Notes under the pieces: generated by a model
Seen by the model: the letters and a program-made list of their open reading frames with translations, nothing else
What the model was told of the DNA's origin: nothing
Databases searched by the model: none
Source: Thermococcus sp. 18S1
GTDB lineage: Archaea > Methanobacteriota_B > Thermococci > Thermococcales > Thermococcaceae
Assembly (NCBI RefSeq): GCF_012027645.1
Contig: NZ_SNUU01000001.1
Span: 806,001 to 870,000, forward strand
DNA length: 64,000 nt
Reading direction: 5' to 3'
Part shown: positions 1 through 64,000 of the stretch, one piece after another
Layout: every line of letters begins with the position of its first letter
How positions within the stretch are numbered: the first letter of the stretch is position 1
Made by a program: the position numbers and the translations under genes

Positions 1-411
1 CTGACGCTGGTAATCCTCATTTCGCTCCTCTTCCTTCGTGCAGTGCTTCCAAAGCGGTTTGAAAACAGAGTTGTGACTCTCCTGTGGAATTTTGCAACAA
101 TATTCTTGATAGGCTCCCTAATTTACCCGTACAATGAGCACCTCGCGTATTCCTACTTTGCCGGCGCGGGCGTGGCTGCAACATTCTACGCTTTTACTGA
201 CAAACTGCTTTATTATGGGCCCCAGATAACGTACTTCTGGATCGGCCTTGCGGTAGGCTTTATCCTTTCCCTTTCGGTCTTCAGGGACGAGGTTAGGGGC
301 AATACTGGCTTATTTCTCCTCCTTACGTTCGGATTTGGCTTTACAACACTCCTCATCGGAAAGCTCGTTAACTATAAGCCATTTTCTAAAAGATTTGGGG
401 GAGTGAGATGA
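1..411 (+). CDS. Polytopic membrane protein, 5' end outside window
   Basis: The reading frame is open to the first base of the window, so this is the C-terminal part of a longer gene; the GTG at 43 is probably an internal valine. The visible part is almost entirely hydrophobic, with about five membrane segments separated by short charged loops, and ends in a basic tail (KPFSKRFGGVR). The stop codon overlaps the next gene in an ATGA arrangement, so the two are co-transcribed and the products may act together in the membrane. I do not recognise the family and see no catalytic motif. Confidence 0.7.
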   Translation: MTLVILISLLFLRAVLPKRFENRVVTLLWNFATIFLIGSLIYPYNEHLAYSYFAGAGVAATFYAFTDKLLYYGPQITYFWIGLAVGFILSLSVFRDEVRGNTGLFLLLTFGFGFTTLLIGKLVNYKPFSKRFGGVR

Positions 412-1427
412 ACATGGATAGGAGGGAGAGACATTCCCTTCTCCTGAACTTTCTCGTTGGGACAGTTTTTTTAGGCGCTGTACTCCACTACGGCCTTTCG
501 CTTTCATTATGGAGAAGCCTCTTATTTGCGGGCCTCCTGTCGCTTCTCTACACCTTAGCACATATCCTCCGGAAAAGGTCCGATAAAGGACAGAGATGGT
601 CTCAATCTTTAAAATCCTCCTGCACGAAGTTTGTACTTGTTGTTCCGATTTCGTTTGGGTTTGCGGTGCTTTTATTCGGACTTATTTATGTAGCATTTGC
701 AAAACCGGGCACGTCTTTCGTCCCTCTTGCCAAAATGCTCGGCGTTTTGTTCATAATCGGCGCGTCTGCGCTGTTCCTCGTGGCGAATCTGCAGGAGAGG
801 GGCGAGAAAACGCCTGAAAAAGTCGTCTATTCCCGGCGGAACTTCCTTAAAGAACTTTCAACGTCCCTCCTTGTGTTTACTATTGCATACGCCTCAGGAG
901 TGAGTTTTGAAAAGAGCGTCTCGATGGCGCTCTACGTCTTTGTCCTGGCAAGCTGGTACTACTCCATGATGGCCCACAGGTATGTAATATCCGACCTGGA
1001 GCTTAAAATCATGGCCGTTGTAAGTTTTGTAGCGGTCGCATCTGGGTTGTACTTGTTTGTGCTCGGCAATATAACCCTCAGTGTACTGATCGGGGCGCTT
1101 TTTGCGGTCGTGTCTGAAAAAGACTACAAGATGACGAGGAAGCTCGTGGAAGAGGGACTGCTGGAGAGAAAATACGCCGAAAGCGGGGCCTGGGGCTTGT
1201 TTTACGGCGTTCTTTATGGGCTTGGGGCGATGATGGGCTTAATGCTAATCTCGGGGAGTTATAGTGCGTCGTTTATCAAAGAATCTTTGTTGACGATGTT
1301 TAGGCTCCTGTACATATTTACGGTAATCTTTGCCCCCCTCGGAACACTCGGTGGTTGGGCAAGATTGAAGTTTCATGGAATAAAATTCGATGGCCAAGAC
1401 AAAGGTGATTACGGGTTAGAAAAGTGA
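408..1427 (+). CDS. Polytopic membrane protein of unknown function
   Basis: 339 residues. The N-terminus is basic (MNMDRRERH) and is followed by about nine to ten predicted membrane segments. There is a hydrophilic loop near residues 55-70 (RKRSDKGQRWSQS) and another around 135-145 (EKTPEKVVYSRRN). A GGGGGAGTG ribosome site lies just upstream and the ATG overlaps the preceding stop; a second ATG lies two codons in (414). The gene forms an operon with the partial upstream membrane protein and is convergent with ileS. No transporter or enzyme signature is recognisable. Confidence 0.7.
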   Translation: MNMDRRERHSLLLNFLVGTVFLGAVLHYGLSLSLWRSLLFAGLLSLLYTLAHILRKRSDKGQRWSQSLKSSCTKFVLVVPISFGFAVLLFGLIYVAFAKPGTSFVPLAKMLGVLFIIGASALFLVANLQERGEKTPEKVVYSRRNFLKELSTSLLVFTIAYASGVSFEKSVSMALYVFVLASWYYSMMAHRYVISDLELKIMAVVSFVAVASGLYLFVLGNITLSVLIGALFAVVSEKDYKMTRKLVEEGLLERKYAESGAWGLFYGVLYGLGAMMGLMLISGSYSASFIKESLLTMFRLLYIFTVIFAPLGTLGGWARLKFHGIKFDGQDKGDYGLEK

Positions 1428-1476
1428 CCTACACCAAATGGGAAAATGAAAAATCAGAAAGGCGAGTGAGGTCTAA

Positions 1477-4400
1477 TCACCCTTCCACCTTCTCAATCCC
1501 TATCTTCGCCTGAACCTCGGGCCACTCGACGACGTAGCCTTTCACCTCGCCGAAGATTACCTCGGTTGCCCTCGTCTCCTTCTCCACGTAGTCGAGGTTC
1601 TCCTTGAGGAGCTCGCGGTTCTCGTCGGTGGTCTCTATGGTGACGACTATCCTGTCGTTGACGTCCAAATCAAGGCGCTTCCTCATCTCCTGTATCCTCC
1701 TGACGAACTCCCTGGCGAGGCCCTCGGCGAGGAGCTCTCTGGTGAGGGTCTTATCCACGAAGACCCTTCCGCCCTCGAACTCCTCACTGACAAAGAAGTC
1801 CGGCAGTTTCTCCTCGATTGTCAAATGCTCCCTCGTGAGGTGGAAGGTCTTGCCCTCTATTTCCACGTCCATCTCTCCCCTCTCGTAGAGCTCCTTTCCA
1901 TTCTCGTTTATCCAGGCTATCACGAGCTTGGCGTCGCCCTTGAACTCCGGCCCAACCTTGGCGAAGTTCGGCTTGATGACGAGCTCGCGCTCGACCTTGC
2001 CAACGACGACCTCCTTGGCGTTGAGCTGGTCGCGCAGGATTCTGTTGAGTCTCTCGACGGCCTTCTTGACGGTCTCATCCTCGGTCTCCACTATTATCCT
2101 CCTGACGGGGTAGCGGAGCTTTATCTTGGCCCTCTGCCTTGCTGAAGAGCCGGCCTCGACTATCCTCCTGACGTACTCCATCTCCCTCTCAAGCTCCTCG
2201 TCCCTTGCCTTCTCGTCGACCTCCGGCCAGTCGAGCATGTGGACGCTCTCCACACCGACGAACGGCCTGAGCATGTTCTGGTATATCTCCTCCGCTATGT
2301 ACGGGGTAAACGGTGCCATGAGCCTCAGCAGGACGTCAAAGACCTTCCAGACGGTGTAGTAGGCAGCGAGCTTGTCCGGGTCGTCCCCTTCAACCCACAT
2401 GCGCTTCCTGATGAGCCTTACATACCAGCGGCTCAGGTCCTCAACGACGAAGTGGTATATCGCCCTGGTGGCCCTTGTGAGCCTGAAGGTCTCTATTCCT
2501 TCAGTGACCTCACCTATGAGGCTGTTGACCCTGCTGAGTATCCATCTGTCCTCCTCGCGGAACGGAAGCTCCTCCGGCTTGAGCTTCGTCGGGTCGAAGT
2601 TGTCGAGGCTCATGTAGGTGGCGCTGAGAACGTAGACGTTCCAGAGTATGTTGAGCATCCTCTTGACCTGTGCCAATCCCTTCCAGCTGAAACGCAGGTT
2701 CTCCCACGGGTTGGTCGCCCAGAGCATGTAGAACCTGAAGGGGTCCCTTCCCTCCTTCTGGACGACCTCCTCTGGCCTTATTATGTTGCCGAGGCTCTTG
2801 CTCATCTTGTCGCCCTTCTCGTCCAAGACATAGCCGTGCATCGCCACGTGCCTGTAGGGGACTGTGTCGAAGGCTATAACTGAAGCCGCCTGCTGGGAGT
2901 AGAACCACTTGGTGACCTGGTCCTCACCCTCGACTATGAAGTCGGCAGGCCAGAGCTTCCTGAAGTTCTCCTCCGTCCTCGGGTAGTCGAGGGAGGCCCA
3001 GCTCGCTATTCCGCTGTCGAACCAGACGTCAACGACGTCTTTAACGCGCTTCATCTCCTTGCCGTTGACCTTTATGATGAAGGCATCGACGTAAGGCCTG
3101 TGGAGGTCCTCCGGGCCGAGCTTCTCCTCTATGACCCTGAGCTTCTCCTCATAGCTCTCCGGAAGCTCTATCCTCTCGCCGTTAACCTCTATCGCAACGC
3201 TGAGCTCCACAAGCTCCTTGAAGCTTCCAACGACGTGTATCTCGCCGTCCTCGGCCTGCCATATCGGGAGGGGTATTCCCCAGTACCTCTGCCTGCTTAT
3301 GACCCAGTCGCCCGAGTTGAGGACACCGTTGTCGTAGCGCACCTTGACCCAGTCGGGGTACCAGGTCACCTTCTCGTCGTTCTCCTTGATTATGAGGTCT
3401 TTGACCTTGCTGACCTTGAGGAACCACTGGTCTGTTGCACGGAATATGAGCGGGGTCTTACAGCGCCAGCAGTGCGGGTACTTGTGCTCTATCGTTCCGG
3501 CCTTCACGAGGTAGCCCTTGGTCTTGAGGTGCTCTATTATCTCCGGATCGGCGTCCTTGACATAGGTTCCCTTCCAGTGGCCCTCGGTGTAGCGTCCCTC
3601 ATCGTCGACCGGGCTGTAGACGGGCAGGCCATAGGCCCTTCCTACCTCATAGTCCTCCTCACCGTGGCCGGGGGCTGTGTGGACTAAGCCGGTACCGTCG
3701 CCAAGGGTTACGTGCTCGCCGAGGATTACGCGGTGCGCCCACTCGTACTTCTCGCGGAACTCCTTCTGGGCCGGGTACTCGTCCATGAGGACGTGGACGT
3801 AGCGGAGCCCCTCAAGCTCCTCTCCCTTGAACTCCTCAACTATCTCGCCCTTGACGCCGACTTCGCCCAGAACCCTCTCCACGAGGGCCTTCGCTATTAT
3901 CCAGTACTCCTCGCCCTCCTCGCTCTCGACCTTAACTTTGGCGTAGTCGTAGTCCGCGTGAACGGTGACGGCAAGGTTGGCCGGGAGGGTCCACGGTGTC
4001 GTCGTCCAGATGAGGAGGTACTCGTTCTCCCTGCCCTCTATCGGGAACTTGACGTATATGCTCGGGTCCTCCCTTATCTTGTACTCGCCGCGAACCTCGT
4101 GCTCGGCCAGGGCGGTCTCACAGCGCGGGCACCAGTGGAGGACGCGCTTGTCCTTCTCAAGCAGGCCCTTCTCGTGGGCCCTCTTGAGTGTGAACCAGCC
4201 TGATTCGATGTACTCGTTCTTTATGGTCATGTAGGGGTTGTCCCAGTCCATCCAGACGCCGAGCTGCCTGAACTGTCCGGTCATCACTTTGAGGTTGTTG
4301 AGGGCGAACTCCTTACACTTGCGTATGAAGTTGTCGACGCCTATCTCGGTCTCTATGTCCTTCTTGGTCTTGAGGCCGAGGGCCTGCTCGACCTTGACCT

Positions 4401-4680
4401 CTATCGGGAGGCCGTGCATGTCGAAGCCCGGCTGCCTGCGGACGTTGTAGCCCTGCATCGTCCTGAACCTTATCACCATGTCCTTGATTATCTTGTTCCA
4501 GGCCGTTCCGAGGTGTATTGCACCGCTGACGTAGGGCGGCCCGTCGAGGAAGTAGTATTTCGGGCCGTTCTGGCGCAGGGATTTCACTTTCTCGTAGGTG
4601 TTGTTCTCCTCCCAAAAGCGCTCGACCTTTTCCTCAAGCTTCCCTGGGGTATACTCCCTAAACTCCGGTTCCTTTATCAT
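1477..4680 (-). CDS. ileS: Isoleucyl-tRNA synthetase
   Basis: Class I aminoacyl-tRNA synthetase charging tRNA-Ile, 1067 residues, the usual length for archaeal IleS. The HIGH-type motif appears as HLGT at residues 57-60 within PPYVSGAIHLGT. The KMSKS loop is intact (DKMSKSLGN, near residue 625). Between them lies the large CP1 editing insertion, including the TTTPWTLPAN editing-site signature near residue 227. The C-terminal third is the helical anticodon-binding domain and archaeal tail. The start ATG is preceded by GGAGGG about eight bases upstream. The gene is monocistronic, convergent with the membrane-protein pair and divergent from the surface-protein gene at 5188. Confidence 0.98.
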   Translation of the reverse strand: MIKEPEFREYTPGKLEEKVERFWEENNTYEKVKSLRQNGPKYYFLDGPPYVSGAIHLGTAWNKIIKDMVIRFRTMQGYNVRRQPGFDMHGLPIEVKVEQALGLKTKKDIETEIGVDNFIRKCKEFALNNLKVMTGQFRQLGVWMDWDNPYMTIKNEYIESGWFTLKRAHEKGLLEKDKRVLHWCPRCETALAEHEVRGEYKIREDPSIYVKFPIEGRENEYLLIWTTTPWTLPANLAVTVHADYDYAKVKVESEEGEEYWIIAKALVERVLGEVGVKGEIVEEFKGEELEGLRYVHVLMDEYPAQKEFREKYEWAHRVILGEHVTLGDGTGLVHTAPGHGEEDYEVGRAYGLPVYSPVDDEGRYTEGHWKGTYVKDADPEIIEHLKTKGYLVKAGTIEHKYPHCWRCKTPLIFRATDQWFLKVSKVKDLIIKENDEKVTWYPDWVKVRYDNGVLNSGDWVISRQRYWGIPLPIWQAEDGEIHVVGSFKELVELSVAIEVNGERIELPESYEEKLRVIEEKLGPEDLHRPYVDAFIIKVNGKEMKRVKDVVDVWFDSGIASWASLDYPRTEENFRKLWPADFIVEGEDQVTKWFYSQQAASVIAFDTVPYRHVAMHGYVLDEKGDKMSKSLGNIIRPEEVVQKEGRDPFRFYMLWATNPWENLRFSWKGLAQVKRMLNILWNVYVLSATYMSLDNFDPTKLKPEELPFREEDRWILSRVNSLIGEVTEGIETFRLTRATRAIYHFVVEDLSRWYVRLIRKRMWVEGDDPDKLAAYYTVWKVFDVLLRLMAPFTPYIAEEIYQNMLRPFVGVESVHMLDWPEVDEKARDEELEREMEYVRRIVEAGSSARQRAKIKLRYPVRRIIVETEDETVKKAVERLNRILRDQLNAKEVVVGKVERELVIKPNFAKVGPEFKGDAKLVIAWINENGKELYERGEMDVEIEGKTFHLTREHLTIEEKLPDFFVSEEFEGGRVFVDKTLTRELLAEGLAREFVRRIQEMRKRLDLDVNDRIVVTIETTDENRELLKENLDYVEKETRATEVIFGEVKGYVVEWPEVQAKIGIEKVEG

Positions 4681-4809
4681 GTCAAAACCCTCCAGAAATG
4701 ATCTTTAGGATGGACTACCCTAGAACAGGGGGACTCAAGCCGCGAAACGGGCGAAGCGAAGGATAAAACACTCCCCCCTCATGGGCATCGGGGCAAAATT
4801 GGGGAGCGA

Positions 4810-4869
4810 GCTTATAAGGTTTTCGTGTCCCCTGCCGGGGATCAGCTCCCGCAGTGATGGGGACATCAC
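4810..4869 (+). other. TATA-like site followed by a strong hairpin in the ileS / 5188 gap
   Basis: In the 507-bp gap between ileS and the next gene a symmetric CTTATAAG (4811-4818) is followed by a 40-nt stem. TGTCCCC (4826-4832) pairs with GGGGACA (4859-4865), and inside it TGC plus GGG pair with CCC plus GCA (4833-4853). A second, mutually exclusive hairpin, GTGATG-ggga-CATCAC, covers 4854-4869. I find no coding sense here. It could be a small structured RNA or an old regulatory element. The rest of the gap, about 4900-5090, is AT-rich promoter-like DNA. Confidence 0.3.
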
Positions 4870-5058
4870 ATGCTACTTTACATTTGGTATGCAGTATTTG
4901 CAATTCTCTCCCAATTAGGATTTTACTTTTTTGCAGATACCACATGTTGCGCATTAAGGTTTTGGATATCTTTCAATTTATTATGTCAATTCCGTTTGTT
5001 TGAAAATATGATGAAATAATGCGAACTTTTTTATTATTGGGACTTTTAGTAACGAAAA

Positions 5059-5089
5059 TTTTAAATAACATTTCTTTAGTATATATTCA
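5059..5089 (+). promoter_or_regulatory. Promoter of the 5188 surface-protein gene
   Basis: Two TATA candidates lie in AT-rich DNA: TTTTAAATA at 5059-5067 and AGTATATATTC at 5079-5089. Either gives a 5' leader of roughly 75-105 nt ending in an unusually strong purine-rich ribosome site (GAGGAGGGAGGGG, 5173-5185) before the ATG. The strength of both signals suggests a highly expressed gene. Confidence 0.5.
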
Positions 5090-5187
5090 CGGAGATAAAA
5101 ATTGTGCCAAAATTTGAACTTGCCCCTGCTGAAATCGAACCCTCCGATGATCGAATTTGAACAACTCCTTCCGAGGAGGGAGGGGCC

Positions 5188-6267
5188 ATGGCAGGGGCGA
5201 AGGTCTGGAAGGCCCTCTTCGTGATGTTTGTTAGTATGGCTCTGGTAGCGGTGCCTTTTGTCAGCGCTGGTACTGAGGCCAACAGCGGCGGGCAGTTCAG
5301 CATTGGTTCAGTGGCCCCGCAGATAACTCAGGTCAAGTTCTACCAGGAAGACCACACCACCGAGACCACTACCGCCACCCCTGGCAATAAGTACTGGATT
5401 GACATAACTATCAGCGACCTCAACACAATGGACGATATCAAGGAGATAACCATATGGTTCTACTATGACACCAACAACACCAAAGTCGGTGGACTTCCAG
5501 CTGGAGATACCAGCTCCAGCAGCTATGTGATACTCAAGTACGTCAGGACTCCCTACAGCGACCAGGCTGGAACCTGGAAGTTCTACGACGCCCTTGGAAA
5601 CGAGCTTGGAACCACCTTCGGAACCTGGCAGATTGTGAACCAGAGCGACCCGACCGTCTGGGAGCAGAGCACTGGGACCTTCAGCGTTGAGATAGTCGTT
5701 GGCAAGACCGCCAAGGAGGCCAACGACGGCATAGCCCCGGGTGACTGGGACTTCCAGGTCAAGGTTAAGGACGATGCCAACCTTGAGAGCTCCGCCTACA
5801 CCGGCTACGGCTACACCATAAACTGGTACGGTGAGATATACGTTACCCCGAACTTCGCCTTCGGTACCGTCAGCCCGCAGAGCAACGACAATCCTGTGAT
5901 GTCACCGAGTACTGGATACCTGGACGTCTACGTGGTCAGCAACGGTAACTACGACGTCCAGACAAAGAGCGACGTGAACTGGACCGGCGTCAGTGACAAC
6001 ACCCTGAAGGTTAATGTGGTCACCGCACCGCCCGGGGACGGCCAGATACTCCTCAAGATAAACACCAACAACGATGCCACCACAGCCAACGCCATAGCCA
6101 CCACGTACACCGTCTGGCTCGACAATCAGAACGGTCCGACTAGCGATGGAAGCGCCGCCAACGGGCAGGGTGCCCACCACTACGCCTACATCTGGCTCGA
6201 CGTTGGTAACAACATCGCCCAGGATACCTACGTTGGACATGTATACTTCCAGGTGACCAACGCCTGA
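5188..6267 (+). CDS. Secreted beta-rich surface protein of unknown family
   Basis: 359 residues. A signal peptide (basic MAGAKVWK, hydrophobic core, cleavage near VSAG at residues 27-30) is followed by an all-beta, Thr/Asn/Asp/Tyr-rich mature chain. No C-terminal membrane anchor is present; the protein ends in a strand-like YVGHVYFQVTNA. Segments such as YWIDITISDLN and WDFQVKVKD look like immunoglobulin-type sandwich strands. Codon use is strongly biased to C-ending codons, consistent with high expression. The following gene encodes a membrane-anchored surface protein, which may be its partner. A fibre or matrix subunit is possible but unproven. Confidence 0.75.
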   Translation: MAGAKVWKALFVMFVSMALVAVPFVSAGTEANSGGQFSIGSVAPQITQVKFYQEDHTTETTTATPGNKYWIDITISDLNTMDDIKEITIWFYYDTNNTKVGGLPAGDTSSSSYVILKYVRTPYSDQAGTWKFYDALGNELGTTFGTWQIVNQSDPTVWEQSTGTFSVEIVVGKTAKEANDGIAPGDWDFQVKVKDDANLESSAYTGYGYTINWYGEIYVTPNFAFGTVSPQSNDNPVMSPSTGYLDVYVVSNGNYDVQTKSDVNWTGVSDNTLKVNVVTAPPGDGQILLKINTNNDATTANAIATTYTVWLDNQNGPTSDGSAANGQGAHHYAYIWLDVGNNIAQDTYVGHVYFQVTNA

Positions 6268-6278
6268 AGCCTCTAAAC

Positions 6279-6297
6279 CTTTCTCTTTTTGATTTTT
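6279..6297 (+). terminator. T-tract terminator after the 5188 gene
   Basis: A pyrimidine-rich run with three T clusters (CTTTCTCTTTTTGATTTTT) starts twelve bases after the stop codon, the typical archaeal factor-independent terminator. The next gene has its own TATA box. Confidence 0.55.
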
Positions 6298-6350
6298 GCA
6301 GGGGGTTTTCTGTTGTCAAGCCATCTTCTGCCACGGCGATTCACCACAGG

Positions 6351-6360
6351 ATTTAAATAC
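6351..6360 (+). promoter_or_regulatory. Promoter of the 6393 gene
   Basis: ATTTAAATAC is a good archaeal TATA box. Initiation about 25 bp downstream falls near 6381, past the in-frame GTG at 6366, so the ATG at 6393 is the start. Confidence 0.55.
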
Positions 6361-6392
6361 TTTAAGTGTTTAAAATTTGTGGGGGTGGTTCG

Positions 6393-7811
6393 ATGAAGCG
6401 GGCGGTGTTGGGTCTGTTACCGCTCCTCCTGGTTCTTCTGACTGCCTCAATGGTCGCGGCGTACATCGGTGTCTCGGGCGATTTCTACGCGCACATGTAC
6501 CAGGTTCCCATTGGGGGCACTGTCAGCGGCTCAAAGGTCGTCATCAGCAACCCCTCCAACGAAACCATTCACGTTAGGATGGTGTATCAGGTGGATCCCC
6601 AGACCGACCTATTGAGGGTGGAGTTCTCGGAGAAAGAGTTCACGCTTGAGCCTGGAGAAAGGAAGGTCATCTACGTCACCCTAAAAGCTGCCCAGAACTG
6701 TCCTCCTGGGAACTACACCGTTGTGGTGGGTGGTGAGGAGATAAAGCAGGTTGGAAACGAGAGCATAGCAACGCCATCGGGCGCCCTAAAGGCCACCGTG
6801 GTCGTGACGGGGGAGGGTTCAACCATTCGGGTGGTTGTGGTTGACGTTACTGGAAACGTGGTCCCGGTTGATACCGTACTTCTTTCCCTCCCATCTAAGT
6901 ATCAGATAGAACGCACGGACACCGGTAGGCTGGAGGCGGTGGTGGCACCCGGAAAGTACCGCGTTGAGGCGTACCTCGCCGGCAATTTCCTGAACTCCAC
7001 TGAGTTTGAGGTCGGCCCGAACGAAGAGAAGGAGGTTAAACTGGTTGTCAGGACGGTTTACTTCCTGGCCTTTGACGCCGCTCCCGCCACGAACACCGAG
7101 GGCAGGATAGGCTACGCGTACATTGTTTCAACCGTCCGCAACCTGTTCCGGCCCCTCAAGAACGCGGAGATAGTCCTAAGCGTTGCCTATAATGGGAAGC
7201 CGTTGGAGAACGTCAGCGTCTCGAAGATACCCCTCCTTCCCCTCAATGACACGGAGTTCAAGTACAACTACGTCCCCACCGATGGATGGAAGCCTGGGAC
7301 GTACTCCTTCCAGATACTCCTCTACTCAAACGGGCAGCTCTATGCCAGGACGGACGTTAAGAGCCTTGAAGTAACCCCCGAGATGGCCGGTGTCAGCGCG
7401 GCCCCTGGCCCCGGAGTGGCGGGGGGAGAGGAGAACAGCTATCTCTACATCGGCCTGGCCGCAGTGTTGGTGGTTTTGGTGACGCTGTTCCTGATGAGGA
7501 AGAAGGGCCCCATAAAGGTCGTTGATGCCCAGGCTGGGGATGGTAAGCTGAAGGTGAGGGTTGAGAACACCTCCAAGAATGACGCGATGCTGTTGCGCCT
7601 CAGGGTTCTCGCACTGCCCAGCAAAGTCGAGGTGGCAGACATCAAGAAGCCCAAACTTGTGGATGGCTCAAAGAAGCTGAAAGGGAAGGGCACCGGAACG
7701 ATTGAAGTTTCGGACGAGGATGGCTCCATCAGAGAGGCAATGGAGAGCGGGGGAGTTATCGTTAGGGTTGAGACCAACATAGGCGTCGGCGAGGCAAAGT
7801 TCAAGGTTTAG
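6393..7811 (+). CDS. Membrane-anchored surface protein with beta-sandwich ectodomain
   Basis: 472 residues from the ATG at 6393, which has GGGGGTG upstream. A signal peptide (MKRAVLGLLPLLLVLL...VAA) leads into a long ectodomain of NEW3/Ig-like strands (for example FTLEPGERKVIYVTLKA). A Gly/Pro linker (GPGVAGGEE) follows, then one membrane segment near residues 350-368 and a basic RKK stop-transfer. A further 100 or so residues (KVRVENTSKNDAMLL...) form another beta domain, predicted cytoplasmic. An extended domain after the membrane segment is unusual for an anchor protein. With the secreted protein upstream it could form a subunit-plus-anchor pair. Confidence 0.7.
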   Translation: MKRAVLGLLPLLLVLLTASMVAAYIGVSGDFYAHMYQVPIGGTVSGSKVVISNPSNETIHVRMVYQVDPQTDLLRVEFSEKEFTLEPGERKVIYVTLKAAQNCPPGNYTVVVGGEEIKQVGNESIATPSGALKATVVVTGEGSTIRVVVVDVTGNVVPVDTVLLSLPSKYQIERTDTGRLEAVVAPGKYRVEAYLAGNFLNSTEFEVGPNEEKEVKLVVRTVYFLAFDAAPATNTEGRIGYAYIVSTVRNLFRPLKNAEIVLSVAYNGKPLENVSVSKIPLLPLNDTEFKYNYVPTDGWKPGTYSFQILLYSNGQLYARTDVKSLEVTPEMAGVSAAPGPGVAGGEENSYLYIGLAAVLVVLVTLFLMRKKGPIKVVDAQAGDGKLKVRVENTSKNDAMLLRLRVLALPSKVEVADIKKPKLVDGSKKLKGKGTGTIEVSDEDGSIREAMESGGVIVRVETNIGVGEAKFKV

Positions 7812-8644
7812 CCTCTTTCATCTTTTCTAATCTCGTTCCATATTCCTGCCATTATCAGCGCGGCGCCCAGGTAACCCTTGACGCTGAGGACTTCCCCTAT
7901 CGTTATGAACGCCGCTATGTGCCCGAAAATTGGCTCCGCGGAGTATATCAGCGCGGCTTTGTGGGCCTTCGTGTTCCTCTGGTGCTTCACCTGGAGGGTG
8001 AACGCTATAACCGTCGCGAACAGCGAGGTGTAGAGCACCCCCGCCCACGGTAGCGGGTCTCTGGGAAACGTGAAGGGCTCGAAGAGCAGTGCAAAGGTCA
8101 GTGAGAAGACGAAGTTCCAGGTTATCTGCCAGAAGGCTAAGCTGAGATAGTCCTTCTCCCCGAACTTCTGGACTAGGACTATCTGGAAGGCGAAGCTGAG
8201 GGCGCAGAGAACCGTAAGCAGGTCGCCGTAGTTGAAGTCCAGGCTCGCCCCGGAAATTAAGTAGAGACCGGTCAGCGCTATTGCAAGCGATGCTATGTCC
8301 CTGAGCTTGAGCCTATCCCGGAGAATGAAATACGCTATGAAGGGCGTGAAGACGACGTAGAGCGAAGTTATGAATGCGGAGTTCGAGGCCGTGGTGTATT
8401 TGAGTCCCACTATCTGGAAGCCGTGGCCGAAGAAGAGGGTAAGCCCGAGGATGAAGCCCTCCCTGAAGGTCTCCCTCCTCAAAACCTTCGACCTGAAGAG
8501 GACGAGCATCAGGAGCGACGCTGTGCCGAAGCGATATGCCAAGAAGAGTATCGGCGGCAGGTAATCGAGGCTAACCTTCATCGCCGGAAAGGTAAACCCC
8601 CATATCGCGGTGATACCGAGGAGTACGAGCTCGGAGCGGTTCAT
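7808..8644 (-). CDS. EamA/DMT-family membrane transporter
   Basis: 278 residues with ten hydrophobic segments in two repeated halves, typical of the drug/metabolite transporter superfamily; the N-terminal signature is ELVLLGITAIWGFTFPAMK. Such proteins export amino acids or other small metabolites, and the substrate cannot be told. An upstream ATG at 8689 would add 15 residues, but a TATA box (CTTATAAAAG on this strand, 8665-8674) lies inside that extension and places initiation almost exactly on the ATG at 8644. That makes it a leaderless start. The stop overlaps the convergent 6393 gene by four bases. Confidence 0.85.
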   Translation of the reverse strand: MNRSELVLLGITAIWGFTFPAMKVSLDYLPPILFLAYRFGTASLLMLVLFRSKVLRRETFREGFILGLTLFFGHGFQIVGLKYTTASNSAFITSLYVVFTPFIAYFILRDRLKLRDIASLAIALTGLYLISGASLDFNYGDLLTVLCALSFAFQIVLVQKFGEKDYLSLAFWQITWNFVFSLTFALLFEPFTFPRDPLPWAGVLYTSLFATVIAFTLQVKHQRNTKAHKAALIYSAEPIFGHIAAFITIGEVLSVKGYLGAALIMAGIWNEIRKDERG

Positions 8645-8664
8645 CGCGTTCTGTAGTGCCTTCT

Positions 8665-8674
8665 CTTTTATAAG
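8665..8674 (-). promoter_or_regulatory. TATA box for leaderless DMT transporter mRNA
   Basis: CTTATAAAAG on the minus strand is centred about 25 bp upstream of the ATG at 8644, so the mRNA would begin at the start codon. Confidence 0.5.
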
Positions 8675-8727
8675 GTCTTCCCTTCGCATAAACCTGCATC
8701 TGCACGCTTCGGCGCACTTTCACAAGG

Positions 8728-8737
8728 ATTATATATG
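8728..8737 (+). promoter_or_regulatory. Promoter of the polyferredoxin/tungstoenzyme cassette
   Basis: ATTATATATG is a TATA box, with initiation expected near 8757. This leaves a very short leader carrying AGGTG before the ATG at 8770. Nothing else promoter-like separates the three cassette genes. Confidence 0.55.
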
Positions 8738-8769
8738 ATGGGTTCCAACTATGGAATTAGGTGTTCCCA

Positions 8770-9297
8770 ATGGGTGACGAAGTGGTAGAGAAGATGTGGA
8801 TTCTGATAACCCTGGACAAGTGCAGTGGCTGCAGACTGTGCGAGGTAGCCTGCTCCCTGGAGCACGAGGGAATAATATGGCCAGAGGCATCGCGTATAAG
8901 GATATACGAGCTTCTGCCCGGCGTCAACGTCCCCCACACATGCGTTCAGTGTCCAGACTACCCGTGCGTGAAGGCGTGCAACTTCGATGCGCTGAGCGTC
9001 GATGAGAAAACCGGTGCCGTGCTCGTAAACGAGGAGAAGTGCACCGAGTGCGGAGCGTGTGTTCTGGCGTGCCCCGGCAACGTCCCGAGAATTCCGGTTG
9101 GCAAGGGCAGCGTGGTAATCTGCGACCTCTGCGGAGGAAGCCCGAAGTGCGTCGAAGTCTGTCATGAAGCCGGGCACGATGCACTGGTTCTCGTGAAAGG
9201 CCAGTACCGCTCGGTGTACAGGACTTTTGCCAAGGATCCGGTTGAGAAGAGCACCGAGCTGGCGAGGAAGATGTACGGGGAGGAGTTCCTGGGGTGA
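8770..9297 (+). CDS. Polyferredoxin with four [4Fe-4S] motifs, partner of the tungstoenzyme
   Basis: 175 residues. Sixteen cysteines fall in four groups: CSGCRLCEVAC, CVQCPDYPCVKAC, CTECGACVLACPGN and CDLCGGSPKCVEVC. This is the arrangement of HycB/DmsB-type electron-transfer subunits with four cubane clusters. There is no signal peptide, so it is cytoplasmic. The gene abuts the AOR-family enzyme gene, with its TGA overlapping that gene's earliest ATG, so it is the probable electron acceptor or relay for that enzyme. A GTG at 8761 would add three residues; AGGTG six bases before the ATG at 8770 favours the latter. Confidence 0.9.
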   Translation: MGDEVVEKMWILITLDKCSGCRLCEVACSLEHEGIIWPEASRIRIYELLPGVNVPHTCVQCPDYPCVKACNFDALSVDEKTGAVLVNEEKCTECGACVLACPGNVPRIPVGKGSVVICDLCGGSPKCVEVCHEAGHDALVLVKGQYRSVYRTFAKDPVEKSTELARKMYGEEFLG

Positions 9298-9302
9298 TGG
9301 AG

Positions 9303-11174
9303 ATGAAGGGCTACGCTGGAAAGCTTCTGGACGTTGATCTGAGCACAGGAAACGTGAAAACCGTCGAGCTGGACGAGGAAATGCTCCGCTTCTACGGCGG
9401 CAGGGGTCTCGGCACGTACATCCTGTGGAAGGAGTTCGGAGAGAAGTGGGAAGGGGTCGATCCCCTAGGCGAGGAGAACCTCCTGCTGATCCTCACCGGC
9501 CCGCTGACGGGCTACTACCCGGGGATAAAGACGGCGGTAGTGGCCAAATCCCCCGAGAGCAACGGCATAGTGGGAAGCGTCCTCAGCAGCGAGGTGGGAA
9601 TAGAGCTTAAGGCGAGCGGCTACGACGGAATAATAATCCGGGGAAGGGCAAAGGAGCCCGTCTATCTTTTCATCAACGACGATGAGGTTGAGATAAGGGA
9701 CGCCTCGAAGTACTGGGGCATGGGCGGGGTGGAGCTTCACAAGACCCTGCTGAAGGAAGTTCACGACGAGCTGAGGAAGAAGGCCAAGCTGAGGGGTGTC
9801 CCGAAGGAGCCCGCGATGATGTACATCGGCAGGGGCGGGGAAAGGAAGGTGCGCTTCGCCGCCATAATGAGCAAGCTGATGCACGCCGCAGGCTACGGCG
9901 GCTTCGGTGCGGTGATGGGAAGCAAGAACCTCAAGGCCGTGCTCGTTAAGGGCAACAAGGCCCTGCCGGAAGTCCATGACAGAGAGAAGTTCAAGTCCCT
10001 TCTCAGGGAGTTCCAGAGGGAACTTCTGACGCTCACCACCTTCCGCCAGTGGGGAACGGGGGCTGGAGGCTACAGCGTCGGCAAGGACCGCTCAAGCCAG
10101 CCGGTCAGGAACTGGCAGGAGGAGTACCACGACGATGAGAGGATAAGCGTGGTAAACTTCGAGCTCAAGGCCTGGATAAAGAAGTACTGGGCAGACTACG
10201 GCTGTCCCGTGAACTGCATGAAGATATCCTACCTCCGCTACGGCGAGTACAAGGGCTCGATAACCGACGCCCCGGACTACGAGCTGATGGCCTACGTGGG
10301 AACCAACCTCGGAATATTCGAGCCCGAGAAGGTCGTCTACCTCTCATACCTCGTCGATGAGCTCGGTCTGGACGGCATAAACGCGGGCAACGTCCTCGGC
10401 TTTGCCGCCGAGCTTTACCAGCGCGGAATCCTGACGGAGGAGGACATCGGCTTCAAGCTTGAGTGGGGCGACGAGAAGGCCTTCGCAAAGCTCCTTGAGC
10501 TTATAGTGGAGAGGAAGGGCATCGGGGAAATCCTGGCCGAGGGAACCTACCGCGCGGCGAGAAGAATCTCCGAGATGAAGGGCGTCGATGCGATGAGATA
10601 CGCAGTCCACGTCAAGGGCATCGGCGTCGGTGCCCACGGAATAAGGAGCGACCTCGATTATACGAGGGATATAAGCTACGCCGTCTCGGTTCAGGGAGGC
10701 GACCACACAGCAACAGCAGGTTTGCCGGCGAGGAGCTACGAGGGCGAACTCGTCAATGCCTTCTACGACTCGGCCGTTATCTGCATGTTCACGACGAGGC
10801 CCGGCTTCGAGAGGATCCTTGAGTTCGGAAACGCGGTTACGGGCTTTGAACTGACGCCTGAAAAGTGGTTCAACGAAACCGGCCTGAGGATAATCCACCT
10901 CCAGAGGATTCTGCTCCTCCTCGGAGGGCCCGACGTCCACTGGGATCCGCGGAAGGACGACGACAACCCGCCGAGGTTCTACGAGCCCCTCCCGACCGGG
11001 CCGGTCAAGGGCAGGGCACCCAGCAGGGAGGAGATAAGCGAGAAGGTTCGCCAGTACTACGAGCAGGTTGGCTACGACGAGCACGGGATTCCGAAGGAAG
11101 AAGTTCTGGAGGAACTCGGGCTTGGAGAGGCAAAGCGCGAGGTGAAGCGCATAAGGGAGCGCCTCGGCCTCTGA
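9303..11174 (+). CDS. Tungsten-containing aldehyde ferredoxin oxidoreductase family protein
   Basis: 623 residues from the ATG at 9303, preceded by GGTGATGG (ATGs at 9297 and 9303 are both possible). The family oxidises aldehydes to acids with ferredoxin, using a tungstobispterin. The N-terminal domain with GGRGLGTY and the central domains are conserved. The family's cubane ligands form CxxCxxxC plus a distal Cys. Here the distal Cys is present (C494) and the last two of the motif are present (C301, C305), but the first is Asp298. Length, neighbourhood and this substitution suggest a WOR4-like subgroup rather than AOR, FOR or GAPOR. The physiological aldehyde is unknown. Confidence 0.9.
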   Translation: MKGYAGKLLDVDLSTGNVKTVELDEEMLRFYGGRGLGTYILWKEFGEKWEGVDPLGEENLLLILTGPLTGYYPGIKTAVVAKSPESNGIVGSVLSSEVGIELKASGYDGIIIRGRAKEPVYLFINDDEVEIRDASKYWGMGGVELHKTLLKEVHDELRKKAKLRGVPKEPAMMYIGRGGERKVRFAAIMSKLMHAAGYGGFGAVMGSKNLKAVLVKGNKALPEVHDREKFKSLLREFQRELLTLTTFRQWGTGAGGYSVGKDRSSQPVRNWQEEYHDDERISVVNFELKAWIKKYWADYGCPVNCMKISYLRYGEYKGSITDAPDYELMAYVGTNLGIFEPEKVVYLSYLVDELGLDGINAGNVLGFAAELYQRGILTEEDIGFKLEWGDEKAFAKLLELIVERKGIGEILAEGTYRAARRISEMKGVDAMRYAVHVKGIGVGAHGIRSDLDYTRDISYAVSVQGGDHTATAGLPARSYEGELVNAFYDSAVICMFTTRPGFERILEFGNAVTGFELTPEKWFNETGLRIIHLQRILLLLGGPDVHWDPRKDDDNPPRFYEPLPTGPVKGRAPSREEISEKVRQYYEQVGYDEHGIPKEEVLEELGLGEAKREVKRIRERLGL

Positions 11175-11186
11175 ACGGTGGTCTTC

Positions 11187-11468
11187 ATGAGGGTAACGCT
11201 GATACTCTACGGGGAGCACGCCCTAAAACACGGCTCGCAGAGGGAGCTTGAGGTCGAGGAAGGCAAAAGGGTGGGTGAACTCCTAAGGGAGCTGGGAATA
11301 GGGACGGACGAGCACCACATCCTGGTGAACGAGAAGAGGGTGGAGGAGAGCCATCCCCTCAGGGAGGGCGACAGAATCAAGGTGCTCCCGGTGGTCTACG
11401 GCGGCTCACTCCCCGGGCCCGTGGACGCAGGACATGTTCATAGCCAGGAGCATCTCGACGTAGCCTGA
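11187..11468 (+). CDS. MoaD/ThiS-like ubiquitin-fold protein with C-terminal extension
   Basis: 93 residues. The first 73 form a beta-grasp protein ending in VLPVVYGG, the diglycine that MoaD/ThiS/SAMP proteins use for thiocarboxylate formation or conjugation. The frame then continues for 20 more residues (starting SLPGPVDAGH) into DNA that also encodes the end of the convergent gene. The codon right after GG is TCA, one base from TGA, so the tail may come from stop-codon loss; active MoaD would then need trimming. The position directly after the tungstoenzyme suggests a role in its pterin cofactor sulfur transfer. The ATG at 11187 is preferred over the GTG at 11178. Confidence 0.8.
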   Translation: MRVTLILYGEHALKHGSQRELEVEEGKRVGELLRELGIGTDEHHILVNEKRVEESHPLREGDRIKVLPVVYGGSLPGPVDAGHVHSQEHLDVA

Positions 11469-11714
11469 CTCAAGGTTCTCCTTTATTTTATCCGCCAGTG
11501 CCGTGAACTCCTCAAGGGTGAGCGGTCTTTTGTTCTTCAGCCACTTGATTTTTCCGTCGTTCTTGTCGAGTATGACTATCTCCCCCTCCGTGATCAGGGG
11601 CACGTAGTTCATCTTTATCCCGTACAGCTCCTCGGCAAACGCTAACTTTGCCCTTATGAGTTCGAGGTAGTTGGCAAGGTCTTCGCCGAGAATCAGCCTG
11701 AATTCGCGCTCCAT
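11406..11714 (-). CDS. Small hypothetical protein, convergent with MoaD-like gene
   Basis: 102 residues, charged and soluble, mixed alpha/beta. It starts MEREFRLILGEDLANYLELI and ends in a cysteine-containing tail (MNMSCVHGPGE). I do not recognise the family. Its last 21 codons overlap the extension of the MoaD-like gene on the other strand. Base composition and codon use look normal for the genome. It could be an accessory to the tungstoenzyme cassette, but orientation argues against co-transcription. Confidence 0.6.
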   Translation of the reverse strand: MEREFRLILGEDLANYLELIRAKLAFAEELYGIKMNYVPLITEGEIVILDKNDGKIKWLKNKRPLTLEEFTALADKIKENLESGYVEMLLAMNMSCVHGPGE

Positions 11715-11838
11715 TTTCCCACCGTTGGAATCTCAATGCACAGGTTTATTAATCTATCGGGCACATATGGGTAAAAATGCCCTTTAATTTTTCCGAAATC
11801 CAAATAAGTGCCAGCGATGTATCACTCTCGGTGAGACA

Positions 11839-13566
11839 ATGGAGATGAAGTACGCACACCACTTCCACGCCTACCAGCCCGGCGACATAGTTTACGTTAA
11901 AGACGGTGACGGCTCGGGGCCGATAGAATACGAGGAGAGGAAGAGCCCCGTCGCGATAAAGATCCGCGGGGAGGAGGTTAAGGGAGAGAACTGGACGAGA
12001 GCGATGATCTACTCCTACGAGCACATAGCCGACACCCTCTCGCGCATGAAGGGGGTTAGCATTGACATAGAACCCTTCACGTTTCTGATGCTCCTCCGCT
12101 ACCGCAGAAACGCCTTTGATGATGCCGTCGAGCTTCTACGGAGGTTTGACGCCGTTCCGACAACACCATTTCACCCGATAGTTCCCCACCTCGACGAATT
12201 CGAGGAGAGAATCCTTGCGAGGGTTTCCTTCGACTTCTACGCCCCGCTGATTGAGAATAAGCCTGTAATCGGCTACTGGCTTCCCGAGGCGGTGATAACG
12301 AGAAGAACGGCCCAGATAATCGAGTCCCAAACGGACAGGAAGCTGGTCTTTCTTCTCGACGAGAGGCAGCTCCTCTACGACTTTCCCCAGGCGAAGCACT
12401 CCTGCAACCGCTATGGCAACTCCTTCGTCTTCGGGAGGGAATGGCACATAAGCGACGCCTTCGCCTTCAACACCCTTGACGTCCCAGGTTTGATCTCGGC
12501 TACCCTATCCTACCGCGACGACCACAAGGAAAACCTGGGCGTTCCCTACCTGATATTCACCGCCAGCGACCTTGAGAGCCTGCTCGGCAATCCGGCACAG
12601 CTCGACCGCTTCACCGCTTGGATGGAAGGACTTGAGAGGAATGGCGTCGAGAGGGTCTCGGCGATGGAGTTCGTGAGGAAGAAGCTCTCGGGCGAGTCCA
12701 ATCGCTTGGACGGCGAGTGCTCCTTCGAGATGGGTGTTAAGGACTACTCCGCCTGGAGCGACTACTTCGACCTGAGCACCGACGGCAAGACGAGCGATTC
12801 CCGCTGGCTGGGATACAGGAGGGCCGATGGAAAGGTTTTCGCGAGAGAAGTGAACGGTAGGAAGATTTCTCAGCTCTGGAAGGTCGCCTTCACGAGGCTC
12901 TTTGAGGAGCTCAACAGAACCGTCAGGCTGGGGGTTCTGAAGGGCCTCGAAGAGCTTGAGGCCAATCCAGAGGAGTTCCTCGTCCGCTACGCGAGGGTTT
13001 TCTTCAGGGACTACTACGATTACTTCGGCATGGAAACCTCACTCGATTACGTGCTTGAACCGGCCAACGGCGAGGGGAACGCCTTAAGGCTCGGCAGGAT
13101 CTACTACCTGATGCTTCTCGCCAACCACTCCTGCCCGCGTTTCTGGGAGAACCTCGATACACGCGTCGCCTTCGGCAACGTCTCGGTCATGGCAAAGGCC
13201 CTCGTTGAGCTGATGGAGTACTTCGACGGCAGTGAACTCCAGAGCCTCTTCGTGGAGGCGTATCTTAAGCTCCTCAACTTTGAGAGCCTCTACCACCTCT
13301 GGAACCTCTCTGCCATGCCCTCCCTTGAGGGCTGGGAGACGGGCGAGGAGGCGTGGCTCGATGCGTTGAAACATGAGGTCCCCAACAGCGGATACAACGT
13401 CGTGACGAGGGCAGCTCTCTACGTTGGAAAGCGCGACCTGAGGGGTGAGCTGGGGAACCTGATAGGGCACTACAACCTCGACTGGGCCGTAGCGGATACC
13501 GGCCACATCCCGGGCGAGGTTCACGGGGAGTGGGAGAATCGTGAGTGGTGTGAACACAGAGGATGA
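11839..13566 (+). CDS. Glycoside hydrolase family 57 protein
   Basis: 575 residues, cytoplasmic, with no signal peptide. GH57 motifs are visible in order: an HxHxxQP-type start (HHFHAYQPG, residues 6-14), the nucleophile-region motif GYWLPE near residue 150 (Glu expected to be catalytic), and FTASDLES near residue 237, matching the acid/base-bearing motif. The C-terminal half is helical. GH57 enzymes act on alpha-glucans or alpha-galactosides, and which applies here cannot be decided. GGTGAGA lies five bases before the ATG. The gene stands alone. Confidence 0.88.
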   Translation: MEMKYAHHFHAYQPGDIVYVKDGDGSGPIEYEERKSPVAIKIRGEEVKGENWTRAMIYSYEHIADTLSRMKGVSIDIEPFTFLMLLRYRRNAFDDAVELLRRFDAVPTTPFHPIVPHLDEFEERILARVSFDFYAPLIENKPVIGYWLPEAVITRRTAQIIESQTDRKLVFLLDERQLLYDFPQAKHSCNRYGNSFVFGREWHISDAFAFNTLDVPGLISATLSYRDDHKENLGVPYLIFTASDLESLLGNPAQLDRFTAWMEGLERNGVERVSAMEFVRKKLSGESNRLDGECSFEMGVKDYSAWSDYFDLSTDGKTSDSRWLGYRRADGKVFAREVNGRKISQLWKVAFTRLFEELNRTVRLGVLKGLEELEANPEEFLVRYARVFFRDYYDYFGMETSLDYVLEPANGEGNALRLGRIYYLMLLANHSCPRFWENLDTRVAFGNVSVMAKALVELMEYFDGSELQSLFVEAYLKLLNFESLYHLWNLSAMPSLEGWETGEEAWLDALKHEVPNSGYNVVTRAALYVGKRDLRGELGNLIGHYNLDWAVADTGHIPGEVHGEWENREWCEHRG

Positions 13567-13654
13567 ATGACTTCATTGTCTCTGACGTTTGGTTATTTAA
13601 TTTTGTTGGCCTAACCTTTAAAACTTGGGAATACCATACAAAGACGATCTTGGG

Positions 13655-13888
13655 ATGGAGGGGATGGTGTTGGAGGAAAAGAAACGCCGTGAGAGGGAGC
13701 TGTCCATCCTTGGTCCCATGTTGATAAAGCTCGGTGGGAAGGAGTACCTTAGGCTCAAACACATACTCGAGGACGCGGAAAAGAAGGGAGTGGGGAAGAA
13801 AACCCTACTGCTGGCCTTTCAGATTCCACTTCTCTCTGCTCAGGAAGAGGTGGGCCTCGTCCTCCAGCTCCTTCGGGACGTAGTCTAG
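13655..13888 (+). CDS. Small charged hypothetical protein overlapping the cca 3' end
   Basis: 77 residues from the ATG at 13655 (a second ATG at 13664; a TTG at 13625 would lie over the TATA-like CCTTTAAAACTT). The first 50 residues are highly charged and helical (LEEKKRRERELSILG). The last 28 residues are encoded opposite the cca C-terminus, so the true protein may once have ended earlier. No family recognised. Confidence 0.45.
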   Translation: MEGMVLEEKKRRERELSILGPMLIKLGGKEYLRLKHILEDAEKKGVGKKTLLLAFQIPLLSAQEEVGLVLQLLRDVV

Positions 13889-15178
13889 CATTATTTCAGC
13901 TTTCCTTATGTTTTCTCTAACCCTTTTTCCCATGGCAACCTGGTTCTTCTCCATGAGTTCAATGATGACCTCGGCTATATCCTCCTTTACGGTTTTTTCC
14001 GCGAAGAGCCTCTTTCCAATAATCCACACCCGCTCGTTCTTCCTGTAGAAGTCCCGACCCCGTTCTGTGAAGAACTCGGGCCCGGGCTTTATCGTAACCC
14101 TCTCCCTTTCCCTCCTGTCCACCTCGAGCATTATGAACGCTTTACCGTCCTCGTGCCCGACGTTCCAGCCGAGAACTTTGAAACCTTCCCTCGAGAGGGC
14201 CTTCTCAAAGCCCCGCGCACTTCTCTCCAGCTGGGGGAGCAGGATGTCCTCCACCATGTCGGGGGCTCGAAAGACCAGCGTCACGAGGTGGGTCCCCTTT
14301 CTTCTGAGTTCCAGGATGTAGTTTCCGGCGGTTTTTTCCTTCGGAAAGAAGAACCCCTCGGATGGGTTCTCCAGGAACTGGTGTGCCTTGAAGTAGAAAA
14401 AGCCGTAGCGCTCCCAGCTCAGATTCGCCGCGACGTTCCTCCTCGGGTCAACGGGGTCGATGACTATAAGGGGCCTGTCAGCCTCGGCTTCGCGTCTGAC
14501 GGTTTTCATGGCTACCTCGTACTCCCGTTTGAGCCAGTTTCCGGGGTCTATTATCTTCTGCCTCAGCATGAAGTCGGCGTTTTCAAGGACTTCAAGGAAG
14601 GAACCGTATTTGATAACGAGGATCTCGGCCAGGTAGCCGGAAAAGCCCCTAACGTAAATCTCACTCCCGTAGGCGTTTATGCCCTTCAAAAAGCGCTTGA
14701 GGAGTCTTACCTCGTCGTTCCTCCCGTTAAGGTTCTCGTTAACCCACCGTGTGTGGAGTATCGAGCGGTCCACCGCTGTTCTCACGTCCCTCCAGCTCTC
14801 AACGTCGTAGCATGGGACTATATCGACCTTTACGCCCCTGTATCTAGCCCTCACGTAGGGATGCTCTGCATAGGCGATTTCGTAGGAGCCGAGCCTCTCT
14901 GCGATGGCCCTGCCGAGTTCCAGACCCCTTTCCCTGAGCTCTTCCAGGGGAGTATCGAGGGGAAAGGCTAAGAAGAGGTCAACGTCGTGGTCTCCGGCTA
15001 GATACGTGTCCTTCGCGAGCGAGCCAACGAAGTGGGGCTTAACGTCGAGGCCCAGGCCTTCGATGGTCTCCTCCGCTATGCCCTCCAGTTCCCTCATCAG
15101 GCCCTCCACGAAGGCCCTCTCCTCGTCTGTCGGGCTTATTCTCGGGAGAACTTTCTGAAGCACGGCCTCGACGTCCAT
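13805..15178 (-). CDS. cca: CCA-adding tRNA nucleotidyltransferase, archaeal class I
   Basis: 457 residues, the normal length for archaeal CCA transferases, which rebuild the 3' CCA of tRNA without a nucleic-acid template. The polymerase-beta-type head carries GS at 52-53 and the metal-binding DVD at 65-67 (HDVDLFLAF), with the third carboxylate in VDIVPCYD. Neck, body and tail domains follow (QFLENPSEGFFFP, WNVGHEDGKAFIMLEV). The gene lies ten bases downstream of thpR, forming an RNA-processing pair. Confidence 0.96.
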   Translation of the reverse strand: MDVEAVLQKVLPRISPTDEERAFVEGLMRELEGIAEETIEGLGLDVKPHFVGSLAKDTYLAGDHDVDLFLAFPLDTPLEELRERGLELGRAIAERLGSYEIAYAEHPYVRARYRGVKVDIVPCYDVESWRDVRTAVDRSILHTRWVNENLNGRNDEVRLLKRFLKGINAYGSEIYVRGFSGYLAEILVIKYGSFLEVLENADFMLRQKIIDPGNWLKREYEVAMKTVRREAEADRPLIVIDPVDPRRNVAANLSWERYGFFYFKAHQFLENPSEGFFFPKEKTAGNYILELRRKGTHLVTLVFRAPDMVEDILLPQLERSARGFEKALSREGFKVLGWNVGHEDGKAFIMLEVDRRERERVTIKPGPEFFTERGRDFYRKNERVWIIGKRLFAEKTVKEDIAEVIIELMEKNQVAMGKRVRENIRKAEIMLDYVPKELEDEAHLFLSREKWNLKGQQ

Positions 15179-15187
15179 TTCTACACC

Positions 15188-15742
15188 TCACTTGGCCAGC
15201 TCGAACCTTGCAACTGTCTCGTAGATGGGACCCTTTGGGGTGAGTGTGCTCTTCTTCAGCTCTATGGCCTCAACATCAAACTCGCCGAAGTCCTCGTTGG
15301 CGAGGTCTTTGAGGGCCATCGCCAGCTCCAGTTTGTCCCTCACGAACTTGACGCGGCCGATGGTTATGTGGGCCACGAAGTCCTTGTCTTTCTTGAAGCC
15401 CAGCCTTCTCATCTCCCGTTCAACGTCCTTCGCTATCGCCTTTATACCCTCGTCGTTCTCTATTCCAGCCCAGATGACGCGGACGTAGTTAGGGTTTGGG
15501 AAGACACCTATCCCCTTCACCCTAACGCGGTGCTTCTTGTGCTTCTTCGCTATCTCAGCTAAAGCCCTCTTGACCTCTTCTGCCGTTATCTCGTTGATCT
15601 CCCCTAGGAACTTGAGCGTGACGTGGAAGTTCTCCCTCTCGACGAACTTTATCTTGGCCGATTTGCCCCCTATCCTCTCCTGGGCCTTCAGGAGGTTGTC
15701 GCGAACTTCGTCGCTAACCTCAATGGCTATGAACGCCCTCAT
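15188..15742 (-). CDS. thpR: RNA 2',3'-cyclic phosphodiesterase (2'-5' RNA ligase family)
   Basis: 184 residues with the two HxT motifs of the 2H phosphoesterase fold: HVT at 40-42 (FHVTLKFLG) and HIT near residue 125 (AHITIGRVK). It hydrolyses 2',3'-cyclic phosphates and can join tRNA halves with a 2'-5' bond in vitro. It sits upstream of cca in the same transcript, matching a shared role in RNA ends. The MRAFIAIEV start is typical for the family. Confidence 0.95.
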
Positions 15743-15772
15743 ATCACCACCGAGAAAAGTTGGGTGAGGGGG

Positions 15773-16243
15773 TTAAAGAGATTTCGAGTCCTTGCTGGTG
15801 TTGCTCCCTGTTACCGCCATTGCCCAGCCTATTATGAGCAGCATTGAGGCACCGGCCGTGAGCGCTATGGGTAGCAGGTATTCCTCGGGAAGGTACGGCG
15901 CCCTGCGGCACACTCCTTCCGGCGAGACCTCCCAGGGTATTAGGATTGCGTCAAGGGGTGTCGAGAGGGGAAGCGTGAGGAAGAATGAGAGTATCCATAC
16001 AGGAATCCCAATGCTCGCAAAGCTGTCCGTACCAAGGAGCCTTCCGAGGAAGTATCCGAAGCAGAAGAAGAGCACCGCGGGAATCAGGAGGTTAAGGTAT
16101 AGATTTCTGTATATTGTGGCAAAATCTGACGTCCCCGCTTTTCTCATCTCATTCATGGATATTGATACCACCGACCAGCCAATCACCGAGGAAGAAATAA
16201 TCAAAGAGAGGGTCAGGATGAGCAGTACCCTTTGGCCCTTCAT
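15773..16243 (-). CDS. Hypothetical membrane protein
   Basis: 156 residues with four hydrophobic segments. A loop (PWEVSPEGVCRRAPYLPEEY) holds the only cluster of charged and cysteine residues outside the membrane. An upstream in-frame GTG at 16264 lies inside the TATA box (ATTTATAAC on this strand, 16265-16273), and initiation about 26 bp downstream coincides with the ATG at 16243. The gene is therefore read as leaderless. No family recognised. Confidence 0.6.
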   Translation of the reverse strand: MKGQRVLLILTLSLIISSSVIGWSVVSISMNEMRKAGTSDFATIYRNLYLNLLIPAVLFFCFGYFLGRLLGTDSFASIGIPVWILSFFLTLPLSTPLDAILIPWEVSPEGVCRRAPYLPEEYLLPIALTAGASMLLIIGWAMAVTGSNTSKDSKSL

Positions 16244-16405
16244 GTTATCCCATTGAACGTTCACGTTATAAATCGTTTTCTCTCGGATAGTAAACTTCTT
16301 TTTGATTCAGGGGGTATTCGGTGTGTCCGCTATTTGGGAACCAAAAAAGCGAGGTAAAGAGCATGTGAAGTGACAATTGGAGGGCAATAACAAGGAAAAA
16401 GAAAC

Positions 16406-16867
16406 TCACTCCCTCACGACGACCGGGAACTCCTCCCAGGGGAAGACCACCCACTTGTCGGTGCGGAAAACGTAGAAGTCCGGAACCACCTTCGTCCAGG
16501 GCTTCATGCTGAGGCAGGCCACCTTGACCTCCTCCGCCCCGGCCTTCTTGACCTCCTCGATGACGACTTCGAGGGTCTTCCCCGTGTCGCTGACGTCGTC
16601 GACGATGACGACCTTCTTGCCCTCCAGCGAGCCGTGGAGGGGGATGGTTATGAGCGGCTTCTCCATCCTCTCCTCGATGTCCTTGTAGAACTTGACGTCG
16701 ATGACCTTGACCTCCAGGTCGCCGAGGATGTGGCTGAGCCTCACGGCCGGAATGAGTCCGCCCCTCGCGACGCCGACGATAACGTCGGGTTTGTAATCCC
16801 TCAGCCTGTCTGCGAGCGCGAAGATGGCCCTGTCAATCTGCCACCATGTGAGATAGACTTTGTCCAT
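16406..16867 (-). CDS. Phosphoribosyltransferase, purine salvage type
   Basis: 153 residues. The PRPP-binding signature VVIVDDVSDTGKTL is near residues 85-98 and the PPi loop region VARGGLIPA near 33-41. Size and motifs match the archaeal Gpt-like xanthine/guanine or hypoxanthine phosphoribosyltransferases that convert bases to nucleotides with PRPP. The base specificity is not readable. Single gene; an AGGTGTTG ribosome site precedes the ATG. Confidence 0.9.
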   Translation of the reverse strand: MDKVYLTWWQIDRAIFALADRLRDYKPDVIVGVARGGLIPAVRLSHILGDLEVKVIDVKFYKDIEERMEKPLITIPLHGSLEGKKVVIVDDVSDTGKTLEVVIEEVKKAGAEEVKVACLSMKPWTKVVPDFYVFRTDKWVVFPWEEFPVVVRE

Positions 16868-17004
16868 GACAACACCTCCGAATACCCAGTGTTTGGGTGA
16901 AACCTAATTAAGGCTTTCGTCTGAGTGGCAGAAGTTAAAACCTTTGGCTTAAAAAGGATGTGTTGACAGGAAAATGTTGAACAGAAAAGGGGGATGAAGC
17001 GGCG

Positions 17005-19758
<2,754 letters not shown>

Positions 19759-19926
19759 TTATCTATCGTTGCCCCTGTTAGGAGAAGCATCAGCATGGCC
19801 CTATGGTGCGCCCGGTAAATATACCTTACCCCACCCAGTGTTGCCACGGTGACGAATTTGGGCTTCAAAATTTGCCCGGAGGGTGAAGGGATAGAAAAAT
19901 GGGATGTCGGATAATTTATCCAAATG

Positions 19927-20361
19927 TCAAAGGGTTTCGTAGACCAGTTTAAGCCGGTAGGCGTGTTTTAGCTCCTCCCCGGCCATCATTTTGAATATGT
20001 GCCCCAGGGAACCGTCCAGTATCTGGGCGAGCTTTGTGTAGAGCTCGTAGGCGTGCTTCTCCCTTACGAGGGCATCCAGAATCAGCTCCTCGAGGCTCTC
20101 GGGCTTTGCCCTCTCATCACCCAGCATCGGTTCGAGGGACAGGGAATCGAGGTAGTCTATAACCGCAGTTCCCTCCAAACTTCCCTCGGCGAGCAGTGTC
20201 TCGAGGGTTTTCCTGTGCCTCAGCTCCTCCTCCGCCATCAGCTGAAACGTCTCCACCAGATCGGGCCTCTCAAATGTGGCGAAGGTCTCACCGAGCTTGT
20301 GAAGGTTGTACAGCTCGTTCTCCTGCCAGACCAGCCTCTCAAGGAGTTCCCCAAGTTTCAT
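19927..20361 (-). CDS. Ferritin-like di-iron protein (rubrerythrin type, no rubredoxin domain)
   Basis: 144 residues in a four-helix pattern with iron-ligand motifs spaced as in erythrins: an N-terminal Glu helix (ENELYNLHKLGETF), EEELRHR, EKHAYELY and GEELKHA. Rubrerythrin-like proteins reduce peroxide or handle iron in anaerobes. The C-terminal rubredoxin domain is absent. The ATG overlaps the stop of the HAD gene by four bases, so both are translated from one mRNA. Confidence 0.85.
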   Translation of the reverse strand: MKLGELLERLVWQENELYNLHKLGETFATFERPDLVETFQLMAEEELRHRKTLETLLAEGSLEGTAVIDYLDSLSLEPMLGDERAKPESLEELILDALVREKHAYELYTKLAQILDGSLGHIFKMMAGEELKHAYRLKLVYETL

Positions 20362-21185
20362 TCCGATGCCTCCACAAAGGTCTTCAGGTAGTAGAGGAGC
20401 TCCCCCACGCTCGGAAGGATGATGTTTGGAACTATACCGGTTTTTTCAACATCCCTCGGCGTGTTTACCCCCGTCAGGACCATTACCGCCTTCATGCCGA
20501 AGCGTTTGGCGAAGACGATGTCTGTGTCGAGTCTGTCGCCGACCATCCAGATTTCGTCAACGTCCCCGAACCCTCTCAGCCTCTCCCTGGCCACCTCGAA
20601 GGCAGGCTCGTTTGGCTTGCCTATCACCAGTGGCTCCACACCCGTTGAGGCCTTCAACGCGGCTATTATCGCCCCGGCCCCCGGGTGGATGCCGTCCTCC
20701 GCGGGGTACGTGGTGTCGGGGTTGGTGCCTATGAACCTCGCGCCGTTCCTTACCGCCAGCGTTCCGTACTTGAGCTTCTCGTAGGTCAGCTCCGGGTCGA
20801 GGCCGACGACAACGTATTTGGCCTCTCTCCATCCTCCGTTTCTGGCTTCATCTACGCCAACGACCCCCCATCCGAGGCGTTCCATCTCCCTGTGCAGCCC
20901 TTCCCCGCCGATGACGAAGATTTTTCCCGGTTCGAGGTGTTTTTCCATGTAGAGCCTCGTTGCCAGGCCTGAGGTTACTATCGCCTCCTCTGGAACGTCT
21001 ACGCCCATCGAGATGAGCTTCTCCCGGTACATGGAGGGGTCCCTTGTGGAGTTGTTGGTGAGGAAGATGAACGGAATGCCTGTATCCTTCAGGAATTCTA
21101 TCAGTTCCCTGGCACCGTCAACCGGTTTGTTCCCCCTGTAAAGAACGCCGTCCATGTCGAAGATCAGGCCGATTTTTCTCAGCAT
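20358..21185 (-). CDS. HAD-superfamily sugar/nucleotide phosphatase, NagD-like (subclass IIA)
   Basis: 275 residues. Motif I is DMDGVLYRG (residues 10-18), motif II FLTNNST near 40-46, the substrate/Lys region GKPNEPAFEVA near 190-200 and motif IV MVGDRLDTDIVFA. The cap domain lies between motifs II and III, as in NagD and 4-nitrophenylphosphatase-like enzymes. The phosphate ester it acts on is not evident. It precedes the ferritin-like gene in a two-gene operon. Confidence 0.92.
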   Translation of the reverse strand: MLRKIGLIFDMDGVLYRGNKPVDGARELIEFLKDTGIPFIFLTNNSTRDPSMYREKLISMGVDVPEEAIVTSGLATRLYMEKHLEPGKIFVIGGEGLHREMERLGWGVVGVDEARNGGWREAKYVVVGLDPELTYEKLKYGTLAVRNGARFIGTNPDTTYPAEDGIHPGAGAIIAALKASTGVEPLVIGKPNEPAFEVARERLRGFGDVDEIWMVGDRLDTDIVFAKRFGMKAVMVLTGVNTPRDVEKTGIVPNIILPSVGELLYYLKTFVEASE

Positions 21186-21215
21186 GGAAAAAGAATGGAG
21201 TTGGGGTTTAAAAGC

Positions 21216-23573
21216 TCACTGTCCCCAAGCGTCGTTTAACCTAAATGTGCCCCTATCCAGCACCTTTCCGTTCCTCTCGTAAGTATACCTTACGACGGCG
21301 CTCTCTTCCAGCTCCGGGGGAAGGGAAAACTCATCCAATCCCGTCACGTCGTAGCTCTCCTCGAAGACCCGGGTTCCGTTGTCCATAAAGCCCTCGAGTA
21401 CCAGGCGCGTTCCGGTGGCGTTCGTGAACTTCAGGACGATGCGTCCCTCCCGGGAAACAACGGCCACGTTGGGGTGTTCGAATCTGAAGATCTTGATGTA
21501 TCCTCCGTCGGAGTACACCATGCTGTATCCCGGCAGGCTCTCCGTGAACATCAGCCTTGCGAGGGTTGTGTTGAAAGCTTTCCAGTTCATAAGGACGGCG
21601 TAGCCGTAGTTCAAGTTTATGTACACATATGCATCAGCTTTTGGGGCGCCGGTAACGTTGACCTCTTCTATCCCATGTGAATTTTCCACGTATGCTTCCA
21701 TGGGAGAGAACACACTGTTGCCAGCGTTTGCGATAACTTTCCAGTTATTGTCGTTTCCTGGTCGTGCAGTTATGGAGTATCCATCAATAGAGAATATTAA
21801 TGTCTCTCCTCTTATCTCAACAAGAGGTATGGGAATCATTGGATATTCATTTAAGGGAACATTGGCAATTTTTAGAACTGCCGGGAACTTCCTCACGGTA
21901 TCATAAGAGACTATGATATAATCTACTCCGAGGCTCATTAGTTCGTCCCTTTTAACCATGCCCATATAGTACTTTGCAACGAATTCGTTTGGAGCGCCTC
22001 CTGGGAGGGCCCCTCTATGCGCATAGTATGTCACCCAGTGGGCCTGATCCCACCATGTGAGGACAACGTCATTTTTGTTGGATGTGATTCCAAGATTTGT
22101 TAGTGCGGCTTCCCACTCCTCATTAATGAACGGTTTTAGGTTCATGGTATTTTGAACGGCCAAAAGGACTGTGGGAATCACCAGAAGGATAATGATTAGT
22201 GAGGGGAGGTATTTTTTGTGGGGCACCTTCAGATTTCGAACCTCTTGCATCATTTCCCATGCTCCAACTGCCGCCAGTATTGTAACGGCGAGAGAGCCTA
22301 TAAATAGAAATCTTGCCCATATTGTCACCATAGCTACACTGGGGAGTGCAAAGCTGAGCACGACGAAATCAGCCATCTTTGCCCGAGATGGCCTCAGGTG
22401 AAGGATAAAGAACGGAAGCGCAAGTAACAGTGTCCCATAAGATACCCACACGTCCCTCAGTGATGTCCTCCTGGTCTCTGCGATGGCTTTCTCTCCGAAT
22501 CTCTGAAGGAAGCGTAGAAACACTCTCTCAATGAAACCATGGTACTTAATACCCACGATTACCATCGCCAGAAGCAGTATTATGGCGATCATTGATCTCC
22601 CCTTCATGCCCCTGACGCCCTTGTGGACTCCAAAAAGAAGAAGAACCCCAATGAGTGTAAGGGGTACTGCGTACTTAAGGTAAACCAGCAGAAACGCATC
22701 TTTTACGAGTTCGAAATGGAGCCCAAGGTTCCTTGCAACCTCAATGCCATCCGGACGGTTCCACCCAAACATACCATACCCCAATATCGCTCCCATCACA
22801 TTGGCAACCAAAGCTCCGAAGGCTGTTGAGATAACAAGTGCTAGTGAGTCAAGAAAAGCCCAGTCTCTCCGAAGGAGCAACGCCCCAATGGCAATGAAGA
22901 GGGCATTTGAAAGGAGAAATACAAATATCAGGTAGTACGCACTCCAGAATGCTGCTGCCATTCCTGCAGCAAGCCCGGGAATGATGTAAAAAAGCAGCCT
23001 TCTGTACTTCTCTCTTCCCTGATTTGCGAGCTCAAGTGCAAAACCGATCCCGAGGAGCGCTATCGAGTACCAGAGCAGGAAGTAATTGTCGCCTCTGTAA
23101 TAATTTGCCATAGAGCGGAAGATATGGCCAAAGCTGATGGCGATGAAGAGAGATGAGAGAGTTGCAACTTCGTTGTTGTACAGACTTTTGACTGCGAAAT
23201 AACCCACAATTATGGTTGCAATGCCTATTATTGGGGGTGTCATTTTAAACGCGGTCTCAAGAGACACTCCGAATGGGGAGAGCAGGCGGTGGAAATACAG
23301 TGGGAGCATCCAGAACCCTTTGGGGTGGAATTGGTCTATGAGCATTCCCCATGGAGCGTTGGCGTAGGGGAAGAGGTTTACCCATTCTCCTATTTTGGCT
23401 GAATACTCAACGTAGGCCGCATGAAAGTAGGTATCGTAGCCTAAGAAATATTTGAGGCGGAACGTGATCATGCGGAGTATGAGGGTGAGAATCGTTAAGA
23501 TGAGGAGAAAATATCTGGTTCTTGTGAGGCTCCACAGCCCATTGAAAATTTTCTGAGTTTCAGTGGTCCTCAT
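21216..23573 (-). CDS. aglB: Oligosaccharyltransferase STT3/AglB, paralogue 1
   Basis: 785 residues: about 11-13 membrane segments, then a soluble C-terminal domain of roughly 300 residues. It transfers a lipid-linked glycan to Asn in N-X-S/T at the outer membrane face. The first loop carries GYDTYFHAAY with the conserved acidic residue. The WWDxG sequon-binding motif is present as W507-W508-D509-Q510-A511, with Ala in place of the conserved Gly. The last 130 residues closely match the paralogue at 46961. GC content is higher in the 3' 500 bp than in the middle, hinting at mosaic ancestry. Confidence 0.92.
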   Translation of the reverse strand: MRTTETQKIFNGLWSLTRTRYFLLILTILTLILRMITFRLKYFLGYDTYFHAAYVEYSAKIGEWVNLFPYANAPWGMLIDQFHPKGFWMLPLYFHRLLSPFGVSLETAFKMTPPIIGIATIIVGYFAVKSLYNNEVATLSSLFIAISFGHIFRSMANYYRGDNYFLLWYSIALLGIGFALELANQGREKYRRLLFYIIPGLAAGMAAAFWSAYYLIFVFLLSNALFIAIGALLLRRDWAFLDSLALVISTAFGALVANVMGAILGYGMFGWNRPDGIEVARNLGLHFELVKDAFLLVYLKYAVPLTLIGVLLLFGVHKGVRGMKGRSMIAIILLLAMVIVGIKYHGFIERVFLRFLQRFGEKAIAETRRTSLRDVWVSYGTLLLALPFFILHLRPSRAKMADFVVLSFALPSVAMVTIWARFLFIGSLAVTILAAVGAWEMMQEVRNLKVPHKKYLPSLIIILLVIPTVLLAVQNTMNLKPFINEEWEAALTNLGITSNKNDVVLTWWDQAHWVTYYAHRGALPGGAPNEFVAKYYMGMVKRDELMSLGVDYIIVSYDTVRKFPAVLKIANVPLNEYPMIPIPLVEIRGETLIFSIDGYSITARPGNDNNWKVIANAGNSVFSPMEAYVENSHGIEEVNVTGAPKADAYVYINLNYGYAVLMNWKAFNTTLARLMFTESLPGYSMVYSDGGYIKIFRFEHPNVAVVSREGRIVLKFTNATGTRLVLEGFMDNGTRVFEESYDVTGLDEFSLPPELEESAVVRYTYERNGKVLDRGTFRLNDAWGQ

Positions 23574-23686
23574 GGGGACACCTCACGGGGATACCTTTGC
23601 TAGGAGTATTATAAAGGTTGTGTTCTGTGGTCTGTAGAGGGATAAGTTTAAATCGTCCCTTACTAAACCGAGTTGGGAGTGTGGCG

Positions 23687-24811
23687 ATGCGAATAGCGTT
23701 CATATACGATGCCCTTTACCCTGATGTCAAGGGGGGTGTCGAGCGTAGGCTCTATGAGCTCGGGAAGCGCCTATCTAGGAGACATGAGGTTCACTGGTAC
23801 ACGTTCGGATGGTGGGGGAAGGGCAAGACAACAGAGCGAGAGGGTATAATAATCCATGGCCTTGGAAAACCTGTTGACCTGTATAAAGGGGATGTCAGGA
23901 ATCCTTGGGAAGCTATAATCTTCTCGTGGAGACTCCTTCGTCGTGAAATAGATTCGTACGACGTGATCGACTGTCAAGAGTTCCCGTACCTCCATGCGTA
24001 CCCAGCAAGGGTGAAGTTCTCTGGTTTTGAAACGTTTGTAATCACCTGGCATGAATATTGGGGTGATTACTGGGTGGATTACCTTCCCATGGGGGCAAGA
24101 GTGGGAAAACTGGCCGAGAATGGCCTCCTAAAACTGACTGACAATCATGTGGTTGTCTCAAGGCGCACGCTCCTGAGGCTAGCGGAGGTTAGGGCAGGAA
24201 ACTTCGGGTTTGTTCCGAACGGCATTGACTTCGAGTTCATACGCTCCGTTGAACCCCACCCTGAGCTGAAATACGATGCTGTCTTTGTTGGCAGGCTCAT
24301 TAAGCATAAGAACGTGCTGATGCTCCTGAATGCCCTAAAGCTGTTGGTGCAGGAATTACCCTCCTTCAGGGTTGCAATAATCGGGGACGGCCCTCAACGG
24401 ATGGAGCTGGAATCTCTGGCAAGAACATTGGGAATCAGGGCAAATGTGGACTTCTTGGGCTTTCTACCACGCTTTAGTGACGTTGTCTCGATTGTTAAAT
24501 CGTCGCGGCTTCTGGCATTCCCATCCCTCCGGGAAGGGTTTGGGATGGTTGTTCTCGAGGCCAATGCTGCAGGGATCCCTGTGGTCACTGTAAACTCTCC
24601 TTTAAACGCAGCTACAGACCTTATAATAGATGGCTTGAATGGCTATGTGAGTGACCCAACCCCTGAAGGCTTTGCAGAGAAACTTTTATTAGCATGGGAA
24701 AACTCTCCCAAGATGAAGCGTCCTTCCCTCTCACTTGCGAAAAAATATGACTGGAATAATATTGCAAATCGGCTTGAGAAGTACTACAAAGGTGTTGCAA
24801 ATGGGTCCTGA
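23687..24811 (+). CDS. Glycosyltransferase family 4 (GT-B)
   Basis: 374 residues. The N-terminal GT-B domain starts MRIAFIYDALYPDVKGGVER. The C-terminal Rossmann domain contains VFVGRLIKHKN, GDGPQRMELE and the donor-binding LREGFGMVVLEANAAG with the E-x7-E arrangement of GT4. It is a cytoplasmic or membrane-peripheral sugar transferase for glycan assembly. A TATA box (GTTTAAATC, about 23648) and the start at 23687 fit; the upstream in-frame extension has no family similarity. The gene overlaps the following GT2 gene by 11 bases. Confidence 0.92.
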   Translation: MRIAFIYDALYPDVKGGVERRLYELGKRLSRRHEVHWYTFGWWGKGKTTEREGIIIHGLGKPVDLYKGDVRNPWEAIIFSWRLLRREIDSYDVIDCQEFPYLHAYPARVKFSGFETFVITWHEYWGDYWVDYLPMGARVGKLAENGLLKLTDNHVVVSRRTLLRLAEVRAGNFGFVPNGIDFEFIRSVEPHPELKYDAVFVGRLIKHKNVLMLLNALKLLVQELPSFRVAIIGDGPQRMELESLARTLGIRANVDFLGFLPRFSDVVSIVKSSRLLAFPSLREGFGMVVLEANAAGIPVVTVNSPLNAATDLIIDGLNGYVSDPTPEGFAEKLLLAWENSPKMKRPSLSLAKKYDWNNIANRLEKYYKGVANGS

Positions 24812-25916
24812 AGTTACGGTCGTTTTGCCCACGATGAACGAGGAAGAGGCCATCTCAGTGATGTTGCCTCGCATCAAGGACGTTCTGGAGCGCATGGGAG
24901 TCTCGTACGAGATAGTGGTCGTCGACAAGAGCAGCGACAGGACTCCCGAGATAGCGAGGAATTTGGGCGCCCGGGTGATAATGCAGGAGGGGAAGGGCTA
25001 CGGCGATGCCTACCTGACGGGTTTCAGAAACGCTCGGGGCAGGTTCATCGTGATGATGGATCCCGACGGTAGTTACGATCCCGAGGACATCCCGAAGCTC
25101 CTGGAACCCCTCTTCAGAGGGGAAGCGGACTTCGTCATGGGGACCCGCCTTAAAGGGGAGATGGACAAGGGTTCTATGCCCTGGCTCCACAGGCATGTTG
25201 GTAACCCCCTCCTCACGTGGGTTCTCAACGTACTTTTCAAAGCCGGCATAAGCGATGCCCACTGCGGCATGAGAGCCATCAGGAAGGACGTTCTCAAGAG
25301 GCTGCCTCTCAAGTGCAAGGGCATGGAGTTCGCCAGCGAGATGGTCATAGAGGCCGCAAAGAGGGGCCTTCGTATGGTCGAGGTTCCAATAAAGTACCAT
25401 CCTAGGATAGGAGAATCCAAGCTCAGCTCCTTCAAAGATGGGTGGAGGCATCTGAGGCTCATGCTGCTTTACTCTCCTTCGTACCTCTTCCTTCTCCCTG
25501 CAGTGATTTTCATGGTGGCTGGAGTTGTTCTTATGGGCTACGCCTACCTCCTCAAGCCCGAGAGGCTCCACACCCTTGTTCTCGGCAGCGCCTTGACTCT
25601 TCTGGGCTTTCAGATACTTGGGTTCGGAATCTCCGCTAGGGTCTATGCCGTCAAGGAGGGTCTCGACGAGCCTACCAGCCTGACGAGGTTCTTCATGAGG
25701 TATTCCATACTCGAGGAAGGCCTTCTTGTCGGCGGCCTGATGTTCATAGTTGGTGTGCTCCTTGGGATTTATATCTTCATGGAGTGGAGCTCGTCCGGTT
25801 ACGGGGCCCTCTTCATGCTTAGGGAGGCCATATTGGTGCTAACCCTGACCACTTTGGGACTTTCAGTTATCTTTTTCTCGTTCTTTGTTAGTATATACGT
25901 GCTTAAGGAGGCCTGA
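24801..25916 (+). CDS. Glycosyltransferase family 2, dolichol-phosphate sugar synthase-like, with C-terminal membrane domain
   Basis: 371 residues from the ATG at 24801. GT2 features: TVVLPTMNEEEAI, VVVDKSSDRTPEIA (the usual DDGSxD is DKSSDR here), and MMDPDGSYDPEDI with the metal-binding DPD. About four membrane segments follow from residue 225. The layout matches dolichol-phosphate mannose/glucose synthases, which load a polyprenyl phosphate for extracytoplasmic glycosylation. Co-transcribed with the GT4 gene upstream; convergent with the GT4 at 25903 with a 14-base overlap. Confidence 0.9.
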   Translation: MGPEVTVVLPTMNEEEAISVMLPRIKDVLERMGVSYEIVVVDKSSDRTPEIARNLGARVIMQEGKGYGDAYLTGFRNARGRFIVMMDPDGSYDPEDIPKLLEPLFRGEADFVMGTRLKGEMDKGSMPWLHRHVGNPLLTWVLNVLFKAGISDAHCGMRAIRKDVLKRLPLKCKGMEFASEMVIEAAKRGLRMVEVPIKYHPRIGESKLSSFKDGWRHLRLMLLYSPSYLFLLPAVIFMVAGVVLMGYAYLLKPERLHTLVLGSALTLLGFQILGFGISARVYAVKEGLDEPTSLTRFFMRYSILEEGLLVGGLMFIVGVLLGIYIFMEWSSSGYGALFMLREAILVLTLTTLGLSVIFFSFFVSIYVLKEA

Positions 25917-27087
25917 ACCTGTCTTTGGCAGCTTTTAAGGTTTCTTCTGTTTTTTTCACGATCTTGTCCCAACTGTACTCCCTTTCCGCGAGCCTTCTGC
26001 CGTTTTTGCCCATTTTTCTTGCGAGGTGGTCATCTGTGAGCAGAGTAACCATAGCATCGGCTAATCGTACTGGATCTTTGGGTGGGACAAGTATTCCAGT
26101 TTCTCCATCTTTGATAACATGCTTTATTCCACCGACTTTTGCTCCAATGACCGGCCTGCCGCTGGCACCGGCCTCTATCAGGACCATTCCGAACCCTTCT
26201 TGGATGGTTGTTGAGGGAAGAACTACTAAGTCAGAACTCCTGTAAAGGTCGGGTAATATCTCCTCCTCGACGTATCCCGTAAATATGACCCTCTCTGAAA
26301 TCCCGAGGGATGCACACATCTTTTTATACTTGGGTATCATGTCACCCCTCCCTACCAGCACCAGATATGAATTTTCCACCTGTTTTGCGACGGATTTGAA
26401 AGCCTTAAGAAGGTAGGGTACCCCCTTGTGGGCGTGCCCCTTGTTCATCGCACCGATGAACATTACGATCTTTGCAGACTTTGGAAGGTTGTATCTTCCG
26501 TGTAGTTTGTATGATTTGCCTGGAGAGTATCTTTCTATATCGACCCCCGGGGGGATCCACGCAAGTTTTTCCTTGAACCTTTTGAGCAATTTAGATTCGT
26601 AGTAGCAATATGGGGAGGGTGTTATTATAATGTCCGAGAGAAACAGCAAACTTCGCTGTAATGATAGGTTATATACGTGCGTTATTATGTTTAAAGGAAA
26701 ACCCTCCTTAACTAAGTCATTGTGGTATGTAAGAACGAATGGAATCCTATTGTCCCTTTTGAATATATGTGTAACCCACATGGAGACATCCGCGTAGTAT
26801 GGGACAGGGGTGTGGGCGTTTATTATATCGAACTTCTCTTCTTTGAGAACTTTAATGAGTTTTGATGGGAGATTAAGGTCTATCGGAGTATTGGATACCA
26901 TGAGGTCTGGGTTTAGCCTTGTTACCTCAACACCTTCAAGGTTTTGTAAACTGTTGCCTTTCCGTGACGCTGCTATAACCTTTACCTCCCACCCCTTATC
27001 CACTAGACCCTTTGCTATCATGTATGCGTACTTCTCAAGCCCACCACCTTCCGGATAGAAGTATGGTGTGATCATGAGTAATCTCAT
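25903..27087 (-). CDS. Glycosyltransferase family 4 (GT-B)
   Basis: 394 residues. It starts MRLLMITPYFYPEGGGLEKYA. The C-terminal donor domain has VMFIGAMNKGHAHKG, GRGDMIPKYKKM and IQEGFGMVLIEAGASG with the GT4 glutamate pair, followed by GGIKHVIKDGETG. It is somewhat more AT-rich than the GT pair next to it, so it may have arrived separately. Its role is addition of one sugar in the lipid-linked glycan; donor and acceptor are unknown. Confidence 0.9.
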   Translation of the reverse strand: MRLLMITPYFYPEGGGLEKYAYMIAKGLVDKGWEVKVIAASRKGNSLQNLEGVEVTRLNPDLMVSNTPIDLNLPSKLIKVLKEEKFDIINAHTPVPYYADVSMWVTHIFKRDNRIPFVLTYHNDLVKEGFPLNIITHVYNLSLQRSLLFLSDIIITPSPYCYYESKLLKRFKEKLAWIPPGVDIERYSPGKSYKLHGRYNLPKSAKIVMFIGAMNKGHAHKGVPYLLKAFKSVAKQVENSYLVLVGRGDMIPKYKKMCASLGISERVIFTGYVEEEILPDLYRSSDLVVLPSTTIQEGFGMVLIEAGASGRPVIGAKVGGIKHVIKDGETGILVPPKDPVRLADAMVTLLTDDHLARKMGKNGRRLAEREYSWDKIVKKTEETLKAAKDRFRPP

Positions 27088-27349
27088 AGTTTCTCACCCG
27101 ACATGTTATGAATCCGCTTCTGTTGTTTGCAACATGATGTTAAAAACATTTTGTGGTTTCTACTTTCCTAGTTACACTAATTTAATGATTGAATTTTTTA
27201 CCATGCTAAAATGTAGTTGTGGGCCATGTCTTTAGGTATGACATGTCTATCTGCATATTTATTTGCATATATCAAGCTCAACGTAAATTACAAACAATTG
27301 TCTAATTTCTACTTACAATCTACTATATGAGTGTTGTTAATTAAAGAAA

Positions 27350-27404
27350 AGCTTATATATTCTAAAACACTATATGACGAGTGGGGTTACCCCCCGGTAC
27401 CGGG
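27350..27404 (+). promoter_or_regulatory. Promoter and structured leader of the 27424 gene
   Basis: The 336-bp gap from 27088 is very AT-rich and holds no convincing gene. Its end carries a strong TATA box (GCTTATATATTC, 27350-27361) with initiation near 27382-27385. The short leader starts with GGGGTTACCCC (27383-27393), immediately followed by the 12-bp perfect palindrome CCCGGTACCGGG (27393-27404), then GAGAGGTG before the ATG. The GC-rich hairpin in front of the ribosome site could protect or regulate the mRNA. Confidence 0.5.
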
Positions 27405-27423
27405 ATAGAGAGGTGAATACGGT

Positions 27424-29946
27424 ATGAGAAGGAAACTGTATAGTTTGTTGTTGGCTTTGTTTGTTTTAGCAGCGGCAGTGCCCGCGGCAGTAAGCATCTC
27501 AGTGCCAACCACACCGATAACGTTCCAGCCGCTTGCGGATGACTCATTGCCTGACATCAATTTCATAGCTCCACCCCAGCTATCCAACGACACTACAAAC
27601 GCCACCAATGTTGAACTGACCCTGTACTTCAACAACTCGCTCCTGGACCTTCCAGGTGGAGGGCAGGGACTCATCAAGGTCGGTTTTACTGGGATTTCTC
27701 CGTTCGACGTTACTCAGGTCTCATTGGTCTCATTCAAGATCAACGGAACTGACAAGACCAGCAATGTCGTAGGGTTTGTGCGCTACCAGCAGGACCCGTC
27801 CGATCCAAACGCCCAGTCGGTGTTCATTTACGTCAACATACCTATAACCCCCGCTGACAATGTTGAGATAGTTCTCGGCGGCCTTAAGAACCCGGAGATA
27901 CCCGGAACCTACACCGTCAGCGTTGGTACCTACGTCGCTGGAAACCCGAGGTCTTCGGGCACTGCACCGGTAATCATCAAAGGTCCCAAGCCACCGCTCA
28001 ACCTGCCGAAGCCGTTCCTCATTAAATGGCACCAGGACTACTCCGAATGCCACGGTTGCAACCCCGATGACCACTACGACATCCTCAACACCACGTTGGT
28101 TGGGTACAACGAGGATGGCCCAGTCTACGAGATAAGCTACCCGCTTGGCTATACTCTTGACTGTGATAACGGATACTTCAGCTACAATATCTACGCCTGG
28201 AACCTCAGCTACCAGAACCTTACCTTCGAAGGAATCAAGATATTTGTGAACAATGAGATTGTGGACTGGTGGCCCGCCGACTACTTCTGGACCTACAAGG
28301 AGTGCCACGTGATAAGCGATGGTGAGGTCAGCCACGGTGTTATCACCGAGGACTTCACCGAGAAGGTTCCCGAGGGTGCGGAGGACTACCTCCAGGGATG
28401 GGATCTAGGTGAGGGCCATGGCTTTGAGCACGCCGAGCCTGCCGACATGGTAGTCTACTACAACAGGGAGTATGGTTGGGCCCTTACTACCTACCCGACC
28501 AGCTATCAGATCGACAACAACAGCTACATAGAGACCGACGAAATGTCACTCATCGACGGCACCAGCGCTGACGTCAAGACCTACACCGGAACCGTTAACG
28601 CCACCTTCACCTATGCCCTGGCCCTTGACCCGAACGTCACCGTCACCCTCCAGTACAAGGTATACAGCCCGACGAGCGGATGGAGCACCAACTGGATCAA
28701 CCTTATGAGCCTCACCGAGGCCGACGACACCCCGTGGAACACTACCTCCGTTAACTTCTCCGTCAGCGGCGTCACGAGGATTAAGTTCAGGTTCGTGGTT
28801 ACTTACACCAACGTTGACGAGTTCACCAAGCCCGGTTTCGCCCTCTTCAGCTTCAATGTCATCAACGAGTATGTGAAGGACTGTGACACGGTTTACGCAG
28901 TCAACCCGCTCGACGGTGTCAACACGACCCTGTTTGTTTACAACCTCAGCGAGATTCTCGACGAGTACCTCCTCCCAGGGGAGAACATGACCATTGAGCT
29001 CGAGGCCATATACACACTCCACGGGGAGGAGCAGCTTGAGAAGTACGACCCGATCCAGGTTGCCACCCAGGACTTCTGGGTTTACAGGAACATCTGCCTT
29101 GAGCTTGGCCTCTGTGATGTTCTCAGTAACGCCAGGTACATAGTCGAGGGTGGCGGAACCTGGACCTTCGGCTCACCGCAGCCCTACTTCGGCTGGGAAT
29201 TCGATGCTGACCAGAACCCCATAATAGCCACCGGACACGGCTCACTGGCCGCTGATAACCTTGGTGTGCTGTTCTACCTTAGCCAGGCGGGAGCAGACCC
29301 GAACAAGGTTATCTTCGACGACAACCCGCAGTACGTAGACCTCACCACTGGTGAGATAAAGGGACTCCAGCCGGGAGACATAGTCATACTCGTTGGCTCA
29401 AGCGGTGTCAACCTACCGCTTGGATACTATGAGTACACCACTGGCGAGGCCCCAGTCGTCAGGATACCGCCGCAGAACGGAATGTGGGACGCCTTCGTGC
29501 TCCCGAACGGCACGGTCGTTGAGTGGGCCGGGCCGGACGAGCAGTGGTACGACGTCTGGGAGGACGTCTTCGTAATCCAGTGGTTCACCACAGATGACGG
29601 AGCTATGGTCTTCTCGGTCGAGGGTGCTGGCGTTGACGGTACCGTCGCTGCCTCGTGGCTGGTATCTTACATCGTGTACATGAACTACGGCCACCAGCCG
29701 CTTCCACCAAGCGGATACATAGTTGGCAGATGGTACGAGGGCAACCAGAGTGTTTCTGACGAAATCTTCGCACCTGCTTGGATCAGGGGTTCACCGGACG
29801 ACGTTAACGGCTTCAGTACTGGCGATGACTTCATTAAGATCGAGTACATGAGCGATCCGGGACTCTTTGGACTCTCCCCAGGACTTGTCCTCCAGACCTA
29901 CCCCATACCGAGCTGCCACTGCTACGACTGGGACTACTGGGACTGA
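27424..29946 (+). CDS. Large secreted cysteine-containing surface glycoprotein
   Basis: 840 residues. Signal peptide MRRKLYSLLLALFVLAAAVPAA, then an all-beta ectodomain with many N-X-S/T sequons and paired cysteines (CHGC, CLELGLC, and CHC close to the end) suggesting disulfides. There is no C-terminal membrane anchor; the protein ends CHCYDWDYWD. The last 190 or so residues contain GDIVILVGSSGVN, a second strand block (MVFSVEGAGVDGTVAASW), YIVGRW and NGFSTGDDFIKI. The same blocks recur at the end of the membrane protein at 30798 and recall S-layer outer-domain repeats. Biased codon use and a strong promoter suggest high expression. Confidence 0.75.
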   Translation: MRRKLYSLLLALFVLAAAVPAAVSISVPTTPITFQPLADDSLPDINFIAPPQLSNDTTNATNVELTLYFNNSLLDLPGGGQGLIKVGFTGISPFDVTQVSLVSFKINGTDKTSNVVGFVRYQQDPSDPNAQSVFIYVNIPITPADNVEIVLGGLKNPEIPGTYTVSVGTYVAGNPRSSGTAPVIIKGPKPPLNLPKPFLIKWHQDYSECHGCNPDDHYDILNTTLVGYNEDGPVYEISYPLGYTLDCDNGYFSYNIYAWNLSYQNLTFEGIKIFVNNEIVDWWPADYFWTYKECHVISDGEVSHGVITEDFTEKVPEGAEDYLQGWDLGEGHGFEHAEPADMVVYYNREYGWALTTYPTSYQIDNNSYIETDEMSLIDGTSADVKTYTGTVNATFTYALALDPNVTVTLQYKVYSPTSGWSTNWINLMSLTEADDTPWNTTSVNFSVSGVTRIKFRFVVTYTNVDEFTKPGFALFSFNVINEYVKDCDTVYAVNPLDGVNTTLFVYNLSEILDEYLLPGENMTIELEAIYTLHGEEQLEKYDPIQVATQDFWVYRNICLELGLCDVLSNARYIVEGGGTWTFGSPQPYFGWEFDADQNPIIATGHGSLAADNLGVLFYLSQAGADPNKVIFDDNPQYVDLTTGEIKGLQPGDIVILVGSSGVNLPLGYYEYTTGEAPVVRIPPQNGMWDAFVLPNGTVVEWAGPDEQWYDVWEDVFVIQWFTTDDGAMVFSVEGAGVDGTVAASWLVSYIVYMNYGHQPLPPSGYIVGRWYEGNQSVSDEIFAPAWIRGSPDDVNGFSTGDDFIKIEYMSDPGLFGLSPGLVLQTYPIPSCHCYDWDYWD

Positions 29947-29961
29947 AGTGAATCTTGAAGG

Positions 29962-29990
29962 TTTCCTTTTTCTTCCTTTTCAGGTTTTGT
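29962..29990 (+). terminator. T-rich terminator after the 27424 gene
   Basis: The run GTTTCCTTTTTCTTCC continuing through TTTTCAGGTTTTG, starting sixteen bases past the stop, is a strong archaeal-type terminator. A separate TATA box (GTTTTAAATT, about 30008) serves the next gene. Confidence 0.6.
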
Positions 29991-30059
29991 TCTAACTTCT
30001 GGCAAAAGTTTTAAATTCTCGGGGTTTTTATCCTGAACGAAGGACACGTGGGGGTCTGT

Positions 30060-30791
30060 ATGAAGCGGCGGTGGATTTATCCTCTGGCTCTGATTGCTGT
30101 GGTGCTGTTGGGGGCTTCCCTGCTGGTTGTGACGCTCAATCAGCCTCATTCTCAGGGTTACACCAAAGTCTATTTTGAAAGCGACGTCTTTCCCAGGGTT
30201 GAGCCGAACAGGACGTACGATCTTGCGTTCCTTATTGAGTCCCATGAGGAGGACGTCAGTACCTATGTGTATACGGTGTACCTAGATAACTCCTCGATAG
30301 AAACCGGTAAGGTCACACTGAATCCGGGTGACCTCCAGAGGATTCAGTTCAGCTTTTCCATCGATGAGGTTAACTACTCCAAGCGAGTGCTGCTGAATGA
30401 AACGAGGACTCTGAAGGTGAACGGCTCTTCGGACGTTGTTGGTGCTCCACGGGCGTATGGCATCGATCTCACGAAATTCAACCTCACCGGAGAAGATCTT
30501 ATCCACGTTCTGGAGAACTTCCCCCTCATGTATGTTGCCAACGGGACCTCAATTATCGTCAACACCACCGAGGGAACCAGTATCTCAGACGTTTCCAGGA
30601 GGAAAGACGGGGACAGGCTCATAGAGACCCGCAGGGAATTCAACCTAACACGCGAGGGGGAGGGGTACATCATCTCTCTGAGAACTCTCAAGTTGGAGTA
30701 CGTTCCCCGCCCCGTGGAGATACGGGTCGTTGTCGTCTCCAGTTCCGGAGAAAAATACTCCTTGAGGGCCCTTCTGGAGTCAGGGGGGTAA
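30060..30791 (+). CDS. Single-pass membrane protein with extracellular domain
   Basis: 243 residues from the ATG at 30060 (an in-frame GTG at 30048 would add four). Basic start MKRRWIYPLA, one membrane segment to about residue 25, then a beta-rich ectodomain with several N-X-S/T sequons (NRT, NSS, NYS, NET, NGS, NLT). No uncleaved C-terminal anchor. The next gene begins six bases after its stop and shares the mRNA. Function unknown; the context points to the cell surface, perhaps assembling or modifying the secreted protein at 27424. Confidence 0.65.
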   Translation: MKRRWIYPLALIAVVLLGASLLVVTLNQPHSQGYTKVYFESDVFPRVEPNRTYDLAFLIESHEEDVSTYVYTVYLDNSSIETGKVTLNPGDLQRIQFSFSIDEVNYSKRVLLNETRTLKVNGSSDVVGAPRAYGIDLTKFNLTGEDLIHVLENFPLMYVANGTSIIVNTTEGTSISDVSRRKDGDRLIETRREFNLTREGEGYIISLRTLKLEYVPRPVEIRVVVVSSSGEKYSLRALLESGG

Positions 30792-30797
30792 AGCAAG

Positions 30798-33059
30798 TTG
30801 GAAGTGGCCGTTCTTACCTTTGTCTTCATTCTGGGGGCTGTCTCGGTTATCCTGTGGGGTAAACTGGGCTGGGTAGGGCGGCTTCTTCTCCTGGCGTTTC
30901 TCGCGTTTGTTCTTGGGTGCTCTATACGCTGCGGTTTCGGCAGGTACTTCACGGCGTTCGATGAGAGCTATTACATGTCCCTGATGGGGGATGTGTATTT
31001 CTACAGGAAGTGGCCGTTCTCTGGCTTTGTCCTCCCATTCCTCCTGATGGGGATATTCCATACCTTCCGTTTGGAGCCCCTGCAGCTCGTCATCGCGTTT
31101 TCACTTGCTGTGTTTGTCGTGTACGTTCCCGTCGTTTACTGGTTCTACCGCAGGGTTGGCCTCTCCAGGGAGGTGTCGATACTGTCGATCCTCGTGCTCT
31201 TCCTTTCGAGCTACTACATCTGGGCCGGGCTGGAGGTGAGGCCCCAGCAACTTGGGCTCCTCTGGGGACTCCTTGTTACCGTTTACTATCTGAGCAACCA
31301 CAGGGAAATTCGGGATGCTGACTTCGTCGTGCTGCCGCTTCTGTTCGTTTTCATGGCTTTGATCCATATACTCTCCTTTGTTTTCTTCTCGGTGCTGTTG
31401 ATGCTCTACACGGTTTACATGTCGCTGTCAGGGAACCTCTCCGACGGGCTATGGAGGAGGAATTTTCTACTCGTCTCTCTATCTTCGCTCGCTGGATTGC
31501 TCACGATCCTCTGGTTTCCCCCGTACGACAGAATGGTGGGTGCACTCATCTGGATCGTGGAGAACATGAGGCTCGTGAGTGCCCTCCACCTGTCACAGGG
31601 GCTTTTTAAGCTCCTTGCGGTCGGGGGTTATCTTCTAACTGTTGCCTTTGTGTGGCTGGTGGTTTCGTTCCTTCGCCGGAGGAGAGGGTCGCTTGTGAGA
31701 GCCTGGGGCTTCCTCGTTGGGATGGTGAACAGGTTTTTCGTCCCTATCCTGCTCCTAGCCGCGTTGGCGTGGGGAGTCGCGGTATATCTCCAGTTCCTGC
31801 TGAACTCTGCCGTTTACAGCACCGTTTACGGGGGGTCTCTACTGGCCTTCGTGTTCTTCCAGCTTGGAAACATCTTTTTTGGCTTCATGCTTGTGTATTC
31901 CCTCCTCGATCGGATTCGCGGCGGGAGGCTCCAGACCCTGGAGGTTCTAGCGGTTTCGTGGATGCTGATCGGGGGGGCGATGCTTGCGATCTCGTTCCTC
32001 ATGCCGAGGACCGCGGGGGGCTGGGGCTTCAGCAACTGGCTCGTCAGGGTCCTCCAGTACTTTCCGGTCTTTGGCGCCCCCCTCGTGGCCAGGATAATCC
32101 ACGAGGATCTCCAGAATCTTCCAGGTGAGTTCAACTCCTTTTCGGCGAAGTTTTCGGGAATTGGACTGACGATTCTCCTGGCTTCTCTGATATTCATCAG
32201 CGGTATGAACGTGGCCAGGCCGTCGGCGTTCTATACCTATGATGCGGTGATTACCGACGAGGTCTTGGACGTGTCCCTTTACCATCTGAAGAACGATGGA
32301 ATCGTCGCGTGGAGGAACGCCTCGGATTTCAGGAGTTTCGTGCTGCTCAACTTCTTCCGCGCGGTATCTCCCGGGACCAAAACCACCGCGTGGGACTCCA
32401 GCTATCCTTACCTTGTTCTCTCCTCCGACGATTTCAGGGTTTACCGGTCGTGGTACTCCACGTCCACGCTGGGGTCTCTGGCCGGCCGCTCATTTTTCTC
32501 CCTCAGGACCTCCGGCTCCGGCTCGCCCGACAGGGAAGCGGAAACGAGGTACTCTGTGCAGATTTTAAGCGAGGTGTACTCCCTGTCTCTGATGAACGAT
32601 GCCGAGTGCGGTGGCCTCCTGGATTCAGACACACCTCTCATCCTTATTGGGGCGGGTTCGAACGACTGTACGGTCCTTCTCGAGGGTTCGGGTTCCCTTC
32701 CAGTTTCTCTGGGCCCCGATGGGGTTTCTACCCCGATGCGCCTCTATCCTCTCCCTGAGGCCCCTGAGAACTGGTGGGATGTGAGGGAGGGATACTTTGT
32801 TATTCAGGCCGTCGAGAACCTTCAGGGCACGCCCATTCTTGTTATCGCGGGCACGAACGTGGACTCCACGATAGCGGGGGTCTGGTACTTCGTGAATGAA
32901 GTTTATCCGAGGATCAGGGGGGATTACTCCGATGTCCACTACATCGTTGGTCGGTGGGAGGAGGCGGACGGTGACGTCTGGCCCGGTCTGAAGTTCGACC
33001 TCTCCGACGGCAACGGCTTCAGTCCCGGCGACAGGATAACGATCCTGGAAACCGGCTGA
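30798..33059 (+). CDS. Polytopic membrane protein with S-layer-like C-terminal domain
   Basis: 753 residues starting at a TTG eight bases after GGGGGGT (a GTG lies two codons in). Around 11-12 membrane segments occupy residues 1-470. A first-loop motif (FDESYYMSLMGDVYFYRKWP) is reminiscent of GT-C membrane glycosyltransferases with an acidic residue in loop 1. The last 280 residues are extracytoplasmic. They end in blocks shared with the 27424 protein: LILIGAGSND, PILVIAGTNVDSTIAG, YIVGRW and NGFSPGDRITIL. A GT-C enzyme that docks on its substrate through this domain is one reading. Confidence 0.7.
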   Translation: MEVAVLTFVFILGAVSVILWGKLGWVGRLLLLAFLAFVLGCSIRCGFGRYFTAFDESYYMSLMGDVYFYRKWPFSGFVLPFLLMGIFHTFRLEPLQLVIAFSLAVFVVYVPVVYWFYRRVGLSREVSILSILVLFLSSYYIWAGLEVRPQQLGLLWGLLVTVYYLSNHREIRDADFVVLPLLFVFMALIHILSFVFFSVLLMLYTVYMSLSGNLSDGLWRRNFLLVSLSSLAGLLTILWFPPYDRMVGALIWIVENMRLVSALHLSQGLFKLLAVGGYLLTVAFVWLVVSFLRRRRGSLVRAWGFLVGMVNRFFVPILLLAALAWGVAVYLQFLLNSAVYSTVYGGSLLAFVFFQLGNIFFGFMLVYSLLDRIRGGRLQTLEVLAVSWMLIGGAMLAISFLMPRTAGGWGFSNWLVRVLQYFPVFGAPLVARIIHEDLQNLPGEFNSFSAKFSGIGLTILLASLIFISGMNVARPSAFYTYDAVITDEVLDVSLYHLKNDGIVAWRNASDFRSFVLLNFFRAVSPGTKTTAWDSSYPYLVLSSDDFRVYRSWYSTSTLGSLAGRSFFSLRTSGSGSPDREAETRYSVQILSEVYSLSLMNDAECGGLLDSDTPLILIGAGSNDCTVLLEGSGSLPVSLGPDGVSTPMRLYPLPEAPENWWDVREGYFVIQAVENLQGTPILVIAGTNVDSTIAGVWYFVNEVYPRIRGDYSDVHYIVGRWEEADGDVWPGLKFDLSDGNGFSPGDRITILETG

Positions 33060-33069
33060 GCGCGCCGCG

Positions 33070-34059
33070 TCATGGCTTAACTTCCACGTTCAGCTTGAGG
33101 CTCTGGACCGTCCCGTTTATTGCCTCCAGTATGAGGTCCTTCGCGGGGGTTTCCGCGTAGTTCCCGTCAGAGGGGGCTGGGGGAAGCTCGGGTTCATCGT
33201 CCTTGAATAGGAGGAACCATACCTGCCATTTACCCGGTTCTTCGATGCTGAAGGTGTAGTTGGTCTCGAACTGCGGAGTCCAGTTGCCCTCGATGTTGAC
33301 CGGAACGCTGGGCAGCGTTACGTTGAACCAGCCGGGCATCGGGTACATCCCGTGGATTATCGTGGTGTTGGTGGTGTTGTCCCAGGTCAGGTTGACCCGC
33401 CATATCTGGACGTGGTAGGTTACGTTGCGGTGCTCGTGGTTGACTATCCCTATTATCACCGTCCCGTTCTGGCCGACCCTGAGCTCCGTCGGGTAGTTGT
33501 CGGCTATGCCCTCGGGTCCGAGGATGTAAAACTCCGTGAAGGCTTCCCCCTGTTTGGGGTGGGTTACCACGTAGCCGAGGGTTCCGATGGATGTTATGAT
33601 GGCGATTATCAGGATGACCGTCAAAGCCCTGTCGAGTTTGCTCGACTCATCCCATTCGAGCTCTCTTTTGACCTGTTCAAGGGTTATCCAGGGGATCCAG
33701 GGCTCGAAGGCCCCTGCTCTGCGGTGGATGGCGATGAGGGAGAAAACGATGTTGAACGCGGTGAGGCTCACCAGGATGGGGATCAGCCGAATGCCCCAGG
33801 GGGTGTAGTTCAGGCCGAGGCCGATGAGGGGAACTATCGCTATGCTCAGGCCGAAGCTGAGGGCGAGCCTTTCGAGGTTGTCCAGCTCGGGCCTGTTTGG
33901 GAAGAGGGCGGTTATAAAAACGTAGCCCGGGAAGAAGAGGACGAAGACGAGGCCCAGGGCCTTTCTCGCTAAACTGTCCGGGGCATAGAATATGAGGATG
34001 TCGAGGATGATTGAGAGGGCGATGATTGTGAGCAGGTCCCAGTACCTCTTCAGGCCCAT
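33070..34059 (-). CDS. DUF1616-type membrane protein
   Basis: 329 residues from the ATG at 34059, with AAGGTGG five bases upstream (a GTG at 34068 adds three residues). Four N-terminal membrane segments include the DUF1616 signature LVFVLFFPGYVFITALFPNR, ERLALSFGLSIAIVPLIGL and NYTPWGIRL. A further segment near residue 165 is followed by a beta-rich extracellular domain with sequons. The family occurs widely in methanogens and Thermococcales near surface-glycan genes and has no established function. Convergent with the 30798 gene. Confidence 0.8.
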   Translation of the reverse strand: MGLKRYWDLLTIIALSIILDILIFYAPDSLARKALGLVFVLFFPGYVFITALFPNRPELDNLERLALSFGLSIAIVPLIGLGLNYTPWGIRLIPILVSLTAFNIVFSLIAIHRRAGAFEPWIPWITLEQVKRELEWDESSKLDRALTVILIIAIITSIGTLGYVVTHPKQGEAFTEFYILGPEGIADNYPTELRVGQNGTVIIGIVNHEHRNVTYHVQIWRVNLTWDNTTNTTIIHGMYPMPGWFNVTLPSVPVNIEGNWTPQFETNYTFSIEEPGKWQVWFLLFKDDEPELPPAPSDGNYAETPAKDLILEAINGTVQSLKLNVEVKP

Positions 34060-34257
34060 TCCATCCACCTTACCCCGAGTAAAATACTGGGTTTAAAATG
34101 GTTTCTTAGATCGACACTTCGATTTGCTGGAGTTTTATATTAAAAAAGTTAAAGTTGTTGGGGATCGTTCATTTTCCTCTCAATGTTTTTATTTACCTAT
34201 TGTGGTTGGAGCATGACTTAAATAGACTAATGACAAAATACATGTTTGGGAATGTCC

Positions 34258-35181
34258 ATGAAGCGACCCGGGGGTTTGATAATGAGGGTCGGGGCGTTAT
34301 TTCTGATGCTAATGCTGATGGAAGCGGGTATCGCGGGGGCCTACACCGTTACCGTTGATGGGGATCCCTCCGATTGGCCCTCCGAGCTGGATATTCAGAA
34401 TTCCGGAATATCCCCTGGGGAATCCGGGTACGTAAATGGGGTCTGGGTTTTTCAGGATTTATCGGGCGACCTGAACCAATACGGGGATGATAACCCCGGC
34501 TATGATATCAAGTACTTCATGATCACGTTCGACGATACGTACGCGTTCTTCCTGATGGTCCTAAACAGCCCCGCGGTGTTTGACAGCCCTGACTCTCCGC
34601 TGGTGATAATCGCCCTCGGCAATGAGCAGTACCAGGGAGGGAAAAACGTGTTTGACCCGGCCATTTACGTGGGTTCTGACTCTCAATGGAGCACCGGCAG
34701 CCAAGTTCAGACCTCAAAGGTGTGGCAGAGGGAGATCGTGGTTAATCTCAGCAGAATCTCAGGAAACTCAATCGTCAGCGGCTCAAACGCCGCGTTCTGG
34801 GTTTACAACTCGGTTAGCGAGGGGAACGTCAACAGCTCGAATGACCTCGCCGCCGTCAACTACGACAATGGGGTTGTTGAACTCAGGGTTAGACGGGACG
34901 AGCTGTACCTTCAGCCCGGTTCGGGGGTGAGCAGTTTCTATCCCTACGCTTTGATCGCCAACAGGACATGGTATGGTACTGAATGGTATAGACAATATTA
35001 TTATCTCGCTATGGATGTGATGTCCAATGTCACAACTGATGACGAGATGGGCGACGGGAAGATCGACTATTCGCCCGCGGTTGATGTTTCCCAGGTTCCC
35101 TTCTTCGGCGGTGACCTGTCAAGGGCGGCGCTGGTGGTGCTGTTGGTTGTTGGTGCCGTCCTGCTCTTCGGGAGGCGGTGA
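34258..35181 (+). CDS. Secreted protein with C-terminal sorting-type tail; candidate archaeosortase substrate
   Basis: 307 residues from the ATG at 34258; the ATG at 34282 has the better ribosome site (GGGGGT) and still gives a full signal peptide (MRVGALFLMLMLMEAGIAGA). The mature part begins YTVTVDGDPSDWPSEL, a pattern common to family-9-like carbohydrate-binding or DOMON-like beta-sandwiches, and has sequons. The C-terminus is tripartite: a short motif VPFFGGD, a hydrophobic stretch of about 16 residues, and terminal GRR. That layout is typical of sorting signals. The convergent neighbour, 11 bp away, is an archaeosortase. TATA-like CTTAAATAG lies at 34215-34223. Confidence 0.7.
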   Translation: MKRPGGLIMRVGALFLMLMLMEAGIAGAYTVTVDGDPSDWPSELDIQNSGISPGESGYVNGVWVFQDLSGDLNQYGDDNPGYDIKYFMITFDDTYAFFLMVLNSPAVFDSPDSPLVIIALGNEQYQGGKNVFDPAIYVGSDSQWSTGSQVQTSKVWQREIVVNLSRISGNSIVSGSNAAFWVYNSVSEGNVNSSNDLAAVNYDNGVVELRVRRDELYLQPGSGVSSFYPYALIANRTWYGTEWYRQYYYLAMDVMSNVTTDDEMGDGKIDYSPAVDVSQVPFFGGDLSRAALVVLLVVGAVLLFGRR

Positions 35182-35191
35182 GTGGTTCCTC

Positions 35192-36001
35192 TCACCCGTT
35201 TCTTGCTTTCTCAGCGTCCTTTGGGCGTTTCAGAACCCACCACCAGTATCCGAAGACGTATGCAACGAACATCATGTCCCCTATGTGTGAGTGAAAGAGC
35301 TCCAGGAACGATATCCCGCTGTGGTAGCCGATGACAAGGAGCGTGAATATTCTGACCGCGTTCAGGGGGATTATCCCCAGTGCTCCGAGGAGCAGAAGTG
35401 AAGCCTCTCTTCCGTCCGATTTCCTGAGGAGGATCAGAAGTCCCGCCGCGAGCAGGTACAGGATAAACGCGTCCAGCCCGGAGCAGCCGGAGCCTATTAT
35501 CACCATGCTGCTTCTCACGACCGCAACGTTGCCCCTAACGATGATTGGGACGTTGAAGACGTCTACCAGGCCCCGTACGAGGTGGGAGGTGACGTCAACG
35601 AATGCGCCGCTCAGGAGGCCCAGAAGTTCGACCCCTTCCCGGAGCCTGAGAACCGCCGCTAGAAACACTTCGAGTACAGGCACCGCAGAGGGTACGAGTA
35701 TCGTTTTTGCATCAAACAGAACGAGGGAGACGCCGAGGAACAAAACTGCCTGGAACGTTGATGGGCTTGGATTGTCCCCCCATCTGTAAATCAGGAACAT
35801 GGGCGAGACGCCGATTAGGAGGATCCCGGCTATAGTATACGCGTCCAGCCGGAGGGGCTTTTCCCGGATGTTGTCCCGGAATGTGAAGAGAACCATGCCG
35901 TAGATTAGGCCGAAATACAGTGTGGGGAGGGTCTGTGTTGCTCCGAAGATTGCCGCGGAGACGATCAGGGTGAATATCAGAAAACCCTCACTCCTCCTCA
36001 C
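35192..36001 (-). CDS. Exosortase/archaeosortase family transpeptidase
   Basis: 269 residues, polytopic with about eight membrane segments. All three catalytic elements of the family are visible: Cys173 in GSGCSGLDAF, Arg217 in PLNAVRIF, and a His in LFHSHIGDMMF (237 or 239). These enzymes cut a C-terminal sorting signal outside the membrane and usually attach the protein to a lipid. The GTG start overlaps the upstream gene by 14 bases, making this the last gene of the DUF4129-DUF4350-MoxR-DUF58 operon. The adjacent convergent gene encodes the only protein here with a matching tail. Confidence 0.9.
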   Translation of the reverse strand: MRRSEGFLIFTLIVSAAIFGATQTLPTLYFGLIYGMVLFTFRDNIREKPLRLDAYTIAGILLIGVSPMFLIYRWGDNPSPSTFQAVLFLGVSLVLFDAKTILVPSAVPVLEVFLAAVLRLREGVELLGLLSGAFVDVTSHLVRGLVDVFNVPIIVRGNVAVVRSSMVIIGSGCSGLDAFILYLLAAGLLILLRKSDGREASLLLLGALGIIPLNAVRIFTLLVIGYHSGISFLELFHSHIGDMMFVAYVFGYWWWVLKRPKDAEKARNG

Positions 36002-36542
36002 GCAGACCCGCCTCCAGGAACTCCACGTCCCGCCTCTCAGCGAAGAGCAGGAATATCAGGCCGAGTCCGATCACCACCAGCGCCTGGGCTGCGGGGTCGG
36101 CGAGCCTCTCCCTGGCCAGGTACAGGAGGAGTGCGGAGCCCCCAGCCCAGCCCGCGAGGTAGACCGAAACCCTCCCGAAGTTCTGGTGGGCGGTGTAGAA
36201 TGCCGCCGCGGCCAGTGCGGTCATGAAAGTGTAGTCGTTCAGCGCCGCTGCCACGAGGATACCTGAAACAATCATCGTGTCCCTGTCAAAGCGGATTCCC
36301 CTCAGGGTCTCGTCGAGGGCGAGGAAAACGGAGATGCCGGCCACGACTGCAGCCTTCAGGCCTGCCGCTTCGTAAACAGACGCGCTTGGGAGGGTGGCGG
36401 TGAGTATGATCGCGTAGGCGTAGAACGCCACCAGCGCTCCGTTCCGGCTCTTTATTCGTATGAGGTAGACGGGGATGACCAGAAGGAACGCGGGGTTTCC
36501 GAGCACCGCTGCGGCGAGGATTGACGACACCAGTCCGATCAT
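35988..36542 (-). CDS. Hypothetical membrane protein between DUF58 and archaeosortase
   Basis: 184 residues from the ATG at 36542, which overlaps the DUF58 stop as ATGA and has GGTGA upstream; the in-frame extension to 36602 lies inside DUF58 coding sequence. About seven short hydrophobic segments, few charged residues until the acidic tail ERRDVEFLEAGLREEE. No recognised family. Tight coupling on both sides implies that it works with the neighbouring surface or sortase system. Confidence 0.65.
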   Translation of the reverse strand: MIGLVSSILAAAVLGNPAFLLVIPVYLIRIKSRNGALVAFYAYAIILTATLPSASVYEAAGLKAAVVAGISVFLALDETLRGIRFDRDTMIVSGILVAAALNDYTFMTALAAAAFYTAHQNFGRVSVYLAGWAGGSALLLYLARERLADPAAQALVVIGLGLIFLLFAERRDVEFLEAGLREEE

Positions 36543-37822
36543 AGCCTTCTCACCACCTTCGGGAGGACGTCCCCTGGCCCCACTTCGATAACGTTGATCC
36601 ATCCCATGACCTTCCTCATGACCCGTTTCCTCTCGCGGTACGCTGTGTACAGGGATTCCAGCTCCCTCTCACCCAGGCCTTTTCTGTCCGCGAAGAGGAT
36701 GGGGTTGGGGTAAATCAGCACTGCCTTGTTCCCTTTTCTCCTGAGGATCCTGGCCGCCTTGATGATCTCGCCGGGATGGAGGCCGAGGTCGTCAACCATA
36801 ACCACGTAGGCCCCGGGTTCGATGCCCATCGCCGCCTTCACGACCCCGGTGGCCGTGGAGCCCCTCCTGAGCTTGAGGGCCAGTTTGCCGATTGAGGACG
36901 CCGGGGATGGACTCGCCGGCCTCAGGGGCGGCAGACCCTTCTCCTCCCTGAGGTCGAGCTTTGATGTGACGATGAGGGGATCCGCCGCGTGTTCGATGAC
37001 CCCCACCACCCCGGCGTCATCGTAGGCGACGACCCTGACCGTGTGACCGAACTTTCTGAAGTACGCGGTGAGCTGGGTGATTATGAGGACGAGGTAGTCT
37101 ATCTTGCCCCTCTTTATCTCGCGCCGGAACTTCCCGTCGACGTTGACGAGGATGTAGATGTCGCTCAGGGTCTCGCGTTTGAAAACCCTCACTATGATGG
37201 TCTGCAGCCTCGACGTTGCCTTCCAGTCTATCTTGGATATGTCGTCGCCGGGCAGGAACTCCCTCAGCTCCTCGAAGTCCAGGACCTCCGCTCCAACCCC
37301 CAGTGCCTTCTCCGCCTCTGCGAGGGCTTCAACATGATGCCTCTCACGCATAGCCTCACGTATGCTCCTGAGCGAGGGGAGAACGGTCATCTCCCCGTGC
37401 TCGTCGACGGGGAACTCCTTCCTGAAGAGCCCGAGCGGGTCTTCAAACACCGCCCTCGCCTTTGGGCGTACCCTGCCCTTTGACTGTGGGACGATGGTCT
37501 GTTCCAGGTACTTCCGTTCTCCCGGCCTCAGGGGGATTTTCAGCCCTCTGGCGAAGAGCTTCTCGGAGGTTTCGGCTATGTGCAGCGTACCTCCCATGTT
37601 CGATTCGTTGATGACCTCTATCCTGGCTTTCACCGGCTCCTTTTCCATTCCCTTTGCCGGCAGCTCCCGGACTATCCTGACGTCCGGTGTGAAGCCCAGC
37701 CTTGCCAGGGCGTAGTGGGCCATCATCATGGCCGCGACAAGGGCCCCGGCCGGGCTGCCCGTTAGGTATGCGGTCGCCCCTGCCACCGCCGCCAGCGAGA
37801 GTACCACTTCTGCCCTCTTCAT
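36539..37822 (-). CDS. DUF58 domain protein (MoxR-associated)
   Basis: 427 residues. Two N-terminal membrane segments, a beta domain, then the DUF58 signature EFLPGDDISKIDWKATSR near residue 190, followed by a von Willebrand A-like fold (IYILVNVDG with a MIDAS-like start). DUF58 proteins are regularly encoded beside MoxR AAA+ ATPases and are thought to be their membrane-bound clients or adaptors. The ATG overlaps the MoxR stop by four bases. GC-rich and in normal codon use. Confidence 0.9.
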   Translation of the reverse strand: MKRAEVVLSLAAVAGATAYLTGSPAGALVAAMMMAHYALARLGFTPDVRIVRELPAKGMEKEPVKARIEVINESNMGGTLHIAETSEKLFARGLKIPLRPGERKYLEQTIVPQSKGRVRPKARAVFEDPLGLFRKEFPVDEHGEMTVLPSLRSIREAMRERHHVEALAEAEKALGVGAEVLDFEELREFLPGDDISKIDWKATSRLQTIIVRVFKRETLSDIYILVNVDGKFRREIKRGKIDYLVLIITQLTAYFRKFGHTVRVVAYDDAGVVGVIEHAADPLIVTSKLDLREEKGLPPLRPASPSPASSIGKLALKLRRGSTATGVVKAAMGIEPGAYVVMVDDLGLHPGEIIKAARILRRKGNKAVLIYPNPILFADRKGLGERELESLYTAYRERKRVMRKVMGWINVIEVGPGDVLPKVVRRL

Positions 37823-38739
37823 TCCGTTGGCACCTCAACCCTTTCCAGAGCGTCCTCGACGATGTCTTTTCCGTTCATGCCCTCGACCTCGTATTCGGGT
37901 TTAACGACTATCCTGTGTGAGAGTATCGGTACGGCGAGCTCTTTGACGTCGTCGGGGATGACGTACTCCCGGCCCTCGAGGTATGCCTTGGCCCTGGCGG
38001 CGTAGAGGAGGTGTTCGCCCGCCCTTGGGGAGGCTCCAAGGATCACCCTCTCGTCGAGCCTCGTCTCTTTGAGTATTCCGTAGATGTAGTCGATTATCGC
38101 GTCGCTCACGTGGACCCTCCGGACCTCCCTGAATGCCCTGGCCAGCTCGCTGCTGAGAACCGCCTGGCTCGCCTCTGAGAACTCCCCGAGGCTCTTTCTC
38201 TTCAGCATTGTCTTCTCGCTTTCCTCTGAGATATAGTTGAGGTCTATCTTCATCATGAAGCGGTCGACCTGGGCCGTCGGCAGCTCGTAGACGCCCTCCA
38301 TCTCCACGGGGTTCATCGTGGCCAGCACTATGAACGGTTCGGGCAGCTTCAGAGGTAGGCCCTCTATGGTCACCTGTTTCTCCTCCATCGCCTCCAGGAG
38401 GGCGCTCTGGGTCTTGGGTGAAGCGCGGTTTATCTCGTCCACCAGAACCACGTTGGCGAATATTGGACCCTTCCTTATCTTGAACTCGCCCTTGCGCATG
38501 TCGTAGAAGGTGTGGCCTATTATGTCGGCGGGCAGCAGGTCCGGGGTCATCTGGATCCTTGTGAACTTGAGGCCCAGCGTCTGGGCGAAGTTCCTGCTCA
38601 GCGTGGTCTTGGCTATTCCGGGGATTCCCTCCAGGAGTACGTGCCCGTTGGCTATCAGAGCTATCGTCATCAGCTCTATAACGTCGTCCATTCCTACTAT
38701 CGCCTTTCCTACCTCTGCCCTGATCTTCTCCAGTATCAT
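37819..38739 (-). CDS. MoxR-family AAA+ ATPase
   Basis: 306 residues from the ATG at 38739, one base after the upstream stop with GGTGG upstream; a GTG at 38748 would add three. Walker A GIPGIAKTT lies near residues 38-46, Walker B VVLVDEINRASPKTQSALLEAMEE near 95, then sensor 1 (FIVLATMNP) and the arginine-finger region. MoxR ATPases act as chaperones that activate or insert metal into partner complexes. Here the partners are most likely the DUF58, DUF4350 and DUF4129 proteins of the same operon. Confidence 0.95.
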   Translation of the reverse strand: MILEKIRAEVGKAIVGMDDVIELMTIALIANGHVLLEGIPGIAKTTLSRNFAQTLGLKFTRIQMTPDLLPADIIGHTFYDMRKGEFKIRKGPIFANVVLVDEINRASPKTQSALLEAMEEKQVTIEGLPLKLPEPFIVLATMNPVEMEGVYELPTAQVDRFMMKIDLNYISEESEKTMLKRKSLGEFSEASQAVLSSELARAFREVRRVHVSDAIIDYIYGILKETRLDERVILGASPRAGEHLLYAARAKAYLEGREYVIPDDVKELAVPILSHRIVVKPEYEVEGMNGKDIVEDALERVEVPTE

Positions 38740-38740
38740 C

Positions 38741-39739
38741 TCAACCACCCATCCGTTCCAGCATTTCCATTACCTCTCTCTCGTCCCAGCCCCTCTCCCT
38801 GGCGAGGGTCAGGGCGAGCTCCTCAACGCTCTCGTTCCGTCTGAGGAAGCGCGATACGTGCCGCCACACGAACCCCCCGAGGATGCCGAAGACCCCCGTT
38901 TCCCTCAGGAGAATGAGGGCGGCAACGATAAGCATGAGCTTGATGGCCTGGTCCCTTGGAAGCAGCCGGGTCACCGTGACGGTGCCGGCGGTGTACAGGT
39001 TGAAATCGGGGTGATGGGCTTCGTCGAAGTAGAACGTGTCCCCACCCAGGTACTCGATCAGGTTTCTCAGGAAGGGCTCGTTCTCCCCGTATAACTGGTT
39101 TATGAGTATGTCCGGGTCCGAGAGTATGACGACCCTCCCCTTTCCGTACCTCATCTCCGTCAGCAGGGGGAACATCCTCCTGTGGAAGTTCACCATGGCC
39201 ACCTTACTCGCGTAGGTCTCTCCACTACGGGCGACTATTATTGCGGAGGGGTCGTTGGTGACAACCTTCGTCACGTTCCTTGCGAGGAGGGGGTCCTCTA
39301 TCCTGACGGACACGATAAGCCTGTCGTCGCCCTCGTAGAAGAAGTCCCTGAGGGGGTACCTGGAGATACCTGCAGGGAGGTTCAGCCCCCGGAGTATCTC
39401 GTTCCCCGTCCCGAAGTCGTCCGCTATGAGGAGGGTGTTGCCGCGCTCCAGGAAGAGCTTTATCTGGTTTATCTCCTCCCCCGTGAACGTCATGTTGGGC
39501 CCGATTATGAGCAGGACGCCGTTCAGTTCGCTGACGTTGACCGTGTCGAAGGGTCCCAGGATCGGCACGACGGTCCTGCCCTCCTGGTATGCCAGCCGGG
39601 CGAACTTCGAGGTGCCGTCCCAGTCCGTGTTGAACATGCTGTACTCCGTGGAGCTCTTGAAGAGCGGGACCGTCAGCGGCATTGTGATGAACGTGAATAT
39701 GAGGAGCAGCAGTATCATGTATTTGACGGTCTTGTTCAC
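38741..39739 (-). CDS. DUF4350-type membrane protein
   Basis: 332 residues. An N-terminal membrane segment is followed by a Rossmann-like extracellular domain resembling ThuA/GATase-like DUF4350 (GVLLIIGPNMTFTGEEINQI, LLIADDFGTGNEIL, GRVVILSDPDILIN). A second membrane segment near residue 260 and a cytoplasmic helical tail follow. The GTG start overlaps the upstream stop. Such proteins are a standard companion of MoxR/DUF58/DUF4129 operons. Confidence 0.85.
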   Translation of the reverse strand: MNKTVKYMILLLLIFTFITMPLTVPLFKSSTEYSMFNTDWDGTSKFARLAYQEGRTVVPILGPFDTVNVSELNGVLLIIGPNMTFTGEEINQIKLFLERGNTLLIADDFGTGNEILRGLNLPAGISRYPLRDFFYEGDDRLIVSVRIEDPLLARNVTKVVTNDPSAIIVARSGETYASKVAMVNFHRRMFPLLTEMRYGKGRVVILSDPDILINQLYGENEPFLRNLIEYLGGDTFYFDEAHHPDFNLYTAGTVTVTRLLPRDQAIKLMLIVAALILLRETGVFGILGGFVWRHVSRFLRRNESVEELALTLARERGWDEREVMEMLERMGG

Positions 39740-41481
39740 CGCCCGTCACCCCCGAGGAGTTTCTCAACGCCCTCCCGGAACTCCCTGATTTCACCCTCCC
39801 CCAGCTCCACCTCCCCGTAGACCGCCTTCTCGTGGAGAAGGGTGACCCTCTCGAGGACGGGGTACAGATCCCATCCCTCAAAGGCCCTCAGGGCCTCCCT
39901 TGGCGTCAGGTTCTCACCAACTCCGAAGGCGTCCCTCAGCCTCCTCCTCAGGAGTCTGTAGGCCTCACCAACGTCATCCGGCACGTAAACCAGCTCTCCC
40001 GTGGGGACGGGCCCTTCGTCCCGGGAGGGGGTTTGATGGGGCGTCCCGCGTCCTTCCCCGCCGGTTTCCTCTCTCTTCCTCATCACGATGACCGCCGCCG
40101 CGAGGGCAACCGCAAGGACTCCGATGACCAGGTAGCGCGCGGCCATGCTCTCGGGCGGGACCACCGCCAGCACGATGACGTTTGATGATGCCCCAGCGTA
40201 GACGTCGCTGCCGGGAAACTCCACGTGTATCTCCAGAGTCCCCGGCTTTTCCGGGGTGATAGTGAACGAGAACGTGCCGTTCGAGGGCGTGACGTTGAAG
40301 GCCGGGGAGCCGTTTATGTAAACGGTGAGCGGGACTTCCAGGGCGGGGTCTATGGTTCCCTCAAAGGCGACCTCCTTCCCGGGAGCGGTTTCTGTGGGGC
40401 CGTCCAGGCCTATCGAGACCGGGTACTTCCTGAAGACGAGGGTTACCACCCTCGAGGTGCCCTCGTGAACCTCGTCTCCCCCGAAGGTGAGCGTAACCTC
40501 AAGCGTCTCCGCCCTGTTCGAGCGATACCTCCTGAAAAAATCCCCGTCGGGTCCCGTTACCACCGTGGAGTTCCCTATGGAGACGTTCCTCCCCCCGAGG
40601 GGCCTCCCGTAGTAGTCCACGAGCTTTCCGCGGAGCTCTATCGTCCCGTTGATGAACGTGGAGTACGTCCCATCGACCACGAAGGCTGTGGGTATCTTCC
40701 CCACCGTGACGCTGACTGTGTTTGACCTCTCGCCGCCCTGGGTGGCGTATATCTCGTACGTCCCGAGCTCCTCAAAGCGGTATTCCTTTGAGAAGAAGCC
40801 GTTAGAGGGCATGACGGCCAGGAGGGCCGTGGAGCTCCCATCCGTGATTACTATGGTGACCGTTCCGTTGAGGGGGCAGGTTCCGAATATCGTGACGGTC
40901 CCGTTGAGCATCGGGTTCCTGTCAGAGACCCCCAGGGTGAACTCCCCGGTCTGCGGCACCTTCGATGCGAGGGCCTTTATCTCCTCAAGCCGTTTTCGAA
41001 CCCCTAACGTGTCGAAAACCAGAATCTCGGTTCCGTTCCTCAGCTTCATGCCCTCTATGGCGTCCAGCAACGCCTCCATCTTCCCCGCGGTTCCCAGAAT
41101 CCCGGCCGCCAGCTCCGGGTCGCCGCCGGTCTGGAACTGGAGCGTGAGCTCGTCAAGGATCATCAGCTGCTTCGAGAACTCGTAGAAAGGGGGGAGAACG
41201 CGCATCACGGTTAGATTGACGCCCTTCTCCCCGTAGTACAGGCTCTCCTCGTGTAGGAGCTCCAGTTCCTGGAACGTGGTGTTGGCCAGGGTGAGGGAGT
41301 AGCTCTCGTTGGCCAGGGCATATCTCAGGGAGTACTCAAACTTGGTGAGGATCTGTGAGAAGTAGTCGTACAGAAAAACGTCCCTCTGGGTGGGGGCTTC
41401 GACGGCTTTCCCCGCTGTGGTGGGGAGCGATCCGATGATTATGAACGCGATTATTAAAAGTGCGGCTCTCCGCATCGGCAT
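39736..41481 (-). CDS. Surface protein with Ig-like repeats and C-terminal DUF4129 domain
   Basis: 581 residues. Signal peptide, helical region (to about 180), then three or four Ig-like beta repeats (NGTVTIFGTCPLNGTVTI, GTIELRGKLVDYYGRPL, VAFEGTIDPALEVPLTVYI). A membrane segment near residue 450 leads to a charged linker and a DUF4129-like cytoplasmic helix domain (AYRLLRRRLRDAFGV, LTPREALRAF). First gene of a six-gene operon. A TATA box on this strand (41503-41511) sits about 26 bp before the ATG cluster 41490/41484/41481/41475, so the mRNA is probably leaderless; I give 41481. Confidence 0.8.
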   Translation of the reverse strand: MPMRRAALLIIAFIIIGSLPTTAGKAVEAPTQRDVFLYDYFSQILTKFEYSLRYALANESYSLTLANTTFQELELLHEESLYYGEKGVNLTVMRVLPPFYEFSKQLMILDELTLQFQTGGDPELAAGILGTAGKMEALLDAIEGMKLRNGTEILVFDTLGVRKRLEEIKALASKVPQTGEFTLGVSDRNPMLNGTVTIFGTCPLNGTVTIVITDGSSTALLAVMPSNGFFSKEYRFEELGTYEIYATQGGERSNTVSVTVGKIPTAFVVDGTYSTFINGTIELRGKLVDYYGRPLGGRNVSIGNSTVVTGPDGDFFRRYRSNRAETLEVTLTFGGDEVHEGTSRVVTLVFRKYPVSIGLDGPTETAPGKEVAFEGTIDPALEVPLTVYINGSPAFNVTPSNGTFSFTITPEKPGTLEIHVEFPGSDVYAGASSNVIVLAVVPPESMAARYLVIGVLAVALAAAVIVMRKREETGGEGRGTPHQTPSRDEGPVPTGELVYVPDDVGEAYRLLRRRLRDAFGVGENLTPREALRAFEGWDLYPVLERVTLLHEKAVYGEVELGEGEIREFREGVEKLLGGDGR

Positions 41482-41532
41482 CATGCCCATAAGGCATAAA
41501 AACCTTTTAAGTTTATTTGTCCCGGTGTTAAA

Positions 41533-42252
41533 ATGGGCAGGCTACTCGGTGGCGTTCTCACTGCGGCTGGGGTGATCCTCTGGTACTACGGGGGCACCAG
41601 CGGAACTACAGCTCTCGTCAACCTGGGGATAGGGACGATAATCCTCGGCCTCGTCGCGGCCGTCCTGCCCCTGGGTGGCCAGGTTGGCAGGGAGGTGCTT
41701 CCCCTCACATGCGGCCCCTCCTGCGACTTCTTCGAAACCCTGCGGCGCGACCTTGAGCTCGAGGGGAACCCCGTAATCGTTCCCCCCTACGAGAACCTCC
41801 CGAAGGGTGCGGTCTTCCTGCCAAAGTCCTCCGAGTTTTCCCCCCACCTCGGCAGGTTTGGGGAGGGTACGGTATTCGTTGCGGGTTCCGAGCGCGAGAG
41901 CGGCGTCCTGATAAGCCCCCCCGCGGGATGGGGAATCGTTGAGTACACGATTGAGAACGTCGGGGAGCTGGCAGGGACGGGACTCGGATACGCATCGTCC
42001 GCCGTCTCTTCAGTTCTGAGCGCCCTGGGCCTTGGTTCCGCGGAGGTCTTCGAAAAGGAAGACGGCAGAATCGAGGTCTTCGTGAGACCCCTGTGCGATG
42101 GTCCGGTCTATGCGGACCCCGTCTCGTCGGCGGTTCTCCTGGCGGTCGCCATGGGGACAGGGGAGCTGCTGAAGGTGTCTTCCGTCGAGCGGGGCAGCGA
42201 GCACGTGAAAATCGTCCTAGAGCGTCTCGGTGGGATCGAGAAATGGCTATGA
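41533..42252 (+). CDS. Membrane protein with soluble domain, divergent from the MoxR operon
   Basis: 239 residues. Two N-terminal membrane segments (residues about 5-22 and 28-46), then a soluble domain with a Cys pair (LTCGPSCDFFETL). A Gly/Ala-rich hydrophobic stretch (GTGLGYASSAVSSVLSALG) and a C-terminal beta-alpha part follow. Family not firmly recognised. It shares a short intergenic region with the DUF4129 gene and overlaps the next gene by 10 bases, so it may belong to the same functional unit. Confidence 0.7.
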   Translation: MGRLLGGVLTAAGVILWYYGGTSGTTALVNLGIGTIILGLVAAVLPLGGQVGREVLPLTCGPSCDFFETLRRDLELEGNPVIVPPYENLPKGAVFLPKSSEFSPHLGRFGEGTVFVAGSERESGVLISPPAGWGIVEYTIENVGELAGTGLGYASSAVSSVLSALGLGSAEVFEKEDGRIEVFVRPLCDGPVYADPVSSAVLLAVAMGTGELLKVSSVERGSEHVKIVLERLGGIEKWL

Positions 42253-42482
42253 GGGAGAACGTCGTGCTGTTCCTGGCCCTCTGGCTGGTCGCCGCCGCCC
42301 TCCTCAGCCCATCAACCGAGATATTCCTGACGGTGGCCCTCATAGGAGTCCTGATAACCCTGGAGGTGGGCGAGTTCTACCTCCCGAGGGACGTCAAGGA
42401 CTCGCTGAAGTTCTCCGCCTACCTTCTCCTCCTCGCCTTCGCCTTCATCGTGGCGAGAAAGGTGTACGAGGTAATAAAGTGA
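42243..42482 (+). CDS. Small two- to three-pass membrane protein
   Basis: 79 residues from the ATG at 42243 (GGTGGGA seven bases upstream; a second ATG at 42249 forms ATGA with the upstream stop). Two or three hydrophobic segments (NVVLFLALWLVAAALL, IFLTVALIGVLITLEV, SAYLLLLAFAFIVA) and a short basic end. Coupled to the upstream membrane protein; probably a partner subunit. No family recognised. Confidence 0.65.
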   Translation: MAMRENVVLFLALWLVAAALLSPSTEIFLTVALIGVLITLEVGEFYLPRDVKDSLKFSAYLLLLAFAFIVARKVYEVIK

Positions 42483-42497
42483 GGAACAGAATTGAAA

Positions 42498-43451
42498 TCA
42501 AACCGTTCTGAGGAGCTCCCCGACCGTTCTCCGGACAGCCTCGTAGCTGTTAAGCCTCGGGCTCCAGCCGGTTTCCTTCGCCTTCTCTATGCTCAGGCGC
42601 ATGAACTTGACGTCCCCCTTCCAGCCGCGGCCTCCATCGACGCCGCCGGTGAATCTGAACTCCGGCTCCAGGCCCATCCCCTCGCTGACTATCTCCGCTA
42701 TCTCCCTCACGGTTATCCAGTCGTCGTTGCCGAGGTTGTAGAAGTCGACGGCTTTATCGCTCCCCCTGAAGTGCTCGAAGATGTGGAGCATACCATCAAC
42801 GGTATCGCTCACGTGAAGGTAGCTCTTCCTCTGGGTGCCGTCGCCGAGTATCTCGAGCTCTTCCGGGTTCGTCCTGAGCTTGTTTATGAAGTCGTAGATG
42901 ACCCCATGGTTCGAGCGCTCGCCTATGATGTTGGCGAGGCGGAATATCAGGGCCCTGAACCCGAAGGTGTGGGCGTAGCCGCTGATTAAAGCCTCGGCGG
43001 CCAACTTGGCACCGCCGTAGACACTTATCGGTTCGAGCGGGGCGTAGTCCTCCGGCGTCGGAATCATGGACGCATCGCCGTAGACGGTTGAGGAGGAGGT
43101 GAAAACGAGGTACCTGGCGCTTGAGCCTCTCATCGCGTTGAGCAGGTTGTAGGTTATCAGCACGTTTGTCTCGTAGAGCAGCTCCGGGCTCTGGGAACCT
43201 ATTCTAACCTCAGGGTTCGCCGCGAGATGGAAGACGGCATCGACGCCCTCAACGGCCTTCCCAACGATCCCCAGGTTTCTCATGTCTCCCTCGATGAACT
43301 CAAAGCGCTCGTGGTTCAGCCACCGCCTTATGTTTTCCAGACTGCCCGCACTGAGGTCGTCGAGAACCCTGACCTCCCATCCGAGCTCCATCAGCCTGTC
43401 CACCAGATGTGAGCCTATGAACCCGGCACCTCCCGTAACGAGAACCTTCAT
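42498..43451 (-). CDS. NAD-dependent sugar-nucleotide epimerase/dehydratase (GalE-like)
   Basis: 317 residues from the ATG at 43451, preceded by GGTGGT; the longer frame to 43535 has no family similarity. Extended SDR: Rossmann GGAGFIGSH at residues 7-15, DDLSAGS, then catalytic Ser/Thr in FTSSSTVYG and YxxxK as YGGAKLAAE. It probably interconverts UDP-glucose/galactose or the GlcNAc/GalNAc forms for surface glycans. It is divergent from the MNT/HEPN pair with 82 bp between them. Confidence 0.92.
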   Translation of the reverse strand: MKVLVTGGAGFIGSHLVDRLMELGWEVRVLDDLSAGSLENIRRWLNHERFEFIEGDMRNLGIVGKAVEGVDAVFHLAANPEVRIGSQSPELLYETNVLITYNLLNAMRGSSARYLVFTSSSTVYGDASMIPTPEDYAPLEPISVYGGAKLAAEALISGYAHTFGFRALIFRLANIIGERSNHGVIYDFINKLRTNPEELEILGDGTQRKSYLHVSDTVDGMLHIFEHFRGSDKAVDFYNLGNDDWITVREIAEIVSEGMGLEPEFRFTGGVDGGRGWKGDVKFMRLSIEKAKETGWSPRLNSYEAVRRTVGELLRTV

Positions 43452-43533
43452 TCGTACCACCAAACCCATTGATGTGGTCAGACTATTAAACTTTGGGGAA
43501 AGTTTTTTGTATCTGTCCAACGGAGTTAACCCC

Positions 43534-43938
43534 ATGAAAGTGTACCGTCTCTCGATCCCGGAGCGGGATGCCCTTAAGGAGCGGATAAGGGCGTACCTTA
43601 CGTCCAGGGAGGACGTTCTCTTCGCCTACATTCACGGTTCTTTCCTGGAGGACCGTCCTTTTAGGGATATAGACGTTGCGGTTTTTGTGAAGTCAAAACC
43701 CGACAGATTCTACGAGATGGAGCTTGAAGATGAGCTGTCCAGGTTAACCGGCTTTCCGGTTGATGTAAGACTGCTGAACGATGCTCCCGTGGAGTTTAGG
43801 TTTCACGTCATCGGTGGGGAGCTCCTCTTCAGCAGGGACGAAAAGGCCAGGTGTGACTTTGAAGAGCGAACCATGAGGGAATACCACGATTATTCTCACT
43901 ATCTCGAACTGTACCGGAGGGAGGCCCTTGGAATATGA
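43534..43938 (+). CDS. MNT-type nucleotidyltransferase, MntA-like antitoxin
   Basis: 134 residues from the ATG at 43534. The minimal nucleotidyltransferase motif GSFLEDRPFRDIDVAVF supplies the GS and DxD metal ligands, with a third Asp in FPVDVRLL. In characterised MntA/HepT pairs this protein adds AMP to a tyrosine next to the HEPN active site and thereby silences the toxin. The downstream HEPN gene overlaps by 11 bases. Confidence 0.85.
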   Translation: MKVYRLSIPERDALKERIRAYLTSREDVLFAYIHGSFLEDRPFRDIDVAVFVKSKPDRFYEMELEDELSRLTGFPVDVRLLNDAPVEFRFHVIGGELLFSRDEKARCDFEERTMREYHDYSHYLELYRREALGI

Positions 43939-44347
43939 TACCGAAAAAGTAACCCGGCTTATGGTGGAAGCCAGGAACGCACTGGATGCCCTTTATGAGC
44001 TTGCAAAACTCCCCCGGGAAGAGTTCCTTGGCAGCAGGCATTACGTTTCGAGTGCCAAGTACAACCTCCTGGTCGCGATTGAGGCGTGCATTGATATAGC
44101 TTACCATTTGATTTCAAAAAACCGCATGAGGCTTCCAAGGGATTATGCTGACTCTTTCAGGGTTCTTCATGAGAACGGAATCCTCAATGAGGAGCTGACC
44201 AGACGGCTCATTCTGATGTCCCGCTTTAGAAATCGACTGGTGCACATATACTGGGACGTTGATGACGAGGTTATCTATTCGATAATAAACGAGAACCTCG
44301 AGGACATCGAGGAGTTCCTCACGAGGATTGTGGAAATAATCAAATGA
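43928..44347 (+). CDS. HEPN-domain toxin, HepT-like (DUF86)
   Basis: 139 residues, all helical, starting at a TTG inside the upstream gene. The RNase-type HEPN motif is intact as RNRLVHIY, an exact Rx4HxY whose Tyr is the AMPylation site in HepT proteins. With the MntA-like gene it forms a type VII toxin-antitoxin module. The pair lies between an epimerase and a sugar nucleotidyltransferase, a common kind of location for these modules in Thermococcales. Confidence 0.87.
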   Translation: MEYDTEKVTRLMVEARNALDALYELAKLPREEFLGSRHYVSSAKYNLLVAIEACIDIAYHLISKNRMRLPRDYADSFRVLHENGILNEELTRRLILMSRFRNRLVHIYWDVDDEVIYSIINENLEDIEEFLTRIVEIIK

Positions 44348-44365
44348 TTAACTGGGGGGTGTGAA

Positions 44366-45361
44366 ATGAAAGTCCTCATAATGGCCGGCGGCTACGCCAC
44401 CAGACTCTGGCCCATAACCAAGGACAACCCGAAGGCCCTGCTTCCCGTCGGGAACAGGGTGATCCTCGACTACATCCTGGAGAACGTTATGGAGCTGGAG
44501 CTCGAGACCTACATCTCAACCAACCGCTTCTTCGAGACCCACTTCCGGCCCTACGCCGAGAAGCACGGCGTGGGCCTTATAGTGGAGGACACACTCCACG
44601 AGGAGGAGAAGCTCGGCACGATAGGGGCCATGAAGAAGGCCGTGGAGGAGCTCGGCCCCGACGACTACCTCGTCATCGCCGGCGACAACCTCTTCTCCTT
44701 CGGCCTGAGGGACTTTCTGAGGGCCTACGACGGCAGGACGCTGATAGCGGTCTACGACGTCGGCGACCTCGAACTGGCGAAGCGCTACGGTGTGGTGGTT
44801 CTGGAGGGGGACAGGGTTATATCATTCGAGGAGAAGCCGGCCCAGCCGCGCTCGACGCTCATAAGCACCGGCGTCTACGTCTTCCCGAGGGCCGTCATGG
44901 AGCGCATCGACGAGTACCTGAGCAACGGCAACCGCGACTCCCCCGGCTACTTCCTCCAGTGGCTCCTTGAGAGGGGCGAGCCGATAAAGGCCTACCGCTT
45001 CTCGGAGTACTGGTACGACATAGGCTCGGCCGACAGCTACCTGGAGGCCCTCAAGACCCTCCTGCGCGAGAGCCACGTCGAGGAGATTCAGATAAGCCCC
45101 TACGCGAAAATCATTCCCCCCGTCGTCATAAAGAAGGGCGCCAAGATACTCGGGAGGTCAATAATAGGCCCCTACGCCTACATCGGCGAGGGCTGCACCA
45201 TAGAGAACTCGGACATAAGCGACTCGATAGTCTTCAGGAACACGGTCATCAGGAACTCGACGATATGGCGCTCCATCATAGACGAGAAGTGCGAGATAAG
45301 GAACCTCGAGCTCAGGAAGAGCCTCGTCGGCGGGCACGCGAAGATACAGAGGGGTGAATGA
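44366..45361 (+). CDS. NDP-sugar pyrophosphorylase with left-handed beta-helix tail
   Basis: 331 residues. N-terminal nucleotidyltransferase signature MAGGYATRLWPITKDNPKALLPVGN (residues 7-31; quoted in two parts as MAGGYATRLWP and KALLPVGN), metal/sugar residues in VIAGDNLFSF and YWYDIGSADSY. Hexapeptide-type repeats follow from residue 240 (IGPYAYIGEGC, IENSDISDS, IRNSTIWRS). It makes an activated sugar such as dTDP/UDP-glucose or GDP-mannose; the base and sugar are not readable. GGGGGGTG precedes the ATG. GC-rich relative to the genes around it. Confidence 0.92.
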   Translation: MKVLIMAGGYATRLWPITKDNPKALLPVGNRVILDYILENVMELELETYISTNRFFETHFRPYAEKHGVGLIVEDTLHEEEKLGTIGAMKKAVEELGPDDYLVIAGDNLFSFGLRDFLRAYDGRTLIAVYDVGDLELAKRYGVVVLEGDRVISFEEKPAQPRSTLISTGVYVFPRAVMERIDEYLSNGNRDSPGYFLQWLLERGEPIKAYRFSEYWYDIGSADSYLEALKTLLRESHVEEIQISPYAKIIPPVVIKKGAKILGRSIIGPYAYIGEGCTIENSDISDSIVFRNTVIRNSTIWRSIIDEKCEIRNLELRKSLVGGHAKIQRGE

Positions 45362-45386
45362 GATCCTACCCGTTTCGGGTGGGGTC
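45362..45386. repeat. 25-bp palindrome, copy 1, upstream of the ATPase gene
   Basis: GATCCTACCCG-TTT-CGGGTGGGGTC: 11-base arms with two mismatches around a 3-base centre. It starts immediately after the stop of the preceding gene. A closely related copy lies 75 bp further on (centre to centre). Confidence 0.7.
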
Positions 45387-45436
45387 TACTTCTCTGGCCT
45401 TGCAGTGTATCAAATCGCAACCCTTATTAACAGTGG

Positions 45437-45461
45437 GACCCTACCTGAAACAGGTGGGGTC
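45437..45461. promoter_or_regulatory. 25-bp palindrome, copy 2, abutting the ATPase start codon
   Basis: GACCCTACCTG-AAA-CAGGTGGGGTC: 11-base arms with one mismatch. It ends two bases before the ATG at 45464. Both copies end GGTGGGGTCTA on the plus strand. The GGTGGGG arm doubles as the ribosome site, so a bound protein or an RNA hairpin here would block expression. Likely an operator or translational switch for the ATPase gene. Confidence 0.55.
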
Positions 45462-45463
45462 TA

Positions 45464-46555
45464 ATGCTTTTTGACACCCGTCCAAAGGCTTCGATGGATG
45501 AGGTTTTTGGAAGGAAAGCGGAGTACTGGGAACTGGTTGAGAAAATCGAAAACGGAAGGAACTTCTTCGTCATCACCGGTCCAAGGAGGATTGGAAAGAC
45601 CACCTTTCTCACCGCGGCGCTGAACGACCTTCACGAAAAGTACAAAATACCCCACATAATAATCGACGCAAGGACCATATCGACTGCCAATTCAAAGAAC
45701 CCTCAGGGACAGATCGTGAGGGAGATTCTCAGCATTAAAAAGCATTCCAGAAAGGGGAAGCTCTCGAAGATAACAGATTCCATTGAAGGTATCACCATTA
45801 AGGGGGTCAAACTAAAGCTCAGGAAGGACGAGGAGTACACTTTGCCGGATATCCTGAGGGAGCTCAACGACTCCAACGAGCTGCTCATAATAGCGTATGA
45901 TGAGGCGCAGTATTTTAGGTACGCGAACGAGGACTTCACAAAAACCCTCGCCTGGGTTTATGATCGACTGCCCAACATAGTCACGATCGTGACGGGCTCG
46001 CAGGTGGGTGTTCTTGAGAACTTTCTCAGATTCGATGACTACAAGGCACCCCTATATGGCAGGTACCACGTCAAGATACCCCTAGTGAGGTTCACTCCGT
46101 CCCAGAGTTTCGAGTTCCTTGAGAGGGGCTTCAAGGAGTACGGACTGTCCCCTGATCCAAAGGAGATTCTCTCGGCCATCAAAGCCCTCGATGGAGTGCC
46201 CGGCTGGCTGACCCACTACGGTGCGAGCAGGGTCGATGGGAAGACCCACTGGGACGCCGTTCAGGAGGTTCTCATCGAGGCTGAGGGATACATCCGGTCG
46301 GAGTTCGAGGAACTTGACAGGGCTTCCCCGAGGTACAGGGCGATCATGGAAATCGTGGCTGGCATCACTTCCCGGAAGGACTCTGCTTCCTGGACGGAAA
46401 TAAAGAACGCCCTTGAACTCCGGGAGGGCAGGGGGATTGATGACAAGAACCTCAACCTGCTCCTTAAGAAGCTCGTTAACTACGGCTTTCTGGAGCATGC
46501 GGGAAAGGAATACCTCATCCCGGACCCCGTGATCAGAAGGCTCTTCCAGACGTGA
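45464..46555 (+). CDS. Archaeal ATPase of the P-loop STAND-like family
   Basis: 363 residues. It begins LFDTRPKASMDEVFGR, the usual start of the Thermococcales/Methanocaldococcus archaeal-ATPase family. Walker A GPRRIGKTT is at 39-47 and Walker B LLIIAYDEAQYF near 140. A GSQVGVLENF sensor and a C-terminal winged-helix region (residues about 280-363) follow. The family is expanded in archaea and behaves like a mobile or defence-associated gene; its function is unknown. It is flanked upstream by two palindromes that probably control it. Confidence 0.9.
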   Translation: MLFDTRPKASMDEVFGRKAEYWELVEKIENGRNFFVITGPRRIGKTTFLTAALNDLHEKYKIPHIIIDARTISTANSKNPQGQIVREILSIKKHSRKGKLSKITDSIEGITIKGVKLKLRKDEEYTLPDILRELNDSNELLIIAYDEAQYFRYANEDFTKTLAWVYDRLPNIVTIVTGSQVGVLENFLRFDDYKAPLYGRYHVKIPLVRFTPSQSFEFLERGFKEYGLSPDPKEILSAIKALDGVPGWLTHYGASRVDGKTHWDAVQEVLIEAEGYIRSEFEELDRASPRYRAIMEIVAGITSRKDSASWTEIKNALELREGRGIDDKNLNLLLKKLVNYGFLEHAGKEYLIPDPVIRRLFQT

Positions 46556-46666
46556 TGTTTTCAGTAAATTGACTTTTCGGAGGACGTTAGAAGAAGTGAG
46601 GAGTGCCCCGTCGGAAAGGCTGGAGTTCAGTTCCACTCTCTACAGACCTTCGCTATTAAATGCAAT

Positions 46667-46790
46667 CCACGACCCCTCACGAATCATGGACGCGTTATCA
46701 GTTCGGGTCCGCAGCCGGGTGAAGCTTTCGCTTCAGTCTCCCCCGCGAGACACTCCTCAAATACCTATAGGGTCTTTAACTATATAAAGC
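46667..46790 (-). ncRNA. Candidate structured RNA in the ATPase / aglB gap
   Basis: The 405-bp gap after the ATPase gene is not convincingly coding. On the minus strand a TATA-like GCTTTATATAGTT (46778-46790) is followed by GTCTC...GAGAC, then the 6-bp hairpin TGAAGC-GAAA-GCTTCA (46720-46735) closed by a GNRA tetraloop, then GACCC...GGGTC. A GAAA loop on this strand only (TTTC on the other) suggests the minus strand is the RNA. It does not match tRNA, and I cannot assign a family. Confidence 0.35.
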
Positions 46791-46960
46791 TTTGCTTTTA
46801 TTTACAGCAAAATTTTTTTGAAACTGTTCGAAATAATTTTTGCCCGGGGGTTCCCGCACCCCCTCGATGCGGACGTGCGAAACGTGGCGGCTGCGCAACG
46901 CTTTTATTACTCTGCGATGGTAGTGAACTGTGGGATAACCGGGGGTAAGAGGGGACTTTA

Positions 46961-49330
46961 ATGGAACGGTGGAGGAGGTCTGAAATAGCATCCTTTCTGC
47001 ACACCATCATCGTGCCCAAGTTCGCGGCCCCTATCTTAACCGCCATCGCCCTCGCCTTCAGGCTCATCCCCCTGCGCTTTGAGTACCTCCTCGGCTACGA
47101 TCCATACTTCCACCTCGCTTACATCAGGTATGCTCTGGAGAAGGGAGAGTGGGTGAACTTCTTCACTCACGCCCTGGGCCCCTACGGGTACCAGATCGGC
47201 AGATTCCATCCACTCGGCCTGTGGATGACACCCGTCTACTTCTATAAACTCCTCTCCCCCTTCGGCGTTTCGCTCTACAACGCCTTCAGAATAACGCCGG
47301 TTGTATTCGGCGTCCTCACCGTGCTGTTCACGTACCTCGCCGTGCTGAGGCTCTACGGTAGGAGGGAGGCCTTCCTCTCGGCGTTTCTCCTGGCCGTGAG
47401 CTTCGGCCACGTCTTCCGCTCGATGGCCGGTTACTACCGCGGCGACAACTACATGCTCTTCCTCTACAGCGCGGCCCTCCTTGGAACCGCCGTTCCCCTC
47501 TCCCTCAGGGGCCCCCGGTGGAGGAACGTCCGGCTGGCCCTCTACCTCCTGCCCGGGATCTTCACCGGCCTTTCCGCGGCCTTCTGGCAGGCATACTACC
47601 CCATATTCGCACTCGTTGCCGCCAACGCCCTCCTCCTCGCCGTGGGTGCGTTCCTCCTCGGGAGGGACAGGTACCTCATGGATTCCCTGGCCCTCCTCGC
47701 ATTCCTGGCCGCCGGCGCCCTTCTGGCAAACTCGATAGGCTCCCACCTCGGGTACGGCATGGTGGGCGCCACCCACTGGCTCGGGAAAAAGCTGGCCGAG
47801 GAGCTCGGGGTCCAGTTCGGGTTCATCAGGGACCTGTTCCTCCTTCTGTACCTCAAATACGCACTTCCCCTCGCCGTGGCCTCCGTCATCGCCCTGGCGA
47901 TCCTCTCCAGGTTCGTCCGTGATAGAAAACAGAGGGTGCTGATAGTCCTCATCGGGACGGCCGCGGCGCTCTGGCTGGCTGTCCGGTACTACGGCGTCAT
48001 AAACGGGGCCATCCTTCGCATTTTCCCGGAGAGCCCGATAGCCGAGACCCAGAGGACTGCCTTCGATGACTGGTGGGAGGCCTACGGCATCGCGGGACTT
48101 CTCGTGCCACTCTTTCTCATCCGCTTCCTCAGGCGCCCCAGTCCCGCCGATTTCCTCCTCCTGGGCACCGCCATCGTCATGATACCCATGGCTGTCGTCT
48201 GGACCAGGTTCCTCTTCATATCCTCCCTCGCAGTGGCCGCTATGACCGGCATTGGGCTGGTGGCCCTCAGTGATTGGATGGGTGCCCTGATTGGAATATC
48301 CGAGGATGAGAACAGACGGAAGTGGCTCTCGGCGGCGGTGTCCGTTCTTTTGATTGGCGTCCCCCTCGTTTCGGCCTATCAGGGGCTGGGCACGACGCTG
48401 AGCGTCCACCCCTTCATGACCGACAACTGGGAGTCCGCCCTCACCTACCTCGGGAACGTCTCCAACCCCAACGACGTCGTCCTCACCTGGTGGGACCAGG
48501 GCCACTGGGTGACCTACTACTCCATGAGGGCGCCGGTTGCCCAGGGCGGGCCCAGCGGGTGGGTGGCTAGGTACTATCTCGGTCTCGTCGGCGAGGAGGA
48601 GCTGATGAAGCTTGGCGTTGATTACGTCATCGTCTCCTACGACACTCTGATGAAGTTCGGGGCAGTTATGGAGACGGCAGGGGTCTCCCCGGACGAGTAC
48701 GGCCTCGTGGTGCTTCACAGGGTGCCCTCCCGCGGATCGATCCTCGTGTTCTCCGGCGGCCCCTACTCCGTGATGGCCGTTCCGGGGAAGGATAGGTGGG
48801 ACGTCAAGGTGGACATCGGCGGGCGCTTCCTGCTGCCCGAGAGGGTCTTCGTTGAGGCCGGTGGAAGACTGGACGAGGTGGCCCTCTCCGGCCGCCCCAC
48901 CGCCGACGTCTACATTTACATAAACCTGAACTACGGCTACGCGGTTCTCATGAACGGCAGGGCCTTCGACACCCCCCTGGCGCGGCTGATGTTTACCGAT
49001 GACTATCCCGGGAATTACACCCTCGTGTACTCCGATGGCGGCTACGTGAAGATCTTCCTGTTCAGGCATCCGAACGTCGTCGTTACCGCGGAGAACGGCT
49101 CCGTCGTTCTCAGGTTCACCAACGCTACCGGGACCGGCCTCGGCATCTACGGCTATCTCGACAACGGCACGCTCGTCTTCAAGAAGTGGTACGGCGTTGG
49201 AGGGAAGGATTCATTTGTTCTCCCCGCCGACATCAACGGAAGCGTCGTCGTGAGGTACACCTACGTCCGGAAGAAAACGGTGCTGGATAGGGGGGTTTTC
49301 AGGATAGACGACATCCTGGCGAGTGGCTGA
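46961..49330 (+). CDS. aglB: Oligosaccharyltransferase STT3/AglB, paralogue 2
   Basis: 789 residues with about 13 membrane segments and a C-terminal soluble domain from about residue 490. First-loop acidic motif GYDPYFHLAYIRY; second acidic pair region AGYYRGDNYML; sequon-binding motif W510-W511-D512-Q513-G514 (WWDQG). Its C-terminal 130 residues are very similar to the paralogue at 21216 (INLNYGYAVLMN, YSDGGYVKIF, FTNATGTGL). GC-rich throughout and without the composition break seen in the paralogue. GAGGGG precedes the ATG; TATA near 46901. Confidence 0.93.
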   Translation: MERWRRSEIASFLHTIIVPKFAAPILTAIALAFRLIPLRFEYLLGYDPYFHLAYIRYALEKGEWVNFFTHALGPYGYQIGRFHPLGLWMTPVYFYKLLSPFGVSLYNAFRITPVVFGVLTVLFTYLAVLRLYGRREAFLSAFLLAVSFGHVFRSMAGYYRGDNYMLFLYSAALLGTAVPLSLRGPRWRNVRLALYLLPGIFTGLSAAFWQAYYPIFALVAANALLLAVGAFLLGRDRYLMDSLALLAFLAAGALLANSIGSHLGYGMVGATHWLGKKLAEELGVQFGFIRDLFLLLYLKYALPLAVASVIALAILSRFVRDRKQRVLIVLIGTAAALWLAVRYYGVINGAILRIFPESPIAETQRTAFDDWWEAYGIAGLLVPLFLIRFLRRPSPADFLLLGTAIVMIPMAVVWTRFLFISSLAVAAMTGIGLVALSDWMGALIGISEDENRRKWLSAAVSVLLIGVPLVSAYQGLGTTLSVHPFMTDNWESALTYLGNVSNPNDVVLTWWDQGHWVTYYSMRAPVAQGGPSGWVARYYLGLVGEEELMKLGVDYVIVSYDTLMKFGAVMETAGVSPDEYGLVVLHRVPSRGSILVFSGGPYSVMAVPGKDRWDVKVDIGGRFLLPERVFVEAGGRLDEVALSGRPTADVYIYINLNYGYAVLMNGRAFDTPLARLMFTDDYPGNYTLVYSDGGYVKIFLFRHPNVVVTAENGSVVLRFTNATGTGLGIYGYLDNGTLVFKKWYGVGGKDSFVLPADINGSVVVRYTYVRKKTVLDRGVFRIDDILASG

Positions 49331-49381
49331 TATTAATGGCTCAAAGGCCTCATAATGCCATCACAAAGCCATCATGATTAC

Positions 49382-49431
49382 AGATGAGTCCCATGAGCGA
49401 GGCAAGTCAAGCTCGCAAAACTATCCAGAAA
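49382..49431 (+). pseudogene. Degenerate 5' fragment of a flippase gene
   Basis: The stretch TGAGTCCCATGAGCGAGG and the bases after it match the start of the truncated flippase at 51095 (TGAACCCCATGAGCGAGA). Translated, MSEASQAR parallels MSETSQAL; a one-base deletion then shifts the frame, with similarity continuing to about 49431. It lies just upstream of the AbiE-like pair, so that pair is flanked by two copies of the same gene start. Confidence 0.5.
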
Positions 49432-49470
49432 ACCAAAAGTGTTATATATAATACTTTCTAATTTTTGGAC

Positions 49471-50406
49471 ATGAGAACCCTTTCAAAAATGGAGGTTAGA
49501 GTACTTTTGAAACTCAAGGAGGAAACGAGTGTAAGTAAGCTGGCCGGGGAACTGGGCTTGTCAATCCCCCGAACCTCAGCTCTTGTTGCATCCCTTGAAA
49601 GAACGGGTTTGATAAGGACCGAAAAAAGAGGAAAACACAGGGTGGTCTCGCTAAGTGATGCAAAAGCCGCGGAGCTTTTTAAAAGACTTGTTTTCAAGTT
49701 CGGCCATATGCCCCTTGATGAGATTCTGAGCGGGAAGAGTCTCCCCATTTTCGCAGTTCTCAGAGACGCTCCGTTAAGTGCCCATGAGCTCCTCATAAAG
49801 AGCAACCTTCCCAGGAGCACCCTCTATTACGTGATTGACGGGCTGTCCAATTACGGTATCATCGGGAAGAAAGATGAAAAGTATTTTCTAGTGGAGAGAT
49901 ATAGCCTGTTTCACGAGTTTGCAGAGGAATTTTATGAGTTGCAAAATTCCATCAAAACGAGAGAGTTCTCCGAGGACTCCACCCTAGTGTGGAGTGGAGT
50001 TGGAGAATTTATTATGTCGACGAGGGAGTATAAGGGGAAAGATGTTGGAAACTTTCATCTAACTGGGCTTGAAAGATTCAGCGATTTTGGGGTGGAGCTT
50101 ATTGGAACCGGACAATATCACTATTATTATTCTGAGAAAGCGGAGGAGCTTTCTCTGGAAGAGGTTATTGTGCATGCATTGCTAATTGATTTCAGCCCAA
50201 GAACAATTCTGTATTCAATCGTCCTCTTGTTGGGGCATAAAGGTAAAATAAATCAAAAGAAGCTTTTAAAATTTGGTAGAAAATACGACATCAGCGTGAG
50301 CGAATTGTTGGGGTATCTTGAGGGTAAAGAGGTTAAAAGATACCCCTACCCCTCTATGAAAGAAGTGAAAGAAATCCTCAAAATGTACTTCGGTGAAGGG
50401 AAGTGA
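49471..50406 (+). CDS. Winged-helix regulator, AbiEi-like partner of the 50403 nucleotidyltransferase
   Basis: 311 residues from the ATG at 49471. A TATA box (GTTATATATAATAC, 49441-49454) about 25 bp upstream makes this leaderless and excludes the TTG at 49465. Two helix-turn-helix regions: SVSKLAGELGLSIPRTSALVAS near residue 20 (quoted core KLAGELGLSIPRTS) and SAHELLIKSNLPRSTLYYV near 100. A C-terminal domain of unknown type follows. The stop overlaps the nucleotidyltransferase start as GTGA. The layout resembles the antitoxin/repressor of AbiE-type (type IV) modules. Confidence 0.75.
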   Translation: MRTLSKMEVRVLLKLKEETSVSKLAGELGLSIPRTSALVASLERTGLIRTEKRGKHRVVSLSDAKAAELFKRLVFKFGHMPLDEILSGKSLPIFAVLRDAPLSAHELLIKSNLPRSTLYYVIDGLSNYGIIGKKDEKYFLVERYSLFHEFAEEFYELQNSIKTREFSEDSTLVWSGVGEFIMSTREYKGKDVGNFHLTGLERFSDFGVELIGTGQYHYYYSEKAEELSLEEVIVHALLIDFSPRTILYSIVLLLGHKGKINQKKLLKFGRKYDISVSELLGYLEGKEVKRYPYPSMKEVKEILKMYFGEGK

Positions 50407-51089
50407 GTGCGGTAACCAGAGGAAAGATAATATCTAAATTTCACTTGCTGGAGAAAAAGGCTGAGCTGCTTAACATCGAGCCCCTGGAAGTCTACTTGAT
50501 TGGTGGTGGGAATCTGGCTCTCAGAGGGCTCAAAAGTGCGACAAAAGATATTGACATTGTGGTGTTAAGCAGGGGGCAGTTTTCTCTTTTGCAGGACCTT
50601 CTGGAAACTCCGCTACCAAAACTGCCAGTTTATGTGAGGCAGTACCGCTCACGGTGGGATTATGACCTCGGCATGAGCACGCGGTACCTGCACCCATTAC
50701 AGGGGTTCAGTCTCGATGTTTTTGTGAAAAGAGTTCTCAACAAGCTGTACCTGTCTGAAAGCATGGTTTCAAGGGCTGAAGCTCCAGAAGAGTTCAGCTC
50801 CCATGAGTTGTTCAAGGTCATGCTGGTTTCAAAGGAGGACATCTTCCTGTTTAAGAGCGTGACCTCACTGGAAAGGACGAGAGATGTTGAGGATCTGATT
50901 GCACTTGTTGAAACCGGGCTAGAGTATGAGATAATCATCCAGGAGCTTGAGAACCAGCTTTTTAAGGATGAGTCACTCAGGAGCTTGGTTCCAGGTATGA
51001 TACATCGTGTTGACCTTTTAATGAAACAAATTGGAACTGTAAAGGGGCTTATCCGCCTTAAGGAATATTTGAAAGAAATAAGCGGGTGA
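50403..51089 (+). CDS. AbiEii/DUF1814-like or DUF6036-like nucleotidyltransferase
   Basis: 228 residues with a GTG start coupled to the regulator. The nucleotidyltransferase core is YLIGGGNLALRGLKSATKDIDIVVL near residues 31-55 (GG...R...T.DIDI, quoted core GLKSATKDIDIVVL), as in AbiEii toxins. A basic LVSKEDIFLFKSVTSLERTRDVEDL segment, matching the family's K..D..D region, lies near residue 140. Probably the toxin half of a two-gene module that nucleotidylates tRNA or a protein; the target is unknown. It ends six bases before the truncated flippase start. Confidence 0.75.
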   Translation: MSAVTRGKIISKFHLLEKKAELLNIEPLEVYLIGGGNLALRGLKSATKDIDIVVLSRGQFSLLQDLLETPLPKLPVYVRQYRSRWDYDLGMSTRYLHPLQGFSLDVFVKRVLNKLYLSESMVSRAEAPEEFSSHELFKVMLVSKEDIFLFKSVTSLERTRDVEDLIALVETGLEYEIIIQELENQLFKDESLRSLVPGMIHRVDLLMKQIGTVKGLIRLKEYLKEISG

Positions 51090-51094
51090 ACCCC

Positions 51095-51427
51095 ATGAGC
51101 GAGACAAGCCAGGCTCTGCAGAAGATCGCCAGAGGGACGGGGATTGTCTTTGCCGGGACTGTTATTTCGATGTTCTTCGGGTTCTTAAGCAGGGCGGTTA
51201 TAGCGAGGTACTTTTCCACCGGAGAGTATGGAGTGTTTAATTTAGCTTTGACCGTCTTGAGCATCGCCCTTGTTGTTGCCACGTTCGGTTCTCAGAACGC
51301 CTTGCCGAGAGAGGTGGCTTTCTACAGGGAGAAGGGGCCTTCAAGGGTCGGGGATTTGGCTTCAACGGCTCTGGTGATTGTTGCGGTGAGCACTATGAAT
51401 GTTCACAGAGACATGATGGGCACTTAA
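51095..51427 (+). pseudogene. Truncated polysaccharide flippase (N-terminal part only)
   Basis: 110 codons from the ATG at 51095 (a GTG at 51086 is also in frame). MSETSQALQKIARGTGIVFAG and the next two membrane segments match the start of Wzx/MATE-fold polysaccharide exporters of 400-500 residues. Near 51397 the sequence leaves the family and stops after STMNVHRDMMGT. It is followed 98 bp later by an intact flippase of a different subgroup. It is a recombination remnant and unlikely to transport anything. Confidence 0.75.
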
Positions 51428-51524
51428 GCCCCTGCAGGAACTCCGAAGAGAATACCTTTTAAATGAAAAATACACAGTCAGAACGGTGCCATCGCGATAA
51501 AGGAGTTCAATTCGGGGAGAGGAT

Positions 51525-52757
51525 ATGACGGTGTTGCAGTTGATTAAAAATGAAATCAAAAACCTCAAGAGTCCTCTTTATAGGAATTCCGTCTACATAT
51601 CTCTAGCCTCCCTGACAAATGCCCTCGCCGGCTTTCTTTTCTGGACTATTGCAGCGAGACTTTATCCGGCTGAGGATGTCGGCGTTGCCTCCGCCGTAGT
51701 CTCCGCTATAAATCTGACGTTTGTTCTATCAATGCTGGGAATGAACTTCGCCATAATCCGTTTTTATCCGGACTACCGGGAGAGGGTTGTGGGGAGTGCA
51801 CTGGTTTTGACTTCACTCGCCGCCCTGCTGTTTTCAGCAGTCTACGGGCTTGTTATGAGGGGTTCGAATTCTTTAGGTGGTACATTCACACCGGAGTTCC
51901 TATCTGTGTTTGTTATTTTCTCCGTTGTGGGGGCACTCTACAATGTTCTCTACACCTACGCAATAGCCAAAAGAAAGGCGGAGCAGGGTTTTGTGCAGAG
52001 TACACTGTTTTCCCTGAGGTTTGTCTTTCTATTCCTCCTCGTTTCCCTCGGCGTCATGGGAATAATCGGTTCCTTTGGGCTGGGCCTGTTGCTTGGACTT
52101 TTATACGCGATTATCTTCGTTGATGACATCGCTATTAAGCTCGACTTGGAATTCCTCAGGGAAGCGTTTAGGTTTTCCCTTGGAAACTACGTGGCGAACA
52201 TCGCCAACGTCGCGCCGAACTACATTATGCCAACGATAGTTTTAAGCATGCTCGGAAAGGAGCAGGCGGCGTATTATTATATGGCCTTCGCAATAGGCAA
52301 CATGATCCTGCTCGTTCCAAACTCCATAAACACGTCCTTCTTCGTGGAGGGGAGCCACGGATTGAAAAATATAAGGGCAACGCTGAAGAAGGCCATGGCA
52401 CTCAGCTACCTTTACCTCCTCGTTGCCAACCTTGGAGTGTGGCTTTTTGGAGAACCCATCTTGGAATTTTTTGGAAAAGATTATGCGAGTGGCTTTACTC
52501 TTCTAAAACTTATAGTGTTTGGGGGTTTTTTTGTTGTTCCTCTAAAGTTCTTGGTGACAATCTTAAATGTTCACAAAAGGATTATTGGAGTAGTAATGGT
52601 AAATTTCGTAAAGGCAATACTTTTCCTCATACTCAGCTATTCGTTAATACCCGTTTTTGGGATTGAGGGTGTTGGGTGGGGATGGATATTTTCCAATGTT
52701 GCTATTGTTCTCATAATACGTGATGTTATTTCTATAATGAATTCACGTACCTCTTAA
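51525..52757 (+). CDS. Polysaccharide flippase, Wzx-like
   Basis: 410 residues, about 12 membrane segments, starting MTVLQLIKNEIKNLKSPLYR with ASLTNALAGFLFWTIAARLY in the first helix. It flips lipid-linked glycans across the membrane for AglB. GGGGAGAGGAT precedes the ATG; TATA near 51454. The 5' three quarters are GC-balanced. From about 52440 the gene turns markedly AT-rich, like the operon that follows on the other strand, so it appears to be a chimera. Its last 26 bases overlap the convergent pyruvyltransferase gene. Confidence 0.9.
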   Translation: MTVLQLIKNEIKNLKSPLYRNSVYISLASLTNALAGFLFWTIAARLYPAEDVGVASAVVSAINLTFVLSMLGMNFAIIRFYPDYRERVVGSALVLTSLAALLFSAVYGLVMRGSNSLGGTFTPEFLSVFVIFSVVGALYNVLYTYAIAKRKAEQGFVQSTLFSLRFVFLFLLVSLGVMGIIGSFGLGLLLGLLYAIIFVDDIAIKLDLEFLREAFRFSLGNYVANIANVAPNYIMPTIVLSMLGKEQAAYYYMAFAIGNMILLVPNSINTSFFVEGSHGLKNIRATLKKAMALSYLYLLVANLGVWLFGEPILEFFGKDYASGFTLLKLIVFGGFFVVPLKFLVTILNVHKRIIGVVMVNFVKAILFLILSYSLIPVFGIEGVGWGWIFSNVAIVLIIRDVISIMNSRTS

Positions 52758-53784
52758 ATTCTTCCAGATATTTTTTGATTCTCTTTTCGGGAATCTGTAT
52801 CCTAACCTTAATTTTTGAATTTATTACATCATCAAGTCCTGCTATCTCGTCACGGTTGATTGAGTATATTCCAAAACTTTTTGAAAATGAACTGGCCCGG
52901 TGATCTACGGAAACAATGATAGATCGTCGTTTATGTTGGAGTGCTCGGATACCTCCGTGGACCCGAGTGCCGATATAATCAATATTTGTTTTTGAAAGAA
53001 GTTGGTCATACGCCCATAATGTTGGCGGTAAAATCTTAATTTTTACGCACTCTGGACAGAGAGGCACTATTGTTTTGTTAATGTAGATGATGTCCTCCGT
53101 TCCCTGAGGCCACAAGTATACTTCTTCATAATTTTTTAAGAGGATCTTTAGCATTAACTTATCTCTTTCAGGATCTTTTTTGTTTGCTGTGATTGTCGTA
53201 ACTACAGAATTGGATTTGGTCGTGGGTATTTTACCAACAAATTTTTTCGTTAATTTCCATAATGTAGGACATCCTAAATTCACCACATTGTATATTCCAA
53301 TTTTGTGGGCTAGCTCAATGCTTTCGTCGTCCCTGACTTCGTGAACGAATTCCTTTGTCATTACTAGTTTCCAAAACTTCAAGGCATATAATGATAATAT
53401 ATGTCGTTTAATACTAGGTGGGGCGATTATTGTTCCAGTTCCGAACAATAACACCTTGTTTTTTAGGTTTTGTATATCCGTTATACCTACAGCCCATTGA
53501 TTAAGAGAAGATACAGGTGAATAATATGGGTGAAATGGATTCGCTCCAGATAGCAGGATTATGTATGGAATCTTTTCCTTTTTTAGTCTCTTTAGTAGCA
53601 TCTTATGGTACCAACTAAGGGGCTGATGGCTGGAAAAATTAAGAACCATAACATTCTCATGCTTCAGAAGGTCTGTCAGGATAGATTTGATACTATCCCA
53701 TATTATGTAATCTCCAAGATTCATCGTGCCAGCATGTGGGGCGAAATTGATGATATATGGGATATTATTGTTTAGTTTTTCCAT
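52732..53784 (-). CDS. Polysaccharide pyruvyl transferase family protein
   Basis: 350 residues. The N-terminus has the glycine-rich AGTMNLGDYIIWDSIKSI typical of the family. The C-terminal signature is YIGTRVHGGIRALQHKRRSI followed by DHRA. These GT-B-fold enzymes add a ketal pyruvate to a sugar of a surface glycan, using phosphoenolpyruvate, though some relatives have other roles. A strong GGAGGGG ribosome site precedes the ATG. Last gene of the 63.9 kb operon; AT-rich. Confidence 0.85.
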   Translation of the reverse strand: MEKLNNNIPYIINFAPHAGTMNLGDYIIWDSIKSILTDLLKHENVMVLNFSSHQPLSWYHKMLLKRLKKEKIPYIILLSGANPFHPYYSPVSSLNQWAVGITDIQNLKNKVLLFGTGTIIAPPSIKRHILSLYALKFWKLVMTKEFVHEVRDDESIELAHKIGIYNVVNLGCPTLWKLTKKFVGKIPTTKSNSVVTTITANKKDPERDKLMLKILLKNYEEVYLWPQGTEDIIYINKTIVPLCPECVKIKILPPTLWAYDQLLSKTNIDYIGTRVHGGIRALQHKRRSIIVSVDHRASSFSKSFGIYSINRDEIAGLDDVINSKIKVRIQIPEKRIKKYLEEFKRYVNSL

Positions 53785-53803
53785 ATTGTCATCCCCTCCT
53801 GAT

Positions 53804-55558
53804 TTATCCCATTATCTGTGTTGTGCCTGAGTTATAAATAATGTCCTCATTAACAACCAGTGTTTTCATTTCAGGACTGGTAGAATCCGAAATAGGGTTA
53901 TAAAGTTTCATCCCCCAACGGGGGCCTAACCAGAACGAATTTGTTACAACAAACTTTCTTCTCAATATAAAACAGAAATTTTTCTCCTCAGTAATCTCAC
54001 TGAAATCCTTCGGAAATTCGGCAGTTAGTACCCATCCAAAACTAGATAGTTTTGGTGTACTGGCTGGAATCTCGTTAATTTTTGTCCATAACAATGAATT
54101 TAGTGATGATATATAATCCCAGTCCGAAGCAACTGGAGAGGTAACCTTATCAAGAACAAAAAGCCCTGCGGTTAACTCTGAATCATACCATCCAGTCCGT
54201 GTGGAATATCCTTTTATAAGTGGGTTATCATCATTTGACACTGATGCAGTAAACATCAGGTAGGACATGATGACAATTGCTATTACTGATGCTAAAAACA
54301 TCTTTCTACGTCTTTTGTATATTGAACTTGACACTGTCGTTACAAAGATGCCACCAAGGACCTCACCATAATACCAGAACCTGTGGGCGATTCCAGCCCA
54401 CGAAGGTAGAAGAAATGAAAACGACATTGCAAGGGTCCAAAAGCTGACGCCTGTGTAAGAAATTCTAGCAATAATGTTCCAATTTGTGCCTTTTATTGTT
54501 TTGAGATTTTCTGAAAGATGCCAAATAAACATTAGAATTCCCAAGCCAACTAATCCAAAATACACCAGCATTCCAATCCTGGAGAGTATAATAGTCTCTA
54601 GAGGGATTTGAACTTTCTGAGGGTAATTTTCAACGATCTCTATGCCAACAAAAAACCCCCTAACAAGCATTGTGAACGATTTTAGATACATCTGAGATAT
54701 CAGGCCCCAAACAAGCAATGCTATTATCCATGAGATTCCAAAGAGCATTGAAAAGTGTCTAATGACGTGTCTTTCCCTGCAAAAAATAAGGAGCGTAGCG
54801 ATTATAATTAGGATCTCAGTAATCACAAAGCCATAGCTCAAGGTGTGCATAAAAGCCAGACCAAAAAACAGGAGCATTAAAACAAGATAGCTTTCAAGTC
54901 TTCTATTTTTGTCACTCTCCCTAATGAGAATCAACAAGACTAGGAATGCTATGGCTACCCCGGTAGAATTTGGGACTATGTTCCTTCCCATCATATCTAA
55001 AACATTATCTGAAATCCCTATTAACAACAGAGGAAGCATTGAGAATTTCTTGAGTTCCCACACCCGTGTGGAAAAAATATATGCGGTTATGATAACTAAT
55101 ATAAATGAAACAAAGCCCAAAAAATAGGCGCTCCACTTATATGATAGTGTGCTCGTTTCCATAAGGTATATGATAGTCAAGTGAAAGTTGGGAAGCCAAA
55201 CGTATGGAATTTTAATAGATTGATAGTCTGGAATGTGGTGGTTTTTTATGATCTGTGATATAAGGGCACCATGAGTCCAAGGATCACGACTAAGAACTGT
55301 CTTATAAAGAGCCTGCTGTGTCGATGTAAAAGAAAGGGTAATTATAAGTATCTCAAGAAAAATAACGACCTTCATGAACCTGTTAAGCTTGGGTGTTGGT
55401 ACTTGAAAGGCTACCACACCCACTGCGAGGGAGAGAAGATAAAAATACAGATTTGGACGAACGTAAGGATTTGGCCTTCTATAATAGACCATATTTGAGA
55501 CGATTATTATTAGCGAAAACACTACAACAGAAATCACGAATTTTCTATTGGGTTTCAT
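53804..55558 (-). CDS. Polytopic membrane protein, GT-C or O-antigen polymerase-like
   Basis: 584 residues from the ATG at 55558, with AGGTG upstream; the longer frame to 55627 lies inside the preceding GT4 gene. About 11-12 membrane segments, an early loop with RDPWTHGALISQIIKNHHIPD (the acidic/His pattern of GT-C loop 1, quoted core RDPWTHGALI), then an extracytoplasmic C-terminal domain of about 150 residues. It likely adds a sugar from a polyprenyl carrier or polymerises glycan units. AT-rich. Confidence 0.7.
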   Translation of the reverse strand: MKPNRKFVISVVVFSLIIIVSNMVYYRRPNPYVRPNLYFYLLSLAVGVVAFQVPTPKLNRFMKVVIFLEILIITLSFTSTQQALYKTVLSRDPWTHGALISQIIKNHHIPDYQSIKIPYVWLPNFHLTIIYLMETSTLSYKWSAYFLGFVSFILVIITAYIFSTRVWELKKFSMLPLLLIGISDNVLDMMGRNIVPNSTGVAIAFLVLLILIRESDKNRRLESYLVLMLLFFGLAFMHTLSYGFVITEILIIIATLLIFCRERHVIRHFSMLFGISWIIALLVWGLISQMYLKSFTMLVRGFFVGIEIVENYPQKVQIPLETIILSRIGMLVYFGLVGLGILMFIWHLSENLKTIKGTNWNIIARISYTGVSFWTLAMSFSFLLPSWAGIAHRFWYYGEVLGGIFVTTVSSSIYKRRRKMFLASVIAIVIMSYLMFTASVSNDDNPLIKGYSTRTGWYDSELTAGLFVLDKVTSPVASDWDYISSLNSLLWTKINEIPASTPKLSSFGWVLTAEFPKDFSEITEEKNFCFILRRKFVVTNSFWLGPRWGMKLYNPISDSTSPEMKTLVVNEDIIYNSGTTQIMG

Positions 55559-56642
55559 TATCCAACACCTGTCTATAAATTTTAAGCGTCTCTCTTGCAA
55601 TATTCTCCCACGTGAACTGTTCAGCATACTTTCTTATTTTCTCTCTATTCCACTCCTTGTCTAGGGCAATTAAAATTTTCTCCGCTAGGCACTCTGGATC
55701 CTTTGGTGGACACAGCAGGCCGTAGTCCTCAGAGGTTATTATCTCTGGAACCCCGCCAACGGCAGTCCCAACGAATGGCAAACCGACACCAAGAGCCTCG
55801 AACATTACAGTGGGGTTGCCTTCGCTTAAACTAGGCAATACGAATAGGTCGGCGGCGTTCATCCAGAGGGGAATTTTATTGTGGGGTTTAGCACCGACAA
55901 GCTTTACATAGTTTTCTAAACCTAACTTTTTAATCTGGTTTTCTAGGTCTTTTCTCAGTGGTCCATCTCCGACGATGATAAGCATGACATCATTTCTGGC
56001 TTTCACAATTTTTTTCATAGCTTCAATTAGATACTCATGGCCTTTTACTGGTAAAAGGTTACCAATAGTCACGACTATCTTTTTGTTATAGGGCAGATTG
56101 AGAATTTCTCTACAGTATGTTTTAGAGATTGGGCGGAATAATTCGTTATCAAACCCATTAAACACGAGTTTGACCCTGTGGGTTATTAAATGAACATCAA
56201 TAACATCTCTCAGATTTTTGATTTGTTTGTCTGATACTACAAAGAAAATTCGGGAATTCTTAATGACAATTTGGAATATCCGTCTGTATTTATTTATAAA
56301 CGCTTTATCTGATCTGTAATGAAAGGTAACAATAAAATTGAGTCCGAGAATCTGGCTCCAAAATGTTCCTACTATCGCGGGGATAAATCCACCCAATGGC
56401 CCAGATGACTGTATATGAACAATATTGAAGTTTTTGGCTGCTGTTAACGATTTAATTGAAAGCCCCCAAGTTCGCTTATATAGCTTGATCAAATTAGAAA
56501 TTATTGCAAGATACTCTCTGCCGGGACTTATATTGTAAACTTCCACTTCAACACCTAACTTTCTGAGGGCCTTTGTAAGTTCTTTGGTATGAGTTGAAAC
56601 ACCCCCGGCCTTTTCAATTGGTCCAACCATGAGAACTTTCAT
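55545..56642 (-). CDS. Glycosyltransferase family 4 (GT-B)
   Basis: 365 residues. MKVLMVGPIEKAGGVSTHT at the N-terminus; donor-binding VTIGNLLPVKGHEYL, VGDGPLRKDLE and LSEGNPTVMFEALGVGLP with the GT4 Glu pair. Overlaps both neighbours (29 bases upstream, 14 downstream), so it is fully embedded in the operon. GGAGGG lies before the ATG inside the upstream gene. The sugar transferred is unknown. Confidence 0.92.
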   Translation of the reverse strand: MKVLMVGPIEKAGGVSTHTKELTKALRKLGVEVEVYNISPGREYLAIISNLIKLYKRTWGLSIKSLTAAKNFNIVHIQSSGPLGGFIPAIVGTFWSQILGLNFIVTFHYRSDKAFINKYRRIFQIVIKNSRIFFVVSDKQIKNLRDVIDVHLITHRVKLVFNGFDNELFRPISKTYCREILNLPYNKKIVVTIGNLLPVKGHEYLIEAMKKIVKARNDVMLIIVGDGPLRKDLENQIKKLGLENYVKLVGAKPHNKIPLWMNAADLFVLPSLSEGNPTVMFEALGVGLPFVGTAVGGVPEIITSEDYGLLCPPKDPECLAEKILIALDKEWNREKIRKYAEQFTWENIARETLKIYRQVLDNETQ

Positions 56643-57837
56643 TGTTATTTCCCTCCATGAATATCAACGTGCTTAATGCCAACATCATCCATGCTTGGGC
56701 CCATCTCATGTAGGAAATCTTATTGACGAAACCAGGCCATTTGTGAGTATAAAAATACCCACTTGAATCCTGCATGTTCTTGATAGTCCATTCCGCTATT
56801 CTTTCAGCAAAATTTAGGTATTTAGGATTATCAAAGGCTTTGTAGAGCTTTGAGAAGGTTATTATTCCTTGGGCTTGATTGTGAATATCGATAGGATACT
56901 TTATTGGGTACCTGTAATAAGACCATCCCTCCGCAGAAAACTGCTTGTTCATGTAAAAGCTCACTCCTAATTCTATTGACTTTAAAGTCTCTTTTCTTAG
57001 CTGCTCGTTTTGAATATATGACAGAAACGCAATAAGCCCATCTAGTATGAAGCCTTGATGGTAGTCAATTTGCCAGTAATAAATGTTTGAGCCAGTGTAT
57101 ATGGAATATGGCCAGGCACCATCTTCTCTTTGATGCTTTAATAAGAGTTCTACCACTTTTTCGCCAAGTCCAATGAAATATAAGCTAGGGATATGTCTTA
57201 CTAAAGATGCAATAGTCTCGAGAGCCAGTGCTGAGATGTTGAAAACAACCTTGCCTTTTTCTTCGGGAGTATATTTAAAGTAGACCTCATTCTGAGATGT
57301 TCCTAGTAACTCATTCACTAAAAAGTCTACACCTCTACGAGCAAGGCGTAGGTATTTTCTCTTCCCGAGAACTTCGTAAGCTGTTACAAAAGACTTCGTA
57401 GTTTCTGTAACACATATGATATCGGGTATTGAAACCGACAAATAATGTTTGGGGGAGATATAAGGGAAATAATAACTGGCACAGGAGAATTTATTTTTAT
57501 CATTGCTTATATTCTGGCTCTCTAGTATTCTTAAGAGTACTTTTGCTTCAAGTTTAAAATCTTCATCGTTAGTTATAGAATACAAATAGAGATATGCCCT
57601 TGAAAATAAAGCAAGTGCCTTATTAGCGCGCCCCTTTTGAATTCCAAAAAGAGGGCGGAGGTTAACGGGGGAATATAAGTTCAGCTGAATCATGGCGATA
57701 TTAAGCACACTTTTGTTTGCTAGTCTCTGGGAGATATCTCCACTAAGACCATCGTAAGGATCCCAGCCTAGGTACTTTTCTCTTTTTACCCATGAGTATA
57801 GGGAAGCAAGGGAATCCCAGACTATTTGAGTATCCAT
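56614..57837 (-). CDS. Alpha/alpha-barrel-like protein of the glycan operon
   Basis: 407 residues from the ATG at 57837, two bases after the upstream stop with GGGGATT as ribosome site. Regularly spaced helices with aromatic-rich turns (DGAWPYSIY, WQIDYHQGFILDGLIAFL, WSYYRYP, DIHNQAQGII, YMRWAQAWMMLAL) match six-hairpin folds such as terpenoid-cyclase-like, N-acylglucosamine-epimerase-like or unsaturated glucuronyl hydrolases. The WxxDxHQG and RWAQAW pieces could form a sugar-binding cleft. No signal peptide. The exact reaction is not assigned. Confidence 0.7.
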   Translation of the reverse strand: MDTQIVWDSLASLYSWVKREKYLGWDPYDGLSGDISQRLANKSVLNIAMIQLNLYSPVNLRPLFGIQKGRANKALALFSRAYLYLYSITNDEDFKLEAKVLLRILESQNISNDKNKFSCASYYFPYISPKHYLSVSIPDIICVTETTKSFVTAYEVLGKRKYLRLARRGVDFLVNELLGTSQNEVYFKYTPEEKGKVVFNISALALETIASLVRHIPSLYFIGLGEKVVELLLKHQREDGAWPYSIYTGSNIYYWQIDYHQGFILDGLIAFLSYIQNEQLRKETLKSIELGVSFYMNKQFSAEGWSYYRYPIKYPIDIHNQAQGIITFSKLYKAFDNPKYLNFAERIAEWTIKNMQDSSGYFYTHKWPGFVNKISYMRWAQAWMMLALSTLIFMEGNNNESSHGWTN

Positions 57838-57838
57838 A

Positions 57839-58864
57839 TTAATCCCCAATGATCTCTTGTATATTGTGGATCACATGCTTTCTTACTTGTTGAGCTTTTT
57901 CAAACTCTCCCTCTCGTTTTTTATCCCAGCTATTCACTATGTACTCAACGATTTCCTCCGGTTCTCTTGAATGCATCATTTTTCCCCTTTTAACCAGATC
58001 TTTGTCCACTGCAAGCAATCTCCCTCCTGGGAAGAATGATACCGCAGGAACCCCTATAACCGCTGCTTCTCTGGCCATTGTTCCAGAGCCTGTCAGGGTC
58101 GCTTTTGAGTAATAAATTAGATTAAGCCCATCCAACGCTTTTGGGGGAATGTAAACGTTCTTGAATCCTTTGGCAAGCTTCCTTTCCTCATCATTTCTGG
58201 GTAGATATATCACGTTTATGCCTTCTTTTTCAAAAAGTCTCATCAACTCTGGAACTAGTGACTTGTTGTGGAGCACGTATAAAGATGTCAGAGACTCGGG
58301 CCTTACTACAATGTACTCTTTGAATGGGAGATTTTGCACGAAGTTTGGATTTGGCTCAAAATCTGCTATATATAGGTGTTCTTTGTAGCCAGGGTACGTG
58401 ATAACGTTTTTAAAAAACTTCTGAAAAACGTCTTCTGCGGCATTAGGCACTATCACATAATCAGTGAATCTCTCAATATTTGATTCTATTCTCAAGAAGA
58501 TTGATTTTTTCTCGACAAACTTGAGGTCATTGTCCAACATCAGTATAACTTTTGATCTCCTGAGCTTGCTGGTGGGTATGGAAGTCGCGTTTCCAAAATT
58601 TAAAAGGGCCCTGGCTCTTGGAGCTTTAAACAGCAGTAAGAGTGCTCTATTGGCAAAGGATAGTGACTTGAGAAATGGATTGTATCTATCGCTCCCTACT
58701 ACTTCACCAGGCAATCCAAACATTTCCATGAGCTCTACTGTTTCGCCTCTCTTGAATCCTGTGATATATATTGAGTATCCATTTAGCTCACTAACTATTG
58801 CTCTAGCAATGTGTACTTGGGGTGTATTCGAGATGTCAATCCATAAATCATACTTCCTTCCCAT
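57839..58864 (-). CDS. DUF354 protein (GT-B-like, UDP-GlcNAc 2-epimerase-related fold)
   Basis: 341 residues from the ATG at 58864, with AAGGTGC upstream. It begins YDLWIDISNTPQVHIARAIV, the DUF354 N-terminal signature (DI..TPH-like). The C-terminal part has TGSGTMAREAAVIGVPAVSFFPG, which corresponds to the nucleotide-sugar-binding loop of WecB/MurG-like proteins. Candidate roles are sugar transfer or C2 epimerisation of the diacetamido sugar made by the neighbouring enzymes. It overlaps the dehydrogenase gene by 17 bases. Confidence 0.82.
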   Translation of the reverse strand: MGRKYDLWIDISNTPQVHIARAIVSELNGYSIYITGFKRGETVELMEMFGLPGEVVGSDRYNPFLKSLSFANRALLLLFKAPRARALLNFGNATSIPTSKLRRSKVILMLDNDLKFVEKKSIFLRIESNIERFTDYVIVPNAAEDVFQKFFKNVITYPGYKEHLYIADFEPNPNFVQNLPFKEYIVVRPESLTSLYVLHNKSLVPELMRLFEKEGINVIYLPRNDEERKLAKGFKNVYIPPKALDGLNLIYYSKATLTGSGTMAREAAVIGVPAVSFFPGGRLLAVDKDLVKRGKMMHSREPEEIVEYIVNSWDKKREGEFEKAQQVRKHVIHNIQEIIGD

Positions 58865-60101
58865 TTCCAAGCACCTTCACTTTAAATCCTGCTTTTTTCC
58901 ATTTGTCATGATTTAAGATATTTCTTGTATCAACCACTATTTTGTTTCTCATGAGCTTTCCGACAGGTTCGGGATCAAGATACTTGAAAATTTCATGATC
59001 TGTTACCACAACTATACAATCGCTGTCTTTAACTGCGTCTTCTAAGTCTAGCAGAGGGTATTCGAAGTCTTTTACAACTGGATCATACACTCTAATATTT
59101 ATTCCTTCATTTTCAGCGAGTTTGATTATCCTCAGTGCGGGAGTTTCCCTTGTATCATCAACGTTTCCCTTATACGCGACTCCAAAGATTGTGATGGTGG
59201 GATACTTGATGTCTTTCAGGATCTTCTTTACTTTCTTCACGACATAGTTGGGCATTGTGTCGTTAGTATATCTGGCCATGGCTATGAGTTTGCCGTTTGA
59301 AGAATTCTGAATCACAAACCAGGGATCAATAGAGATGCAATGTCCGCCGACCCCGGGACCTGGCTTATGAAGATGTACTCTCGGATGTTTATTGGCTAGT
59401 TCAATGGCTTCCCATATATTTATGTGATATTCCTCAGCTATCTGGGCAAGTTCATTCACTAGGGCGATGTTAACGTCTCTGTATGTGTTTTCTATTAATT
59501 TCACGAACTCTGCAGTAGTAGCATCTGTGATGTAGAGTTTCCCCTTTACAAAAGATCTATAGAGTCTTTTGGTTAATTCAGCAGATTTTTTATTTATGCC
59601 CCCTACTACCCTATCATTGTGTACCATCTCGTATATAGTTTTTCCAGGTATGGCTCTCTCTGGACAATGAGCGACATAAAAATCATATCCCGCTTTTAAT
59701 CTGCTTTTCTCTAAGATTGGAACTACTAGTTTTTCAGTTGTGAGAGGGGGTACGGTTGACTCAAGTATTACTAGGTCTCCCTCTTTTAAATGGGGATATA
59801 TCATCTCAGCTGCTGAGCGGACGTATATTAAGTCCGCAGTTTTTGTGTGAGAGTCGGCAGGAGTCGGAACTGCAATTAAAAATACATCACTTGGCTCTAC
59901 TTTTGTAGTTGCTCTAAATTTTTTTTGCGCCTTTTCGAAGAGTTCATCTAGTCCAGGTTCCTGAAATGGCAACATACCCTGATTTAGCATGTTTACTTTT
60001 TCTGAATCTATATCAACACCAATTACATCATATCCTGCTGACGCGAAAAGTAATGCCGTTGGAAGTCCAATATATCCAAGCCCAAGGACTGAAATTTTCA
60101 T
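58848..60101 (-). CDS. UDP-N-acetyl-hexosamine 6-dehydrogenase (WecC/WbpA family)
   Basis: 417 residues. N-terminal NAD Rossmann motif GLGYIGLPTA at 7-16, ESTVPPLTT, central ENTYRDVNIALVNELAQ, and the catalytic-Cys signature GPGVGGHCISIDPWF (Cys near residue 256), followed by the UDP-binding domain GVAYKGNVDDTRETPA. It oxidises C6 of UDP-GlcNAc or UDP-ManNAc to the uronate. With the oxidoreductase, aminotransferase and acetyltransferase of this operon it fits the WbpA step. The ATG overlaps the upstream GT2 stop by four bases. Confidence 0.93.
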   Translation of the reverse strand: MKISVLGLGYIGLPTALLFASAGYDVIGVDIDSEKVNMLNQGMLPFQEPGLDELFEKAQKKFRATTKVEPSDVFLIAVPTPADSHTKTADLIYVRSAAEMIYPHLKEGDLVILESTVPPLTTEKLVVPILEKSRLKAGYDFYVAHCPERAIPGKTIYEMVHNDRVVGGINKKSAELTKRLYRSFVKGKLYITDATTAEFVKLIENTYRDVNIALVNELAQIAEEYHINIWEAIELANKHPRVHLHKPGPGVGGHCISIDPWFVIQNSSNGKLIAMARYTNDTMPNYVVKKVKKILKDIKYPTITIFGVAYKGNVDDTRETPALRIIKLAENEGINIRVYDPVVKDFEYPLLDLEDAVKDSDCIVVVTDHEIFKYLDPEPVGKLMRNKIVVDTRNILNHDKWKKAGFKVKVLGNGKEV

Positions 60102-61039
60102 TTGGCTTCCCCCCCGTGAGTGGTTATGGTTGATACTGGAGAGTCTGATAATGTGTTATTCTTAGCTTCCAATATACAAGCGGAGATAAATAGGGCTAGT
60201 CCTGCAATACACATGAGGATGGAATTTGAAATAACTAGTGAACTTGGGATTGAGGCTATAATTAACAGGAACCCCGTTAAGTATAAGAATCCGATGGCTT
60301 TGAAGTTTTGGATGTATTGAATCCATATTCTATTTAAAAAGGACGTTAATAAAAACCAGCTCGTGTTGACAATAAATTTTCCATATCTGAGTTTAGATGA
60401 TTCTCCAACTTTGTATCTAATACGGACTGGGACGTTTATTGCTTTCAATCCAGCCAGACTAGCTTTAATCAGGAGGTCATTTTCAAATGCGTATCCTTGA
60501 TAAAGAGATTCCAAGTCAATCCTCTTTAGGGCTTTAGTTGATATAGCTACATAGCCATTTTGGGGATCAGAAATATGCCAGTATCCAGAAGCAATTTTTG
60601 TAAGCCAATCTAACAAAAATGTTCCAAATCTCCTCCAAAGAGGCATCCTTAGTTCGTAATCCTTTCTAAGAAATCTGTTTCCCTTAGTAAAATCAATATC
60701 TCTTTCAATAATGGGATCCAGGAGTGCTGGCAAATCTTTTGGTTCCATCTGGTTGTCTCCAGCCATAACTACTAGAATATCCATTCCTTCCTCGATGCCC
60801 TTTTTGTATCCAGTAATTATTGCACCACCAACCCCCTTGTTTGTTTCATGTTTGATCAGAGTTACCCGGGTATCTTTTTTCATTATCTTTTGGACAACCT
60901 GAGACGTGTTATCTGTAGAAGCATCGTCTATGACATATATTCTGTCTACGTAATCGGGTATTCCAGATAGTGTCTTTTCAATTAGCTTTTCTTCGTTATA
61001 TGCTGGCACTACTACCCCTATTTTGTGACCTTTATACAT
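60098..61039 (-). CDS. Glycosyltransferase family 2 with C-terminal membrane segments
   Basis: 313 residues from the ATG at 61039 (GGGAGGT upstream; an ATG at 61069 overlapping the previous stop would add ten). GT2 core: IGVVVPAYNEEKLIEKT, YVIDDASTDNT with DDxSxD, VMAGDNQMEP as the DxD-equivalent region. Two membrane segments follow from about residue 230. Related to dolichol-phosphate-sugar synthases, so it may charge the lipid carrier that starts this glycan. AT-rich. Confidence 0.9.
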   Translation of the reverse strand: MYKGHKIGVVVPAYNEEKLIEKTLSGIPDYVDRIYVIDDASTDNTSQVVQKIMKKDTRVTLIKHETNKGVGGAIITGYKKGIEEGMDILVVMAGDNQMEPKDLPALLDPIIERDIDFTKGNRFLRKDYELRMPLWRRFGTFLLDWLTKIASGYWHISDPQNGYVAISTKALKRIDLESLYQGYAFENDLLIKASLAGLKAINVPVRIRYKVGESSKLRYGKFIVNTSWFLLTSFLNRIWIQYIQNFKAIGFLYLTGFLLIIASIPSSLVISNSILMCIAGLALFISACILEAKNNTLSDSPVSTITTHGGEAK

Positions 61040-61065
61040 TAAATTACCTCCCCTCCATAGACTCT

Positions 61066-62016
61066 TCATTCAATGTTCACGGCTTCGTCTTTTTGAGCGC
61101 TTTCTAATGCTTTAATTGCAACTTTTAGAGCATACAAACCATCCTCTCCAGTTACTAATGGTTGACTTTTCCTCTCGACGCATTCAATAAAATGTTCCAG
61201 CTCGTTTCTTAGTGGCTCCTTCTTTTCTATTTTTGCCTCCATAATCCATTCCTCATTATAAATGACGAATTTCTGAGAAATATAATCTAATTCTGCTATT
61301 CCCTCTGTTCCGACGATTGTTAATTTTCTGACTTTGTGAGGAGTTAGCCAATTGGTCTCAATAATACCACTTTTTCCATTACTGAAACTAAGCATGATAA
61401 GAGAATAGTCTTCTACTTTTGCTGGATGTTTTGCATTTCCTATTTTTGCATAAACTTTTTGGAGCTTCTCCTCGAATAGAAATCTCATAACATCAATATC
61501 ATGAACCGCGAGATCAATTACAACCCCAGTATCTTTTATCTGTGGAGGCATGGGGCCCACACGCTTTGCTGTTATTGTTAGTATCTTTCCGAGTAAAGCA
61601 GTGTTTAAAACCTCCTTTAACTTTAGAACCGCAGGATTGAACCTCTCGATGTGTCCAACCATCAGTGTAACGTCTTTCTCCTCAGCGGCCATGAGTATGG
61701 TTTCTGCGTTCTCGATGGTGTCGGCTATTGGTTTCTCAACAAGAACGCTTGTCCCAGCGTCAATAAACTCTAAAGCAACGTCTTTGTGGAGCGAGGTGGG
61801 AACTGCTATTGTTACCGCGTCTAGTTCTTCCTTGGCTAGCTCTTTGTAATCAGCATAGGGGATTGTATCGAATTTTTTGGCAACTTCTTTAGCTCTCTCA
61901 AAGTTTGCATCTGCAACGCCGACGAGCTCCACCTTCCCATCTCTTGCCAGTTCGGAGTAAACCCTAGCATGATGATACCCCATGTTCCCAACACCAACGA
62001 CTCCAGCCCTGAGCAT
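61066..62016 (-). CDS. Gfo/Idh/MocA oxidoreductase, WbpB/WlbA-like
   Basis: 316 residues. NAD-binding GVVGVGNMGYHHARVYSEL at the N-terminus (core GVGNMGYHH), the EKP motif in VLVEKPIADT near residue 97, and the catalytic GVVIDLAVHDIDVMRF with Lys/His pair expected. In the WbpA/B/E/D pathway this enzyme oxidises C3 of UDP-GlcNAcA to the 3-keto sugar. I prefer the ATG at 62016, four bases after GGTGAT; 62022 is an alternative. Confidence 0.9.
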   Translation of the reverse strand: MLRAGVVGVGNMGYHHARVYSELARDGKVELVGVADANFERAKEVAKKFDTIPYADYKELAKEELDAVTIAVPTSLHKDVALEFIDAGTSVLVEKPIADTIENAETILMAAEEKDVTLMVGHIERFNPAVLKLKEVLNTALLGKILTITAKRVGPMPPQIKDTGVVIDLAVHDIDVMRFLFEEKLQKVYAKIGNAKHPAKVEDYSLIMLSFSNGKSGIIETNWLTPHKVRKLTIVGTEGIAELDYISQKFVIYNEEWIMEAKIEKKEPLRNELEHFIECVERKSQPLVTGEDGLYALKVAIKALESAQKDEAVNIE

Positions 62017-62039
62017 TTTCATCACCGAAATAAATGGGG

Positions 62040-63149
62040 TTAGGAGGCAAGTTCATTGAGGGTCTCCAGTATGTACCCGATATCCTCTTCACTCACGGCA
62101 GGATGCACTGGAAGGCTTAGGACTCTCTTGCTTGCCTCTATCGCGTTTGGACAACAGTCTTTCTCATACCCGAGCTTTTGGAAGAGGGGTTGCCAGTGAA
62201 CGGGCATTGGATAGTGGACGGCCGTACCAATCCCCCGCTCTCTGAGCTTTGTCATCAATTCATCTCTGCTCAGGGAGAATTCATCCTCAACGCGGATGAC
62301 GTACTGGTGGAAGACGTGGTAAACCCTTGGATCGACGTAGGGAGGAGTCAGACCGTTAATCTTCCTAATGCCCTCACTGAGTTTCTCTGCATTCTCGTTT
62401 CGTATCCTGTTCCATTCATCCAGCTTTCTCAGCTGGATGCGACCGATTGCGCCGGCCATGTTGGTGGTTCTCAGATTGTACCCGAGTTCGACGTGGAGGT
62501 ACTTTTCCGCCTGCCCGTGACTCCTGATGAGCTTGGCCCTCCTCGCGAGCTCATCATCGTTCGTAACGACCATTCCTCCCTCGCCGGTCGTCATGTTCTT
62601 CGTTGGGTAGAAGCTGAATGCGGCAATGTGGCCAAAAGTTCCCACTTTCCGCCCCTCGAACTTGGCTCCGTGAGCCTGAGCACAGTCCTCGATGAGGTAG
62701 AGGTTGTAATCCTCGGCGATTTCGGTGAAAACCTTCATGTTGGCTGGCTGACCGTAGAGGTGGACGACTAGAATAGCCTTTGTTTTGTCCGTTATCTTTT
62801 CTAGAACTTCGTTGGGATCAAGGTTGTGGGTTTTTGGGTCGATGTCTGCAAAAACTGGTCTTGCCCCCTGAAAGAGAATTGATGTGGCTGAGGCTATGAA
62901 CGTGAATGGGGTCGTTATCACCTCATCGCCGGGCCCTATTTTGAGGGCCTTTAACGCCACATCCAACGCGGCGGTCCCGTTGGCGACTGCAATGCCATGC
63001 TTGGCGCCAAGATAGTCGGCAAATTCTCTTTCAAAGGCTTCTACTTCCTTTCCGTGGGCCAACATGCCATTCTTCAAAACTTCGGCAACGGCGTTGATTT
63101 CTTCATCCCCTATGAGGGGTTTGGCAATGGGGATGTTCCTCATTTTCAT
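62040..63149 (-). CDS. DegT/DnrJ/EryC1/StrS aminotransferase, WbpE-like
   Basis: 369 residues, PLP enzyme of the sugar aminotransferase family. PLP Lys184 lies in AFSFYPTKNMTTGEGG; phosphate-binding NGTAALDVAL (57-66) and the PLP-ring Asp in YLIEDCAQAHGA are intact. It would aminate the 3-keto group made by the WbpB-like enzyme, with Glu as donor. Both ends of the gene are tightly packed against operon neighbours, and base composition here returns toward the genome average. Confidence 0.94.
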   Translation of the reverse strand: MKMRNIPIAKPLIGDEEINAVAEVLKNGMLAHGKEVEAFEREFADYLGAKHGIAVANGTAALDVALKALKIGPGDEVITTPFTFIASATSILFQGARPVFADIDPKTHNLDPNEVLEKITDKTKAILVVHLYGQPANMKVFTEIAEDYNLYLIEDCAQAHGAKFEGRKVGTFGHIAAFSFYPTKNMTTGEGGMVVTNDDELARRAKLIRSHGQAEKYLHVELGYNLRTTNMAGAIGRIQLRKLDEWNRIRNENAEKLSEGIRKINGLTPPYVDPRVYHVFHQYVIRVEDEFSLSRDELMTKLRERGIGTAVHYPMPVHWQPLFQKLGYEKDCCPNAIEASKRVLSLPVHPAVSEEDIGYILETLNELAS

Positions 63150-63153
63150 CGCC

Positions 63154-63756
63154 TCACAGGCTGTTTTCCTTTAAATAACGCTCGTAATCTTCTTTCCTTA
63201 TTTTAACTTCCCGTCCGCAGTGGGAGCACTTAAAGACGACGTGCTCGTCATCTTCTCCAACTTTTTCTGTGAGCTTTCTCCCGCAGTAGCAGACGAAGCC
63301 CTTCAAGCGGGCGGGGTTGCCGTAAACTAAGCCAAAAGGTGGGACGTCCTTGGTGACGACCGCTCCAGCACCAACCATTGCGTACTCGCCGATTGTCACG
63401 CCGCAAACTATTGTAGCATGTGCCCCTATGCTGGCCCCCTTCTTTACGAGGGTTGGAACGACCTCCCAGTCCTGGTTGAAGGCCCTCGGGTAGAGGTCGT
63501 TGGTGAAGGTCATGTGTGGGCCGAGGAAGACGTCGTCTTCAACTTTAACGCCATGATAAACGCTAACCCCGTTCTGTATTTTCACGTTGTTCCCAATCTC
63601 GACATCAACGTCGATATAAACGTCTTTTCCGATGTTGCAGTTCTTTCCGATTTTGGCGCCCTTGCGGACGTGGGCAAAATGCCAGATTCTGGTTCCTTCG
63701 CCGATTTCAGCGCCCTCTTCAACAACAGCTAGTGGGTGGGCAAAAAAATTCTCCAT
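63154..63756 (-). CDS. Left-handed beta-helix N-acetyltransferase, WbpD-like, with C-terminal zinc ribbon
   Basis: 200 residues from the ATG at 63756, with AAGGGGG upstream; the in-frame extension to 63804 lies in the truncated GT2 gene. Hexapeptide repeats ([48 protein letters not shown]) form the beta-helix that acetylates the 3-amino group with acetyl-CoA. A tail of about 45 residues holds CYC-x(n)-CSHC, a zinc-ribbon pattern not found in the bacterial WbpD enzymes I know. It could mediate assembly with the other enzymes. Confidence 0.9.
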
Positions 63757-63760
63757 GGCT

Positions 63761-63916
63761 TTATACCCCCTTATTTCTCTGAATAGAGATGAAATTCGAA
63801 TCAATGTTTCCTTTCAACTTCAGAACATCCCCGTACTTCTTGGCAAGCGTGACGACTGACCCGATCGTCAGCTCCTCGTTGTACGCTGGGATCACGACCA
63901 GAACCCGCTGCCCCAT
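63761..63916 (-). pseudogene. Truncated family 2 glycosyltransferase (N-terminus only)
   Basis: 51 codons. MGQRVLVVIPAYNEE followed by LTIGSVVTLAKKYGDV is the standard start of an archaeal GT2 enzyme. After residue 31 the usual VVDDGS segment is replaced by an unrelated [11 protein letters not shown]... tail that stops at a TAA. The start has GGTGA five bases upstream and sits just behind the operon promoter, so the fragment is probably still transcribed and translated. It marks a recombination joint near 63824. Confidence 0.7.
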
Positions 63917-63921
63917 GATTT

Positions 63922-63969
63922 TCACCGGCTCCCCTTGTTACACCCCATCCATGGTTCGTGATTTAAATC
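63922..63969 (-). promoter_or_regulatory. Promoter of the 63.9-52.7 kb glycan operon
   Basis: On the minus strand GATTTAAATC (63960-63969) is a symmetric TATA box, with initiation near 63939 and a GGTGA ribosome site (63922-63926) before the ATG at 63916. The genes downstream to 52732 have gaps of only a few bases to 26 bp or overlap, so one transcript could cover about 11 kb. Confidence 0.55.
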
Positions 63970-64000
63970 CCCTGCTGGATTATTGTATCACCCTAGAGAT

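Follow-up and report, generated by a model that had tools for sequence, protein, structure and literature searches.

The stretch of DNA analysed here, referred to below as the window, is 64,000 nucleotides long and carries, on the forward strand, genes for an 840-aa secreted protein (27424..29946), a 243-aa protein (30060..30791), and a 753-aa polytopic membrane protein (30798..33059), the last of which starts at TTG. The secreted protein has a signal peptide by eye, 17 N-x-S/T sequons and, near its C-terminus, a domain hereafter called the module (residues 652-807; 29377..29844), which is followed by a 33-residue tail (29845..29943) with a PSCxC-type motif kept in 5/5 orthologues. The same module forms the C-terminus of the membrane protein (residues 614-753; 32637..33056). 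The middle gene, for which a longer GTG start exists at 30048, encodes one N-terminal span by eye and a beta-sandwich predicted to be extracellular, with sub-threshold matches to CBM_4_9 and DUF1616. It is separated from the membrane-protein gene by a gap of 6 bases (30791 to 30798), which is consistent with the predicted co-transcription of these two genes. Upstream lie a GT2 glycosyltransferase (24735..25916, forward strand) with C-terminal spans by eye, which resembles dolichol-phosphate-mannose synthase (best PDB match 5mlz, E 5.9e-22), and a GT4 glycosyltransferase on the reverse strand (25903..27087), which adjoins the GT2 gene in most of the loci compared. The window also encodes two similar large proteins of 785 and 789 aa (21216-23573 and 46961-49330, E 5e-225), the former with weak STT3/AglB matches.

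The original prediction held that the 840-aa and 753-aa proteins share a C-terminal domain, and BLASTP, shuffles, and profile-profile comparisons agree that these two ends are homologous. In pairwise BLASTP, residues 705-807 of the secreted protein aligned with residues 656-751 of the membrane protein at approximately 34-37% identity (E 1e-9); the alignment score of 119 exceeded the shuffle maximum of 83 and was equaled by 0/2000 residue shuffles. When the genome itself was searched, the two C-termini retrieved each other (E 1.9e-6 and 1.2e-5), the one additional row being an interrupted frame (E 0.097), and a profile of 19 membrane proteins retrieved the 840-aa protein at E 7.7e-15. A comparison in hhalign of separate alignments for each side (5 rows for the 840-aa family and 12 for the membrane protein) gave a probability of 98.9 and E 2e-17 over 138 columns, while the best of 60 column-shuffled decoys reached 2.8%; a relationship between the two domains was thus recovered, and therefore the observation of a shared module stands. 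The conserved blocks line up as they had been paired by eye, and the first of them (VILVGSSGVN and LILIGAGSND) is covered by the profile alignment and lies outside the gapped BLASTP alignment. A chance origin of these blocks was dropped after the shuffles and decoys.

Regarding the 753-aa protein, its description as polytopic and module-bearing was correct, whereas its GT-C fold, which makes it a relative of glycosyltransferases and not a mere anchor, had been missed. No Pfam or NCBIfam model matched it, those of glycosyltransferases included; the STT3/AglB profiles gave no match at E <= 1, and PF13231 (PMT_2) gave none. When searched at full length against PDB sequences, the 840-aa and 753-aa proteins gave only weak matches, which were taken as chance. 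In an AlphaFold2 model of the membrane protein (7 rows, mean pLDDT 70.9, pTM 0.65), the best structural match was to STT3/AglB, namely 8agc_A of the yeast oligosaccharyltransferase (Z 21.4, rmsd 5.6, 403 residues aligned), with 3waj close to it (Z 21.2, 388 aligned). Among the best 50 structure matches listed, the first 43 were all GT-C proteins (Z 21.4 to 9.5; next row 6.3), including AglB, PglB, ALG12, ArnT, Pmt4, Pmt1-Pmt2, and arabinosyltransferases, as well as the GPI-transamidase chains 8imx_U and 7w72_U, which we take to be GT-C. A Foldseek search with the same model returned 9 chains at E <= 0.001 (best 2.6e-5), all of which were oligosaccharyltransferases or complexes containing one. 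D55, E56, R148-P149-Q150, H190, and W414, among others, are invariant in 19/19 relatives; this invariance of the acidic loop, and of many residues in the membrane part, extends down to 27% identity. The invariant acids belong to an FDESYY stretch in the first loop (30957..30974), in which Y58 and Y59 are kept as well, and this site presumably corresponds to that of the catalytic acid in GT-C enzymes, an equivalence by position only. Judging from the predicted structure, membership in the GT-C superfamily, with the S-layer-type module replacing the oligosaccharyltransferase soluble domain, is well supported. STT3/AglB proteins carry a WWDYG motif in their catalytic soluble domain. An equivalent was rejected for the window protein, which has only a WWDV stretch, within the module; this was given no weight and taken as coincidence because similar stretches occur in the secreted carriers too. 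No description of a GT-C enzyme fused to an S-layer-type module was found in the literature searched by titles and the starts of abstracts.

On the strength of its sequence similarity and its co-occurrence with the membrane protein, the GT2 gene (24735) is a probable donor maker for this putative enzyme. A GT2 orthologue was found in 19/21 enzyme genomes against 11/73 genomes without the enzyme (p 2e-10) and, in good genomes, in 16/16 against 10/58 (p 8e-10), with both values uncorrected for kinship; the two enzyme genomes without an orthologue are bins of 61 and 73% completeness. Of the 11 genomes that have the GT2 gene but lack the enzyme, 4 were examined, and in all 4 a PMT_2-type GT-C gene stood beside the GT2 cluster (assigned by Pfam in two, one of them over cut-off, and by similarity in two), and a relative of it was looked for in the enzyme loci and not found. 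The exchange of this gene and the enzyme at the GT2 locus supports the window protein doing a GT-C job. The four loci concerned (L158, L159, L160, and L161) have a GT4-GT2-GT4 cluster, the first GT4 not being found in L160, with the PMT_2-type gene replacing the enzyme; the cluster is adjoined in L158-L160 by a very large protein (about 1200 aa) and in L161 by the apparent end of one. The comparison of these loci with the enzyme loci suggests that cassettes were exchanged at one locus.

A module-bearing secreted protein is encoded upstream of the enzyme, on the same strand, in 19/19 complete enzyme loci, at a distance of 0.9 kb or less in 17. These loci are of two types. In 11, the middle gene lies between the two module genes (11/11, in L068 recognised by reading the intergenic gap), and in the remaining 8, the module genes are adjacent, at most 62 bases apart, and the middle gene was found in 0/8. 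The expectation that all three genes co-occur thus holds for the first type only. Among 94 Thermococcaceae genomes, the module was found in 24 and the enzyme in 21 of these (two as fragments; counted by hand), a number that omits genomes matched through the module alone, with which the search tally is 24. The three genomes with the module and without the enzyme have fragments (G029), an intact 2112-aa frame (G035), and a 955-aa protein (G037). About one in five genomes of the family retains the gene set. The phylum-level search covered 115 genomes, and of the 21 outside the family, 6 gave weak module matches, to shorter open frames; the one scanned is the 321-aa protein with S_layer_C and DUF4430 described below. 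A search of contigs gave only 6 relatives, all in metagenome bins. A 5-kb contig (L084) is filed in a Thermotogaceae bin and carries the enzyme and the middle gene; it is probably mis-binned and possibly transferred.

The strict upstream pairing in 19/19 loci would also suit a former glycosyltransferase that serves as an anchor, tethering its secreted partner to the membrane through the module they have in common, and the carriers do end in the module and have no C-terminal membrane span by eye. However, an anchor does not need an acidic loop and many membrane residues that are invariant down to 27% identity, nor does it need a donor-making gene, which co-occurs with the enzyme. We consider this explanation decidedly improbable.

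The secreted partners of the enzyme range from 836 to 2933 aa, with one cut by a contig end. In the first four carriers scanned, the module was preceded by VWA, PEGA, Ig-like or carboxypeptidase-regulatory matches, several of them below cut-off, or else by a family-5 solute-binding domain. The 840-aa protein gave a weak match to DUF2808 (E 2.5e-5, just below cut-off) at residues 124-174, outside the module. Family-5 solute-binding proteins with a C-terminal module are encoded at L079:7917-10781 and L093:399-3266 (PF00496 being scanned in L079), and this arrangement suggests a way of keeping the binding protein at the surface. Orthologues of the 840-aa protein in G034, G014, G008, and G004 are 72-84% identical to it. 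Within the genus, the enzyme is conserved at 92-95% identity and the 840-aa protein at 79-84%, and across genera this relation is inverted (49-51 and 72-74%, respectively); on the basis of sequence, the histories of the two genes may differ. Sequon enrichment is seen in the carriers adjacent to the enzyme (z 3 to 14.5), with z 1.7-2.9 in other carriers of about 1000 aa, about 0 in the solute-binding-type carriers of 954/955 aa, and -0.3 in an unlinked 2097-aa protein; therefore, N-glycosylation is no general mark of module carriers. A high sequon density was rejected as a trait of all carriers, being present in the adjacent ones and not in most of those of solute-binding-protein size.

An iterated profile from the 19 membrane-protein ends, run on the genome stretches fetched, detected 54 module copies at E <= 1e-3, a count in which fragments are included and one protein is represented twice from a single contig. 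Of these copies, 48 finish within 5 residues of the protein C-terminus and one at 11; the five 840-aa orthologues have a tail of 31-34 residues with the PSCxC-type motif after the module. An archaeosortase-type sorting signal places a motif, a membrane span, and a basic tail at the client's C-terminus. This was considered for the carriers and rejected, as the position of the 48 copies leaves the module itself at the protein end. In a tree of 51 module rows (midpoint root, long branches flagged, with rows from L085-L088, which are repeat contigs, and fragments in L100-L101 omitted), the enzyme modules occupy one side of a branch (support 93/83) and the secreted modules the other. Because the enzyme modules form one side of this branch, their fusion to the enzyme looks like a single event.

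The conserved blocks had been said to recall the outer domain of S-layer proteins, and several comparisons bear this out. PF05124 (S_layer_C) matched 6/10 members of the module alignment A3 at E <= 1, and of 9 relatives scanned singly, 3 were over the cut-off of 23.9 bits, 3 below, and 3 without a match; the two copies of the window itself gave no match to this model. A search of all PDB sequences with the A3 profile gave one match only, 9fsa (E 0.0021), which was also the top VIA match of an AlphaFold2 model of the end of the 840-aa protein (pTM 0.73; Z 7.9, rmsd 3.0, 117/135 aligned), where unrelated BcsB and GH67 chains tie with it. The enzyme modules were compared as a profile with 20 Thermococcales S-layer proteins, these being the loci, of the 28 in L117-L144, with an ORF >300 aa containing the text VGGP; the result was E 9e-5 and a probability of 59.5, against E 0.0092 and 4.4% for the best of 60 decoys, and the 840-aa family alone gave a non-significant E 0.096 against the same profile. 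The placement of the module among the kin of the archaeal S-layer outer domain (PF05124) is, as far as sequence comparisons go, well supported. S_layer_C domains were also seen elsewhere: a 597-aa protein of the own genome (L091:976-2769) has DUF4932 and a C-terminal S_layer_C over cut-off and is metalloprotease-like by eye, and, outside the family, a 321-aa secreted-looking protein combines S_layer_C with DUF4430 at L147:974-1939 and four similar loci.

The explanation that we favour, still tentatively, is that the GT-C enzyme glycosylates module-tagged surface proteins, which it docks by the shared S-layer-type module. It builds on the homology and S-layer kinship of the module, the predicted fold, the invariant acids, the gene linkage, and the co-occurrence described above. 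The DPMS-like GT2 enzyme (24735) would produce a lipid-phosphate sugar, which the GT-C enzyme, acting on the outer face of the membrane with the D55/E56 loop in its active site, would use as a donor; surface proteins bearing the module would receive the sugar. Both the activity and its acceptors are what we infer from these data. The enzyme and client may meet via module-module pairing, as in the dimerisation of archaeal S-layer anchors. This docking is a hypothesis by analogy, attractive because the closest solved relative of the module is a dimerisation domain. The more specific form of this proposal, in which recognition is homotypic, the glycosyltransferase carrying a copy of its clients' C-terminal tag and pairing through an S-layer-anchor dimerisation module, is possible and more doubtful than the proposal as a whole. 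The distances among enzyme modules and those among partner modules correlated with r 0.55, which fell to a partial r of 0.10 (permutation p 0.13) with the membrane part held constant. Given this lack of module-specific co-evolution and the uneven sequon enrichment, docking keeps the standing of a hypothesis.

The absence of module-specific co-evolution of the enzyme and secreted protein accords with the main rival, in which both dock independently on the S-layer anchor, under the lattice, with no mutual contact needed. This is compatible with the kinship of the module to the S-layer outer domain itself, with its reuse on other secreted proteins such as the solute-binding protein, and with the presence of an S_layer_C domain at the end of a further secreted-looking protein encoded in the own genome. 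However, an S-layer protein was found in 34/41 family genomes sampled and the module in only 24/94. Moreover, such plugging should be independent of the enzyme, whereas unlinked module carriers favour enzyme genomes, occurring in 5/16 good genomes with the enzyme against 3/58 without (p 0.01) and, over all genomes including G061, in 6/21 against 3/73 (p 0.003), with neither value corrected for kinship. We regard this rival as rather unlikely. The division of enzyme and secreted modules by one branch of the tree (93/83) and the several contexts of S_layer_C domains also fit the reuse of an S-layer-type domain with no functional coupling, the enzyme acting on lipid-linked glycans and the module merely orienting it towards the envelope; the linkage and co-occurrence of the enzyme with module-bearing secreted proteins speak against such reuse and make it improbable in our view. 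If the preferred explanation, a glycosyltransferase that recognizes module-bearing clients, is true, the clients' module on a GT-C enzyme would be a simple answer to substrate choice, which, to our knowledge, is largely unknown for archaeal glycosyltransferases outside the AglB pathway. It would also connect a trans-acting enzyme with the fold of the S-layer anchor and provide a starting point for work on the giant proteins secreted by Thermococcales; in this order, according to one description, the envelope often has two protein layers (PMC5744192).

Downstream of the membrane protein, the window continues with an archaeosortase-family gene (35192, minus strand), which adjoins a protein (34246) whose C-terminus has a hydrophobic stretch and an RR end, within 34246-36001; the two are a possible substrate pair. 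DUF1616, DUF58, and ATPase-like genes also lie downstream of the enzyme, the last presumably of the MoxR type. These three were found near the enzyme in at most 5/19 loci and are therefore regarded as neighbours, not parts; the archaeosortase-like, DUF1616, and DUF58 genes were rejected as parts of the system, as most of the loci fetched lack them in the vicinity of the enzyme.

This downstream set recalls a secretion or envelope complex of arCOG01314 and arCOG02884 (DUF1616) that was predicted by Makarova and colleagues in 2015 (PMC5898192), and DUF1616, DUF58, and the ATPase-like gene follow here too. The enzyme shares with STT3/AglB a GT-C fold that spans residues ~20-536 (Z up to 21.4) and an acidic pair in the first loop, whereas it has a linker and the S-layer-type module instead of the soluble oligosaccharyltransferase domain and matches no STT3/AglB model. 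Like PMT_2 proteins (PF13231), it stands in a GT2 neighbourhood, and it has fold matches to Pmt4, Pmt1-Pmt2, and ArnT, although the PMT_2-type proteins examined gave no module match. The module has its sole PDB sequence match in 9fsa, the anchor domain of the Methanococcus voltae S-layer protein, which is described as responsible for the dimerization of the anchor, a dimeric anchor being predicted for the S-layer proteins of Pyrococcus and Thermococcus in the same report (PMC11410804). With PF05124 and 9fsa, it shares the VGGxxxN block and a central D-T/S-x-A block, but it is contiguous, lies at the extreme C-terminus, closes with an additional NGFSxGD block, and occurs as a fusion with a GT-C enzyme.

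Follow-up and report, generated by a model that had tools for sequence, protein, structure and literature searches.

The window, a 64,000-nucleotide stretch of the genome of Thermococcus sp. 18S1, contains a gene for an ATPase of the ATPase_2 family (PF01637) that is preceded by two related 25-bp palindromes and a predicted promoter. The features of this locus are the following:

45362..45386, plus strand: distal palindrome with a TTT center, starting directly past the stop codon of an upstream nucleotidyltransferase gene
45423..45430, plus strand: TATA-box-like sequence CTTATTAA, the predicted promoter of the ATPase gene, 41 nt upstream of the ATG
45437..45461, plus strand: proximal palindrome with an AAA center, a putative operator over the expected transcription start that contains the likely ribosome site
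45453..45459, plus strand: GGTGGGG, a likely Shine-Dalgarno site within the right arm of the proximal palindrome
45464..46555, plus strand: ATPase_2 (PF01637) gene, 363 amino acids, with an ATPase core and a C-terminal winged helix
46328..46516, plus strand: winged-helix domain, codons 289-351, with helices at 289-304, 310-321 and 327-339 and a wing at 344-351 (AlphaFold2 model)
46442..46480, plus strand: recognition helix, codons 327-339; residues 327-330 rank high among those that vary with the operator half-site, less so in a pair-based test

The preliminary description had reported paired 25-bp palindromes in front of an ATPase gene, and their positions, arms, centers and 75-bp distance were all confirmed. 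The distal copy reads GATCCTACCCG-TTT-CGGGTGGGGTC, with arms differing at two positions, and the proximal copy reads GACCCTACCTG-AAA-CAGGTGGGGTC, with a single arm mismatch; their starts are separated by 75 bp. The ribosome site that had been placed in the second palindrome is there as well, with GGTGGGG in its right arm and the end of the palindrome two bases upstream of the ATG at 45464; a G-run of this kind is common to nearly all operators of the ATPase family. With up to 3 mismatches allowed, the motif is found in the window only in these two palindromes (4 matches over both strands), compared to 0.13 matches on average, and a maximum of 2, in the shuffled window. Pattern searches, again with up to 3 mismatches, identify the two palindromes as the sole sites of the motif in the 1.99-Mb genome. 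A search of Rfam for known RNA families across 40-50 kb returned nothing at gathering scores.

We searched for the motif in 94 genomes of the family, allowing up to 3 mismatches, and detected it in 10, in 8 of which it lies at a single locus adjoining the same nucleotidyltransferase gene; the 3-mismatch matches in the other two (G030 and G036) are not proper palindromes and were rejected as chance. The distal palindrome is conserved in six relatives (G002, G004, G010, G011, G022 and G049). Wherever both copies are found, the distal one has the TTT center and the proximal one the AAA center, and the order and the 74-75 bp spacing of the pair are kept; the difference between the centers, which had been remarked upon at the outset, is thus real and conserved (G000, G002, G004, G022 and G010, the last when read in the direction of the gene). 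The pair recurs at the same position despite decay of the ATPase. The gene is intact at this locus only in G000 and G002; stops interrupt it in G014, G004 and G010 have truncated or decayed versions, and G011, G022 and G049 have lost it through a deletion whose junction appears to be shared. Fusion of the two palindromes into one has removed the intervening promoter in G011 and G049, and in G028 the first palindrome survives as a decayed relic. The expectation that the motif would accompany this ATPase family therefore holds in part: true palindromes occur in 8 of the 94 genomes and always at one locus, though only two of these eight retain an intact ATPase. Nor is the exact motif common to the wider family, in which paralogs use other palindromes in a conserved arrangement.

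The ATPase matches the PF01637 profile with 62.9 bits, compared to the curated cut-off of 33.2, and the residues of the Walker A and B motifs (G39, R41, R42, G44, K45, D146 and E147) are invariant in 51 sequences. The AlphaFold2 model of the protein (mean pLDDT 91.7) includes a winged helix, assigned by fold from the predicted structure; PF21100 matches residues 286-350. The profiles that match the protein are those of the ATPase and the winged helix alone, with no recombinase, transposase or nuclease domain; no Orc1/Cdc6 profile is found among the Pfam matches at E <= 0.001, so that the likeness to these proteins is one of fold only, and the C-terminal sensor repeats of STAND/NLR proteins are absent, the protein stopping at residue 363, just after the winged helix. 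An origin as a virus or plasmid gene was also considered and rejected: there is no PHROGs family and no match in plasmid or phage collections. As for known defense systems, there are only partial PADLOC candidates (PDC-S27, E 3e-16) and an NCBIfam match below the cut-off. Downstream of the ATPase gene lies a non-coding stretch of about 200 nt (46586-46800) that is conserved at 93-98% in close relatives and 73-76% in distant ones, folds stably (z -3.3) and has no Rfam match; its last 84 nt are found alone in several genomes. Possibly, it is a structured RNA or a relic of a mobile element.

Relatives of the ATPase at E < 1e-20 are present in 54 of the 61 Thermococcus genomes, with 1 to 11 per genome. 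We inspected the upstream regions of about 110 Thermococcus paralogs from at least 12 subfamilies (denoted by letters, with the window gene in A). In nearly all of these, a TATA-like box starting 34-48 nt upstream of the start codon is followed by a dyad that reaches the start codon; in all subfamilies examined, the dyad occupies the same slot, and its sequence is uniform within a subfamily and distinct between subfamilies, for example, CCCCCCACCAGTAACTGGTGGGGGG in D, AACTTGCAGGGGTGCAAGTAACTTGTGGGGGTGCAAGTT in E and AACTTACCCCGGGGTAAGTAACTTACGGTGGGGTAAG in F. The palindrome score over 109 upstream regions of the family averages 8.7, with 86% at 7 or more, compared to averages of 5.0 (9% at 7 or more) in shuffled sequences and 4.1 (6%) in a set of 47 other ORFs, although this count overstates independence because many of the family genes are close relatives. 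In two cases (L078 in G005 and L082 in G027), the usual upstream palindrome is missing and one lies directly past the stop codon (e.g., CATCCCAAGTTACTTGGGATG); the start codons of these genes may have been misjudged.

The genome of the window encodes at least five paralogs with five different operators. Among the subfamilies tested, the A, D and F operators are found at their own locus only. Of the 23 genomes that match the F operator, 22 contain it a single time and one has a 3' copy in addition; wherever that ATPase gene was listed, the operator immediately adjoins its start. Subfamily A and its sister B are 59-61% identical, occupy separate loci and have different operator sequences, and both carry a second palindrome copy 74-75 bp upstream; the maintenance of this phasing despite the change of sequence and locus argues for a function, for instance in binding that is cooperative or involves looping. 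Beyond Thermococcus, tandem dyads directly upstream of the start codon were detected in relatives from Sulfolobales, other Thermoproteota, Hadarchaeum, Micrarchaeota, Bathyarchaeia-like archaea and Marsarchaeota. These are mostly centered on, or flanked by, a G-run, and some fall below the palindrome threshold. The shared grammar consists of a variable half-site beside a constant GGGG, and the likely ribosome site is the proximal G-run.

The covariation of the ATPase with its operator was analyzed in 62 non-redundant proteins, using 20-residue stretches and with whole-protein divergence removed. The stretches that best track the operator half-site lie at residues 311-345, and the top three single columns are 327, 329 and 330, with column 328 in the sixth place, that is, at the start of the recognition helix. 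The p-values of this test are not to be taken literally because the control upstream stretch from -50 to -43 also yields a permutation-significant peak in the protein, at residues 181-200. In the test on 30 disjoint nearest pairs, windows of the recognition helix (starts 325-328) rank 29-81 of 348, behind those at 11-16 and 74-87, so that the half-site signal is only suggestive. Covariation of the recognition helix with the operator half-site is thus indicated by one of the two sequence-based tests. Residues 65-100 (about 45656-45763), outside the winged helix, likewise track the operator sequence and may be a further contact with DNA or part of a dimer interface.

We consider it likely that the pair in the window is a paired operator that serves, most probably, for self-repression by the adjoining ATPase. 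The palindromes lie within the gene's own promoter, are helically phased and, across the 94 genomes, are confined to that promoter, the two chance matches aside. The autoregulation that had been proposed when the locus was described is supported by the position of the palindromes, their uniqueness in the genome, the paralog-specific palindromes and the 75-bp spacing in the sister subfamily, and to a lesser extent by the suggestive covariation of the recognition helix. We infer that the ATPase is itself the binder, that binding is repressive and that it is tuned by the nucleotide state; the ATPase is favored as the binder because the private addresses occur only at their own locus (A, D and F) and the ATPase differs in step. 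Under this mechanism, the ATPase would bind the proximal palindrome, which covers the ribosome site and the expected start of transcription, and block its own transcription, and the distal copy, seven helical turns upstream, would let a second dimer bind cooperatively or through a DNA loop. Cross-regulation among paralogs in the same cell would be avoided because each ATPase would have diverged jointly with its own operator. What counts against a role as an operator only is that the palindromes persist where the ATPase has been lost, which an operator alone would not need to do.

The preliminary description had also raised the possibility that the palindromes are terminal repeats of a mobile unit, and this may apply to four other subfamilies but not to the window gene. 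Genes of subfamilies C, D, E and F have another copy of the palindrome beginning no more than about 13 nt from the stop codon, which in E and many F genes is part of the copy itself; within 250 nt past the stop, no such copy was found for the window gene or for subfamilies B, G, H, I, J and K. At the D locus, next to what we take to be an M20-type peptidase gene, the ATPase is present with exactly two copies in 12 of 12 genomes (although the genes of two of these, G041 and G043, appear degraded or frameshifted) and is absent with one copy in 23 genomes or none in 21. The single D copies join the right flank that in relatives follows the ATPase, and the empty E sites with one copy show the same pattern. 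The palindromes at the D locus contain on average 1.74 mismatches where the ATPase is absent and 0.64 where it is present (p 0.008), as expected of relics. These observations are most simply explained by recombination between the two copies, which causes loss of the gene and leaves a one-palindrome scar; in such subfamilies, recombination between the operator copy and the stop-codon copy would delete the gene, with one palindrome staying behind. At four loci (L247-L249 and L257, in G030, G035, G055 and G048), the D gene is missing and there is a J-type ATPase gene in the opposite orientation, with its 3' end no more than about 10-20 nt from the leftover D palindrome. In several genomes (L246, L256, L034, L050 and L051), the D palindrome or scar is directly followed by a second, distantly related ATPase gene, which has about 26% identity to the subfamily representatives and a strongly conserved promoter (TCGAAACGTATTTATATATAATCGTGC).

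The presence of the D gene requires at least 8-11 changes on the tree of the neighbor gene. At fourfold sites, some D genes are much more alike than the neighbor gene (87.8 vs 52.2% for G018/G020 and 94.8 vs 77.8% for G005/G028), and in the exchanged-looking pairs identity falls abruptly at the borders of the D gene, which indicates that exchange between species also occurs. Widespread horizontal transfer was tested by comparing genes with their flanks across subfamilies and was rejected, the divergence of the gene being mostly equal or faster. The palindromes could be att-like ends of a one-gene mobile element, on which the ATPase would act, aided by the host, to insert and excise its own gene, the operator role being secondary. 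The second copy adjoining the stop codon in C, D, E and F, the strict coupling of the D gene to exactly two copies together with the one-copy empty E sites, the 11 changes in D presence, the high fourfold-site identity of several D pairs relative to the neighbor gene and the jumps in identity at the borders of the D gene are all compatible with such an element, but we regard this explanation as unlikely: the window gene has no 3' copy, the profile scan revealed no recombinase or nuclease domain, every subfamily is confined to one or two chromosomal loci rather than varying in position, most of the genes diverge like their flanks or faster, and there is no match in plasmid or phage collections. 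Moreover, plain recombination between direct repeats accounts for the precise losses, and allelic exchange for the similar genes. For the window gene, the terminal-repeat reading fails because of the missing 3' copy, the absence of a detectable recombinase and the restriction to one or two loci. Of the characterization of the ATPase as mobile-type, frequent gain and loss and a few pairs that look horizontally exchanged stand, whereas the lack of plasmid or phage matches and the confinement to one or two loci speak against it. We likewise doubt that the operator doubles as an address for recombination in a minimal selfish element made up of one gene, with an Orc/NLR-like ATPase, a private palindrome and one site; improbable as this appears, such an element would repress itself at its address, and several subfamilies would enter and leave the chromosome without an encoded recombinase.

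Alternatively, the palindromes could act as mRNA hairpins around the ribosome site, through which the ATPase or temperature would control translation. The arms are imperfectly palindromic as DNA, and as RNA both copies form 12-bp stems with G-U pairs (z about -4.5); the dyad mismatches favor G-U pairs on the mRNA strand (20 vs 8, counts that are not independent), and the G-run is also the likely Shine-Dalgarno site. However, the TATA-like boxes that start 34-48 nt upstream of the start codon across family members place the expected transcription start within the proximal palindrome, which would leave no hairpin; furthermore, the distal copy precedes the promoter and could not be part of the ATPase mRNA, and at the 3' copies there is no ribosome site to be controlled, so we find this explanation quite improbable. 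Control by another host transcription factor seems very improbable: Thermococcales do possess palindrome-binding regulators, but the tested motifs are confined to their own locus and, with a private palindrome in every subfamily, each paralog would require a separate regulator.

The autoregulation envisaged here resembles that proposed for Stf76 (ORF80), a winged-helix protein of Sulfolobus plasmid-viruses which, according to the portion of the published account available to us (PMC4027180), binds two palindromic sites in its own promoter, whole helical turns apart (60 bp, compared to 75 bp in the window). In the same portion, Stf76 differs in being a 76-aa protein without an ATPase, encoded by a plasmid-virus gene and with the operator grammar TTAAN7TTAA, and a copy at the gene end is not described. 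By sequence and fold, PAB2304 (2QEN) and SSO1545 (2FNA) are full-length relatives of the window ATPase (VIA-align Z 36.4 and 34.9); unlike it, they are known as solved structures, and no operator or DNA target for either was found in the literature searched, the SSO1545 structure paper aside. Orc1/Cdc6 and STAND/NLR proteins share the same fold over nearly the whole length (Z 23.3 for Aeropyrum ORC2 and about 18-21 for NLR proteins and CED-4), and Orc1/Cdc6 bind DNA through their own winged helix; identity to the window ATPase is about 12-17%, and the latter lacks sensor repeats and ends at residue 363. The bracketed subfamilies also resemble cases of gene loss mediated by direct repeats, in which a gene lies between two direct copies and a single copy is left after its loss, but here the repeat is the putative operator of the bracketed gene and is private to each subfamily. 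We found no account of this arrangement in the literature on ATPase_2 operators, solved structures and single-gene elements of Thermococcales. An ATPase family with private operators, several groups of which are bracketed by them, goes beyond the original observation.

The ATPase_2 proteins are abundant in archaea and their structures have been solved, but a target was not found in the literature searched. A family-wide operator grammar that combines variable half-sites with a constant G-run at a fixed position would give each member of the family a predicted DNA ligand and would supply a natural series of co-diverged protein-operator pairs for an Orc/NLR-type ATPase. Past losses of a gene can be read in a simple way from the one-palindrome scars, which also make the question of mobility testable.

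Follow-up and report, generated by a model that had tools for sequence, protein, structure and literature searches.

The glycan locus that lies behind aglB or rml genes in Thermococcaceae is a mosaic array in which truncated starts of one sugar-lipid flippase gene separate toxin-antitoxin-type modules. The window, by which we mean the whole 64,000-nucleotide stretch of Thermococcus sp. 18S1 DNA analysed here, contains one unit of this array, consisting of aglB, a flippase-start relic, a regulator and nucleotidyltransferase gene pair, and a flippase start. This flippase start appears to act as the joint where the glycan locus acquires, loses and rearranges modules. Taken as a whole, we consider it rather probable that recombination at this joint built the mosaic array and that the pair in the window is an AbiE/MenAT-type toxin-antitoxin system.

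Two copies of a flippase start flank the module

The array unit begins at an aglB-type oligosaccharyltransferase gene (46961..49330, + strand; Pfam STT3 / AglB_core-like), which is the left neighbour of the array. Downstream of this gene lies relic 1 (49383..49414, +; nhmmer), which retains the ribosome-binding region and ~21 bp of the coding sequence of a flippase starting with MSEASQA and which ends at the module promoter. Relic 2 (51084..51427, +; profile match) is a flippase start that abuts the end of the module and is broken off after 110 codons; the corresponding truncated ORF (51095-51427, +) has 110 of ~510 codons left. The sequence CCCATGAGCGAG(A/G)CAAG(C/T)CA(G/A)GCTC is found at 49390-49414 and again at 51092-51116, with 22 of 25 bases identical and 3 mismatches; when the complete window was dinucleotide-shuffled 100 times, the expected number of such matches was 0. 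Using a DNA profile built from 32 full-length flippase starts, we found relic 1 to be matched at E=0.0018 (nhmmer, ~0.8 Mb), with 0 matches in the reversed sequence, and the second copy to be a complete start with a full profile match (E=7.5e-46). The duplicated flippase start, first proposed in a preliminary description of this stretch, is therefore real and exceeds chance similarity. The shared start stands, but the length of 50 bp given for the fragment at 49382 does not, as the similarity of relic 1 spans ~32 bp and past GCTC turns into module promoter sequence.

On the right side, the stop codon (TGA) of the nucleotidyltransferase gene falls inside the ribosome-binding site of the relic 2 flippase. 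An intact flippase gene of another subgroup follows (51525..52757, +; Polysacc_synt, 2e-9), as had been noted before, and has replaced the truncated one. The cluster to which this flippase belongs, c45, also occurs 3' of the truncated start in genomes G023 and G077, and G023 shares both the truncation joint of relic 2 and the downstream flippase, at 89% nucleotide identity. It had been suggested that the module arrived by recombination at the flippase gene and thereby broke it. The first half of this suggestion agrees with what we see in relatives, which hold other cargo at the flippase start, and with G017 (locus L093), where aglB stands directly before an intact flippase. The second half does not hold, because the right side of the module joins a complete start and because in G023 a different module precedes the same broken start and the same kind of replacement flippase. 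The truncation at codon 110 is thus a separate event, common to both genomes, and is not due to the arrival of this module. Behind related aglB genes we counted no module in G017, one in the window and two in G034, whose aglB is 93.7% identical in amino acid sequence to that of the window and which has the downstream spacer and first relic in common with it.

Several further features were observed around these sites. Short-period repeat spacers (tgagtcaa-, gatgcaaaa- and tcataaagg/catcaaagc-type) are positioned directly 5' of many flippase starts and relics, for example at 49340-49390 in the window, 9760-9830 in L073 and 9607-9670 in L074. A second aglB-type gene of the window (21216-23573) is 48% identical to that at 46961-49330. 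Upstream of the latter, a HepT-like gene (43928-44347) overlaps a small upstream gene, possibly as a HEPN-MNT pair (window 43534-44347), and is followed by an AAA ATPase gene (45464-46555) whose cluster is the same as that of array cargo.

The module encodes a leaderless regulator and a Pol-beta-fold nucleotidyltransferase

Consistent with the preliminary description, the ORFs between the two starts encode a leaderless winged-helix regulator and a nucleotidyltransferase with a GG...DID core. The regulator, a putative antitoxin (49471..50406, +), has two winged-helix domains and a C-terminal HVO_2833_C domain. It matches PF24271 (5e-16) and TrmB (2e-10) in Pfam, with MarR also among its domain matches besides TrmB and HVO_2833_C, and its AlphaFold2 model has a pLDDT of 94. 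The module promoter (49422..49471, +) contains a TATA box at 49443-49453 flanked by inverted-repeat arms, TATCCAGAAA (49422-49431) and TTTTTGGACA (49462-49471). Since the ATG of the regulator lies ~24 nt after the TATA box, the gene is leaderless. TATA box and arms are conserved in 15 module copies, and the inverted repeat is probably an autoregulation operator, judging from sequence. The regulator and nucleotidyltransferase genes overlap by 4 bp and form one operon (49471-50406 and 50403-51089). PADLOC returned only a generic winged-helix (Csa3/CasR) match and a marginal BrxB match.

The second gene (50403..51089, +) encodes a DUF6036/MenT-like nucleotidyltransferase of the Pol-beta fold, a putative toxin, with a GG..DID..D motif. 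Residues G34, G35, K44, D49, D51, D105, R124, E145, D146 and K151 are invariant in 39 archaeal sequences, and D105 is the third Asp of the catalytic motif, invariant along with the GG and DID core. The protein thereby has all the hallmarks of the Pol-beta minimal nucleotidyltransferase superfamily (GG/GS, DxD and a third Asp), and a fold match as well: the best PDB match of its AlphaFold2 model (pLDDT 88.9) is MenT1 (E=1e-5). PF19502 (DUF6036) matches 9 of 13 aligned relatives, at best with 1.3e-5, and does not match the window protein itself. A profile of the nucleotidyltransferase matches AbiEii proteins of the same hotspot at E=5e-6. However, AbiEii PF08843 gave 0 matches to the window nucleotidyltransferase even at E 10 (best value among relatives, 0.014), no AbiEi antitoxin Pfam domains were found in the window regulator, and no more than 59 columns of the winged helix align with AbiEi in hhalign. 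The pair is therefore AbiE-like, as first described, in layout and fold, but is not a member of AbiE by Pfam. PHROGs and a phage collection yielded one weak PHROG of unknown function and no phage match, and a viral structure library yielded generic nucleotidyltransferase-fold matches only.

The two genes are adjacent in 58 of 65 archaeal loci outside the window, and plasmid relatives occur in 85 records, with a DUF6036 annotation in most of the examples listed. In one Altarchaeum ORF (L149, 8062-9777), an HVO_2833-type regulator and the nucleotidyltransferase are fused into a single protein, which has an extra C-terminal stretch. The conservation of the pair, its fusion and its plasmid relatives support a toxin-antitoxin role, and this archaea-wide, plasmid-borne pair is a likely toxin-antitoxin system. 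Pairs with no flippase nearby, which had been named as evidence against arrival at the flippase gene, do exist, but only among Thermococcaceae paralogues of 41-45% identity, which lacked flippase-start relics where checked, and in other archaea; in the orthologous Thermococcaceae clade relics are nearly always present. Branching in the regulator tree is not resolved well enough to demonstrate transfer between genera.

Truncated flippase starts recur across Thermococcaceae

We surveyed 41 loci, namely the window and 40 further stretches, each no longer than 20 kb. Here the DNA profile detected 38 flippase starts at full length and 56 in truncated form. The same profile test applied to other segments of the flippase gene gave 0-6 partial matches, and partial matches to the starts or ends of other genes resemble diverged paralogues rather than cut-off copies. 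Truncated starts are present in at least 27 of 94 Thermococcaceae genomes and, in closed genomes, lie mostly ≤12 kb from the flippase. In two genomes, G029 and G092, relics are found far from any full start, which fits array rearrangement or flippase loss. G029 contains a three-relic module array beside rml genes with no flippase (C1:500001-518000; L166), and its full flippase, accompanied by an AbiE pair, is 440 kb away from this array.

All array-internal relics end within ~110 bp of the start codon, and relics of 22-60 bp are many. Most have kept the ribosome-binding region and start codon, and a repeat-rich spacer is often found upstream, as might be expected if the repeated starts were kept because they serve the modules, whether as leader peptides or as sites of coupling or regulation. 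Many relics, however, are frameshifted, lack a start codon or run into an immediate stop; their lengths vary by module family; and synonymous-site conservation is only mildly higher in intact starts than in the rest of the flippase gene (0.52 vs 0.43). We regard a retained function as very improbable.

Three related ideas about the relics were rejected. Selection on the flippase-start DNA was dismissed given the slight rise in synonymous conservation. An age gradient along the array was dismissed because relics are no more decayed when they lie farther from the intact flippase (rho 0.11, p 0.48), which also leaves serial insertion at the intact copy unsupported. Lastly, a recent origin of the relics from the flippase of the same genome was dismissed because that copy is usually not their closest match.

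Module joints are fixed and module order is shuffled

Between relics we found true AbiE (PF08843 + PF13338, in the same hotspot of other genomes), VapBC (PIN with a VapB-like partner), UPF0175/DUF3368-PIN, PemK/RHH, Schlafen-AlbA_2, AAA/DUF4143, other AAA ATPases, DUF2283/DUF4258, and the pair of the window. Each module family has its own left joint to the relic, just ahead of the module promoter. In several families the module is also fused on its right to a flippase start at constant spacing, yet neighbours vary between genomes. In the family of the window, G000, G089, G083 and G059 share much the same relic-promoter joint, and shortened variants of it occur in G042, G016 and G082; at the other end, the last 4-5 bp of the nucleotidyltransferase gene lie within the flippase-start motif in 6 of 8 cases, its stop codon being part of the flippase ribosome-binding region. 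Across 97 starts there are 65 different combinations of left neighbour, start and right neighbour, and 19 kinds of neighbours precede intact flippase starts. We observed directly that the starts are repeated, that this is specific to them, that the joints are fixed and that module order is shuffled.

One could read the relics as remains of tandem 'module + flippase' duplications whose bodies were later deleted, with no insertion hotspot involved. Loci L061, L078 and L080 each have two nearly full flippases with rml genes between them, and terminal flippase copies are truncated at many lengths, both of which speak for such duplications. That array relics all end near the start codon, with no comparable set of 3'-end or internal pieces, and that a given module family shows nearly the same joint in different genomes speak against them, and we consider this origin unlikely.

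A mobile element or dedicated recombinase could recognise the flippase start as an attachment site and bring along a copy of that start, in the way that tRNA-gene integrases do. The layout is indeed that of a gene-restoring integration hotspot, with an empty site in the G017 and G031 loci (L093 and L092) and an intact flippase downstream in most module-bearing loci; moreover, breakpoints are limited to the first ~100 bp, and 5 of 6 genera have modules at this site. Against this, the breakpoint varies by module family instead of being one single point, and a scan of the cargo families, in which clusters c22, c26, c36 and c58 carry no family assignment, turned up no integrase. Rfam and tRNA searches at the window site found nothing, arguing against a tRNA-type attachment site. 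We view a dedicated integration system as improbable, though less so than a retained function of the starts.

Additional sequence features accompany some relics. A palindrome, ATACCCCCCGAACCGGTTCGGGGGGTAT, is found with small variations just 3' of several relics, before ATPase and c14-type modules (L065 6221-6300, L068, L075 4820-4900, L078 and L098). The c22 gene, a reverse-strand gene of 174 aa with no family assignment, recurs after relics (L063 9529-10053; L084 1507-2031) with a near-fixed gene-relic joint, GGGACGGGG meeting GATTAACAAACCAG.

A model for module exchange at the flippase start

In the recombination model that we favour, the start common to both would let incoming 'module + flippase start' DNA recombine with the flippase already in place. 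This exchange would restore a complete reading frame downstream and leave the old start stranded upstream, and later exchanges between starts would reshuffle the modules. We infer homologous recombination as the engine. Several points count against this model. Many relics, at 22-60 bp, offer little length for exchange of the RecA/RadA type, and the model does not account for how the first joints arose. In addition, relics neither decay along the array nor usually have the flippase of their own genome as closest match, and the regulator tree does not establish transfer. Truncation also proceeds by other routes, since 3' ends of Schlafen-AlbA_2 genes are over-represented (25 ends vs 13 starts; L062, L065, L070, L076 and L084). 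Within the module, the regulator would bind the promoter inverted repeat and restrain a tRNA-type nucleotidyltransferase in the manner of AbiE or MenAT. With a putative toxin so restrained, the module may be kept by addiction, and it may also limit viruses or plasmids.

Extending this model, we tentatively suggest, at somewhat less than even confidence, an integrase-free cassette array in which the conserved start of a host glycan flippase is a portable recombination joint, and toxin-antitoxin or defence modules, even flippase bodies, are swapped between strains. If true, the turnover of immunity modules would be linked to that of surface glycans, which are possible virus receptors, and archaea lacking integrons would have a possible route for gathering toxin-antitoxin and defence modules beside surface-glycan genes. 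The truncated flippase start could serve as a sequence signature of module boundaries in many genomes, with the prediction that any uncharacterised genes enclosed by a pair of relics make up a complete module. No earlier description of the array or of the pair was found in the literature searched, which most subscription papers lay outside.

Comparison with known systems

The pair of the window resembles AbiE, a type IV toxin-antitoxin system, in having the regulator gene first, an overlapping nucleotidyltransferase gene second and an inverted repeat in the promoter, as well as in the Pol-beta fold with two catalytic motifs and in profile similarity to AbiEii. It differs in lacking AbiEi and AbiEii Pfam matches and in its regulator, which has two winged helices and HVO_2833_C, whereas AbiEi aligns at the winged helix only. 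MenAT of Mycobacterium tuberculosis provides the best solved-structure match of the nucleotidyltransferase, MenT1, but at ~15% identity and a TM of ~0.5, and with an unrelated partner protein. The haloarchaeal DUF6036 and HVO_2833-type regulator pairs consist of the same genes, with the same order in the 58 of 65 archaeal loci and plasmid copies annotated as DUF6036; here the difference lies in the flippase-start relics, which the 41-45% identical Thermococcaceae paralogues checked do not have, in a relic scan confined to Thermococcaceae. The array as a whole recalls integrons and defence islands, in that small, mobile, toxin-antitoxin-rich modules stand in a row and are rearranged around a recurring joint. 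Unlike in integrons, no integrase is present among the cargo clusters scanned, the joint is the start of a host gene rather than an attC-type site, and the engine of the array is probably homologous recombination.
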